From: Gammaproteobacteria bacterium
GTDB taxonomy: Bacteria > Pseudomonadota > Gammaproteobacteria > VBWC01
Reading direction: 5' to 3'
Length of the DNA: 64,000 bases
Assembly: GCA_006218035.1 (NCBI GenBank)
Contig: VBWC01000011.1
Span: 1 to 64,000, forward strand
In this document: positions 1 to 64,000 of the stretch, piece by piece
How positions within the stretch are numbered: the stretch's first letter is position 1
Layout: the number at the start of each line of letters is the position of its first letter
The notes under the pieces: generated by a model
What the model was told of the DNA's origin: nothing
The model's input: the letters and a program-made list of their open reading frames with translations, nothing else
Databases searched by the model: none
Made by a program: the position numbers and the translations under genes

Positions 1-130
1 TCCGTCCATGGAGTCGTACCTTCCGCCATCCATGGCGGTCGCCTGCGGTCGAAATGACAAGAAACCTCTTATTCAAAGCCTCCCTAGCGTTGATCACCGC
101 TACCGGCCATAGGCGTCGCACTTTAACCGG

Positions 131-1486
131 CTATTTTCCAATACAAAAACTGGCGAATATCCGGCCGAGCAGATCGTCGGACGTGACCTCGCCGGTGATT
201 TCACCGAGCGCGCGCTGGGCCTGGCGCAGGTCTTCGGCGAGCAGCTCGCCGGCGCGCGGCCCGGTGAGTTGCGTCCGACCGTTGGCCAGCGATGCGAGCG
301 CACGGTGCAGCGCATCGAGATGGCGGCGACGCGCAATGAACACACCTTCGCCGGCGGGCTGATAACCGACACACTCGGCGAGATGTCGGCACAGCTGGTC
401 GATGCCGGCGCCGGATTTGGCCGACACGGCGACTTCGGTACCCAGCTCACCGGTCACTATTTCGGGCTGGCGGCCGGTCAGATCGATCTTGTTACGCACG
501 ATCGTTAATGCGGGGCCGTGCGGCAGCTTGTCGATGATCGCCCGATCCTCGCGCGCCACCCCGTCGCGGTCGTCGACGATCAGCAGCACGCGATCGGCTC
601 GGGCGATCTCGTCCCAGGCACGCTGGATGCCGATGCTTTCGATCGGGTCGGCGCTGTCGCGCAACCCGGCCGTATCGATTATGTGGACGGGCAGTCCGTC
701 GATGGCAATACGTTCGCGCAGCACGTCGCGGGTCGTGCCCGGGATGTCGGTGACAATCGCGGCGTCGCGTCGCGCGAGACGGTTAAGAAGGCTGGACTTT
801 CCGGCGTTCGGCTGGCCGGCGATGACAACGTTGATGCCTTCCTGCAACAAACACCCTTGCTGCGCGGTAGCTGTCAGCGTCTGCAGCCGGGCGGTAACGG
901 CGTCTAGCGCCGTGGCGATGCGGCCATCGGACAGGAAATCGATTTCGTCTTCGGGAAAGTCGATCGCCGCCTCGACGTAGATGCGCAATTGCACCAGTTG
1001 CTCGACCAGCGCATGAATCGTTTGCGAGAACTCGCCCTGCAGGGATCGCACGGCCGAACGTGCCGCCTGCTCGGACGACGCGTCGATCAGGTCGGCAATC
1101 GCCTCGGCCTGGGTCAAATCGAGTTTGTCATTCAGGAAGGCGCGCTCCGAGAATTCCCCGGGCCGTGCCACGCGAGCGCCCAGTGCGACGACGCGCTTCG
1201 TCAGCAGATCAAGCACCACCGGGCCGCCGTGACCGTGCAGTTCGAGCACGTCTTCACCGGTGAACGAATGCGGCGCCGGAAACATCAGCGCCAGTCCCTG
1301 GTCCAGCGCACTGCCGTCCGCAGCGCGGAACACGGCCAGTTCCGCCCGGCGCGGCGCCGGCACGCGGCCTGTCAGCGCGGCGGCAATCGCGGCGGCCCGC
1401 GGTCCGCTGACACGGACGATGCCGATGCCGCCGCGCCCCGGCGGCGTTGCGACCGCCACGATGGTATCGAGTGAATGTTGGGTCAT
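131..1486 (-). CDS. mnmE: tRNA uridine-5-carboxymethylaminomethyl(34) synthesis GTPase MnmE (TrmE)
   Basis: 451 aa; N-term [28 protein letters not shown], GTPase motifs [12 protein letters not shown] and DIPGTTRD, C-terminal FCIGK; position next to yidC. Confidence 0.98.
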
Positions 1487-1554
1487 TTATGCCGAAGGCG
1501 CCCGGTACCGCGCGCGCCTTCGACGGTACGGCAACGCTCAGGTCCCTGTCAGCC

Positions 1555-2154
1555 TCATCTCGCGAGCGCGTGTTCCAGCTCGGCGAAGCTGTGCGCGACC
1601 TCGTAAACGTCCAGCGTGCCGCCGAGCTGGCGCCCGATCTGCGTGCTTGAGAAAATGCCGCGCACGCACTGCCAGCGTTCGGCGGAACCGCTGTCAATGA
1701 CCAGCGCATGCTGACGGCCGACGCGCCGCAGCGTTTCGACAATATCACCAACGCATGACCGTTCGATGTCGGCCAGGCTCAGCGCCTCGAGTTCGGCCTG
1801 CGGCGTCATGATGTGCTGTACCTGCACCTCATCGTGACTGCAGCCGGTCTTCAACATATATTGCATCGGCTTTTCACCGAGCACGTCGGTTGCCGTTAAC
1901 AGTCCGACGATATGGCGCTGCGCGTCCGTGACCAGCAACAAGCGCACGCCGCTGTGGATCATCTTCATGTTCGCTGCCATGACCGAAAACGTCGGCTCTA
2001 TCGTGACCGCCGGAACTTTTTTCAGATCCGTCATCACGTCCCGCGCCGGATTTTCCGGTGTTACCCGCGGCGGATAGAGCGGTGTGGCGCGGTGAAAGGT
2101 GACGCCGCGTTGCAGCAGCGTTGAAGAGAGCGGGGAAAACTTTCGCGAATTCAT
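1555..2154 (-). CDS. CBS-domain protein
   Basis: 199 aa; CBS-like segments SGVRLLLVTDAQRHIVGLLTATDVLG and GRQHALVIDSGSAERWQCVRGIFSSTQIGRQLG; exact start uncertain. Confidence 0.75.
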   Translation of the reverse strand: MNSRKFSPLSSTLLQRGVTFHRATPLYPPRVTPENPARDVMTDLKKVPAVTIEPTFSVMAANMKMIHSGVRLLLVTDAQRHIVGLLTATDVLGEKPMQYMLKTGCSHDEVQVQHIMTPQAELEALSLADIERSCVGDIVETLRRVGRQHALVIDSGSAERWQCVRGIFSSTQIGRQLGGTLDVYEVAHSFAELEHALAR

Positions 2155-2237
2155 AGGACACCTCCATATCGCGGCGGGTCGCCCTGAATAAACTAGTCCA
2201 TGCGGAAGGTCGCTGCAAGCCCACGTTCCGAACTAAC

Positions 2238-3899
2238 CTACGTGGCGGCCATTTTCTCTACGCGGTAGGTGATATACCACTGCTGGGCGATCGACAGGAC
2301 GCTGTTTGCAACCCAGTACAGCACCAGCCCGGACGGGAAAAAGGCGAAGAACGCCGTGAAGATGAACGGCAGCATCATCATAACCTTGGCCTGCACCGGA
2401 TCCGGCGGCGGTGGATTCAGCTTCTGCTGGAAGAACATCGTCGCGCCCATGATCACGGGCAGCACATAGTACGGATCCTTGGTCGACAGGTCGTTCAGCC
2501 AGAAAATAAACCCGGCCTGACGCAACTCGACGCTTTCCAGCAATACCCAGTACAGCGCAATAAACACCGGGATCTGCACCATGATCGGCAGGCAACCGCC
2601 GAGCGGGTTAATCTTTTCCTTCTTGTACAGATCCATCATCCCCTGGCTCATGCGCTGCCGGTCGTCGCCGTAGCGTTCGCGTAATTGCTGCAGCTTCGGC
2701 GCGAGTTTGCGCATGTTCGCCATGGACTTGTAACTGGCCGCCGACAGTTTGTAGAACGCGAGCTTGATGATCAGCGTCAGGATGATGATCGCCCAACCCC
2801 AGTTATTGACCACCTTATGAATATAATTCAGCAGCCAGTACAGTGGCTTCGACAGAATGGTCAGTATGCCGTAGTCGACGGTCAGCTCCAGACCCGGCGC
2901 CACTTCTTCGAGCTGGTGCTGCAGTTTTGGACCGACGAACAACCGCGTGTTATGCGTGACCGACGCGCCGGGTGCGGCGCTGATATCGGGTGACACCATC
3001 CCCAGTACGAAACGGCCGTCGGCCAGCGCCTTGCTGTAATAATGGTTGGTCTGGTCCTTGGTCGGCACCAACGCGCCGACGAAATAGTGCTGGATCATCG
3101 CCGCCCACCCGCCGGTGATGTCGCGGCTAAGGTTTTCCTTGGCCATATCATCGAAGTCGAATTTCTTGTACTTGTTCTCGTCGCTATAGATCACGCCGCC
3201 GGTGTAGGTATAGATGAACCGGGGGGTTTCTCCGTCGCCGGGGCGGGTGCGCTGCAATTGACGGTATATGCGCCCGCTCCATTCCTGCGGCGTATTATTG
3301 GTGACGGTGTGATCGATATCGATCAGGTAACTACCGCGGCGGAAGGTATAACTCTTGGTGACCTTGAGTCCGCTGTCGCTCACCCAGGTTAACGGCACCG
3401 TCAATTCGTCGGCACCATCGGCGAGTCGGAATTCCGTTTGAGCGGCGCTGTACAGCGCGTGATGATCCGGCGCCGCGGCGCGTGACAGCATGCCGGTCTG
3501 CGCAATGAACAGCCGCCCAGGCTCGTCCTTCATCAGGCGAAACGGCTGGTCGGGTTGGCCAACGACAACCGGATAGGCGCGCAGATCGACCTCGCGGAGG
3601 TCGCCGCCCAGGGTATCGATTTCAATATTGTAGACGTCGGTGATAACACGGATCCGGCCCGCGGATTTCAGGCCTTCGCCACTACCTTCGATCGGCGTAG
3701 CTTGGTTCGTCGCCGCCGCGCCGGTGGATGGTTGCTGTGCGGCCGGCACGTCCTGCGGCGGTAGCGCAGCGGCCACTGGAGCGGTTTCAGCGGGCGGGTT
3801 CGCCGCGTGACGCGCGCCGTAGTCCTGCTCCCAAGCCTGCCAGAGCAGCAGGACAACGAAGGTCAACGAGATGACAAGAAAAAGGCGCTGGTTATCCAT
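2238..3899 (-). CDS. yidC: Membrane protein insertase YidC
   Basis: [28 protein letters not shown]-term and conserved C-terminal insertase domain; start moved from 3950 to the MDNQRL methionine. Confidence 0.97.
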
Positions 3900-4131
3900 C
3901 GCAGGCGGCTTTGCCACAGGCGTGCGGCACCGGGTCAACCCCGCCGGCATGCCATGGGTGGCAACGACTCAAACGTTTCAGCGCGAGCCATGAGCCGTGA
4001 ACGGTTCCGTGACGCTCTATCGCCTCGGCGGCATACACGGAACAGCTTGGGTAAAAACGGCAATGGTTGCCCAGTAGCGGGCTGATCAGGTAACGGTAAC
4101 CGCGAATCAGGCCTGTCAGGATTTTCTGCAT
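3892..4131 (-). CDS. yidD: Membrane protein insertion efficiency factor YidD
   Basis: 79 aa; [47 protein letters not shown]; between yidC and rnpA. Confidence 0.96.
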
Positions 4132-4490
4132 CGTGCCAGTTTGTTCCAGTGTGCGTTCAGCGCCGCGCGCAATTCTTCATTGTTCTTCGCCGCGATGCCG
4201 CCGCGCGCGAGTACGACGATGTCGAGACCCTGCAACAGCTCAAGGTGCAGGCGAAAACTTTCGCGCACTACCCGTTTGATGCGATTCCGGTCGACGGCAC
4301 GGCGCGCATGTTTCTTGGATATCGCCAACCCGACTCGCGCCAGATCGCCATCGTTTCTTCTCGCCAGGACTGTCATACACCCGTTGGATGACTTCAGCGG
4401 CGCCTGAAAAACACGTTGGTAATCGCTCTGTTTCGCTAGCTTGTGCTGGTGGGAAAAACGTTTTAGTCCTGCACCCAATTCAGCAGACAA
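4116..4490 (-). CDS. rnpA: Ribonuclease P protein component
   Basis: [14 protein letters not shown]...[29 protein letters not shown] (RNR motif); between rpmH and yidD. Confidence 0.95.
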
Positions 4491-4491
4491 T

Positions 4492-4626
4492 CTATGCGCT
4501 CAGTCGCGCCCGGCCTTTAGCGCGACGACGCTTCAATACTCGCCGTCCGGCGGCGGTGCTCATGCGCGCACGAAAGCCATGTGTCCGTTTGCGCTTGATA
4601 ACGCTGGGTTGAAATGTACGTTTCAT
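4492..4626 (-). CDS. rpmH: 50S ribosomal protein L34
   Basis: [47 protein letters not shown] track start (4695) is too long. Confidence 0.98.
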
Positions 4627-4740
4627 AAGTTCTGCCCAAAAAAACGCCGCGAATACAGCGCAATTGAAAACGCGCAAAGATACTGAAACGACCATGGGGC
4701 TGTCAACGTTTTATCTTGCTGATACCTCGGAAAATATAGT

Positions 4741-4749
4741 TGTGGATAA
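4741..4749 (-). promoter_or_regulatory. DnaA box (TTATCCACA, perfect consensus on minus strand)
   Basis: TGTGGATAA in the rpmH-dnaA intergenic region, about 75 bp upstream of the likely dnaA start. Confidence 0.75.
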
Positions 4750-4823
4750 GTCATCCATGGCGGTATAGACTCCCAGCCTTCCTTGATTTCCAGACAGAAC
4801 CGCATACCTTAGGGGGATTTTTG

Positions 4824-6164
4824 GTGGTGGATCAGCCGCTATGGCAGCAGTGTCTTTATCGCTTAGAGTCGGAACTCACACCACAGCAGCTCAATACGTG
4901 GATACGGCCGTTACACGCCATCGAGGACGGCGGTTCGATTCGACTACTGGCGCCCAACCGGTTCGTGCTCGAATGGGTTAACGAGCGTCTGATTGGGCAG
5001 ATTACGAATATCCTCTCCCAGCTTGGTGACGGAGCGGCCCCCCAAATCAGCCTGGAGATCGGCAGTAAAAGCGTGCAAATTCAAGTAGCCGGCGCTAGCA
5101 AGCCGGCCTTTCGCCGTGCCGCAGATGTGGTGACGGACGCGCCTGTCAGCAACCTGCGTCAGGAATTTACTTTTGACAATTTCGTCGAGGGCAACTCGAA
5201 CCAGCTCGCGGTAGCCGCGTCCATGCAGGTCGGCGAGAACCCCGGTGGCGCGTACAATCCACTATTTATTTATGGCGGGGTTGGTCTTGGCAAGACGCAT
5301 TTGATGCATGCGATTGGCCACATGATGATCGCGCGCAAGCCCAACACGCGCGCCGTTTATCTGCATTCGGAGCGCTTCGTTGCGGACATGGTCAAGGCGC
5401 TGCAACACAACGCCATCAATGAATTCAAACGGTTTTATCGGTCAGTCGATGCGCTGTTGATCGACGACATCCAATTTTTTGCCGGCAAGGAACGCTCCCA
5501 GGAGGAGTTGTTTCATACCTTCAACGCGCTGATGGAGGGCCGGCAGCAGATCATCATGACGTGCGATCGTTATCCTAAAGAAGTCAAAGGGCTGGAAGAA
5601 CGCCTCAAGTCCCGTTTTGGCTGGGGTCTGACGGTCGCCATCGAACCGCCGGAACTGGAGACGCGTGTGGCGATTTTGATGAGCAAGGCGGCGCAATCAG
5701 ACGTCGTGCTACCCCATGAAGTTGCCTTTCTGATCGCCGAGCGTCTGCATGCCAACATCCGGGAAATGGAGGGGGCTCTGCGGCGCGTCGTTGCCAATTC
5801 TCGTTTCACCGGCCGGCCGATCACGCTGGAGTTTGCCAAGGAGGCACTCCGTGACCTGCTCGCCTTGCATGCGAAACTGGTTTCGATCGAAAACATTCAA
5901 AAAATCGTGGCTGAGTATTACAAGATTCGCGTCGCCGATTTATTATCGAAGCGGCGATCGCGTTCGGTTGCACGACCACGACAGATCGCCATGTCTTTGG
6001 CAAAGGAGCTAACGACCCACAGCCTTCCGGAGATCGGTGACGCGTTTGGTGGCCGTGATCATACGACTGTTTTACACGCCTGCCGAAAGATCAAGGAATT
6101 GAAGGACTGTGATCGCCGAATCAATGAAGACTGTGCGAACCTGTTAAGAACCTTGTCGAGTTAA
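4824..6164 (+). CDS. dnaA: Chromosomal replication initiator DnaA
   Basis: [52 protein letters not shown]; likely GTG start ([30 protein letters not shown]) rather than TTG at 4740. Confidence 0.97.
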
Positions 6165-6175
6165 TGTCGAGAAAC

Positions 6176-6184
6176 TGTGGACAA
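6176..6184 (-). promoter_or_regulatory. DnaA-box-like site (TTGTCCACA on minus strand, 1 mismatch to TTATCCACA)
   Basis: TGTGGACAA just after the dnaA stop, in the AT-rich dnaA-dnaN intergenic region. Confidence 0.55.
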
Positions 6185-6379
6185 GAAAATAATTTATCGC
6201 TTCGGTTTCTTTTGAACAGCTTTCCCACAAGCAAACGGTCATGTATACCAGGATAGTCCCATGGGTTTTATATTCGATAGCTATTTGTTATAAATAACCT
6301 TTTATCGCTTATCCCCCGTATGGATGGAGCTTAACAATAACAACAGGTAAGTATTTTAAAGATTTATATAATTAAGAAA

Positions 6380-7480
6380 ATGAAATTCACAATAAACAGA
6401 GAGGCCTTGCTAAAACCCCTGCAAGCGGTTGCCGGTGTGGTCGAAAGACGTCAAACATTGCCAATACTTTCCAATGTTCTGATCAGCGTCAAGGGAAAGA
6501 CACTTTCCATGACGGCGACCGACCTCGAGGTAGAGATGGTGACTCACAGTATGTTGAATGCTGACGAGACCGGGGACATCACACTACCAGCCCGAAAATT
6601 TCTGGACATTTGTCGTGCGCTGCCAGACCAGGCCAAGATTGAGCTGATCGCAGAGCAGGAACGCGCTGTTGTCCGTTCCGGCAAGAGTCGTTTTGTGCTG
6701 GCGACGTTGCCGGTAAAAGATTTTCCGAATTTGGGGGCGATCAAGGGCGCCTATGAATTCAACGTGCCGCAAAAGGCACTGAAGCGTGTGATTGAGCGTA
6801 CTCAATTCGCGATGGCGCAGCAGGACGTTCGTTACTATTTGAACGGATTAATGCTGGAACTCGGAAAAAACAGGATTCGCGTCGTTGCTACCGACGGACA
6901 TCGTCTGGCGCTGTGCGATCTTGAAGCGGATCTGACGGGCGCGGATCAGCAACAGGTCATCATTCCACGCAAGGGTGTTGTTGAGCTCGCGCGCTTGCTG
7001 GATGACGTCGAGACGCCCGTTGCCGTGTCGCTTGGTAGTAATCATATTCGTTTTACGACAGATACCTTGAGCTTCACATCCAAGCTTGTCGATGGACGTT
7101 TTCCCGATTACCAGCATGTCGTACCGCAGGGGGGGTCAAATATCGTGATAGCGGAACGCGATCCGCTGAAGCAGGCTCTGGTGAGGGCGTCGATACTCTC
7201 CAACGAAAAGTACCGCAGCATCAGCTTTCAAATGAGTAAAGGTAGCGTAAGAATTCTTGCCCGCAATCCGGAACAGGAAGAGGCCGAAGAAGAGGTCGCT
7301 GTTGATTATAAGGGCAAGGGTTTGGATATCGGGTTTAACGCTTCCTATATGCTTGACGCATTATCGGCGGTGACCACGGAGCAGGTCAGGCTTTCCATGA
7401 CTGATGCCAACAGCTGTTGCTTGGTCGAGGGCGTAGGCGATACGAGCTGTAAGTATGTTGTTATGCCGATGCGCTTGTGA
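6380..7480 (+). CDS. dnaN: DNA polymerase III beta sliding clamp
   Basis: 366 aa; MKFTINREALLKPLQAVAGVVERRQTLPILSNVLI ... YVVMPMRL. Confidence 0.98.
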   Translation: MKFTINREALLKPLQAVAGVVERRQTLPILSNVLISVKGKTLSMTATDLEVEMVTHSMLNADETGDITLPARKFLDICRALPDQAKIELIAEQERAVVRSGKSRFVLATLPVKDFPNLGAIKGAYEFNVPQKALKRVIERTQFAMAQQDVRYYLNGLMLELGKNRIRVVATDGHRLALCDLEADLTGADQQQVIIPRKGVVELARLLDDVETPVAVSLGSNHIRFTTDTLSFTSKLVDGRFPDYQHVVPQGGSNIVIAERDPLKQALVRASILSNEKYRSISFQMSKGSVRILARNPEQEEAEEEVAVDYKGKGLDIGFNASYMLDALSAVTTEQVRLSMTDANSCCLVEGVGDTSCKYVVMPMRL

Positions 7481-7574
7481 TCTGGCCCAGTATATTGTTG
7501 ATTTGTTGGATAGCGAAAGTTTGACGATTTTTCTGGACGTTTACCGCAATTAGAACCAAACACCACCTTATTTC

Positions 7575-8660
7575 ATGAGCCTGACCCACCTGGCGCTACG
7601 GGGCGTTCGCAATCTCGCGGATACGGAAATTTCGCCCGGTTGTTCTGTTAATCTGATTTGGGGCGAAAACGGCAGCGGCAAAACCAGTCTGCTCGAAGCA
7701 ATACACGTTCTGGGGCGAGCAAAATCATTCCGCAGCTCACGACTCTCACCGGTTATTCAGAACGGTTCAGATAGTTTGGTCGTTGTTGGCCGGGTGTTGA
7801 GCTCCTCTCATGGCACTGAAACTACGGTACGAGTCAATTTTGGCGCGTCTGGAGTAGAGCTATTCGCAGATCGGGTACCGCTAAACCGCGTATCCGACCT
7901 CGTGCTGAGGTTACCGCTGATACTCATCAATACCGATAGCCATCGTTTACTCGAGGATGGCCCCCGCTTGCGCAGGCGCTTTCTAGATTGGGGCGTGTTC
8001 CACGTGGAACACGGCTTTTTTGGGATGTGGAAGCGTTATTATCGCGCATTACGTCAGCGCAATTCCGCTATACGCCGGCAAATGGCTCCAAGCCAGTTAG
8101 CCGCATGGGAGGCGGAGTTATCCCAAGCTGCAGATCATATCGATGAGTTCCGCCGACAGTATCTGGCATTGATGGCTCCGTGGTTTGCGCGCTACGTTAG
8201 CAAGCTTCTAGATATCAATGCTGCGGAAATCGATTATCGGCGTGGATGGCCAGGCGGCCGGCCATTGATGGCGATCTTGGCGGAAGAGGCACATTTGGAT
8301 CGCCAGATTGGCTATACACGGCAAGGGCCGCACCGGGCAGATCTGGTGATCAAGATTGCAAACGTGCCGGCTCAGCAGGTGGTGTCACGCGGTCAGCAGA
8401 AGCTGTTGATTTGTGCACTGCATCTCGCACAGGCCGCGCTGATGGGCGAAGCGACGCGCACTCGTTGTGTGTTGTTGATTGATGATCTTGCGGCGGAGCT
8501 AGATCATGAACACCGCAATCGCTTGCTGAGCCTGCTCGTTTCCCTCGGTCAGCAGGTCTTTGTTACCGCTACCGAGCATAACCTGTTTGACCAGGCGCTA
8601 CTCGTGGGCCAGAAATTGTTTCACGTGGAACGAGGGAAAATCGCTGACGTAACGACGTAA
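7575..8660 (+). CDS. recF: DNA replication/repair protein RecF
   Basis: Walker A WGENGSGKTSLLEAIHVLGRAKSFR; VVSRGQQKLLICALHLAQ; VLLIDDLAAELD. Confidence 0.97.
   Translation: MSLTHLALRGVRNLADTEISPGCSVNLIWGENGSGKTSLLEAIHVLGRAKSFRSSRLSPVIQNGSDSLVVVGRVLSSSHGTETTVRVNFGASGVELFADRVPLNRVSDLVLRLPLILINTDSHRLLEDGPRLRRRFLDWGVFHVEHGFFGMWKRYYRALRQRNSAIRRQMAPSQLAAWEAELSQAADHIDEFRRQYLALMAPWFARYVSKLLDINAAEIDYRRGWPGGRPLMAILAEEAHLDRQIGYTRQGPHRADLVIKIANVPAQQVVSRGQQKLLICALHLAQAALMGEATRTRCVLLIDDLAAELDHEHRNRLLSLLVSLGQQVFVTATEHNLFDQALLVGQKLFHVERGKIADVTT
7996..8011. promoter_or_regulatory. parS: parS site (ParB-binding centromere), perfect palindrome TGTTCCACGTGGAACA
   Basis: 16-bp perfect inverted repeat matching the parS consensus TGTTNCACGTGNAACA, inside recF. 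Confidence 0.88.
8617..8632. promoter_or_regulatory. parS: parS-like site TGTTTCACGTGGAACG
   Basis: Matches the parS core except for the terminal base and non-palindromic flank; 3' end of recF. Confidence 0.65.
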
Positions 8661-8726
8661 GCCCACAGCTCTATGGATCATCGTTCCACCCAAAAAAACA
8701 ACCCAAAAATCAGCGCAGGATGCTAG

Positions 8727-11168
<2,442 letters not shown>

Positions 11169-11190
11169 GAAGATTGCGCGTCGAACATTG

Positions 11191-12192
11191 TTATATACGG
11201 CTGGCGACGAGGGCCGCGCCTTTCATGCCGACGCCTTCATCGCGCACGATATGCAGCGGAAAGCGCGCCATCAACGCGGACATTTTTCCCTTGTTGCGAA
11301 ACGCCGTGGTGAACCGGCCGTCGGCCAGCACTGCGGAAAGTTTTGGGGCAATTCCCCCGGCAATGAAAATGCCGCCGTAAGGCAAACAGAGCAGCGCAAG
11401 GTTACCGGCGACCGCACCATAAATTTTTACGAAGGTGTCCAAGGCATCACTGGCCAGCGGATCGCGTTGTGTTTTGCCGAACTGCGCGATCGCGGCTACG
11501 GCGTCACCGTCGTGCATGGCATCGCGAAGCCCCACACTCGCACTAATACCACGCGATTCGCGCAGAAAATCGAAAATGGTTTTCAACCCTGGTCCGGACA
11601 AAACCTGTTCGATCTCGACTTGTGAAGCGTTATCCAGCAGGTGCGATAGCAGCGCTATTTGCGTCGCGTCGGTCGGTGCGAAGTCGGCATGGCCTGCCTC
11701 TGACGGCATGACAAGATAGCGATCGCCCTGCCACAGCGACTGGCAGCAGCCAAACCCGGTGCCAGCGCCGAGTGTCATACGATTACCATGGGGTTGGTCA
11801 AGGCCGCGCTGTAGAACCAGGAAGTCAGCACTGGTCAGCGCCTCGGTGCCGTACGCTACCGCTTCAAAATCGTTTATAAGCCGCACGCGCCGGGTGTCAA
11901 ACAACGTTGCGAGTGACGGTTCTTCGAGCGACCAGGGCAGATTGGTGACGTCGACGCGTCTGCCATCTTCAGTGTCTTCGATCGGCCCCGCCACCGCGAT
12001 ACACACCGCCTGCAGATCGCCCATGACATCCGCAGGCGCATCATCTAGGAAGCATCTGGCGATCTCGTCAAAGCTCGCGAACCGGTGGTTATCGAAGCGT
12101 TGTTCGTGAATGGATCGAACAGCGCCATCATGAACCTCGGCGATCTGCAGCAACGTCTTGGTTCCGCCGACGTCCCCCGATATTACGTTCAA
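11191..12192 (-). CDS. glk: Glucokinase (ROK-unrelated, Glk type)
   Basis: NVISGDVGGTKTLLQIAEV, LINDFEAVAYG, LGAGTGFGCCQ; probable TTG start overlapping the pgl stop codon. Confidence 0.92.
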   Translation of the reverse strand: MNVISGDVGGTKTLLQIAEVHDGAVRSIHEQRFDNHRFASFDEIARCFLDDAPADVMGDLQAVCIAVAGPIEDTEDGRRVDVTNLPWSLEEPSLATLFDTRRVRLINDFEAVAYGTEALTSADFLVLQRGLDQPHGNRMTLGAGTGFGCCQSLWQGDRYLVMPSEAGHADFAPTDATQIALLSHLLDNASQVEIEQVLSGPGLKTIFDFLRESRGISASVGLRDAMHDGDAVAAIAQFGKTQRDPLASDALDTFVKIYGAVAGNLALLCLPYGGIFIAGGIAPKLSAVLADGRFTTAFRNKGKMSALMARFPLHIVRDEGVGMKGAALVASRI

Positions 12193-12965
12193 GCCAGCGC
12201 CCCGTCCGCCAGCGTGCGCGCCGCCGCCGCATCGAGGTACCACTCCAGTTCACCGGCCGGATGCAGCAGTTGTACCGGATAATGATCGCTGCTGGCATCG
12301 TCGATGAACACCTGACGAATAATATCCGTTTTGTTTTCGCCTGCCGCCAGAACCATGATGTGCCGCGCGTTATTGATGAGCGGCAACGTCAGACTGATAC
12401 GCCAGGTAAACAATTTCGCGACGTAGACGGCTGCGACGAGCCTGCTCGTCTCCTTGAGTATCGGGGTATCCGGAAAAAGCGACGCGACGTGCCCGTCTGG
12501 TCCAATACCAAGCAGCACTAGATCGAACTGTGGAAACAAGCCGTCGCTGGCGGTCAGTTGCTGCCGCAGAACGCGTTCATAGTCCGTTGCGCTATGTGAC
12601 AAATCTTTCTCGGCGCCGTTAATCCGATGAATTCGCGCTTCCGGAATCGGTACATGGCGCAACAGCGCCTCATATGCCATCAGGTAGTTACTGTCCGGGT
12701 CATCCGGCGGAACGGCACGCTCGTCGCCGAAATAGATGTGAACGTGCTGCCACGCGATGCGCTCGGCGAACATCGGCGTCGCGAGGTGCTGATACAAGCG
12801 CCGCGGCGTTGCGCCGCCGGCGAGCGCAACGTGAAAAGCGCCGCGCTTACCGATGGCCTGCGCCGCCAGATCCGTAAAACGTTTGGCCGCCGCGAGACTG
12901 AGCGCCTCGAGATCGGCACAGATTTGTAACGATTTACCAGCTTCCAAAGACGTTCGATCGACCAT
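12189..12965 (-). CDS. pgl: 6-phosphogluconolactonase
   Basis: FHVALAGGATPRRLYQHLA, VHIYFGDERAVPPDDPDSNY, LVLLGIGPDGHVASLFPDT. Confidence 0.95.
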   Translation of the reverse strand: MVDRTSLEAGKSLQICADLEALSLAAAKRFTDLAAQAIGKRGAFHVALAGGATPRRLYQHLATPMFAERIAWQHVHIYFGDERAVPPDDPDSNYLMAYEALLRHVPIPEARIHRINGAEKDLSHSATDYERVLRQQLTASDGLFPQFDLVLLGIGPDGHVASLFPDTPILKETSRLVAAVYVAKLFTWRISLTLPLINNARHIMVLAAGENKTDIIRQVFIDDASSDHYPVQLLHPAGELEWYLDAAAARTLADGALA

Positions 12966-13167
12966 GTTGATTGCCGACTGGGCGTGCGCGCAACCGGAAC
13001 ACATTCAAGACCATCACAATTAAACAACTGTAACCGAGCAGCGCCGATTTTGCCAAGATAATTGGGGCCCCATGGGTGTTTCATGGTTGCTTGACCGCCG
13101 GTATCATGCCACTTAAGCTCACAGGTCCATTCCTTGAATTGGTGAATACACTTCGGAGGAGGGCGCG

Positions 13168-13653
13168 TTGATGGACGCTATCTATGGTTTGATTGTTCTT
13201 GTGCTGGGCTTCGGTGCAGGCTTCTCTCTCGGCCGCACGGCAAACACGGCGGCAAAGAAGGCCAAGGAGCTTGCCGAGGAGCTCAAGACAGCGCAGGGAG
13301 AGCTTGATCGCCACCGCCAACAGGTGAATGAACACTTCACCAGAACCGGTGAGCTGGTGAACAACATGACGGAAAGCTATCGTTCCGTCTACGATCATCT
13401 GGCCAAGGGCGCTCGCTCGCTGTGTTCAGGCGACGCCGCCAGAATCACGATGATAACGCCCGCTGAGAAGCTGATTGGCAACTCCCCCGCTGAACACGCG
13501 AGCGCCCCCACCGCAAAACCCGAGCGTGCAGCAACTGCCGTCGCCGGCTCGCCGGAGCAGCGTGCGGCGGCCCCGCCGAAACCCGGAGCTGCACCGGCGA
13601 AACTGCCGCCGGAGACGAAACCGAACGACCGTTCTGCGCCACCGGTACATTGA
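13168..13653 (+). CDS. ZapG/YhcB-like (DUF1043) inner-membrane protein
   Basis: N-terminal TM plus coiled coil: AIYGLIVLVLGFGAGFSLGR...ELDRHRQQVNEHFTRTGELVNNMTESYRSVYDHLAKGA. Confidence 0.85.
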   Translation: MMDAIYGLIVLVLGFGAGFSLGRTANTAAKKAKELAEELKTAQGELDRHRQQVNEHFTRTGELVNNMTESYRSVYDHLAKGARSLCSGDAARITMITPAEKLIGNSPAEHASAPTAKPERAATAVAGSPEQRAAAPPKPGAAPAKLPPETKPNDRSAPPVH

Positions 13654-13723
13654 TTCATATCGTTGCGCGGCACGATCAGCGGCCGATAGTCTGCGGGAGG
13701 CGCGCGGCAGGTGGCTATGACCT

Positions 13724-14041
13724 ATGTCCCCGTTGCATGACGATAACCCGAACTCGATCAAACCCCTCGCTACGATTACCGTAATAAAGGTTTGTGTGCT
13801 GGGCGTTTATCTGCTGCTATATCCCCGTGCCAGAGCGTACGTACTGGTGCAGCCGGGTTTCTGGATCGTCTTGCGGGCGACCAATTCCTCCGTCGCGATA
13901 CGTCGCGAAGGTGGCGTTGCATGCTATGCGCATATCGGCGGCCCCATTGCGGGGCTGGCGCTGATTGCTAGCCCGGGTTTGTCAGGCCCGAAAAATGAAC
14001 CTCGACGCGTAGCCCCCCGTAAGTGGATTTGCCGAGGCTGA
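13724..14041 (+). pseudogene. Decayed rhomboid-family intramembrane protease remnant
   Basis: VLGVYLLLYPRARAYVLVQPGFWIVLR ... GGVACYAHIGGPIAGLALIA resembles rhomboid C-terminal segments (AYLLLYPRARV...GGVAWWAHIGGFVAGL), with the intervening helix shortened and no N-terminal half. Confidence 0.6.
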
Positions 14042-15347
14042 TTGTGGCCGCGTGCAGGTCGGCAATCCGTTTGACAATCGACAGTCCCAGTCCGCAACCC
14101 GCACCACCGGTGCCGGGTCGTCGATAAAATCGTTTAAATATCTTGTCGTGTTCGTCCACAGCTATACCCGGCCCGCTGTCCTCCACACACAGGACCGCAC
14201 CCCCGCCATCCGCCATCACAGCAACCCCGACCTTACCACCCGGAGGCGTGTACTCGATGGCATTCCTGACGAGGTTGCTGACGAGAATGCCGACGGCATC
14301 GGGGTCTCCGGTAACCGTGACACCGACAGGTGCTTCAAGCGTCAGTTCGATTTGCCTGGCGTGTGCTTCACGATCCGCCTCAGACAATACCTGTGCCGCG
14401 ACTTTGACGAGATCGACTCTTGTCGCTGTGGATAGCGCGGTTTCAGGGTTGAGGCGAGCCATCGTCAGCAGTTGCTGCACCAGGTGGGTCGCCCGGTCCG
14501 CCCCCAGAATGACACGCTGCAGCGCCATTCTGCGGGTCGCTTCGTCGATCGTCTGCAAGGCGAGCTGCGCCTGCAGCTTCAGCCCCGCAAGCGGTGTGCG
14601 CAATTCGTGGGCCGCATCGGAGGTAAAGCGCCGTTCGTTATCAAACGCCTGCTCGACACGTTGCAACAGCGCGTTCAGCGCCTCGACCAGCGGCCGCACC
14701 TCCTCCGGCGTCACCGCGCTGTTCAACGGCGCGAGATCATCCGGACGCCGCCGCCGGACATCATCGGTAATGAGCTGCAGCGGCCTGATCGCCCTGCTTA
14801 CCGCGAGCCAGATCAGTAGCCCCAGTACCGGCAGCGCGGTGACCGCCGGCACCAATGTCTGTCGCGCGATCCGATCACGCAGCTCACCGATACTTTGTTT
14901 GTTGATTGCTACCAGCACCCGGATTCCCTGATCGGTATTCGACAGCGCGTAGACGCGCCACGCCTGGCCGTCAATAAGTGAATCGCGGAAGCCGTAGGAG
15001 CGATCAGACAGTGCGACGGTGGGCGACCGGTCGGAGCGCATTACCAGGTGTTTGGTACCACCGCCCAGCCATACCTGAAACGCGATCACCTGCTCGTAGG
15101 TGTGATGAAGTACGTCCAGCAGCGATGGCACATCGGTGGTGGTGTCATCGGCATGCAGCTGCTCGTGTTCCAGAAGCTCATGGCCGGAAAGATTTAGCAA
15201 CACGGTTGCCGCCTGGGTCAGTTGCGCGTCGATAATGTTGTCGACCTCGTTGCGTGTGGCAACATAGGTCACCGCTTCCGCCGCGACAACCACCAGCAAG
15301 ACCGCAGGCAGCAGAAGTACCAGCAACTTGCGACGTATCGACGTCAT
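13968..15347 (-). CDS. Two-component sensor histidine kinase (QseC/TctE-like)
   Basis: Two TM segments, H-box FTSDAAHELRTPLAGLKLQ, N-box NLVRNAIEYTPPGG, G-box GSGPGIA-like/GCGLGLSIVKRIADLH. Confidence 0.95.
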   Translation of the reverse strand: MTSIRRKLLVLLLPAVLLVVVAAEAVTYVATRNEVDNIIDAQLTQAATVLLNLSGHELLEHEQLHADDTTTDVPSLLDVLHHTYEQVIAFQVWLGGGTKHLVMRSDRSPTVALSDRSYGFRDSLIDGQAWRVYALSNTDQGIRVLVAINKQSIGELRDRIARQTLVPAVTALPVLGLLIWLAVSRAIRPLQLITDDVRRRRPDDLAPLNSAVTPEEVRPLVEALNALLQRVEQAFDNERRFTSDAAHELRTPLAGLKLQAQLALQTIDEATRRMALQRVILGADRATHLVQQLLTMARLNPETALSTATRVDLVKVAAQVLSEADREAHARQIELTLEAPVGVTVTGDPDAVGILVSNLVRNAIEYTPPGGKVGVAVMADGGGAVLCVEDSGPGIAVDEHDKIFKRFYRRPGTGGAGCGLGLSIVKRIADLHAATISLGKSTYGGLRVEVHFSGLTNPG

Positions 15348-16009
15348 GCCGTTTTGTCGACAATATAGCCAACGCCACGCACGGTTCGGATCAGTTCATT
15401 ACCGAGCTTTTTGCGCAGATGATGGATATGTACCTCAAGCGCGTTACTCTCGACCTGGTCGTCTGCGGAATACAGCTTCTCTTCGAGCGCCGGCCGGGAC
15501 ATGACGCGCCCCTGGTTTTCAAGTAATTCCAGCAGTAACGAAAATTCACGCGGCGACATATCGACCGCTTGACCGCGGTTTGTGACAAGGTGAGACGCCG
15601 GGTCGAGCTCAATGTCGCCATAACGTATCAGAGGTGCGGCGCGCCCGGCGCGGCGCCGCAACAGCGCGCGAATTCTCGCCAGTAGCTCATCGAGATCGAA
15701 CGGTTTGACCATGTAATCGTCAGCACCACTGTCGAGGCCGGCCACCCGGTCGGCCACGGTGTCACGCGCCGTCAGAATGAGCACGGGTACGGCCTGGCCG
15801 GCGTCGCGCAATTGCGCCATGATCTGCAGGCCGGACTTGCGCGGCAATCCGAGGTCAAGAATGACGAGGTCATATGGCCCGGCGTTCAGGAAATTCAGGG
15901 CGGACTGACCGTCCTTGACCCAGTCGACCGCGTACCCGCTGCCTGACAGACTGGATTGAATACCACTGCCGAGCAGCTCGTCGTCCTCTGCCACCAATAT
16001 GCGCATCAT
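15344..16009 (-). CDS. Two-component response regulator (OmpR/QseB-like)
   Basis: MMRILVAEDDELLGSGIQ, VILDLGLPRKSG, winged-helix C-term; ATGA overlap with the kinase; start probably 16009 or 16006. Confidence 0.95.
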   Translation of the reverse strand: MMRILVAEDDELLGSGIQSSLSGSGYAVDWVKDGQSALNFLNAGPYDLVILDLGLPRKSGLQIMAQLRDAGQAVPVLILTARDTVADRVAGLDSGADDYMVKPFDLDELLARIRALLRRRAGRAAPLIRYGDIELDPASHLVTNRGQAVDMSPREFSLLLELLENQGRVMSRPALEEKLYSADDQVESNALEVHIHHLRKKLGNELIRTVRGVGYIVDKTA

Positions 16010-16184
16010 CGGATGATACCAAACCTGCTGGTTGTTCAACGGTGCACACCCGGCGCCGGAACGGCATCGCGCTCCAGGCGCTTCCGGGTATTCAAGCAGG
16101 CCGGGGGAGCGGAAGCCTTAAATGCGCCTTAACGAAAGCTGCCGAGGTCTCGGCATCCAGGCCGGATGCAGGCGGTGTGGAACA

Positions 16185-16676
16185 TCACTGCCGCCGTTGC
16201 AGTACGATAAAACTATAGTGGTACGGGTTCTTAGGGTCGGGCGCGTGGTCCACGCGCTCGATTTCGCGCCATTCAGTGCCGGCGATTTCGGGAAACACGG
16301 TGTCGCCCTCAACGTCATGGTGGATCAACGTCAGGTAGATGCGGTTGGCGATTGGTAACGCCTGGGCATAGATATTGGCGCCGCCGATGATCATTGTCTC
16401 GGCGGCACCGGCGGCGGCACTCAGGGCATTCTCCAACGAGCTTGCGACGACGCAGCCAGGGGCCTCGTAAGCCGGGTCGCGCGAGACGACGATATTGGTT
16501 CGCCCGTCCAGTGGTTTGCCTATCGATTCGAAGGTCTTGCGGCCCATTACCACGGGTTTACCCAGCGTAATCCGGCGAAAGTACCGGAGATCGGCCGGCA
16601 GTTGCCAGGGCAGCCGGTTGTTGAGGCCAATAACGCGATTCTGCGCCATCGCGACCACGAGCGAGACGACGGCCAC
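16185..16676 (-). CDS. folA: Dihydrofolate reductase
   Basis: VVAMAQNRVIGLNNRLPWQLPADLRYFRRITLGKPVVMGRKTFESIGKPL. Confidence 0.97.
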   Translation of the reverse strand: MAVVSLVVAMAQNRVIGLNNRLPWQLPADLRYFRRITLGKPVVMGRKTFESIGKPLDGRTNIVVSRDPAYEAPGCVVASSLENALSAAAGAAETMIIGGANIYAQALPIANRIYLTLIHHDVEGDTVFPEIAGTEWREIERVDHAPDPKNPYHYSFIVLQRRQ

Positions 16677-16682
16677 CGGGTA

Positions 16683-17477
16683 TCAGACCGCCACGGGCGC
16701 CTTGATAGCCGGGTGCGACTCATAGCCGACGAGCTCGAAATCGCGGTAAGTAAAGTCGAATATAGACTGGACGTCAGGATTGATCTTCATGATGGGCGAA
16801 GGAAACGGCTTGCGTGACAGCTGCAGGTCAACCTGATCAAGGTGATTGATATATAGGTGGGCGTCACCGAAGGTATGGATGAACTCGCCGGCCTTGAGTT
16901 CGCATACCTGCGCCATCATCATTGTCAGTAACGCGTACGACGCTACGTTGAAAGGCACGCCAAGAAAAATATCGGCGCTGCGTTGATAAAGCTGGCAGGA
17001 CAACGCCCCGTTCGCGACGTAAAACTGAAAAAAGGTATGGCATGGCGCCAGCGCCATTTTGTCGAGTGCTGCGACGTTCCAGGCCGACACGATGATGCGG
17101 CGGGAGTCCGGATCTTGCAGGATCAGCTTGACCGCCTGACTGATCTGATCAACGATGCCGCCGTCCGGGGTCGGCCAGGAACGCCACTGCGCGCCGTATA
17201 TCGGTCCAAGATCGCCGTTCCCGTCGGCCCATTCGTCCCATATCGTGACACCGTGTTCGTGCAGGTACTTAACATTCGTGTCGCCCCTCAGGAACCACAG
17301 CAACTCGTGGATGATCGACCGTAAGTGCAGTTTCTTGGTGGTGACAGCCGGAAAACCGTCCTGAAGATTAAACCGCATCTGGTACCCGAACACGCTTAAC
17401 GTACCCGTGCCGGTGCGGTCATGTTTGTCGGTGCCGTGGTCCCGGACCTGGCGCATCAGTTCAAGATATTGCTGCAT
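16683..17477 (-). CDS. thyA: Thymidylate synthase
   Basis: 264 aa; [10 protein letters not shown]-like [54 protein letters not shown]. Confidence 0.98.
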
Positions 17478-17527
17478 CGCTCGGCGGTCCTCGGTGTTTG
17501 TTGCAGTGCCTTAGCATAACGGACGCG

Positions 17528-18337
17528 TCACGCGGGACGGGACGGAATGCACCCACGACCACGGCAGGCTCGGGCGGTTAGCCAGAAGCCGAGCAAGATC
17601 ATCGGTAATGACAACAACTGCCCCATGGTGAACCAGCCAAAGGCCAGATAGCCCAGTTGTTCGTCAGGCATCCGAAGAAACTCGACAGCGAAACGAAATG
17701 AGCCGTAACAAACAAGAAATAGCCCGGAAACGGCGCCTATTGGCCGCGATTTTCTGGAAAATATCCACAAAACGATGAATAGCAACAAGCCTTCCAGCAA
17801 TGCTTCGTATAGCGACGAGGGGTGGCGCGGTAAGCCGCCCGCCCGCAGGTCGGGAAACACCATCGCCCACGGCAGAGCGGAGACCTTGCCCCATAGTTCG
17901 CCGTTAATGAAGTTTCCGATACGGCCGGCACCGAGACCGATCGGCACCAGCGGCGCAACGAAATCGGCTACCTGCAGGAATTGGCGGTGCGTCTTGCGGG
18001 CGTACAGCCACATCGCCGTAATCACGCCGAGGAGTCCGCCATGAAAGGACATACCGCCCTGCCAGACCTTGAAAACGGTGATCGGGTTGGAGATCAGGTT
18101 GGCCGCATCGTAGAACAGCATGTAACCGAGCCGTCCGCCGAGCACGACACCGAGCGCGGCGTAAAAGATCAAATCACCAATTTCTTCGCCGGTCCATCCG
18201 GACGCCGGTCGCCGCGCGCGGGTGATCCCAAGCCACCACGCCGCCGCAAATCCGATCAGGTACATGATTCCGTACCAGTGAATTTTCAGCGGGCCGAGCT
18301 CGAAGGCAATCGGATCGATCATCGGATAGGTCAACAT
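17528..18337 (-). CDS. lgt: Prolipoprotein diacylglyceryl transferase
   Basis: [61 protein letters not shown]; start taken at [12 protein letters not shown]. Confidence 0.97.
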
Positions 18338-18353
18338 CGCGGGCGCGAGTATA

Positions 18354-19583
18354 TCACCCGCTATCGCCGGCAGGCATATGCCCGCGCTGCTCGGCCGGCA
18401 GTACGCGGCAGATATAGCTCTTGAGATAATCCGTTTCGGGAATCGCCGGGTGCACCGGATGATCGGGCGCCTGATGCCCCTGTTCGAGAATCTGCAGACG
18501 GACATCAGCGCGCTGGGCGGCCTTCAGCAGCACCTCGCGCAACGTGGTGCGCTCAAGATGAAACGAACAGGAGGCCGAAATCAATATACCGCCCGGTTCG
18601 ACCAGTTGCAGCGCGTGTTCGTTTATCCGGTGATAGGCCTGCAGGCCTTCCTTAAGATCTTTCTTGCGTTTGATAAAAGCCGGCGGGTCGACGATGACTA
18701 CGTCGTAACGCTCGGATTCTGTACGCAGTGTTTTCAGCGCGTCAAACGCGTCGCCGACCAGCGCGACGACAGGCTGGTGGATAGCGTTCAGGTCAGCGTT
18801 TTCGCGCAGCTCGTCGACGGCGCGCGCGGAGCTATCGATGCACGTAACCGCGGCGGCGCCGGCGACAGCCGCCTGTATACCCCACGCACCGCTATAGCTG
18901 AAGACGTCAAGAACGCGCCTGCCGTGCACGTATTGCTGCATCCGGGCACGATTCAGCCGGTGATCGTAAAACCAGCCGGTTTTCTGGCCGCTCATCGGTG
19001 ATATCGCAAAGCGCGCGCCGTTTTCCTCGATCACCGTTTGCTCCGGCGCAGTGCCGGCAGCTGCAGTGACATAAAGCTCCAGCCCTTCAAGTTTGCGCAG
19101 CGGCGCATCGTTGCGCAGAACGATATGCGACGGCCGGACAACCTCATGCAGCGCCGCGATGATCGCGTCCTTGCAGCGCTCCATGCCAGCCGTCGTGATT
19201 TGTATGACGGCGGTATCGCCATGCCGGTCGATCACCAGGCCCGGGAGACGGTCGCCCTCACCGAATACCAGCCGGTAAAAAGGTTTGTCGAACAGGGTGT
19301 CCCGCAGTGCCAGTGCAGCCTTCAACCGATTTACCAGCAAGGCCTGATCCAGTACGGCGCCTGGCAGGCGGCTGATCATGCGTGCGCATATCAGTGACTG
19401 AGGATTGACATAAGCGCTACCGAGCGGTTTGCCGCGGGAATCATAAATATCCACCGCCTGTCCGGCCTCGAACCCGCCAAGAGGCGTGGTTACGACGTCG
19501 ACCTCGTTACTGAATATCCACAGATGACCCGCGCGAAGACGCCTGTCCTCGTTCTTTTTCAGACGTAGCGGTGCCAGTCTCAT
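18354..19583 (-). CDS. Class I SAM-dependent rRNA (cytosine-C5) methyltransferase, RlmI-like with N-terminal PUA
   Basis: [13 protein letters not shown]...[16 protein letters not shown]...[29 protein letters not shown]...VIVDPPAF. Confidence 0.92.
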
Positions 19584-19800
19584 GCGTCAGCCAGTGCCAT
19601 AAATCGGTCACGCTTTAACAGCGCGTCCCACGCCAACAGTTTATTTTTTCGACGAAAATGCGCATACTGTACGGCCATTTTCGGGCCTAATGCTAATTGG
19701 CATGGCTGTCCTCTCGAGGAGGCGCCGCTTTGTCCGTTAATAGTGAACAAACAAATCATAAAAGAATCGTCGGAACCAAAATTCTAAGGAACAACAGGCC

Positions 19801-20811
19801 ATGCATACCGCTATCACGCTCACCCAATTCTTGATCCAAGACCAGCGCCGTATTGTAACCGCATCCGGCGAACTCACGTCACTGCTCAACGACATCGTGA
19901 TTGCCTGCAAGCATATCGCCAATGTAGTCAACAAGGGGGCGTTGATAGGCGTGCTAGGCAGCGCCGAATCCGAAAATATTCAGGGCGAGGAGCAGAAGAA
20001 GCTTGACGTGATCTCGAACGATATCGTGCTGACCCGCAACGAATGGGGCGGTCACCTGGCGGGCATGGCGTCGGAAGAAATGGAGGACGTATACAACATT
20101 CCGCCACAGTATCCACGGGGCAAGTATCTTCTCGTATTCGATCCGCTGGATGGTTCGTCTAACATCGACATCAATATGTCCGTCGGCACGATTTTTTCTA
20201 TTTTGCGCTGCCCGGAAGACGTCGTGGAGCCGACAGCGACTGATTTTCTTCAACCAGGGACGGAGCAGGTTTGCGCCGGTTATGCGGTTTATGGTCCGTC
20301 GACAATGATTGTGCTGACTACCGGCAACAGCGTGAACGGCTTTACACTTGATAGCAATGTCGGGGAGTTTTTCCTGACCCACGAAAACATGAGAGTGCCA
20401 GAAAATACCGAGGAGTTCGCGATCAATGTATCGAACGAGCGGTTCTGGGAACCGCCGGTTCAGCGCTATATCGATGAATGTATCAAGGGCGCCAATGGAC
20501 CGCGTGGCAAGAATTTCAATATGCGCTGGGTCGCCTCGATGGTAGCGGAAGTCCATCGCATTCTCACACGCGGTGGAATTTTCATGTATCCGAAAGACAC
20601 CAAGGATAAATCCAAACCCGGAAAGCTGCGATTGTTATATGAAGCAAACCCGATGTCGTTGATCATTGAGCGCGCCGGCGGGATGGCAACGACCGGGCGC
20701 GAGCGCATATTGGATATCCTCCCCGAAGAACTGCATCAGCGTATTCCGGTGATTCTTGGTTCGAAGAGCGAAGTCGAGATTGTGTGTTCTTATCACCGTG
20801 AAATGGATTAG
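19801..20811 (+). CDS. fbp: Fructose-1,6-bisphosphatase class 1
   Basis: [52 protein letters not shown]. Confidence 0.98.
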
Positions 20812-20833
20812 TGCGTGACGCGTAGTCGCTTTG

Positions 20834-20876
20834 GCCCGGTGGCTCTGTCGGGAGTACCGGGCTTTCGCGTTTTTGA
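20834..20876 (+). terminator. Putative intrinsic terminator downstream of fbp
   Basis: GCCCGGT...ACCGGGC 7-bp stem followed by TTTCGCGTTTTT. Confidence 0.5.
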
Positions 20877-20882
20877 TGTCCG

Positions 20883-21092
20883 CTAGTCTTCCAGTGAAAA
20901 ACCAATCTTCAAGGTAACCTGCCAGCTTTCGACCTCGTCTTTCTTGATAGTGCCGCGGCTCTCCAATACTTCAAACCAGCGCATATGACGGACTGACTTG
21001 GACGCTCGGGCAATTGCATTCCGGACGGCTTCATCCGACCCCTTGTCTGAGGTCCCGGTAATTTCAATGATTTTGTAAATGTGGTCACTCAT
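20883..21092 (-). CDS. Dodecin family flavin-binding protein
   Basis: 69 aa [49 protein letters not shown]...[13 protein letters not shown]. Confidence 0.95.
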
Positions 21093-21456
21093 CGTTCTCC
21101 CCCTTTTTGGTGTGACAAATAGCGCCGTGGTTTGATGCCAGCATTATTCCCCAGGCGATTGTTGGCTAGCGTAGCGGAACGCCCGCACCAACATCAATTA
21201 ACCGCGAAAGTCCGCAGGATGCTTCGCCGCGAGCGGGCGTTGCTGCGCTTGGCCCGCGAGATCACCCGGGGCCGAGTTTCGATCGTCGGACCTGACAAAG
21301 GATGCTGCGGATATGGCATCAGCCCCGGCAATCCCGATAACGGGCCTTTCACAGCTCGCTATCCCCTGCACTCTCATGACAGCATTGACGTCGGCAACGG
21401 AAAGCCACTGGACGCTTACTAAAAACGCGCGCATCGGCCAAGCCGCGTTCGCTATG

Positions 21457-21900
21457 TCATGTTCTTTCATCCGGCCGCCCGGTCGAGCAGTTCCAGCACA
21501 GGTCGAATTGTCCCTCGATCTCTTCTTGGCAACCTGGGCACGTCCAGCGCGTGTGTGTTTCGCCGTCCGAGCCCAAGGCGCGCTCAATTAGCGCGCGCGC
21601 AGTGGCCTCGTCCGACTCGTCGCACCAGAGTTCCGGCCAGCATTCGATCGGCGGTAGTTCGCCCGCGCCGCCGGCCAGGTGCTCATGTACGATCCTGCAT
21701 CGTATCCCTTCTTGTTCGAGGAGATTTTTCAAATGATTCGCCAGCAACGGATCGTGACAACTGTAGATATTTTTCACTATTGCAATTCCGTACGCTGTGT
21801 TTGGTGCCATAGCCCATGTTTCGAACAGCGAACAGGCCGCTACGCTTTGCTCCCGGCGGTGATTTTTAGCGCAGTAATCAGAAATTTGGCCAAATCTCAA
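21457..21900 (-). CDS. DUF2007-type protein with C-terminal zinc ribbon
   Basis: KNIYSCHDPLLANHLKNLLEQEGIRCRIVHEHLAGGAGELPP...; C-terminal WTCPGCQEEIEGQFDLCWNCS; start uncertain (an internal GTG at VKNIYS is plausible). Confidence 0.8.
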   Translation of the reverse strand: MRFGQISDYCAKNHRREQSVAACSLFETWAMAPNTAYGIAIVKNIYSCHDPLLANHLKNLLEQEGIRCRIVHEHLAGGAGELPPIECWPELWCDESDEATARALIERALGSDGETHTRWTCPGCQEEIEGQFDLCWNCSTGRPDERT

Positions 21901-21982
21901 CCATTCTTGTCAATTTTCCTTGACTTCCCATGTTTTCTTGTCAGACTCCAGCCTTATCGACTCCCTTTGAATTGGGGGCTAT

Positions 21983-22465
21983 ATGACGGAAACCGTGCTT
22001 AGCAGCCGTCAAGTTCGCCGCATTACCGGATTATCACAACGCCAACTACGTTACTGGCGCCAAACAGAATTAATCGTTCCTTCGCAGCAAACGTCTGGCG
22101 GGCACGCGCGTTATTCGTTTCTTGATCTAATCGCCCTAAAATCCGCCAAACGCCTGCTGGATGCCGGTGTGCCCCTTCAGCGTATTCGAAAATGTATCGC
22201 CTCGCTCGTCGAGCGTCTACCGGCTTTATCAGTACCGCTGGCGCAGGTGTCGCTGCTGGTGACCGACGATATCGTGCTCGTGTTTCATCAGGGATCTGTT
22301 TTCGATGCCCTTTCAGGACAGGAGTGGATATTTCCTGTCGCCGATCTTCTGCGCGATGTTGAGCAGATATCGGCCAAACCTGATGCCAGGCCGTTTTACC
22401 AACAGGAACTTTTTCCGGACATGGAGCAGGGCCCTTGGTCAGTGACACCGGCTGCTGGCATATAG
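21983..22465 (+). CDS. MerR-family transcriptional regulator
   Basis: VRRITGLSQRQLRYWRQTELIVPSQQTSGGHARYSFLDLIALKSAKRLLDAGVPLQRIRK, a MerR winged HTH. Confidence 0.92.
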   Translation: MTETVLSSRQVRRITGLSQRQLRYWRQTELIVPSQQTSGGHARYSFLDLIALKSAKRLLDAGVPLQRIRKCIASLVERLPALSVPLAQVSLLVTDDIVLVFHQGSVFDALSGQEWIFPVADLLRDVEQISAKPDARPFYQQELFPDMEQGPWSVTPAAGI

Positions 22466-22574
22466 GCGGGAGGCTTGCGTGGAATATCGGCCAGGAAGAT
22501 AAGGAAACGATGCTCAGTTGCGACTGTAACGGATCATCGGGCGTTAGACGGACGTAAATCTGGAGGGCGGCATT

Positions 22575-23756
22575 ATGGAAATTATTGCTATTGCTAACCA
22601 GAAAGGCGGATGCGGCAAGACGACGACGGCGATCAATCTGGCGGCGTGCCTTGGCCACAATGGATTGCGCGTATTGCTGCTCGATATGGATCCACAGGGA
22701 CACGCTTCGCTAGGCCTGGGACAAAAGACCAGCGATCTCGCCAGCCTGTACGAAGTGTTTCTTGGTGAAACCGCGCTGCCCAACATCATCATTCCCGCTG
22801 TGGCGCCGGGGGTCGATCTCATTCCTGCCAATATCTCATTGGCGGCGGTGGAGCACGTGCTGGCCGACAAACCGGAACGTGAACGCCAGCTAGCCATATT
22901 TCTGGAAGATATTACACCTCGCTACGATTACGTGATTATCGATTGCCCACCGTCGCTCGGATTGTTGTCAATTAATGCGTTACGTGCGTCACATCAGGTG
23001 CTGGTACCGCTTGAGGCGAGCCGGTTTGCGCTGGATGGCATTGACCGGCTACATGAAATCATCGACCTTGTGTGCGAACAGTACGGGCTTAATTTGCCGG
23101 TAAGAATTCTTCCAACAATGATCGATTTGCGCACTCGCCTGGCAAAGAAATTGCTGCAGCTGATCCGCGAGGAGTTCGCGGACGAGGTATCCGACGTAAT
23201 GATCCGCTATACGATACGTCTGAAAGAGGCCGCTTGCGTGGGCCAATCGATTATCGAATTTGCGCCCGAGTCAGGCGGCGCGCGGGATTATCAGGCGTTG
23301 GCACAGGAAATCATCGAGCGCAGCAATCAGGTGAATTCGGTACTGATGGACAAGCAGCGCAAGAACTGGATGGCCGAAAACGCCCGGTCGCTTATCAAGG
23401 AGTCCGTGCCCGTCCGGGCGGTCGAGCTGCTAGAGCAGCAGAAGACGCGGTATCCCGCGAAACCTCCAACCCCTGCCGTGCGTATTCACGAGGGCGCAGG
23501 AAAACAGGAGGTCATTCTCGACTTCCAGGAGCTAAACGAATGCGATCTGAAGATTGCCGGCGACTTCAATGACTGGATTCCTGATCAGGGCGTAAGAACG
23601 ATCTCGATCAACGGTGCGGTAAAAAAGGTGCTTAATGTCACCCCAGGCCCGCATGAGTACCGCCTGATCATCGATGGTATCTGGCAACCGGATCCGACCA
23701 ATCCCAACAAGGTGCCGAATCCTTTGGGTGGCATTAATTCCTTGCTTAACGTATAA
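22575..23756 (+). CDS. ParA/Soj-type ATPase fused to a C-terminal glycogen-binding (AMPK-beta/CBM48-like) module
   Basis: Deviant Walker A NQKGGCGKTTTAINLA, Walker A' LLLDMDPQGHASLGLG, VIIDCPPSLGLLSINAL; C-term KIAGDFNDW...GPHEYRLIIDGIWQPDPTNP...LGGINSLLNV. Confidence 0.9.
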   Translation: MEIIAIANQKGGCGKTTTAINLAACLGHNGLRVLLLDMDPQGHASLGLGQKTSDLASLYEVFLGETALPNIIIPAVAPGVDLIPANISLAAVEHVLADKPERERQLAIFLEDITPRYDYVIIDCPPSLGLLSINALRASHQVLVPLEASRFALDGIDRLHEIIDLVCEQYGLNLPVRILPTMIDLRTRLAKKLLQLIREEFADEVSDVMIRYTIRLKEAACVGQSIIEFAPESGGARDYQALAQEIIERSNQVNSVLMDKQRKNWMAENARSLIKESVPVRAVELLEQQKTRYPAKPPTPAVRIHEGAGKQEVILDFQELNECDLKIAGDFNDWIPDQGVRTISINGAVKKVLNVTPGPHEYRLIIDGIWQPDPTNPNKVPNPLGGINSLLNV

Positions 23757-23785
23757 ATAAGTTTTGATAATGCCGACGTCTGTAT

Positions 23786-24562
23786 ATGGTTGAAAAAAAT
23801 GATCGCCGTACGCCCGGATCAAAAGAAAGGCTGGCCGAGATCAGCCACCATTTTCTTAGTGAACCGGCGGTGGTCGTGGATACCCGGCATCGTCCTTCGT
23901 TCATGCCGGTGTTACTGGACGACGTCGCAGATGTCTGGGTTGCCCATTGTATTGCCAGGGCGTTAACGACGCGTAAACGTCCCTCAACGGTTGTGTACGT
24001 TGAGCGCGAGATGCAACAGGCGGCGCTCGATACGCTCGCCAATATCGACCGGCGCGGACTCGTCGTGCCATTGACACGACGCGGCGACTGGAACGATCAC
24101 AATGCGGCGCAATTGCGCTTGCTAAAATCGATGGGAACACAGAACTCGCAGCACAAGTTTTGTCTGATCCCGATCAGCAATCTGCAAACGCCCGTGCTGG
24201 ATATCTTCGACCGGCTGTTGATGCCGGTAGCGCCGGGGCTTGCCGCGCTGCGTAGCGCCTATCTGCGCATCAAGCGATTGTCGAGTAATGCGAATCCGAT
24301 GATCGGCGTGACTATTATTGCTTGTGACAATCAGGAAGATGCGCGGCTCTATTTTGACAAGCTCGCCGTCGCCGCATTGCGCTTTCTCCGCCAGCGACTC
24401 ATCTATTGCGGTTATATTCCGCGCCATTTCGCGCAAGGTGCCGGCGTTGAGCCCGTTGTCCGCATAGCAGAAGGTATCCCGTCTGAACTGCGTGATGTGA
24501 CCGATCATATTCTCACCAATAAACTCTATGTGTCATTAACAACATCGGATACTCAGCCATGA
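23786..24562 (+). CDS. Uncharacterised protein, possible degenerate MinD/FlhG-like fold without Walker A
   Basis: Follows parA-like gene by 29 bp; C-terminal half ALRSAYLRIKRLSS...IGVTIIACDNQEDARLYFDKLAVAALRFLRQRLIYCGYIPRHF is reminiscent of MinD/FlhG C-terminal segments; no P-loop seen. Confidence 0.55.
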   Translation: MVEKNDRRTPGSKERLAEISHHFLSEPAVVVDTRHRPSFMPVLLDDVADVWVAHCIARALTTRKRPSTVVYVEREMQQAALDTLANIDRRGLVVPLTRRGDWNDHNAAQLRLLKSMGTQNSQHKFCLIPISNLQTPVLDIFDRLLMPVAPGLAALRSAYLRIKRLSSNANPMIGVTIIACDNQEDARLYFDKLAVAALRFLRQRLIYCGYIPRHFAQGAGVEPVVRIAEGIPSELRDVTDHILTNKLYVSLTTSDTQP

Positions 24563-25140
24563 GCATACAGATACGTGCTGTGCCGTTGTCTGCGGCGCAT
24601 GAGCTTCGGCAACTGGTCATTAATGCGTTAGGACAAATAGTCGAAGCTCCGCAGTTGCTGGACACAGAGTTACCCTGGGAAGGCGGGCCGTTGCTTGCTA
24701 TCGACGCGAAGCAACAGCCGGTTTTGATCAGCTTTGATGAGCGTGAACCCACCCGGGCTGTGTTTAACGGGTTGGCGGCTCTGGACAAGTTCGAAAGCAA
24801 TTATGCATTGCTGGCGCGTCTGCACCCGAAGCTGGTGGAACCGTCAATAGTGAGCACGCCCCGCCTTGTTATTCTTGTTGGCGAGCAAACGGCGGCGATA
24901 CGGAATCTGGGTCGATCGATGCCGCACGCGGAACTACTGACCTTCCGGGTGTTCCAGGTGAATGGTCAGACGGGCTTGTTCATCGAACCCTTGGTCACGG
25001 GTGCATCACAGACCCGCTATCGCGTTCCGGCGGAAGAGCGTGAGGCCAATCTGTTCAAGTTCGAACCCGAGCGCTCGCACGAAACGCAGCGGGAAACCGA
25101 GCTGTCAGCCCAGGAAGAAACGTATTTCCGCTCGCTGTAG
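24559..25140 (+). CDS. Uncharacterised protein (possible PD-(D/E)XK-like fold)
   Basis: ATGA overlap with the upstream ORF; 193 aa; PLLAIDAKQQPVLISFDERE...FNGLAALDKFESNYALLARLHPKL...PRLVILVGE; fold assignment is speculative. Confidence 0.5.
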   Translation: MSIQIRAVPLSAAHELRQLVINALGQIVEAPQLLDTELPWEGGPLLAIDAKQQPVLISFDEREPTRAVFNGLAALDKFESNYALLARLHPKLVEPSIVSTPRLVILVGEQTAAIRNLGRSMPHAELLTFRVFQVNGQTGLFIEPLVTGASQTRYRVPAEEREANLFKFEPERSHETQRETELSAQEETYFRSL

Positions 25141-25200
25141 TTTATGCCCGTGCTGTGGAATGTGATGTGAACCGGCGCCACCCGGCGCTCGGCACAATGA

Positions 25201-28200
25201 TCACGGTGCGGCGGGCGGAGTATTGAATTGCCGCTGCTGCAGTGCCTTCTCAAGGTCGTCGAGCGAAAATTTCGGCTTCGAGAAGCGCGGCATTTGGACG
25301 GTTATCGCATTGTGCTTGCGTGACATTGATCCGTCCGCGGACGTGATTAACAGGTCGTATGCGCCTAACGGTAGTGCCGGCGACACAGACAAGTGAAGAC
25401 GGTCGCGTTCCATCGGCATTACCCGTGTTGCGGGAAGCAGCTGAACCGCCGTTACGGCCTCGCTGCCAGCGAAATACGCCACGTCCCGATAAACAAAAAC
25501 CCGGTCGACCGGATTGGCCAGTGTATATGTGGCGCCGGGTATGGGCGTCGCGTTGGATGAGACATTCCAGGTAAGAAACTCGCCGTCCGCGACAGTGGCG
25601 AAAAGCTGACCGCCTTTCGCCACAACCGACCGCGCACCGTTGAGGCGCATGGCAAGCCCGGTCGGTATTATCGACGACTCGCGACGGGAAAAGATCGACA
25701 ATTGCTGCTGGTCGTAGCTGACCAGATGTTCTTTCGTCGCCGTCAGCCGCGCGGGTTCATAGGCCAGTTGCACCCGCTGTTTGAGCAGAAGATTTTGCGG
25801 ATCCGCCGCATCAAACACCAGAATTTCCCGGTTCGGCATGGCCGTGAATAACGCAGTGCCATCGGTGAAGAAATCATTTATTCGTCCCGGATATCCGCCG
25901 ATGCGTACCGGGCGGCGACGCTGCTGAGTATCGAATATTGCCAGGCCGGTTGACCGGTCGAGGACATACAACCAGTGCCCCGCCGCCTGCATGCGTTCGA
26001 CATCCCCGGTGTACTCGAGCGTGCCGATCTGGTTCGCCTCAAACGGATTGCGTAAGTCGATGATAGCGATCGCGCCGTTTCTAAGTGCAACGTAGGCGAC
26101 GTCATCGAATACACTCAAGCGCATCGCGTCCGAGGCGAGTTCCACTGTAGTTACCCAGGTCGGATTCAGCGCGTTATTAATATCGAATACCTGCAGTCCT
26201 CCGGCCCCGTGCGCGGTGACAAGAAAATTACCGAGCGCCGAAATCTGGCTGATCCTGCCTCTCAGGCTATATTGCGACGATAGCCGAGGGCTGGCCGGAT
26301 CGGTAACATCCAGCATCACCAGACCGCCCCACCAGTCCAGCACGACCGCATGTTCACCGGCGACTCTGATGCCCCAGGCAGCGCCATCTGTGTCATAACT
26401 GGCGATGATCTCCGGCTTTTCCGGTTGACTGACGTCGACAATGTGTATGCCCGCCAGCCAGTCCGCGACGTATAATTTTTTCCCGTGCAAATCCAGTCCG
26501 CGCGCATTGCCGGGGGTCGCAAGGTGTGCGATCTGTTGTGGTTGATCGGGTCTGCTGATATCAAGAATATAGACGCCGTCGTTGAACGAGGTGATATAGG
26601 CGTAGTTGCCACCGACGACGATCTCCTCCACCTGTCCGCCGGGCACAAACGACCCAACGAGTAACGGCTGCGCCGGGTCGTGAACGTCAAAGACGAGCAG
26701 CCCGGCATCGTCATCGGCGACGAAGGCGAATCCATCCTTGATATCGAGCGACCAGGCCTTGCCCGGGGTATCGTATTCGCCGAGCAGTCGCGGTGCATGG
26801 GGGACCGCGATATCGATCACCTGGAAACCGCCTCGGTGGCTCGCCAGATAGAGCAGGTCACCAGAGATTTTCGGCGTGTACGCGAGACCGTTTATCGGTA
26901 GGTTACCGACCTGTCGAGGATGGCGCGGATCCTGAACATCGAGAACCTGCAAGCCGTGGTCGTCGTCAGCGACATAGGCGATACCGTTTTTGACCACGAC
27001 TCCCTTGGGCGAACCAGGTGTGTGAAAGCTGGATAGCAACCGCGGCCTGTCGGGAGCGGAGATATCATATATATGGATGCCGGAGAACCAGTCCGCCACG
27101 TAGACGATGTTCCCGTCAATAAATGCACGACGCTGGCCGCCAAAATTAACGCCTTGCCCGATATCGAGCAGTTCATTCGATAGAGACGGCGGTTCGGCGG
27201 AAAAATCGACGTGCACCACGTCGGAAGACATCGCCACCATCGCCTGTCGTCGATCGAGTGTGACAGCTTGCACGTTGCCTTTCGGTTTGTAGCCGGACAC
27301 TATCGTCGGCATCGCCGGTAGCGCAATATCCAGCAGTAACAGAGCGCCGTTCTCCCGGAGCAACAGTGCGTCGTCGCCCTGAACGACTATTTGCTTTATG
27401 ACGCCGACGCGATGGTGACTGGCTAACCAGCGTGGTGCCTGCGGGTCCGACACGTCAATCACGGTTAGTCCGCCACGACGGCTGGCCACCAGCAATAGAT
27501 CATCCCTTTTGGCGAGCACACCGGCGCCGTCTATCATTCTGAATATTCCGGCGGCCCCGAACTGCGCCGGGTCACGCAGGTCGAATGTCAGCAGGCCACG
27601 GGTGGTCGCGGCAAAAACAAATCCCTTGTGGATGACGATATGATCGATCGTATCTTCCGGACGTATATTAATTGTCTGTCTGATTTTCGCGGGGTTCTCG
27701 GTGTTTACAACGACGAGCTCGTTGTCGCGGTACAGCAGGGCGACGAGACCATCGCCGGCGGCGTAATCTTTGACGTCGTCCCGCAGCGGGTAGCGGGAGA
27801 GCGGCGCTGACTGGATCGGTCGCGACAGGTCGAATATCAACATCTCACGATCGCCGGACAGGACGTATGCCGTATCGCCGGCGATCCGGACCGCGAGGCT
27901 GTTAATGTCGGAAAGCACCCTGCTCTCCCCGGCGCCGTGGTTCTTGTCATCGAGGAATCGCGTCAGCAGACCAGCCGCGCCGGCGGCGATAATCAATTGT
28001 TCCTTGTAGACCACGATGTCACGGACGCCCTCAGCGAACGAAAACCGCGTGAGTGGTTGAGGACCGCCGGGGCTCAGCGTCGCATATAACGGGCTCTGCG
28101 CGGCGGCCGACACGCCGATCGAAATATCCGTCGCCTTGCCCAATACCACGGACTGCGGTTCGACGGATTCGATCACCGGTGGCTCGACGCCATATGCCAT

Positions 28201-28245
28201 GAGCGGCAATACGACCGCGCAAGCGGTTGTCAGGAGTCTCTGCAT
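25201..28245 (-). CDS. Large secreted LVIVD-repeat beta-propeller protein
   Basis: Signal peptide MQRLLTTACAVVLPLMAYG; many repeats such as LLVFDVHDPAQPLLVGSF, VYILDISRPDQPQQIAHL, IHIVDVSQPEKPEIIASY, LVMLDVTDPASPRLSSQY. Confidence 0.9.
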   Translation of the reverse strand: MQRLLTTACAVVLPLMAYGVEPPVIESVEPQSVVLGKATDISIGVSAAAQSPLYATLSPGGPQPLTRFSFAEGVRDIVVYKEQLIIAAGAAGLLTRFLDDKNHGAGESRVLSDINSLAVRIAGDTAYVLSGDREMLIFDLSRPIQSAPLSRYPLRDDVKDYAAGDGLVALLYRDNELVVVNTENPAKIRQTINIRPEDTIDHIVIHKGFVFAATTRGLLTFDLRDPAQFGAAGIFRMIDGAGVLAKRDDLLLVASRRGGLTVIDVSDPQAPRWLASHHRVGVIKQIVVQGDDALLLRENGALLLLDIALPAMPTIVSGYKPKGNVQAVTLDRRQAMVAMSSDVVHVDFSAEPPSLSNELLDIGQGVNFGGQRRAFIDGNIVYVADWFSGIHIYDISAPDRPRLLSSFHTPGSPKGVVVKNGIAYVADDDHGLQVLDVQDPRHPRQVGNLPINGLAYTPKISGDLLYLASHRGGFQVIDIAVPHAPRLLGEYDTPGKAWSLDIKDGFAFVADDDAGLLVFDVHDPAQPLLVGSFVPGGQVEEIVVGGNYAYITSFNDGVYILDISRPDQPQQIAHLATPGNARGLDLHGKKLYVADWLAGIHIVDVSQPEKPEIIASYDTDGAAWGIRVAGEHAVVLDWWGGLVMLDVTDPASPRLSSQYSLRGRISQISALGNFLVTAHGAGGLQVFDINNALNPTWVTTVELASDAMRLSVFDDVAYVALRNGAIAIIDLRNPFEANQIGTLEYTGDVERMQAAGHWLYVLDRSTGLAIFDTQQRRRPVRIGGYPGRINDFFTDGTALFTAMPNREILVFDAADPQNLLLKQRVQLAYEPARLTATKEHLVSYDQQQLSIFSRRESSIIPTGLAMRLNGARSVVAKGGQLFATVADGEFLTWNVSSNATPIPGATYTLANPVDRVFVYRDVAYFAGSEAVTAVQLLPATRVMPMERDRLHLSVSPALPLGAYDLLITSADGSMSRKHNAITVQMPRFSKPKFSLDDLEKALQQRQFNTPPAAP

Positions 28246-28363
28246 AGGGTGGTCAGCGAAGTGTTGTTTGGCGTGCCCATGCTAACTCCGGAGTGACGGT
28301 AGCATCGCGCGCAATCCTGCCATGGAGCGTGGCGGGATGCCAGCGGTTTGTGTCCCCCGCCGG

Positions 28364-29644
28364 TTACATCCGGCCGAAAACGTACTCCGCGCTGTCCAGC
28401 GTGGCGTCAATTTCCGAATCACCGTGGGCGCTGGAGACAAACCCCGCTTCAAACGCCGACGGTGCGAGATAAACGCCCTGTTCAAGCATGCCGTGGAAAA
28501 AAGACTGAAAACGCTCGATCTGGCAGTTGACGACCTGATGGTAGTAATCGACCCGGGCTTCCTCGGTGAAGAACAACCCGAACATCCCGCCGACGCTATT
28601 GGCCGTCAGCGGAATCCCCGCGCTTCGTGCGCGTTCCACCATGCCGTCCGCGAGGCGCCGGGTGGCGCGGGCCAGCCGGTCATGGAAGCCCGGTGCGGTC
28701 AGCGCATCCAAGGTCGCGAGTCCCGCCGCCATGGCGATCGGATTACCCGACAAGGTGCCGGCCTGATACACCGGTCCGAGCGGCGCGATCTGTTCCATGA
28801 TTTCACGCCGACCGCCGAACGCGCCAACGGGCAACCCGCCGCCAATAATCTTGCCCAGCGTGGTTAAGTCGGGCGTAACGCCATAAAGTTGCTGGGCGCC
28901 GCCAGGCGCGACGCGGAAACCGGTCATTACTTCATCGAAAACGAGCACGCTGCCGTATTCGCTGCAAACATCACGCAGCCCCTCGAGAAAGCCCGGCAAC
29001 GGCGGTATGCAATTCATGTTACCCGCGACGGGTTCGACAATGACGCAGGCGATCTGACCGCCAACACGCGCGAACGCGTCGCGCACCTGGTCGATGTCGT
29101 TATAGGCGAGCGTGATGGTATGTTCCGCCAGCGCGACCGGAACCCCGGGTGACGTCGGTACACCGAGCGTCAGTGCGCCGGAACCGGCTTTTACCAGCAG
29201 CGAATCGGAATGGCCGTGATAGCAGCCTTCGAATTTTACGATCTTGTCCCGCCCCGTATAGCCACGCGCCAGACGAATCGCGCTCATCGTCGCTTCCGTT
29301 CCGGAACTCACCATGCGCACCAGTTCAATCGACGGCACCAGCTCGCATACCTTGTCGGCCATGGTGGTTTCAATGGCGGTAGGCGCACCAAAGCCCAACC
29401 CGCTGGTAACGGCGTCGTGAACTGCCCGGACCACGCCCGGATGAGCGTGCCCGAGAATCATGGGCCCCCACGACGCGACGTAGTCTATATATTTTCTATC
29501 GTCTTCATCGAACAGCCAGGCGCCCTCACCGCGTTTGAAAAATATCGGGTCACCGCCGACGCCACGAAATGCACGAACCGGCGAGTTGACGCCGCCGGGA
29601 ATATGCCGTTGCGCGCTCTGAAATAATTCGTGCGATCGGGTCAT
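28364..29644 (-). CDS. hemL: Glutamate-1-semialdehyde 2,1-aminomutase
   Basis: [67 protein letters not shown]. Confidence 0.98.
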
Positions 29645-29690
29645 GACCGGGTTCCTTTATTGAACAACAATATTACCGCCTAACGGGCGA

Positions 29691-30326
29691 TTAACGATGC
29701 GTTTGGAACAGCCGGGCGAACCGTCGGGCTGTTCCCGCAGGATCGGGTTGCGCAAACAGGCCATGGATCACCGCGACCGCGTCCGCGCCGGCTTCTATCA
29801 AAAGCGCGGCATTCTCCATCGTTATGCCGCCGATTGCGACAACCGGAATTTTCAGCCGCGCCTTGACGGCGCGTAATAGATCCAGGGTGGCCTCGGCTGC
29901 GTCCGGTTTCGTGTACGAGGGAAAAAAGCGGCCGATCGCGACATAATCCGCGCCATCTTGTTCCGCGGCGACCGCTCGCTCGAGACTGTTATAGCAAGAC
30001 ACGCCGATCAGTGCATGGTCGCCCAGCGTCCTTCTTGCATCGGTGACCAGGTGATCGTGCCGACCGAGATGCACGCCGTCGGCATGAACCGAATCCGCAA
30101 CGGCAATATCGTCGTTGACGATCAGAGGAACGTGATAGCTGCGACACAGCTTGACGAGTTCGAGCGCCTGATGCTCACGCAGGTGACGATCATCCGTCTT
30201 GTTACGGTACTGAATAACCCGCGCGCCATTTTGAATGACGCCGCGCACGCCGTCGACCAGTTCATGAGCATCGATCAGTGCCGGATCCGTTATTGCGTAC
30301 AGACCCTCGATCCGCGAGGTACTCAC
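29691..30326 (-). CDS. thiE: Thiamine-phosphate synthase
   Basis: GLYAITDP, VIQYRNKTDD, VHLGRHD, IGVSCYNSLERAVAAEQDGADYVAIGRFFPSYTK, VAIGGIT. Confidence 0.96.
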   Translation of the reverse strand: MSTSRIEGLYAITDPALIDAHELVDGVRGVIQNGARVIQYRNKTDDRHLREHQALELVKLCRSYHVPLIVNDDIAVADSVHADGVHLGRHDHLVTDARRTLGDHALIGVSCYNSLERAVAAEQDGADYVAIGRFFPSYTKPDAAEATLDLLRAVKARLKIPVVAIGGITMENAALLIEAGADAVAVIHGLFAQPDPAGTARRFARLFQTHR

Positions 30327-31138
30327 TGATCGCTTTCCTCATCCGGATCGCGCGCCCAGAAAAACCGGTTAGGTACATATTGCCCCATGCCGATCCGGTA
30401 GCCGTACTTGAGCGTTTCCCAGGTATATTCCTGCGCCTGCCGGATCGCCGTGAGCGGATCAACTTCCTGGGCTATTAATCCAGCGATACTTGCGGCGAGC
30501 GTGCATCCGGATCCGTGATAATTGCCGGGCAGGCGTTCCCACTTGAACGACTCGACGCGGCGGCCGTTGTTGTAAAGATTGTTGATAACATAGGGGGTAT
30601 TTTCATGGGTGCCGGTGATAAGCAGATACTCGCATCCCTCTTCGAGTATGGAGTAGCCGCAGGCTTCAAGACTGTCGGCTTCCGGCGCCAGCAGGCGTGC
30701 CTCGATACTGTTGGGTGTGAGAACCGTCGTCAGCGGAAACAGCAGCGGCACCATGGCCTCCATCACGTCGTCGTCTGCGAGTGATCCGCCGCCGCCCGCT
30801 TTTATGACTGGATCGAGTATTACCGGAATATCCGGGTAATCAACCAACAGCGTATGAATAATTTCGACGACCTGGACGCTACCCAGCATGCCGATCTTGA
30901 ACGCGGCGACGGGCATATCCTCAAGTACCGCGCGGGCCTGTTCAATCAATAACACCGGATCTATGATGGAGTAGGCTTTGACATCGTGCGTGTCCTGCGC
31001 GGTGACCGCCGTAATCACCGGTGCCGCATGACAACCCATGCTTGCCAGCGTCTCGATATCGGCCTGGATCCCGGCGCCACCGGTGGGGTCTGTTCCCGCG
31101 AACGCCATGACGACGGGGATGGGTGGATGCGCGGTCAT
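30323..31138 (-). CDS. thiD: Hydroxymethylpyrimidine/phosphomethylpyrimidine kinase
   Basis: VVMAFAGTDPTGGAGIQADIETLASMGCHAAPVITAVTAQDT; GSGCTLAASIAGLIA; start taken at MTAHPPIP. Confidence 0.95.
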   Translation of the reverse strand: MTAHPPIPVVMAFAGTDPTGGAGIQADIETLASMGCHAAPVITAVTAQDTHDVKAYSIIDPVLLIEQARAVLEDMPVAAFKIGMLGSVQVVEIIHTLLVDYPDIPVILDPVIKAGGGGSLADDDVMEAMVPLLFPLTTVLTPNSIEARLLAPEADSLEACGYSILEEGCEYLLITGTHENTPYVINNLYNNGRRVESFKWERLPGNYHGSGCTLAASIAGLIAQEVDPLTAIRQAQEYTWETLKYGYRIGMGQYVPNRFFWARDPDEESDQ

Positions 31139-31398
31139 ATAACGATTCCTCGTTGCGACGCCGCACGCGCGGCACATCGGTGCTTTACGAACATTTCTGA
31201 ACTATCTGTGGGTTTTCGGGTTAAATTCCAGAGATGCCGTACGACTGATGATGCATTTTATCACCACAATAACTACCGTTAATACGAAGACGTGAAATGA
31301 GAAGCATTGATCGACATTAGCATGAATCGTTTCTTATGTTATAAAATTATCGCTCTCACTCAAAGGACGATGAGCGTCTTGTAACCGGAAGAAACAGC

Positions 31399-31563
31399 AT
31401 GAAGACCTATATGTGTGTAGTTTGTGGCTTTGTATACGAAGAAGCAAAAGGCTTGGCGGACGAAGGTATCGCGCCCGGAACCCGCTGGGAAGATATCCCC
31501 GACGGCTGGCGTTGTCCGGAGTGCGGTGTAGGCAAGGAAGATTTCGAGATGGTCGAGATTTAG
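31399..31563 (+). CDS. Rubredoxin
   Basis: Translated from sequence (not in ORF track): MKTYMCVVCGFVYEEAKGLADEGIAPGTRWEDIPDGWRCPECGVGKEDFEMVEI; two CxxCG knuckles. Confidence 0.98.
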   Translation: MKTYMCVVCGFVYEEAKGLADEGIAPGTRWEDIPDGWRCPECGVGKEDFEMVEI

Positions 31564-31599
31564 ATTTTTTCCACCCCGGCCCGAGTATCCGGCCGCAAA

Positions 31600-31635
31600 A
31601 ATAATAAAGCCAGCCGTACGGCTGGCTTTATTATT
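31600..31635. terminator. 36-bp perfect palindrome, probable bidirectional terminator between rubredoxin and cytochrome c
   Basis: AATAATAAAGCCAGCCGTACGGCTGGCTTTATTATT equals its own reverse complement. Confidence 0.75.
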
Positions 31636-31649
31636 ACCAAACGGCCGTA

Positions 31650-31735
31650 CTAGCAGGATGTTGAAAAAGTCCATCCATGGCCTTTTTCAACGCGCAAAGC
31701 AAAAAAACGCAGCCTGTTTTTCAACAGCCTGCTAG
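31650..31735. repeat. 86-bp MITE-like inverted-repeat element
   Basis: CTAGCAGGATGTTGAAAAA ... TTTTTCAACAGCCTGCTAG, 19-bp terminal arms with one mismatch; inner GTTGAAAAAG/CTTTTTCAAC hairpin. Confidence 0.65.
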
Positions 31736-32058
31736 AGGCCGAGAACGAAATCTACCAGTTTTTCAATGTCAGCATCAGCGACACGTGGTGCATAGGGAGG
31801 CATCGGAACGCCACCGGTCACCTCGGTCCAGTTACCTCTGCCGCCAGCCTTAACCTTGGCAACCAGCGCATCTCTCGCTGTAGCGTCGCCTTTATATTTA
31901 GCAGCGACATCTTTCCATGCCGGGCCGACAACTTTGGCCTCAACGCTGTGGCAGGCGAGACAACCGCTTTTCTTGGCCAGTTCCAGGTCGGCACTAGCCT
32001 GACCCGCGCCAAACAGAAACGCAGCTGCGACAGGAATACTCAACCAACGTGCTTTCAT
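31732..32058 (-). CDS. Periplasmic class I cytochrome c (c-551/c-552 type)
   Basis: Signal peptide; KKSGCLACHSVEAKVVGPAWKDVAAKY; GGVPMPPYAP distal Met. Confidence 0.95.
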   Translation of the reverse strand: MKARWLSIPVAAAFLFGAGQASADLELAKKSGCLACHSVEAKVVGPAWKDVAAKYKGDATARDALVAKVKAGGRGNWTEVTGGVPMPPYAPRVADADIEKLVDFVLGL

Positions 32059-32386
32059 TGCATTCTCCTCATTGAATTTTTGACAACAACTATCGCCCTT
32101 GCCGTTCCCCTAATGGACAGCAAAGTGCAGCGCAAACGACGAGCCTAGCAGAACAAATCCACGGACCCTGCCGAACAGGCAAGACTACGGGGTAGTCGCA
32201 GTAAACTCTTTCAGAGCGCACACTTTATGCCATATCGTCGGCGAACCAGTCAAGACGGGCGCGCCGCGCCGGCCTGACAGGCAGCACCTAATAACATAGC
32301 GTGTTACTCCGGGAATCGGCCAGGCACGCTGCAGAGTATCTGCTTTGCATCCGCGCGCTAGAAATGATTACACGGCAATCCGCGGC

Positions 32387-33217
32387 TTATTCGCTATCGT
32401 CACCGCGCGCGTTAATCGCATAGCCACTGGCGGTCGAAACGAACGGCAGGATCAGCAGCCGCGGTAATGTCAGGCGCGCCGGATCACGGAACTGCCGCAG
32501 ACCAATAGTAATGTGGCCCTGGCCCGACGCTGGTTGGTTGCGATAGGTGCCAAACAGGCGATCCCACCAGGGAAGGTTGAAACCGAAGTTGCTGTTCGTT
32601 TCGTTTTTGACGACAGAATGATGGATGCGATGCATATCGGGTGTGACGATGATCCACCTCAGGTAACGTTCAAGCACACGCGGCAGGCGGACATTGCTGT
32701 GATTGAACAGCGACGTCGCGTTCAAGGTGATTTCAAAAACCAGTACCGCCATCACCGGCGGACCGGCTAGCACGATGACCGAAAATTTAATGAGCATGGA
32801 TAACAGTATCTCAATCGGGTGGAAACGCACCCCCGTGGTGACATCGAAGTCCATGTCGGAGTGATGCACCATATGCAGACGCCAGAACAGCGGTACTGCG
32901 TGAAACATGACGTGTTGAAGGTATATGGCTAGATCGAGCAGCAGCAGCGCGGCGATGACCGCCATGTAGTCGGGGAGGACAAATTGATTGAGCAATCCCC
33001 AGCAGCGCTGATCGGCCACAGCGGCGAGGCCGACCGCCGCCAACGGGAAGACAGCGCGAACTGCCACAGAGTTGATGACGACGATGCCGAGATTGCTGAG
33101 CCAGCGTTTCGCCCGCGATGCCACCATCGTGCTACGAGGTGCCCAGGTTTCCCAAACCGCAAACACGCAGAAAAATCCGACAAACGCGCCGAGGCGCAGG
33201 CTGATTTCGTGGTCCAC
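32387..33217 (-). CDS. Sterol desaturase / fatty acid hydroxylase family membrane protein
   Basis: His motifs HVMFH, HMVHH, HRIHH; WRLHMVHHSDMDFDVTTGVRFHPIE; GTG start at VDHEISLRLGAFVGFF is more likely than 33475. Confidence 0.9.
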   Translation of the reverse strand: MDHEISLRLGAFVGFFCVFAVWETWAPRSTMVASRAKRWLSNLGIVVINSVAVRAVFPLAAVGLAAVADQRCWGLLNQFVLPDYMAVIAALLLLDLAIYLQHVMFHAVPLFWRLHMVHHSDMDFDVTTGVRFHPIEILLSMLIKFSVIVLAGPPVMAVLVFEITLNATSLFNHSNVRLPRVLERYLRWIIVTPDMHRIHHSVVKNETNSNFGFNLPWWDRLFGTYRNQPASGQGHITIGLRQFRDPARLTLPRLLILPFVSTASGYAINARGDDSE

Positions 33218-33726
33218 TGACGGAAGCTCCCAATCTACTCTGGTTATCTTAACCGGATCAACGGATGCTTGCGGTCTACTGAACAACGCTGTATTTCTGC
33301 CAATGGCCGCGCGTGTTGCGGGTATTATGATCGTTGTGGGGCGCGCTTTCGACCGCTCGGGCGAGTCTTGTCCGTGCGGTGCTCGCCTGCCTATTGAAAA
33401 CCTGTCGTGAGACCTTATATACAGGCTCAAAGGCCCAAGACTCGTGATTATGTTTGTCTCCGGAGCGGCTACCAACCCCCGTATTGCACCTTCCAGGAAG
33501 CCTGATGCGTAATGGAGCGTCGCCTAAACGTGGTGCGCAGGCCACTGTCTGGTTATGGGGGCTTGCAATCAACATGGGATTACGATGAAATGGCCTTTGG
33601 CAGTAATGACCAGCCAATAGACCGTCGACAGGTCGGCGACCGGTAACGTACAGCCCATCGCAAGATGTTTTTTACCCTGTTACAGAGCGAAGAAACCGGT
33701 TATTGGTTCATATATGGAGGCGACTT

Positions 33727-34053
33727 GTGAGTGACAATATTTTCCCCGTCACGGATACCGCGTTCGAAAAAGACGTATTGCAGGCAAATATTCCGGTTCT
33801 CGTGGATTTCTGGGCCGATTGGTGTGGTCCGTGCAAGGTGATCGCGCCGATTCTTGAGGATATCGCCCGGGATTATTTGGGACGCCTGAAAATTGCCAAG
33901 TTCAACATTGACGAAAATCCGGCCACGCCACCGCGTTACGGTATTCGCGGTATCCCGACGCTGATGCTGTTTAAAAACGGCAATGTGGAAGCCACCAAGG
34001 TTGGCGCCCTATCAAAGTCCCAACTCACCGCATTTCTTGACAGCAATCTGTGA
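33727..34053 (+). CDS. trxA: Thioredoxin
   Basis: [42 protein letters not shown] start at [10 protein letters not shown]. Confidence 0.97.
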
Positions 34054-34229
34054 ATCGATAAACTGATCGCAAGAAAATGTTGGACGCGACCATTTTTTCG
34101 TGGTAGCGTCGATAAAAGAATAGCAATATCTACTGCTGTTGTCGGCATCCTTCCAAGCAATTAACCTGGGCTTAGCAAGCGCCCGCAGCTGTATCCGTCC
34201 CTCGTCTTAACGCTTATCTCTCCAAAACT

Positions 34230-35495
34230 ATGAATGAAATGAACCTTACTGAACTCAAGAAACAATCCGCAGCCGAACTGATAGAAATTGCGCAGTCTAC
34301 CGGTATCGAAGGCATGGCCCGGTCGCGCAAGCAGGACGTCATATTCTCGATTCTCAAAGCGCACGCCAAGAAGGGCGAAAGTATTTTTGGCGACGGCGTA
34401 TTGGAAATATTACAGGATGGTTTCGGTTTTCTGCGTTCCGCAGACAGTTCTTACCTTGCGGGCCCTGATGACATCTACGTATCGCCGAGCCAGATTCGCC
34501 GCTTCAATCTGCGTACTGGCGACACGGTGTCGGGCAAGATCCGTCCGCCCAAGGAAGGCGAGCGTTATTTTGCATTGCTGAAGGTCAACGAAATTAATTT
34601 TGAAGCCCCCGAGAACGCGAAAAACAAGGTGTTGTTTGAAAACCTGACCCCATTGTTCCCCAATAAGCGATTCAAAATGGAGCAGGGCAACGGCAGTACC
34701 GAGGATATTACATCGCGCATCATTGATCTGGTATCGCCGATTGGCAAAGGCCAGCGCGGTATGCTCCTCTCGCCGCCCAAGGCCGGCAAGACGATGATGC
34801 TGCAAAATATTGCGCAGTCGATCGCGAACCAGCATCCCGAGTGTTATTTGATTGTGTTGTTGATTGACGAGCGCCCCGAAGAGGTCACGGAAATGGCGCG
34901 GTCCGTCAAGGGAGAGGTGATTTCCAGCACGTTTGATGAACCCGCCAGTCGGCATGTCCAGGTCGCCGAAATGGTGATCGAGAAGGCCAAGCGTCTGGTT
35001 GAACATAAACTCGACGTCGTGATTCTGCTCGATTCGATTACGCGTCTGGCGCGTGCCTACAACACGGTCATCCCGTCATCCGGCAAGGTATTGACCGGCG
35101 GTGTCGACGCCAACGCCTTGCAACGGCCGAAACGATTCTTCGGTGCGGCACGTAATATTGAGGAAGGCGGTAGTCTGACGATCATTGCGACGGCATTGAT
35201 CGACACAGGCTCACGTATGGACGACGTCATCTACGAAGAATTCAAGGGCACCGGCAACATGGAATTGCACCTGGACCGAAAGATCGCCGAGAAGCGCATT
35301 TATCCGTCGATTAATCTCAACCGCTCCGGCACGCGGCGCGAAGAACTGCTAACCAGCCCGGACGAGCTGCAAAAGATGTGGATACTCCGCAAGATCCTGC
35401 ACCCGATGGATGAGATCTCCTCGATGGAATTCCTGCTCGACAAACTCAAGGCGACGAAAACAAACGCCGAGTTTTTCGAGTCAATGAAACGCTAG
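34230..35495 (+). CDS. rho: Transcription termination factor Rho
   Basis: [80 protein letters not shown]. Confidence 0.99.
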
Positions 35496-35544
35496 ATTGT
35501 CGTTGGCTATTGCGGACACCGGTGGCAAAGGGCGCTGGCTGGCG

Positions 35545-38058
35545 TTAGCGTTCTGGAACCGCGGTTGCTTCCGGCAGATATACCTTGACCGGGGACACGT
35601 GCCAGATATCTTCGGCGTATTCGCGTATCGTGCGGTCGCTGGAAAACTTGCCCATGCGCGCAACGTTTATGATGGCCTTGCGCGTCCACTCTTCCTGGTT
35701 GCTATATAGCGCTGCCACATCATTATGGCAGTTGATATACGATTCATAATCCGCGAGAAGCATGTACGCGTCGCCGTGGTGCAGCAACGCATTAACGACC
35801 GGCTCATAAAGCCGGGGCTGCTCGCGGTTAAAGAATCCGGATCCGATCATATCGATCGCAAGCCTCAGCGCGTTGTCCCGATCGTAATAAGTCCGCGGAT
35901 CGTAACCGCCGTCACGTAACTGCGCTATTCCATCGGTCGTGTGGCCGAATATGAAGATATTCTCGTGTCCGACTTCTTCGCGAATTTCGATGTTGGCACC
36001 ATCCAGTGTGCCAATGGTCAGCGCCCCATTCAGTGCAAATTTCATGTTGCTGGTCCCGGACGCCTCCATACCCGCCATCGATATTTGTTGCGACAGGTCG
36101 CAGGCCGGGATGATGTCCTCCGCCAGTGACACGTTATAGTTCGGAATAAACGCCACCTTGAGTATCTCCGATACCGCAGGATCGTGGTTCACGACGCCGG
36201 CAACGTCATTGATCAGCTTGATAATAAGCTTCGCCATGGCGTAGCCGGGAGCCGCCTTGCCAGCGAATATCACCGTACGAGGTGCCGTGTCGCCGCCCGA
36301 ATTGGCGCGAATCCGGTTGTATAGCGTAATTACGTGCAGCAGGTTCAGCAGCTGGCGCTTATATTCGTGAATCCGTTTGACGTGTATATCAAATATCGAA
36401 AGGCTATCAACGCTGATGCCAAGCTGCGACTTGATCAATGCCGCGAGGCGCTCCTTGTTCGCATGTTTTACGGCGCGGAACTCTTCGCGGAACCTGGCGT
36501 CGCTGGCGAGCGGGACCAGCTTGTTCAATTCATCCAGGTTCTTGAGCCAGCCATCACCAATATGTCGGCGGATCAAGGTGGACAACTGAGGATTGGCCTG
36601 ATTCAGCCAGCGCCTTGGCGTGACTCCGTTGGTCTTGTTGACGAATTTTTCCGGCTGCAGCCGGTAGAAATCCGCAAATATGGTTTTTTTCATCAGCTGG
36701 GTGTGGAGTTCGGCAACGCCATTCACCCGATGACTGCCAATGATCGCAAGATACGCCATGCGTACGCGGCGCCCGCCCTCTTCGTCGATGATGGACAGGC
36801 GGCGCAGCAGATCGGTATCGCCAGGGTGGCGGTGACCGACCTCGGTCAGGAAGCGATGGTTAATCTCGAAGATAATCTCCAGATGCCTCGGCAGCAGTCG
36901 TGAAAATGTCGCCACCGGCCAGGTTTCGAGCGCCTCCGGCATCAGCGTATGGTTGGTATAGGAAAACGTTCGGGTTGTGACCGACCATGCCTCGTCCCAC
37001 GGCGTACGGTGTACATCGACCAGTAGCCGCATCATCTCCGGTATCGCGATAGACGGATGAGTATCATTGAGCTGGATCGCGATCTGGTCCGGCAGCTCGT
37101 CGAACAGCTCATGATGTTTTTTGTACCGGAAAATAATGTCCTGTAACGACGCGCTGACAAACAGGTACTCCTGTTTCAAACGCAACTCCTTACCCATATA
37201 TGTGGTGTCGTCCGGGTACAGCACCTTGGAGATTGTTTCCGATCCGCTCTTGTGTTCGACAGCCTTGATGTAGTTGCCGCGGTTGAAGTCGCGCAGTTCG
37301 AAATCGCGCGACGATTTGGCGGCCCACAACCGCATGTTGTTAACCGTATGCGTGCCATAACCCGGGATCGGCGTGTCGTAGGCCATCGCCATGATGTCGT
37401 CCGTATCGACCCAATGATGACGGACCTTGCCGCTCTCATCGGGATACTGCACGGTGTGGCCGTAGAATTTTATCGGGTACAGAACCTCCGGACGCGGAAA
37501 TTCCCACGGGTTGCCGTAACGTAACCAGTTATCCGGATGCTCCACCTGGTAACCGTTTTCGATGTACTGATAAAACATCCCGTACTCGTAGCGTATGCCG
37601 TAGCCATAACCCGGTATGCCAAGTGTCGCCATCGAATCGAGGAAACACGCCGCCAGCCTGCCAAGGCCACCGTTGCCCAGCGCCGCCTCCGGTTCCATAT
37701 CGTCGATCTGTTCGAGAGTGACGCCGATACTTTCGATCGCGTGCTTGAATACATCAAGGATGCCCATGTTAAGCAGACTGTTGATCAACGTTCTGCCCAT
37801 CAGGAATTCCAGCGAAAAATAATAGACGCGCTTGGTTTCTACGCGGTAGTAGGTGCGCATCGTTTCCATCCAGCGATCGACGAGGCGGTCGCGAATCACA
37901 TAGGCCGCTACGTGATACCAGTCGCGCGCCGTGACCGTATTCAGGTCTTTGCCGATGAAATAGTGAAGTCGTGATGCGAGCGAGCGTTTAATCGACTCCT
38001 CGTCCAGCCCCAGCGGTTTGTTACCCAGCGTACCGGCATCCTTGTCTTTGGCCGCCAT
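35545..38058 (-). CDS. glgP: Glycogen/starch/alpha-glucan phosphorylase
   Basis: 837 aa; ALGNGGLGRLAACFLDSMATL, EASGTSNMKFALNGALTIGTLDGANIEI (PLP site). Confidence 0.97.
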   Translation of the reverse strand: MAAKDKDAGTLGNKPLGLDEESIKRSLASRLHYFIGKDLNTVTARDWYHVAAYVIRDRLVDRWMETMRTYYRVETKRVYYFSLEFLMGRTLINSLLNMGILDVFKHAIESIGVTLEQIDDMEPEAALGNGGLGRLAACFLDSMATLGIPGYGYGIRYEYGMFYQYIENGYQVEHPDNWLRYGNPWEFPRPEVLYPIKFYGHTVQYPDESGKVRHHWVDTDDIMAMAYDTPIPGYGTHTVNNMRLWAAKSSRDFELRDFNRGNYIKAVEHKSGSETISKVLYPDDTTYMGKELRLKQEYLFVSASLQDIIFRYKKHHELFDELPDQIAIQLNDTHPSIAIPEMMRLLVDVHRTPWDEAWSVTTRTFSYTNHTLMPEALETWPVATFSRLLPRHLEIIFEINHRFLTEVGHRHPGDTDLLRRLSIIDEEGGRRVRMAYLAIIGSHRVNGVAELHTQLMKKTIFADFYRLQPEKFVNKTNGVTPRRWLNQANPQLSTLIRRHIGDGWLKNLDELNKLVPLASDARFREEFRAVKHANKERLAALIKSQLGISVDSLSIFDIHVKRIHEYKRQLLNLLHVITLYNRIRANSGGDTAPRTVIFAGKAAPGYAMAKLIIKLINDVAGVVNHDPAVSEILKVAFIPNYNVSLAEDIIPACDLSQQISMAGMEASGTSNMKFALNGALTIGTLDGANIEIREEVGHENIFIFGHTTDGIAQLRDGGYDPRTYYDRDNALRLAIDMIGSGFFNREQPRLYEPVVNALLHHGDAYMLLADYESYINCHNDVAALYSNQEEWTRKAIINVARMGKFSSDRTIREYAEDIWHVSPVKVYLPEATAVPER

Positions 38059-38299
38059 AATCTGCTCTCCCGGCTAAAACGCCGATCACGTCAGGCGTCT
38101 TTAGTATTTGATTTCTAAAGCGTCATTTGCGTCCAGCGACGGGCGGCCCCAGGCTCCGCCACGTTGTTGACAGATGGAGTAACATGCAAACAATACACCA
38201 AGCTTGCTGTTTTGACGCCGGTTTTCTAAAATGGCGCCCCTTCCGGCCAATTCCGGAAAATCAGGCAGGAATATCATCTACGTTATTTGAGGCTTTACC

Positions 38300-38506
38300 A
38301 TGAAACCCGACATTCAGCCGGCCTACGAGGAAGTAAAGGTCTCCTGCAGTTGTGGTAACACGTTTACCACGCGTTCGACGACCTGCAAGGACCTCCAGGT
38401 AGAAATATGCTCGGTCTGCCATCCGTTTTACACTGGCAAGCAGAAAATTGTCGACACCGCTGGCCGGGTCGATCGTTTCCGTCAGAGGTATGGATTGAGT
38501 AAGTAA
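38300..38506 (+). CDS. rpmE: 50S ribosomal protein L31
   Basis: 68 aa; [27 protein letters not shown]...[32 protein letters not shown]. Confidence 0.97.
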
Positions 38507-38537
38507 TCGGGCGATGAGCCCGGTTGTACGCCACGTC

Positions 38538-38564
38538 AGGGCGCCCGGTACGGGCGCCCTTTTT
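38538..38564 (+). terminator. Intrinsic terminator downstream of rpmE
   Basis: AGGGCGCCCG-GTA-CGGGCGCCCT perfect 10-bp stem followed by TTTT. Confidence 0.85.
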
Positions 38565-38594
38565 GTTTCCCGTGTCCTGGTAAGGCATTTTGTG

Positions 38595-39353
38595 TTGCCA
38601 GTACTGCTGACAGTGGTCTGGTCAGCGGCTGGCTTCGCGTACTCGTGCCCACCAGATCGTATCGATGAAACAGTGCAGGTCGCCTACGTTAATGACGGCG
38701 ATACCGTGGCCTTGGCCGATGGACGAAAACTGCGGATAGTCGGTATAAACACACCTGAGCTGGGGTTCACGGGCGCGTCTCCTGAGGCATTTGCGACAGA
38801 GGCCCGAGACGCATTGTGGGCACTGTTGGCGTCCCGGCGCGAAATCGGCTTACGTTTCGACCAGCAGCAAAAAGACCGCTATGGACGCGTGTTGGCCCAT
38901 GTATTTCTGGAAAACGGCGTGAGCCTGACGGCGCAGCTGCTCGAGCAGGGTTACGGGTCTGCGCTCACGGTGCTGCCGAACCTGTGGAACGCAGAATGCT
39001 ACCGGGCGGCGGAACGCGAAGCACGTACACGGCAGCGCGGCATCTGGGTGCTGCCGGCCTATCAACACACTGACGCCGCCGCGGTGGATCTTGACGCTTC
39101 CGGTTACAAGATCCTGCAAGGTCGCGTTAGCCGATGGGTCGTCAGGGGTGGCGCCACCTATCTGTATCTCGACGGTAAGGTCGTTTTGCGTATCCACGGC
39201 GACGACGCCGGGTACTTTGACCCACGGATCTTTCAGCGAGGTTCCGGATACTGTCAAGGTCGAAAAATAGAGGTCCGTGGCTGGTTGCACCGTTACAAGG
39301 ACCACCTATATATGCGAATTCGCCATCCCGCCGCGTTGACGATCCTTGAATGA
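38595..39353 (+). CDS. Secreted thermonuclease (SNase-like) family protein
   Basis: VLPVLLTVVWSAAGFAYSC signal, VQVAYVNDGDTVALADGRKLRIVGINTPEL, GLRFDQQQKDRYGRVLAHVFLENGVSLTAQLLEQGYG; GTG start at 38595 avoids the terminator included in the 38514 ORF. Confidence 0.87.
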   Translation: MPVLLTVVWSAAGFAYSCPPDRIDETVQVAYVNDGDTVALADGRKLRIVGINTPELGFTGASPEAFATEARDALWALLASRREIGLRFDQQQKDRYGRVLAHVFLENGVSLTAQLLEQGYGSALTVLPNLWNAECYRAAEREARTRQRGIWVLPAYQHTDAAAVDLDASGYKILQGRVSRWVVRGGATYLYLDGKVVLRIHGDDAGYFDPRIFQRGSGYCQGRKIEVRGWLHRYKDHLYMRIRHPAALTILE

Positions 39354-39637
39354 GTCGTCCTCGCAAGCGACCGGGAGACAGTTAGCCAGCCTTGTTATTC
39401 CGGTTTTCGCGGTGTTAGTGGTTACGCCGCGGTATGCGGAACCGTTCTGGACTAGGTGCCACGCAGGGGAATAACTACGGCCGCCAAACCATTTTTTTCC
39501 CAGAGGGTGGCCAGGAACACAGGGCATTGATCAAGATCGTAGCGTAAAATAGTCGGGCATTAGTACAACAACGGGTTATACGACGTTCCCGTGCAAGCCA
39601 TAGTTCCTGCGCCAACTGCTTTCTGGAATTACGAAAA

Positions 39638-40930
39638 ATGAGCGATGAATTGAAACGGGCCGCTCTGGAATATCATGCTTTTCCGCGGCCTGGCAAAATC
39701 GGTATCACGATCACGAAACCATGTGCGACCCAGTATGATCTGGGGCTGGCGTATACCCCTGGCGTTGCTGCGCCGGTACGCGAGATTGCGAAAGACCCGG
39801 AGGCGGCGTATCGCTACACCGCAAAGGGCAATCTGGTTGCGGTGATCACCGATGGCAGTGCGGTTCTGGGGCTTGGGGCCGCCGGCGCGCTCGCCAGCAA
39901 GCCGGTGATGGAGGGCAAGGCGATTCTGTTCAAAAAGTTCGCCGACATAGATGTGTTCGATATCGAGGTCAACGCAGAATCCCCGCAGGCTTTTATCGAT
40001 ACTGTGGTCAGGATATCGCCGACTTTTGGCGGCATTAATCTCGAGGATATCGCGGCGCCGCATTGCTTTGAAATCGAGCGCGCGCTAATTGAGCGTCTGG
40101 ACATCCCGGTATTTCACGATGACCAGCACGGCACGGCAATTATCATCGGCGCCGCGTTGCTGAATGCGCTCGATCTGCAGGAGAAGCATATCGCTGACGT
40201 GCGTATTGTCTGTCTCGGCGCCGGAGCGGCCGGGCTTGCGTCGATGAACCTGTTGATTTCCCTCGGTGCGAAGCCAGAAAACATATTCGTCGTTGACCGC
40301 AAGGGTGTTATTCACAGTGGCCGTCTGGATATCAATACCTACAAGCAGCGCTTCACAACGGAAACGGATCGACACACGTTGGCCGCAGCAGTCGAGGGAG
40401 CGGATGTTTTCGTCGGCCTGTCCGGCCCGGATTTGTTGACACCGGAGATGCTGGCATCAATGGCGCCCAGACCGATAGTCTTCGCACTATCCAACCCGGA
40501 TCCGGAAATCCAGCCGTCCATAGCTTACGCGGTGCGCAAGGATTTGATCATGGCGACGGGCCGCAGCGACTATCCGAACCAGGTAAATAACGTGCTTGGA
40601 TTCCCGTTCATTTTTCGCGGCGCGCTGGATGTGCGTGCCAAAACGATCAATGAGGAAATGCAGATCGCCGCCGTTCGCGCCTTGATTGAGCTGGCGCACG
40701 AACCCGTACCCGTCGAAGTGCTGCGCGCCTACCGGCTTGATTCCTTGTCTTACGGTCCGGACTACATCATCCCTAAGCCGGTCGACCGTCGGTTGATCAG
40801 CTATATCGCCCCGGCAGTCGCACGGGCGGCGGTCGATTCCGGTGTTGCGCGGCTTGGTTATCCCGAGAATTACCGGGAGCACCTAAACGCCGGAAATCAC
40901 GCGCAACTGCTTAAGGAAGCTGCAGTTTAG
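39638..40930 (+). CDS. NAD(P)-dependent malic enzyme (no phosphotransacetylase domain)
   Basis: [74 protein letters not shown]. Confidence 0.96.
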
Positions 40931-40992
40931 TCCGATACACTGGCTTGTCGTGGAAGCGGATAATCAGTGAGACGACGTACAAGGGAGTGACG

Positions 40993-41916
40993 ATGAAGAA
41001 AATCACGATTGTCGGGGCGGGGCGCGTCGGCGAATCAACGGCGCAGATTCTGGCAAAGGAAGAGTTTTGCCGCGAGATTATGTTGATTGATGTCCGGGAG
41101 GGCGCTGCTCAAGGTACTGCACTGGACGTTCAGGAATGTGCCCCATTGTTTCATTTTGACACGACAGTCCAGGGCAGTGATGATTCTGCCGCAATGCGCG
41201 ATTCTGACCTGATTATTGTCACGGCCGGGTTGCCGCGCAAACCCGGTATGTCGCGATCGGATGTGTTGGATGCCAATGTCGCGGTTGTCAATGGCATCGT
41301 AGATGACGCATTGAAATATGCCCCGGATGCGATGCTGTTGCTCGTCACCAACCCGGTTGACGTACTGACCTACCATGCGTGGAAGCGTTCCGGCTGGCCG
41401 CGCCATCGCGTATTCGGTCAGGCCGGCGTGCTCGATGCTGCCCGCATGGCCGCTTTCGTCGCGATGGAGACAGGCTTCTCCGCCAAGGATATTACCGCGA
41501 TGGTACTTGGTGGCCATGGCGATCTGATGGTGCCGATGACCCGCTACACGTGCGTCAACGGCATTCCCATCGCGAATTTCCTGGGCAAGGCGGCAATTCA
41601 ACGAATTGTCGAGCGTACACGCCAGGGTGGCGCCGAAATCCTTGCATTGAAGAAAAACAGCAGCGCGTACGACGCGCCGGCGGCAGCTGTCGCGGCGATG
41701 GTGGATGCGATCCGGAGCGATCGCAAACGTATTTTGCCGTGCGTATCGATTCTTGATGGCGAGTATGGTGAGAAGGATGTTGCGATGGGTGTGCCGGTGG
41801 TGCTGGGTGCCGGCGGGATGGAAAAAGTAGTCGACCTGACGCTGAATGATGAAGAACAAGCATGGTTTCGTCAGTCGGTCGCGCAGATCCGCGCCGATAT
41901 CAGCAAGCTGGCATGA
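40993..41916 (+). CDS. mdh: Malate dehydrogenase, LDH-like type
   Basis: MKKITIVGAGRVGESTAQILAKEE, TAGLPRKPGMSRSDV, VTNPVDVLTY, GGHGDLMVPM. Confidence 0.96.
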   Translation: MKKITIVGAGRVGESTAQILAKEEFCREIMLIDVREGAAQGTALDVQECAPLFHFDTTVQGSDDSAAMRDSDLIIVTAGLPRKPGMSRSDVLDANVAVVNGIVDDALKYAPDAMLLLVTNPVDVLTYHAWKRSGWPRHRVFGQAGVLDAARMAAFVAMETGFSAKDITAMVLGGHGDLMVPMTRYTCVNGIPIANFLGKAAIQRIVERTRQGGAEILALKKNSSAYDAPAAAVAAMVDAIRSDRKRILPCVSILDGEYGEKDVAMGVPVVLGAGGMEKVVDLTLNDEEQAWFRQSVAQIRADISKLA

Positions 41917-41958
41917 CTGCATTATAATTAAAAACGGACTGACAACACGAGGTGCGAG

Positions 41959-43257
41959 ATGGCCAAGGAAACCGTCACCATCATTGACAACGTGACCGGC
42001 AAAAGCATCGAGCTGCCGTTGCGCACGGGTACTATTGGCCCACCGGCAATCGACATCACGACCCTTTACAAAAAGCTGGGTTATTTCACGTATGACCCCG
42101 GCTTTATGGCCACCGCGAGCTGTCGCAGCAACATAACCTATATCGATGGCGATAAGGGTGTGTTGTTGTATCGCGGCTATCCAATAGAGCAACTTGCCGA
42201 AAAAAGTACGTTCCTTGAGGTGGCTTATTTGCTGTTATACGGGGACTTGCCGACGAGGCCGCGGCTCGATGAATTTACCAAAGTCATCAGTCGGCACACG
42301 ATGATTAATGAAAGCCTGAAAAATTTCTATAGTGGCTTTTATCATGACGCGCATCCGATGGCGAGCATGGTGGGTGTCGTCGGTTCACTGTCCGCGTTTT
42401 ATCACGACTCGACCGATATCCACGACCCAAAACACCGCGATATCGCCGCGCACCGCATGATTGCCAAGATGCCGACGATAGCGGGGGCGAGTTATAAACA
42501 CTCCATCGGCGAGCCGTTTGTTTATCCGAAGAACAGTCTCAGTTATTGCGCCAATCTGTTGCATATGATGTTTTCGGTGCCCAGCGAGGAGTACCAGATC
42601 GATCCTGTCGCAGAACAGGCGCTTGATCTGATATTTATCCTGCATGTTGATCATGAGCAGAACGCCAGCACCTCAACGGTTCGACTGGCCGGGAGTTCCG
42701 GCGCGAATCCGTTTGCCTGCATATCGTCCGGCATTACGGCGCTTTGGGGCCCGGCCCATGGTGGCGCCAATGAAGCAGTATTGCTGATGCTCGAGGAGAT
42801 TGGAGACGCCAAGGAAATTCCGAAATATATCGCCAAGGCGAAAGACAAGGACGACCCGTTCCGGCTGATGGGCTTCGGGCATCGCATTTACAAGAATTAC
42901 GATCCCCGTGCGCGCATTATCCGTGAGATGTGTCACCGAGTGCTGAAGCGGCTGGGCGATGAAAATGACCCATTTTTCGAATTGGCGTTGAAGCTCGAAG
43001 AATTGGCGTTGCAGGACGACTATTTCATCGAGCGCAAGCTATATCCCAATGTCGATTTTTATTCGGGCATCATTTATAAGGTGTTGGGTATCCCGACCAA
43101 CATGTTTACGGTGATGTTTGCTATCGCCCGTACTGCTGGATGGGTTGCGCAGTGGACGGAAATGATCGCTGAGCCGGACCAGCGCATTGCCAGGCCGCGT
43201 CAGGTGTACGATGGCTCTCCGGAACGAGACTATGTGCCTATAGAACAGCGCAAATAG
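41959..43257 (+). CDS. gltA: Citrate synthase
   Basis: [93 protein letters not shown]. Confidence 0.98.
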
Positions 43258-43304
43258 CGGGCTGCAAGCCGTGCGGGTTGGTTGTCAGGTTCCATATGGA
43301 TGTT

Positions 43305-45731
43305 TCAAAAAAGCTGCTCGGGCATGCCGCTAAACCCGGTCGCGCCTGAATCCTTTGCCGCAGCGGGCCCTGTCTGAGACTTGGGAACGTTGTCCGCTGG
43401 AAACGTCTCATAAATCGCTTTCTTGTTGTCGGTTCCGGCGAGCAGGCCGGTATCTGCGTCAATACGAACGGTAACCAGCCCCGGGGGCCGTTCGATCGTG
43501 CGCTCAGCAGAATCCTGCAGCGCCACCTTCATAAAACCGATCCACATCGGTAGCGCCGCGCGGCCACCGGTTTCCGTACTACCAAGTGACCTCGCCTGAT
43601 CGAAACCGACCCAGCAGATGGTCACAATATCCGAGTTGAATCCGGCGAACCAGGCATCATGCGCTTCATTGGTCGTGCCCGTCTTGCCCGCGAGATCATG
43701 ACGATTCAGTTGCCGCGCCCGTCGGGCCGTACCTTCCTGAATAACGTCCCGCATCATGCTGGTCATCATGTAGGTATTTTGGGCGGTAATCACGCGCGGC
43801 GCCGGCCGTATCAGCGGTTTTGATTCGTCTGGCGGAACTTGCCCGATACCGGTATCAACATTCGGCGCATTCTCATTGCAGTCAGGGCAGACCTGTAACG
43901 GATTTGGCTGCATCACGATATTTCCGCCGATATCTTCCATGCGGTCGACAAAGTACGGACTGATCAGGTGCCCTCCGTTGGCGAACGTCGCGTACGCCCT
44001 GCCCAGATCGAGCGGTGTTATTGCAGCACTGCCCAGTGCCAGCGATAGATTGCGAGGCAACTCATCTTTATTGAACGCGAAACGGGAAAGATAATCTACG
44101 GCATATGGAATCCCGATCGCGCGTAACAGGCGCACGGATACCAGATTTCTAGACTCGGTCAACGCGACGCGTAAGCGCGTCGGCCCTAAAAATTTTCCGC
44201 TGTAGTTTTCCGGGCGCCAGAAGCTTTCCAGTGTCGAGTCTTCAAAAACGACAGGCGCGTCATTGATGAGTGATGCCGGCGTGAAGCCCTTTTCCAGTGC
44301 GGCGGAGTAAATAAACGGCTTCAGCGCAGAGCCAGCCTGGCGTTTTGCCTGAATGACGCGATTAAACTTGCTGCGCTGGAAATCGAAACCGCCAGCGAGC
44401 GCGACTATCGCACCGTTATTCGGGTTGATGGACACCAAAGCGCCCTCAACCGTTGGTATCTGAGCGAGGCGCCACTGATTGTCGGGTAACGCCACCAAGC
44501 GGACAATATCGCCCTTGTGGAGAATATCGCCAGCGTTCTGCGGTGCCTTGCCTACGCGATCGTCGTCGATATACGGGCGAGCCCAGGAAAGTTGATCCCA
44601 TCCTACCTCGACCGATCGCCCATCCCGCGTGTACGCGACGATTGATTGCTCGTTAACTCGCGTGACGATGGCCGGTAACAGATTTCCGACCCGGGGATAC
44701 CCGGCGAGGATGTTCTGCCACGGTTGTTCATTGGTATCCTCGCCAAGCTCTACGTGACCCTCGGGTCCACGATAGCCATGGCGGGCATCATACTCAATCA
44801 GGGCGCCACGTAACGTGTTGTTCGCGGCCCGTTGCAGGTTGGCGCTTACGGTCGTAAAGACGTTATAGCCATTAACATACGCGTCCTCGCCATAAATGCT
44901 CACGAGCTGCGCGCGTACCATTTCCGCGACATACGGTGCATTGACTTCGATGTCGAGGCCATGATGTTTCGCAGTGACGGGTTCGCCACTCGCCATCTCG
45001 TAAACCTCGTTACTTATGTAGTTAAGTTCCCGCATACGTACCAGCACATAGTTTCGGCGAGAAATCGCCCGCGCCGGATTTGCCAGCGGGTTATAGGATG
45101 ACGGGGCTTTCGGCAGGCCGGCTATCATCGCCACTTGCGCAACACTGAGCCGATCGAGCGTCGTACCGTAATAAATCTGGGCGGCAGCGGCAACGCCGTA
45201 GGCACGTTTGCCCAAGTATATTTTGTTCAGGTAAAGCTCAAGAATCTCCTCTTTGGATAATTCCTGCTCAATCTTGAGCGCGAGGAAAATTTCGTTAAGC
45301 TTGCGCAGGTAGGTTTTTTCGTTGGTCAGAAAAAAATTACGGGCCACCTGCATGGTGATCGTACTGCCGCCCTGGCGCTTTTCGCCGGTGCGCATAAGTT
45401 CGAACATAGCCCGCAGAATACCCTGATAATCCACGCCGGGATGTTTAAAGAAGCGGTCGTCCTCAGCCGCCAGCACGGCCTTGATCATTAACTCTGGAAT
45501 TTCGCGATAAGATACGGGGGTGCGCTTCATCTCGCCGAATTCCGCGATGAGCTGACCTTCCCGGCTGAACACGCGCAATGGCACCTGCAAACGCACATCC
45601 CGGAGGCTCTCAGCCGAGGGTAACGAAGGTACGATGTACAGATACGCCGCAAATGTCATGATTGCACCGACGGCAGAAAGAATTACCAGCGTATACAGGC
45701 CCGCGCGTGCGATTCTGACTAAAGAGTTCAT
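43305..45731 (-). CDS. mrcA: Penicillin-binding protein 1A (bifunctional glycosyltransferase/transpeptidase)
   Basis: AEDDRFFKHPGVDYQGILRA, GGSTITMQVARNFFL, KRQAGSALKPFIYSAAL, AGKTGTTNEAHDAWFAGF. Confidence 0.97.
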   Translation of the reverse strand: MNSLVRIARAGLYTLVILSAVGAIMTFAAYLYIVPSLPSAESLRDVRLQVPLRVFSREGQLIAEFGEMKRTPVSYREIPELMIKAVLAAEDDRFFKHPGVDYQGILRAMFELMRTGEKRQGGSTITMQVARNFFLTNEKTYLRKLNEIFLALKIEQELSKEEILELYLNKIYLGKRAYGVAAAAQIYYGTTLDRLSVAQVAMIAGLPKAPSSYNPLANPARAISRRNYVLVRMRELNYISNEVYEMASGEPVTAKHHGLDIEVNAPYVAEMVRAQLVSIYGEDAYVNGYNVFTTVSANLQRAANNTLRGALIEYDARHGYRGPEGHVELGEDTNEQPWQNILAGYPRVGNLLPAIVTRVNEQSIVAYTRDGRSVEVGWDQLSWARPYIDDDRVGKAPQNAGDILHKGDIVRLVALPDNQWRLAQIPTVEGALVSINPNNGAIVALAGGFDFQRSKFNRVIQAKRQAGSALKPFIYSAALEKGFTPASLINDAPVVFEDSTLESFWRPENYSGKFLGPTRLRVALTESRNLVSVRLLRAIGIPYAVDYLSRFAFNKDELPRNLSLALGSAAITPLDLGRAYATFANGGHLISPYFVDRMEDIGGNIVMQPNPLQVCPDCNENAPNVDTGIGQVPPDESKPLIRPAPRVITAQNTYMMTSMMRDVIQEGTARRARQLNRHDLAGKTGTTNEAHDAWFAGFNSDIVTICWVGFDQARSLGSTETGGRAALPMWIGFMKVALQDSAERTIERPPGLVTVRIDADTGLLAGTDNKKAIYETFPADNVPKSQTGPAAAKDSGATGFSGMPEQLF

Positions 45732-45864
45732 TTCAGTCGGTAACTGTGATCTGGTTCAAAGGTTTGATTTCTAATGTTTAGTATAAAATTTCCGATAACG
45801 AGAAACGAATTCGCGGGTGGCAGAGAAAAATAACATCGGGAAACGCAAACTTATTGTGTTTTAA

Positions 45865-47651
<1,787 letters not shown>

Positions 47652-47657
47652 GCGACC

Positions 47658-48242
47658 ATGAAACTTTCGGATTTACAGAACCTGGATTTCAGCGATGTCG
47701 GCGGTTGGCCGCTGGCAGCGAAAGCTGCGGCGATACTGGCGATATCTGTAGCGGTGCTTGCGGCAGGCTTCTGGTTCGATACCCGCACACAGCTGGAGGA
47801 TCTTGACAGACTGCGCGCCGAAGAGCCGCAGTTCAAGCAGACGTTCGAGTCGCGGCAGAACAAGGCGGCCAATCTCGATCAATACAAGTCTCAAATGGAG
47901 GAAATGGAGCGTTCGTTCGGTGCGATGCTGCGGCAGTTGCCAAGTAAAACCGAGGTCGCGGAATTGCTGGTGGACATCTCTCAGGCGGGACTGGCGAACG
48001 GACTGCAGTTCGAATACTTTAAACCGCAGGAAGAAAAACCCGCGGAATTTTATGCGGAGTTACCAATCACGATTCGCGTGACTGGCAATTATCATGAGTT
48101 CGGTAAATTCGTCGGCGATATCGCTGCCTTGCCACGTATCGTCACACTGCATGATTTTTCGATTACGCCGTCGGGCGACAAGCTGGTGATGGACGTGACG
48201 GCAAAGACCTATCGTTATCTCGAGGTCGACGGCAGTCAATAA
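47658..48242 (+). CDS. pilO: Type IV pilus assembly protein PilO
   Basis: Operon position; FEYFKPQEEKPAEFYAELPITIRVTGNYHEFGKFVGDIAALPRIVTLHDF. Confidence 0.95.
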   Translation: MKLSDLQNLDFSDVGGWPLAAKAAAILAISVAVLAAGFWFDTRTQLEDLDRLRAEEPQFKQTFESRQNKAANLDQYKSQMEEMERSFGAMLRQLPSKTEVAELLVDISQAGLANGLQFEYFKPQEEKPAEFYAELPITIRVTGNYHEFGKFVGDIAALPRIVTLHDFSITPSGDKLVMDVTAKTYRYLEVDGSQ

Positions 48243-48291
48243 TAGAGCAAAAACCGGTGCGGGATAATTCCGAGTCATTGTAACGGACAAA

Positions 48292-48855
48292 ATGATTGAC
48301 GATATGTTGACGGTAACTAAGGGAATCAAACGTGGCGCATTAACGTTCGCGATAGCGCTCGTTTTGCTAACCGGGTTGACTGCTTGCAGCAGCGACAACC
48401 TGGGTGATTTGCGTTCCTATATAGATGAGGTCAAGGCCAGAAAAGGTGGCAGGATCGACCCGGTTCCCGAGTTCAGGCCTTTTGAAACCGCCGCGTATGG
48501 TCTGGAAGGACAGCGCGACCCGTTCACGCCATCGGTGCTGAGAAAGCCGGATCAGGTAGCGGCGAGCACCGGTCAGGGCCTGCAACCTGACTTGACCCGG
48601 CGCAAGGAGGCGCTCGAGGATTTTCCGCTCGATTCGCTGAAAATGGCGGGCGTGCTTGAGTCCGGAAATCAGCGATGGGCGATTATTACAGCTCCTGACG
48701 GTGTTATATACCGCGTCAGGAACGGCAACTATATCGGGCAAAACAACGGCAAAATTGTCGAAGTGACCGAACAAAAAATGTCAGTCACCGAAATTGTGCC
48801 TGATGGCTTAGGCGGATGGCGCATTCGTGAGTCCACGGTGGCGTTGATCCAATAA
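48292..48855 (+). CDS. pilP: Type IV pilus assembly lipoprotein PilP
   Basis: Lipobox LTACSS; DLRSYIDEVKARKGGRIDPVPEF; QRDPFTPS; GNYIGQNNGKIVEV. Confidence 0.95.
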   Translation: MIDDMLTVTKGIKRGALTFAIALVLLTGLTACSSDNLGDLRSYIDEVKARKGGRIDPVPEFRPFETAAYGLEGQRDPFTPSVLRKPDQVAASTGQGLQPDLTRRKEALEDFPLDSLKMAGVLESGNQRWAIITAPDGVIYRVRNGNYIGQNNGKIVEVTEQKMSVTEIVPDGLGGWRIRESTVALIQ

Positions 48856-48876
48856 TCCCAGCGAGGTCAAAGAATA

Positions 48877-51024
48877 ATGTGGACGAGTAACATGCTACCG
48901 ATCGCTTTAAACTCATCAGCGCAGCGCGATAAAGCGAGGCTCGTGACCAGGCAAATAACCTGGTTGCTGGTATCTTTTGTGTTGCTGGTGACTTCAAACG
49001 GGATATTCGCCGCCGAGGGGGATGCGACGTCTACCGCCGGACGCTCGCTTAAGAGCATTTCGTATTCATCTTTGGGTGGAGATCGCGTCCAGATCAAGTT
49101 GACATTCTCGGGCGCTGCGCCCGAGCCGGTTAGTTTTACCGTCGATAATCCGGCGAGAATAGCCCTTGATTTGCCGGATACCGCGAGCGCGATACCAAAG
49201 AAGGCACAGGATATATCGATGGGAGTTGCCCAAAGCATCAGTGCCGTCGAGGTCAAAGGCCGTACCCGGGTGGTGTTGAATCTGGTGGAGCTTGTTCCTT
49301 ATCGGGCGCACGTCGAAGGCAATGATTTATTTCTGACGCTGGAAAGTGGATCGTTAGGGCAGCAGAAGATCCAGGGTGCGCCGGTGGCCGCTGCCGCCAT
49401 GGCAAAGCGTGGTGATACGACGCAAAGCATCTCCAAAATTGACTTTCGTCGTGGTAAGGACGGGGCCGGCCAGGTGCTGGTGTCCGTGTCTGACCCCGCG
49501 GTTAATATCGATGTCAGACAACAGTCGAACCGCGTGATTATTGACCTGCCGGGCGTTACGTTGCCGGACGCCCTGCTACAGCGTTTTGACGTAGTTGATT
49601 TTGCGACCCCCGTGCAAACCATGGACGTGACCCGGCTTCCCGATAAGGTTCGGGTTGTGATTACTGCCACCGGCGATTTCGAATATCTGGCGTATCAGAC
49701 TGACAAGCTGTTGACCGTTGAATTACGCAAGGTTTCGAAGGAAGCGGCGGCAGCACTTTCTGCGGAAAAAGAATATACGGGCCAGCGTCTGACGTTCAAT
49801 TTCCAAAGTATCGAGATTCGCGCCGTTCTGCAGCTGATCGCCGATTTCACTGACCGGAATCTGGTCGCCAGCGACAGCGTTCAGGGCACGATCACGCTGC
49901 GCCTGAAGAACGTACCATGGGACCAGTCGTTGGATATTATTCTGAAAACCAAAGGTTTGGCGATGCGCGAAACCGGTAACGTAATGCTGGTTGCACCAGC
50001 GGCGGAGCTGGCTACCATCCTGCAACAGGAACAGAAGGTGGCCGAAGCGGCACCCCTGAAGTCGGAGCTGATTCAGATCAATTACGCGAAGGCGTCGGAA
50101 ATTGCGGGACTGCTGCGGTCGGAAAGCAGCTCTGTCATGTCGGCGCGGGGTAGCATTGCGATCGATGAGCGGACCAACACCCTGATTGTGCAAGACACCA
50201 CTGACAAGATTGAGGAGATGCGCCAGCTGGTTGCCAAGCTCGATATTCCGGTACGGCAGGTGCTCATTGAATCACGTATTGTTATTGCGAATAACGACTT
50301 CAACAAGGAGCTGGGAATAAGGTTTGGCGGCTCGGCTGTGAACACAACCAGCAGCGGCGCGAATGTGGCGACCGCGGGAAATATCGGCGCCTCCGCGTCG
50401 GCAGCAGCACTTAACGCGCCTGTTGGCGGCATGAACGTTAATCTGCCGGTGGCTTCGCCCTCAGGCTCAATTGCGCTGTCAGTGCTCGATACGAAGTATC
50501 TGCTGGATCTTGAGCTCTCGGCACTTCAAGCGGAAGGCAGGGGCGAGATCATCTCCAGCCCGCGTGTAATTACCGCAAATCAAAAAGAAGCGACCATCCA
50601 GCAAGGTGTGGAGATTCCGTATCAAGAGGCTTCATCGAGTGGCGCGACGTCGGTCTCGTTCAAATCCGCAGTACTCAGTCTGCAGGTAACGCCGCAAATA
50701 ACACCGGACGACCGTATCATCCTGGACCTGACGGTGCATAAAGATAGCGTTGGTGAAATATTCACGGTTGCGAATGGGAGCGGTGTTCCCAGCATCGACA
50801 CGCGCCAGGTGGTGACACAGGTGCTTGTCAACAATGGTGAAACCGTTGTTCTCGGTGGTGTCTACGAGCAGCAGCGGCGGACCGACACGACAAAAGTCCC
50901 GTTTTTTGGCGACCTGCCGATTATCGGCGCGCTGTTCAGAAGGACCGGGAACATCGATGACAAGGAAGAATTACTAATCTTCGTGACGCCGAAGATCCTG
51001 AAGGAAAATCTGACCACTAAATAG
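48877..51024 (+). CDS. pilQ: Type IV pilus secretin PilQ
   Basis: AMIN-like N-term, secretin/TonB N-terminal FNFQSIEIRAVLQLIADFTDRNLV, secretin domain VPFFGDLPIIGALFRRTG. Confidence 0.97.
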   Translation: MWTSNMLPIALNSSAQRDKARLVTRQITWLLVSFVLLVTSNGIFAAEGDATSTAGRSLKSISYSSLGGDRVQIKLTFSGAAPEPVSFTVDNPARIALDLPDTASAIPKKAQDISMGVAQSISAVEVKGRTRVVLNLVELVPYRAHVEGNDLFLTLESGSLGQQKIQGAPVAAAAMAKRGDTTQSISKIDFRRGKDGAGQVLVSVSDPAVNIDVRQQSNRVIIDLPGVTLPDALLQRFDVVDFATPVQTMDVTRLPDKVRVVITATGDFEYLAYQTDKLLTVELRKVSKEAAAALSAEKEYTGQRLTFNFQSIEIRAVLQLIADFTDRNLVASDSVQGTITLRLKNVPWDQSLDIILKTKGLAMRETGNVMLVAPAAELATILQQEQKVAEAAPLKSELIQINYAKASEIAGLLRSESSSVMSARGSIAIDERTNTLIVQDTTDKIEEMRQLVAKLDIPVRQVLIESRIVIANNDFNKELGIRFGGSAVNTTSSGANVATAGNIGASASAAALNAPVGGMNVNLPVASPSGSIALSVLDTKYLLDLELSALQAEGRGEIISSPRVITANQKEATIQQGVEIPYQEASSSGATSVSFKSAVLSLQVTPQITPDDRIILDLTVHKDSVGEIFTVANGSGVPSIDTRQVVTQVLVNNGETVVLGGVYEQQRRTDTTKVPFFGDLPIIGALFRRTGNIDDKEELLIFVTPKILKENLTTK

Positions 51025-51162
51025 TTGAAAGGGAGATTGCAAAATCCCGCTTCCGGTGCCCCGGCGCGAGGGGCGCATGGGCGGTCAGTGATTTCGATGG
51101 TGAAATTGCCAGTGGCCGCTTTTATATTGCTTTAAACTGCCGGCACTATAAGATTCGCGGCG

Positions 51163-51705
51163 ATGGCAGGATCTATTAACATTTTTCTTATCGGTCCGAT
51201 GGGGGTTGGCAAAACTACTATCGGCCGCAAACTCGCCAAGGCGTTGAAGCTGGAGTTCGTTGACAGCGATCACGAGATCGAGCAACGGACCGGTGCCGAT
51301 ATTCCGTGGATATTCGATATCGAAGGCGAAGCGGGATTTCGCAAACGCGAGCGCGAGGTCATCAATGATCTGACGCGCCGTGACGGCATCGTGCTCGCCA
51401 CTGGCGGCGGTGCGGTGCTCGACAAGCGCAATCGGCGTCGGCTGGCGGAGCGCGGCATCGTGATTTATCTCCAGGCCGACATCGAGCGCCTGCTTACCCG
51501 TACAGCGCGTGATAAAACCCGGCCGTTATTGCGCACCGACGACCAACGTAGCCGCCTTGAAGACATCATAACGTTGCGTGATCCGCTGTATCGCGAGATT
51601 GCCGACGAAATCATCAGTACCGACAAATGCACGGTGCCGATGGCTGTTCGGACCATCCAGTCCAAACTGGAATCCCTGGCCGAGAAGAAGCGTCTCAACG
51701 CGTAG
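51163..51705 (+). CDS. aroK: Shikimate kinase
   Basis: [57 protein letters not shown]. Confidence 0.97.
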
Positions 51706-51806
51706 CCGCCGCGGCTGCCTGGTGTATCGGTCTCGCCAAAGTTTGCGTTTTATCTGCCCAGTTCATACCATCACCGGATGTTCCGGAATCCTGTCGATCA
51801 CGCGCC

Positions 51807-52886
51807 ATGAAGACGTTACAAGTCGATCTCGGGGCGCGTAGTTATCCGATCCATATTGGCCGACGCCTGCTGGGCAGTGAGCCTTTGCTGTCGCCGCATA
51901 TCGTCGGCCCGCAGGTCATGATCGTCAGCAACGAGACCATCGCGCCGTTGTACCTGGACAAGGTGCTTGCCGGCCTGGCGAATTATCAATGCCATGCCCA
52001 TGTGCTTCCCGACGGCGAGCAGTATAAGACGCTGGATGTTCTAAAGACGATTTTCGACGAGCTGCTGGGGCGGCGTTTTGACCGGACCGCCACGTTGGTG
52101 GCGCTGGGCGGCGGTGTGATCGGCGACATGACCGGTTTTGCGGCAGCGTGCTTCCAGCGTGGTGTGCCGTTCCTGCAAATCCCGACGACATTGCTTGCCC
52201 AGGTCGATTCTTCCGTCGGTGGCAAGACAGGCGTCAATCATCCGCTCGGCAAGAACATGATTGGCGCGTTCTATCAGCCACGTTGCGTCGTCATCGACAC
52301 GGACACATTGAGTACGCTCGACGACCGCCAGTTACGGGCTGGACTCGCGGAGGTGATCAAGTACGGCATTATCCGCGACCCGGCGCTTTTCACCTGGCTG
52401 GAGCACAATATCGGTAGTCTGCTGGCCCGCGATGCGTCGGCCCTTGCCCATGCGATTGAGCAATCCTGTCGCAACAAGGCGGAAGTCGTGGTGCTTGATG
52501 AACGCGAAGGCGGGTTGCGGGCGATTCTGAACCTCGGTCACACATTCGGTCATGCGATTGAAACAGCGATGGACTATCAGGGCTGGCTACACGGCGAGGC
52601 GGTGGCGGCGGGCATGAACATGGCTGCCGACCTGTCGGCGCGGCTCGGTTGGCTGGCAGCGTCCGACCAGAAGCGCATCGCCGCGTTGCTCGAAAAGGCC
52701 GGTCTGCCATTGGTACCGCCGCCGCTCCCGCGCGATCGGATCATCGAATTGATGGCGGTCGACAAAAAGGTCCAGCAGGGCCGGCTCAGGCTGGTGCTGT
52801 TGAAGGGGATAGGCGAGGCCGTGGTTACCGCGGAGTATGGTGTCGATCACTTGCGCGCAACACTGGCAACGTATTTCGAGGCCTGA
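51807..52886 (+). CDS. aroB: 3-dehydroquinate synthase
   Basis: [82 protein letters not shown]. Confidence 0.97.
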
Positions 52887-52960
52887 ACATCGCGTGCGGA
52901 GTACTGTCGGCCGGAGTGGCCGGTCTGCCGAATAAAGGCGGTTTTTCAAGGCGCGAAGAC

Positions 52961-54139
52961 ATGGGTGACAAACCGACCGTTCAATCACTGCCGACGCTGG
53001 CGCCCTACGCGGCGGATCCGCTGAGAACACGTGGCCGGCGCTTCAGCGAGCCGCCGCCGGCGTATCGCAACGAATACCAGCGCGATCGCGATCGCGTCGT
53101 ACACTCGGCCGGGTTCCGCCGCCTCGAGTACAAGACGCAGGTGTTTGTCAATCACGAAGGCGATCTGTTTCGTACGCGGCTGACCCATTCGATCGAGGTC
53201 GCCCAGATCGGGCGGGCGATTGCGCGCACGTTGCGGTTGAATGAGGATCTGACAGAAGCGATAGCGCTGGCGCATGATCTTGGCCACACCCCGTTCGGCC
53301 ATGCGGGCCAGGGTGCGTTAAACGAATGCATGCGTGAATTCGGCGGGTTCGAACACAATCTTCAGTCGCTGCGCGTCGTTGACGTGCTTGAGGAGCGGTA
53401 TGCCGAGTTCGAGGGTCTAAACCTGACGTTCGAGGCGCGCGAGGGCATCCTCAAGCATTGTTCGCCGAAGAGTGCCCGCGAACTCGGCGAGCTCGGTGAG
53501 CGCTTTCTCAACTCGCGGCAGCCGGGGCTGGAGGCGCAGCTTGCCAATCTGGCCGACGAAATCGCCTACAACAATCATGACATCGACGACGGGCTGCGTT
53601 CGGGTCTGATTACCGTCGATGAGTTGCGTGACGTCGATTTGTTCGCGGAACAGTTCCGCGAGGTTCGCAACAGCTATCCCGCACTGTCCGAGCGGCGCTC
53701 GATACATGAGGTTGTGCGGCGCATGATCAATCGCCAGGTGGTGGACCTGACCGAAACCAGCCGGGCGCAGCTGCTCACGGCCGCCCTGGACGACAGCGAT
53801 GCCGCCCGCGCCCTCACCGAGCCGCTGATCGGCTTCAGCGCGCCGATGTGGCAGCAGAATCGTGTGTTGAAACAGTTTCTGCGCAAGCATCTTTACCAGC
53901 ATTACCGGGTTTGCCGGATGACCGCAAAGGCCGAGCAGGTCATTCGCCGGCTGTTTGACGCGTTTTTCGGTCAGCCGCGGCTATTGCCGCCGGAGGCGGC
54001 GCAAAAGGCGCGCAAGTACGAAGCCGCCGACGGCGAGACCGGGCGGGCGCGGGCCATTGCCGATTACATTGCCGGGATGACCGACCGTTACGCGATCGGC
54101 GAGTACCAGCGGCTGTTCGATCCGTCGCAGCTGGCCTGA
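52961..54139 (+). CDS. dgt: dGTP triphosphohydrolase-like HD-domain protein
   Basis: [63 protein letters not shown]; start at MGDKPTVQ. Confidence 0.94.
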
Positions 54140-54219
54140 CGCCTATGTCAGCGACGACATGAACCAATCGGATAAATTGTGGTTAAATCATTGTTTAGCG
54201 ACTAGCTGTCAACCAGAGC

Positions 54220-54474
54220 ATGCGCATCTACATGCAGATACCGGCGGATGATCAGCACTCCCCCCGTTTTTACCATTTGCTGCTGCAACCGGACCTGTTG
54301 GGCGGGTGGACGCTGGTGCGCGAGTGGGGCGTGCAGGGGGCGGCGGGGCGCATAAAGAAATCCTATTTCGAAACGCGCGAGCATGCGCAAGCAGCATTGG
54401 TCAACGCGCGCGATGCGCAACTCGGCAAGGGTTACCGGGTCGTGTTTGTTCAGGGGCAGGAGCAATCGCTATGA
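54220..54474 (+). CDS. Small standalone WGR-domain protein
   Basis: 84 aa; FYHLLLQPDLLGGWTLVREWGVQGAAGRIKKSYFETREHAQAALVNARDAQLGKGYRVV; ATGA overlap with the downstream damX-like gene. Confidence 0.85.
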   Translation: MRIYMQIPADDQHSPRFYHLLLQPDLLGGWTLVREWGVQGAAGRIKKSYFETREHAQAALVNARDAQLGKGYRVVFVQGQEQSL

Positions 54475-56246
54475 AAAAACGTGGCGCGCCGGACGAGCCG
54501 GACTACATCGTCAACCTCTCGTCTCTCGAGCATGGCCGCGAGCCTTTCGCGGAGACCATTGACGACGAACTGTTTTGTTTTGACTCAGGCCGCAATCAGC
54601 GACTGAATCTATTGCTGCATCTGGCGCCGTACAGTGAGCTGCTGCTCGTCACCGGCGAGCCTGGTAGCGGCAAGACCAGCCTGTTGCGCCAATTCGCATT
54701 GCGTGCCGCCAGCCGCTGGAAAATCGCCCGGGTGGTTGCCGATGCGACGATGAGTGTCGGGATGCTGGTACGGCGCATCTGTGACGAAGCCGGCGTTGTC
54801 CTGAACGACGTCGGTGAGGAACCGGTCACGCTGCTGGCCGACCATATACACCTGCTCGGGTTGGGCGACAAGTCACTCATTCTGATCATTGATGATGCGC
54901 ACGAACTCGCCGGCGAGGCCCTGGCGATCATCGATCAACTGCTCACGGTATCGGATTCCTGCGGCCGGCCGTTGACGGTGATACTGTCCGGAGGGCCGCA
55001 GACGCAAGACCTGATTAATCATCCTGATCGCAAGACGCTCGCCAGGCGTTGTTCTCATACGCTCGATCTCCCGCCATTAACGGAACAAGAAACCGGCGAC
55101 TACGTCCGGCACCGGCTGACGGTCTGCGGATACGATCCAGCCGCCTTGTCGACGGCGACGATCAGGAAGATACATAAAGCGTCGGGCGGCGTTCCCGCGC
55201 GCATCAATCAATTTGCCGGTGCAGAGCTCGCAAAACTGGACAACATGCCGCTGGGGCTGGTCCGGCGTACGGTGGCTACGCCGCGCCGCGCATTTGGCCG
55301 TTTCCATTGGCTGGCGCTCGCGGCCGTGCTGGTGGTGGCGTTCTTTTACTGGCCGAAGGGTGTCGACGAGCCGCCATCGCCGCCGGCCAGCACCGCGCGC
55401 ATGCCGGAACAGGCGCGGGTCGAACGCCCGGGTAGCGCGCCGGTCGTCGCGGATCGGGATCAACCGGTCGCGGCGCAACCGCCTGACCCATTGACGGCCG
55501 CTGGCGACGCCGATAGTGCAGCCGCGACCGCCGGGGAAGATATTCTTGTCGAAGTACCACCGGCGGTTGAAGTAACGGCCGTGTCCGAGGCAGAGCCGCT
55601 TGACCCCGTCGAGATCACGCCGGAACCGGTGTCGCCGCCACCGCCGGAGGTCGCGGCAGCGCCGCTAATGGCGAGCAGCGAAACCGCGGCGGCGACGGAG
55701 CCAGGTGTACCGCAGCCAGCGGTTCGCCAGCCGTCCGTTCCAACCGTTACCGAACCCGCGATCCCGGCACCGACCGCAGTCGTCACGGCAGCCGCGCCGG
55801 TCACGCAAGCGCCCGCAATACCCGATACGGTACCCGCGCTGCAGGGCGCGATACCCGAGCCATCCGGGGCAAGGACCGAGAAACCCGCTGTTACCGTCGC
55901 ATCGCCGGAGCCGCCGCGTTCGGCCACGGCAGGAGCGCCGAACCGCGAGGCCTGGCTGTTACAGCAGCTGCCGGGCCACTTCACACTGCAACTGATGTCA
56001 TCGGGTAAAGAAGCGTCGATTATCAGTTTTATCAAAAAACGCCGGCTGGAATCCGATACGGCCTATTTCCGTACACTACGTAACGGCAAAGACTGGTATG
56101 CGGTGGTGTACTCGATATATCCGTCACTCGACGCGGCCGTCGCTGCGGCGGGCCAACTGCCCGACAGCCTGTCCGACATCAAACCCTGGGTCCGGGGCAT
56201 GGATAGTATCCACGCCGATATTACGGCGGCGGGCCCGGCAAGATAG
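54471..56246 (+). CDS. damX: DamX-like protein: ExeA-type AAA ATPase, TM, Pro/Ala-rich linker, C-terminal SPOR domain
   Basis: LLVTGEPGSGKTSLLRQFAL, LILIIDDAHELA; FHWLALAAVLVVAFFYW TM; HFTLQLMSSGKEASIISFIKKRRLESDTAYFRTLRNGKDWYAVVYSIYPSLDAAVAAAGQLP. Confidence 0.9.
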   Translation: MKKRGAPDEPDYIVNLSSLEHGREPFAETIDDELFCFDSGRNQRLNLLLHLAPYSELLLVTGEPGSGKTSLLRQFALRAASRWKIARVVADATMSVGMLVRRICDEAGVVLNDVGEEPVTLLADHIHLLGLGDKSLILIIDDAHELAGEALAIIDQLLTVSDSCGRPLTVILSGGPQTQDLINHPDRKTLARRCSHTLDLPPLTEQETGDYVRHRLTVCGYDPAALSTATIRKIHKASGGVPARINQFAGAELAKLDNMPLGLVRRTVATPRRAFGRFHWLALAAVLVVAFFYWPKGVDEPPSPPASTARMPEQARVERPGSAPVVADRDQPVAAQPPDPLTAAGDADSAAATAGEDILVEVPPAVEVTAVSEAEPLDPVEITPEPVSPPPPEVAAAPLMASSETAAATEPGVPQPAVRQPSVPTVTEPAIPAPTAVVTAAAPVTQAPAIPDTVPALQGAIPEPSGARTEKPAVTVASPEPPRSATAGAPNREAWLLQQLPGHFTLQLMSSGKEASIISFIKKRRLESDTAYFRTLRNGKDWYAVVYSIYPSLDAAVAAAGQLPDSLSDIKPWVRGMDSIHADITAAGPAR

Positions 56247-56433
56247 ATCACTCTATTGATCCCGGTGGCGATGCTCTAAAGGCATGAATTGGCATTAGAA
56301 AACATACGGTCGGCTGCGCCGTATCGACCACGCTGTCGATTGAGGCCGGCAGGATGTTTCGGTATACTCCTTCCCCCTTTTGCCACTGATTTATGGAGGC
56401 CAAAACGCTTCCAGGCTGTTGCATGGTCATGAC

Positions 56434-62363
<5,930 letters not shown>

Positions 62364-62376
62364 AAGGCAGGCTCCT

Positions 62377-63462
62377 ATGACAACGCTAAAAAACGATCGA
62401 CTGTTACGGGCCCTGTTGCGTCAGCCGGTCGATGTCACGCCGGTCTGGGTGATGCGTCAGGCGGGCCGCTATCTGCCCGAGTATCGCGCGACGCGTGCGC
62501 GGGCCGGCAGCTTCATGCAGCTGTGCACGACGCCGGAACTGGCGTGCGAGGTGACGCTGCAACCGCTGGAGAGGTTTGATCTCGATGCGGCGATCCTGTT
62601 CTCCGACATACTGACGATCCCGCACGCGATGGGTCTTGGTCTGCATTTCGTCGAGGGCGAGGGCCCGCAGTTCGAGCGTCCCGTGGCATCGCCACAGGAC
62701 GTTGCGCGCCTCGGCGTGCCCGATCCGGAAACCGATCTCCGCTATGTCATGGACGCCGTGCGCGTGATCCGTCGCGAGTTGTCCGGTCGCGTGCCGTTGA
62801 TCGGTTTTTCCGGCAGTCCGTGGACGCTCGCAACCTATATGGTCGAAGGCCGTGGCACCAAGGAATTCGCCAAGGTCAAAGGCATGATGTTCGAACAGCC
62901 GGCGGTAATGCATCGTCTGCTTGAGGTGCTGGCGCGTTCGGTCACCAGCTATCTCAACGCGCAGATCGCTGCCGGTGCACAGGTCGTCATGGTGTTCGAT
63001 ACCTGGGGCGGCGTTCTGACGCCGCGCGACTACCGCGAGTTTTCGTTGCGTTATATGGAGCAGATCGTCAGTGGCCTGACGCGCGAAAGTGACGGCCGAC
63101 GCGTCCCCGTCGTGCTGTTTACCAAGGGTGGCGGCGCGTGGCTGGAGGCGATGGCAGACACGGGTTGTGATGCGCTCGGCATCGACTGGACGCAGGATAT
63201 CGGCGCGGCGCGCGACCGCGTCGGCGACCGCGTTGCCCTGCAGGGCAATATGGACCCCTGTGTTCTGTACAGCTCGCCGGAACGCATCAAGAGTGAAGTC
63301 CGCGCGATACTCGACAGCTTCGGCGCCGGGCCCGGTCATGTGTTCAATCTCGGCCATGGCATACACCAGCATGTGAATCCTGACCATATGAAGGTGCTGG
63401 TCGATGCTGTGCATGAACAGAGCGCTGCCGGACGGCGGGGGCACGCGGCGAAAACCCGATGA
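62377..63462 (+). CDS. hemE: Uroporphyrinogen decarboxylase
   Basis: [69 protein letters not shown]. Confidence 0.98.
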
Positions 63463-64000
63463 GTTTCGAGAAACTGCGTGACATGGATACGTTTACCGAT
63501 GCGATGTTCAATCGCATCGTTGCCTTCCAGGAACGCAAGCATCCGGCCTGGGATCAGTCGTCACCGTTTGATGAGCGCATCCGGGATTTGCCGCTGCATT
63601 ACCTGATCTTCAGCAATGCCGATCGTGACCCGGCCAGATACCGTCAGACTGTCGCGCCGTACTATCCGCTGAGTGACGAGATCCGCCGGATTGCGGGTTA
63701 TGTGCGTCTGGTGGCGGACGCACCCGTCGTCGCGGATATGCACGGCGGCAACGGATTTATCGGCAGTCTGATCGGGCGCGAGGGCGCGAAGGTGATTGGG
63801 GTGCGTGATCCGTCCGCCAAGCCAAACCAGATAGAAGATTTTTACGATCCGGCTTGTTACGAGGTTCGGCAAACGACGATCGCCGGAATCGATTTTTCGT
63901 TCGATGTCGCGTTCTCGTCGTGGATGCCGGCAGGGGTGAATCAGACGCCCGACATAGTCAAACACAGGCCGAAGTTGATCGTGTTCGTTTTCACTGATCA
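63459..64000 (+). CDS. Uncharacterised protein, truncated by window end
   Basis: ATGA overlap with hemE; open to window end: [115 protein letters not shown]. Confidence 0.7.

Follow-up and report, generated by a model that had tools for sequence, protein, structure and literature searches.

A ParA-type ATPase fused to an AMPK-beta-type CBM48 module and encoded beside conserved partner genes: a candidate system for positioning alpha-glucan in bacteria

A ParA ATPase with a C-terminal CBM48 module

The window, a 64,000-nucleotide stretch of a gammaproteobacterial genome, carries a putative operon whose four genes (merR, parA-CBM48, and those for two proteins here called P258 and P193) all lie on one strand, the last two overlapping by 4 bases. 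The second gene (22575-23756, forward strand) is a 393-residue reading frame in which a ParA ATPase (approximately residues 1-250) is joined through a linker to an AMPK-beta-type CBM48 (residues 326-393); a GGAGG-type ribosome-binding site stands immediately 5' of its ATG. A preliminary description of this DNA had read the frame as a ParA ATPase fused to a glycogen-binding module, overlooking merR upstream and the two conserved genes downstream. The frame is exactly as described there, and since its front matches AAA_31 and ParA/Soj proteins and its tail matches AMPK-beta and AMPK1_CBM, the observation was correct. A chance or frameshift fusion is ruled out by a 95% identical copy in a genome of the same genus and by the 43 full-length copies returned by one genome scan, a count that includes both the window and this relative.

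Within the ATPase domain (residues 1-250; 22575-23324, forward strand), residues 1-170 match Pfam AAA_31 (E = 7e-53), and the nearest solved structures in the PDB are ParA/Soj chains (E = 8e-52 and 3e-44). The deviant Walker A signature is present, with K10 and K15 found in all 52 alignment rows that cover them, and the Walker A' and Walker B aspartates, D39 and D123, occur in 53 of 53 rows. Also widely kept are R186 (49/53) and an arginine or lysine at position 215 (47/53), which, by analogy with Soj, we take to be basic residues of the DNA-contact type. By this alignment, the ATPase is intact in its catalytic residues, and the ParA/Soj motifs reported earlier for residues 1 to about 260 are borne out.

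The C-terminal module (residues 322-393; 23538-23753, forward strand) matches Pfam AMPK1_CBM over residues 326-393 with 29.9 bits when scanned alone and 25.5 bits within the whole protein; the curated cut-off of 26.8 bits is thus passed by the isolated module. In a phmmer search of the PDB, the top 15 matches to the tail are all AMPK-beta chains (best E = 3e-7), and the two are co-linear up to the final residue. The host genome encodes no other AMPK1_CBM. All five sugar-contact positions named for AMPK-beta are occupied in the window copy (W334, R363, W370, L384, and N388), as had been suggested by eye. Across 51 aligned CBM rows, which include three pairs of identical sequence, both tryptophans are invariant (51/51 each), R363 is arginine or lysine in 48 and glutamine in three, and N388 is asparagine in 43 and aspartate in eight. 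The sugar-contact residues are largely kept among relatives, except at the Leu384 site, which varies and is mostly F, Y, or L. AMPK-beta is the nearest solved relative of the tail, but unlike the CBM48 of AMPK-beta/SnRK1, which sits on a kinase scaffold, the module is here attached to a bacterial positioning ATPase.

The linker (23325-23537, forward strand) ranges from 24 to 388 residues among relatives, as measured on the alignment, although the CBM48 stays at the far C-terminus. Such variation in length is as expected for a binding module on a tether. In three Nitrospirota loci (L018, L019, and L020) the linker reaches approximately 370-390 residues, with acidic repeats of the DEDDEELLAA type in L020.

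A putative operon with two conserved partner genes

The first gene of the putative operon (21983-22465, forward strand) encodes a MerR-family regulator of 160 residues (Pfam MerR_1, E = 1.8e-15), and a homologue occupies the equivalent place in 18 of the 43 loci (gammaproteobacteria, Nitrospirota, and one unassigned). Its 5' region (21890-21985, forward strand) contains a partly conserved element consisting of GACAA...TTGTC-like arms followed by CTTGAC. In an alignment of 11 loci, namely the window and 10 related ones, the CTTGAC block is present in most and GGACAA...TTGTCC-like arms in several; the window copy has no exact inverted repeat of seven or more bases upstream of merR. This element is perhaps the operator of the MerR protein. 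Promoter and terminator scans performed no better than chance level.

The four-gene order recurs in gammaproteobacteria and Nitrospirota, and P258 and/or P193 also adjoin the fusion in Omnitrophota (L023), Planctomycetota (L032), Rokubacteria, and Acidobacteria. P258 (23786-24562, forward strand), homologues of which neighbour ParA-CBM48 in gammaproteobacteria, Nitrospirota, and Omnitrophota, is assigned an FlhG/FleN-like fold by a profile match to FleN (E = 1.8e-9) and by Foldseek with its AlphaFold2 model (pLDDT 81; FleN/FlhG, E = 5e-9). Unlike the MinD-like flagellar ATPases FlhG and FleN, it is encoded beside ParA-CBM48 with no flagellar genes seen alongside, and the GK[ST] P-loop (Walker A) is absent throughout the P258 alignment, which rules out an active ATPase.

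P193 (24559-25140, forward strand) has no match in sequence-profile searches against the PDB and Pfam. Its AlphaFold2 model (pLDDT 83) resembles the PD-(D/E)XK proteins EndoMS/NucS (E = 5e-4) and XisH, with a Foldseek probability of 1.0 but TM-scores of only about 0.4. At the expected catalytic ExK, P193 reads SFD or DFD; its nuclease function has probably been lost, and an active nuclease is ruled out by the missing catalytic residues. A conserved LSxEExxFFxxL tail ends the protein. P193 is present in 12 of 369 gammaproteobacterial genomes, nine of which also encode a ParA of the subfamily described here. We infer that P258 and P193 are pseudo-enzymes acting as adaptors.

In seven Omnitrophota-type loci, the gene directly upstream of the fusion encodes a protein with one membrane span and a short charged N-terminus, and the partner in these loci may therefore be membrane-anchored. 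The outer part of this protein gives a weak CBM11 match (E = 0.047) that we do not count as evidence.

Partner N-termini resemble the ParA-binding motif of ParB

Near its N-terminus, P258 carries a conserved motif, about SKERLAEISHHFLSEP as taken from the motif listing (23816-23863, forward strand), with a helix predicted at residues 12-23. Partners in Rokubacteria, Acidobacteria, and Omnitrophota loci and in locus L034 start with LG[RK]GLEDISHLFLS, and the gammaproteobacterial form, that of the window included, reads xRLAxISHHFLS; the motif is carried by P258, or by P193 where P258 is missing. Its DNA pattern gave nine matches in 8 of 28 genomes, every one at a ParA locus, against none for a reversed-pattern control. 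One of these, the second match in the Omnitrophota locus L023, precedes a DUF4912 protein, and the match in genome G037 adjoins a second, CBM-less ParA. The protein encoded at L023:4209-5891, within this ParA-CBM48 locus, combines the partner motif with an extended basic stretch predicted as disordered, DUF4912, and a weak match to Glucodextran_B.

The ParB proteins encoded beside Soj-type ParAs in the same data begin with GLGKGLDALI or RGLGRGLEALLG, the latter being the N-terminus of the host's own ParB. The core LG[RK]GLE is common to these ParB N-termini and to the partners in Rokubacteria, Acidobacteria, Omnitrophota, and other loci; the gammaproteobacterial motif retains just part of it, its xRLAxIS stretch being divergent. 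When the 22-residue motif alone was searched against the PDB, only spurious repeat matches were obtained. In ParB, the N-terminal motif is necessary and sufficient for ParA binding, with the R/K at its centre being important for activation (PMC12462528). Partners in other ParA/MinD cargo systems use a charged disordered N-terminus, as shown or suggested (PMC10241942). On these grounds, P258/P193 is the likely ParA partner.

The locus resembles ParABS in that ParA has all Walker residues and an adjacent partner whose N-terminus matches the LG[RK]GL motif with which ParB binds ParA. It differs in the CBM48 on ParA, in its position outside the Soj branch (see below), and in the partner, which is devoid of ParB and HTH domains: no P258 or P193 member has a Pfam match to a ParB domain. 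There is no parS near the operon; sequences resembling parS occur in the window only at 7996 and 8617, both in recF and approximately 14 kb away. Lacking ParB domains as well as a parS site, the locus is not a ParABS member, and we favour the view that it operates as ParA cargo-positioning systems do. McdAB, which distributes carboxysomes, and other ParA/MinD cargo systems likewise combine a ParA-like ATPase with a partner bearing an N-terminal interaction peptide (PMC10241942), and a metabolic cargo is a likely further common point. In contrast to McdAB, the fusion is seen with neither an McdB-like partner nor carboxysome genes, and the cargo-binding module would be on the ATPase.

Distribution and separability of the modules

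The preliminary description knew of no characterised ParA with such a tail. The architecture recurs: the 43 copies come from seven named phyla, Gammaproteobacteria, Nitrospirota, Omnitrophota, Planctomycetota, Rokubacteria, Acidobacteriota, and Latescibacterota. Of 369 gammaproteobacterial genomes sampled evenly, 16 encode a close ParA of the subfamily, and 14 of these 16 carry the CBM. A tree of 98 ParA domains places the Soj-type proteins (37 rows, without CBM) on one separate branch with support of 100/99, and every CBM-bearing row falls outside it, alongside a few CBM-less relatives. This pattern suggests a single early fusion of ParA and CBM followed by losses, of which a tree drawn with a midpoint root gives no proof.

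The modules are found apart as well as together. The ParA of L034 has the CBM, whereas same-subfamily ParAs in L113, L115, L043, L044, L048, L049, and L141 are without it, and several of these keep motif-bearing partners; CBM-less members occur in f35 and in Desulfobacterota-type loci. In the single-contig genome G121, merR, a stand-alone CBM48, P258, and P193 are kept, and ParA is reduced to a remnant. G374 and G175 retain P193 with no ParA nearby. Conversely, P193 is absent from the whole genome in three gammaproteobacterial carriers (f81 and f82), whose fusions are orphans. The modules are thus separable, and in some hosts the CBM may function independently of the ATPase.

Two of these loci deserve description. 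In G121, the stand-alone CBM48 (L142:3980-4420) lies between merR and P258 and is preceded by the ParA remnant. At L141:5436-7189, a second ParA locus in an Acidobacteria genome, a motif-bearing P193 is followed by the CBM48-less ParA, which has a different C-terminal tail also present in Desulfobacterota-type ParAs.

Co-occurrence with glycogen metabolism

A strong GlgA (GT5) is encoded in all 14 fusion-bearing gammaproteobacterial genomes, compared with 205 of the 369 overall (hypergeometric 2e-4; by genus 8e-4), an association that may be partly due to genome size or shared ancestry. Across all phyla, 32 of 43 carrier genomes have a strong GlgA; four Rokubacteria without GlgA have GlgE, an enzyme detected in just 1 of 14 control genomes, so that 36 of the 43 have one or the other. 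Neither a strong GlgA nor GlgE was found in the other carriers, six Planctomycetota and G030, most of which have phosphorylase-like and CBM48 enzymes.

In the host, GlgP is encoded inside the window (35545-38058, reverse strand), which also contains glucokinase, 6-phosphogluconolactonase-like, and FBPase genes; GlgA lies on another contig, and the genome encodes a GlgB-type CBM48 protein. The architecture, the sugar-contact residues, and the link to glycogen metabolism thus hold up more strongly than first claimed, given the spread across phyla, GlgA in every gammaproteobacterial carrier sampled, GlgE in Rokubacteria, and the host GlgP, with the Planctomycetota carriers as an exception for the metabolic link.

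A possible positioning system for alpha-glucan

We favour, with a probability of roughly 0.5, a ParA-type system for the positioning and inheritance of alpha-glucan in which P258/P193 serve as ParB-like adaptors. The ATPase would be physically tied to alpha-glucan (glycogen) through its own C-terminal CBM48. ATP-loaded ParA dimers would bind the nucleoid, and the flexibly tethered CBM48 would keep glycogen particles, or alpha-glucan still being made, attached there, until the ParB-like N-terminal peptide of P258/P193 triggered ATP hydrolysis and thereby release. Repeated capture and release would spread glycogen over the nucleoid and share it between daughters, instead of leaving it piled at the old pole. 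The operon would probably be regulated by MerR.

Several features argue for this reading: the intact catalytic and presumed DNA-contact-type residues of ParA, the C-terminal position of a CBM48 with both tryptophans, the recurrence of the fusion across phyla with adjoining partners, and the match between LG[RK]GLE and ParB. The co-occurrence with GlgA or GlgE, the presence of GlgP, glucokinase, and FBPase genes in the window, and the L023 gene that joins the motif to DUF4912 and Glucodextran_B point the same way. A positioning system also fits because the adjoining gene encodes a proposed adaptor whose motif resembles the one with which ParB binds ParA. Other features speak against it. In known ParA positioning systems, the cargo is held by the partner and not by the ATPase; here the CBM sits on the ATPase. 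Seven carriers have neither a strong GlgA nor GlgE, some ParA relatives lack the CBM, G121, G374, and G175 lack a complete or neighbouring ParA, the f81/f82 carriers lack P193, and the gammaproteobacterial motif is only partly ParB-like.

The main rival is a glucan-sensing switch, which we consider unlikely. The CBM48 would report the glycogen level, as in AMPK, and would control the ParA ATPase or pull ParA off the nucleoid, so that some other cargo (a chromosome region, or FlhG-related or membrane machinery) is positioned, or expression is tuned, according to the carbon store. The AMPK-beta type of the module, the transcriptional regulator at the head of the operon, and the membrane protein upstream of the fusion in several Omnitrophota would all suit such a switch, as would the resemblance of P258 to the FleN/FlhG family, regulators of transcription and flagella, and the retention of CBM48, P258, and P193 without ParA in G121. 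However, the conserved context shows no separate cargo, a ParB-like motif is found in the partner, and linker length varies too much for tight allosteric coupling between CBM and ParA.

We give little credence to a system unrelated to glycogen, in which the CBM48 would bind a protein or another glycan, such as its own partners or an envelope polysaccharide. Planctomycetota carriers without GlgA and GlgE would be explained, as would the replacement of the leucine contact by F or Y in many rows and of N388 by D in eight, but the invariance of both stacking tryptophans, the mostly kept K/R and N contacts, and GlgA or GlgE in most carrier genomes speak against this reading. Since the same partner families also serve ParAs that have no CBM, the module is not required for binding them. 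Ordinary DNA partition of a chromosome or mobile element, with the tail irrelevant, is very improbable: the Soj-like sequence of the ParA domain and the distance of approximately 15 kb between the locus and dnaA would suit it, but the ParB-type/parS route is disfavoured by a partner without ParB domains, by the distance of the parS-like sites, by the well-supported, CBM-less Soj branch, and by a separate soj/parB pair encoded elsewhere in the host, whose full ParB matches both the ParB N-terminal and HTH domains.

Returning to alpha-glucan positioning, we advance only tentatively, at somewhat short of even odds, the broader proposal that the system is an old, multi-phylum means of storage-polymer inheritance: an analogue of ParABS in which glycogen replaces the plasmid, the ATPase grips it via CBM48, and two apparent pseudo-enzymes, one FlhG-like and one nuclease-like, act as the ParB-like adaptor. 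A search of the open-access literature, to which it was confined, found no paper on ParA fused to CBM48, in line with the preliminary description, and the system may be the first machinery known to place or apportion glycogen inside bacterial cells. In a csrA mutant of Escherichia coli, glycogen accumulates at the old pole to the exclusion of the chromosome, and the cell inheriting that pole ceases to divide (PMC4836754); unmanaged glycogen is thus costly. If ParA does handle glycogen here, this would be a first active mechanism for inheritance of the polymer; it would extend the known cargos of ParA to a polysaccharide and point to a candidate connection of carbon storage with the nucleoid. 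Partners of other orphan ParA proteins can also be sought through the conserved motif.

Genomic surroundings of the operon

Adjoining the operon downstream (25201-28245, reverse strand) is a gene for a secreted-looking protein of 1014 residues with LVIVD repeats, not found at the other loci. The neighbour on the merR side (21457-21900, reverse strand) encodes DUF2007 with a zinc-ribbon-like end and recurs elsewhere only in the same-genus genome. The window opens on the replication-origin region (131-11168), in which, with names assigned by eye, mnmE, yidC, rnpA, dnaA, dnaN, recF, and a gyrB-like gene follow in order.
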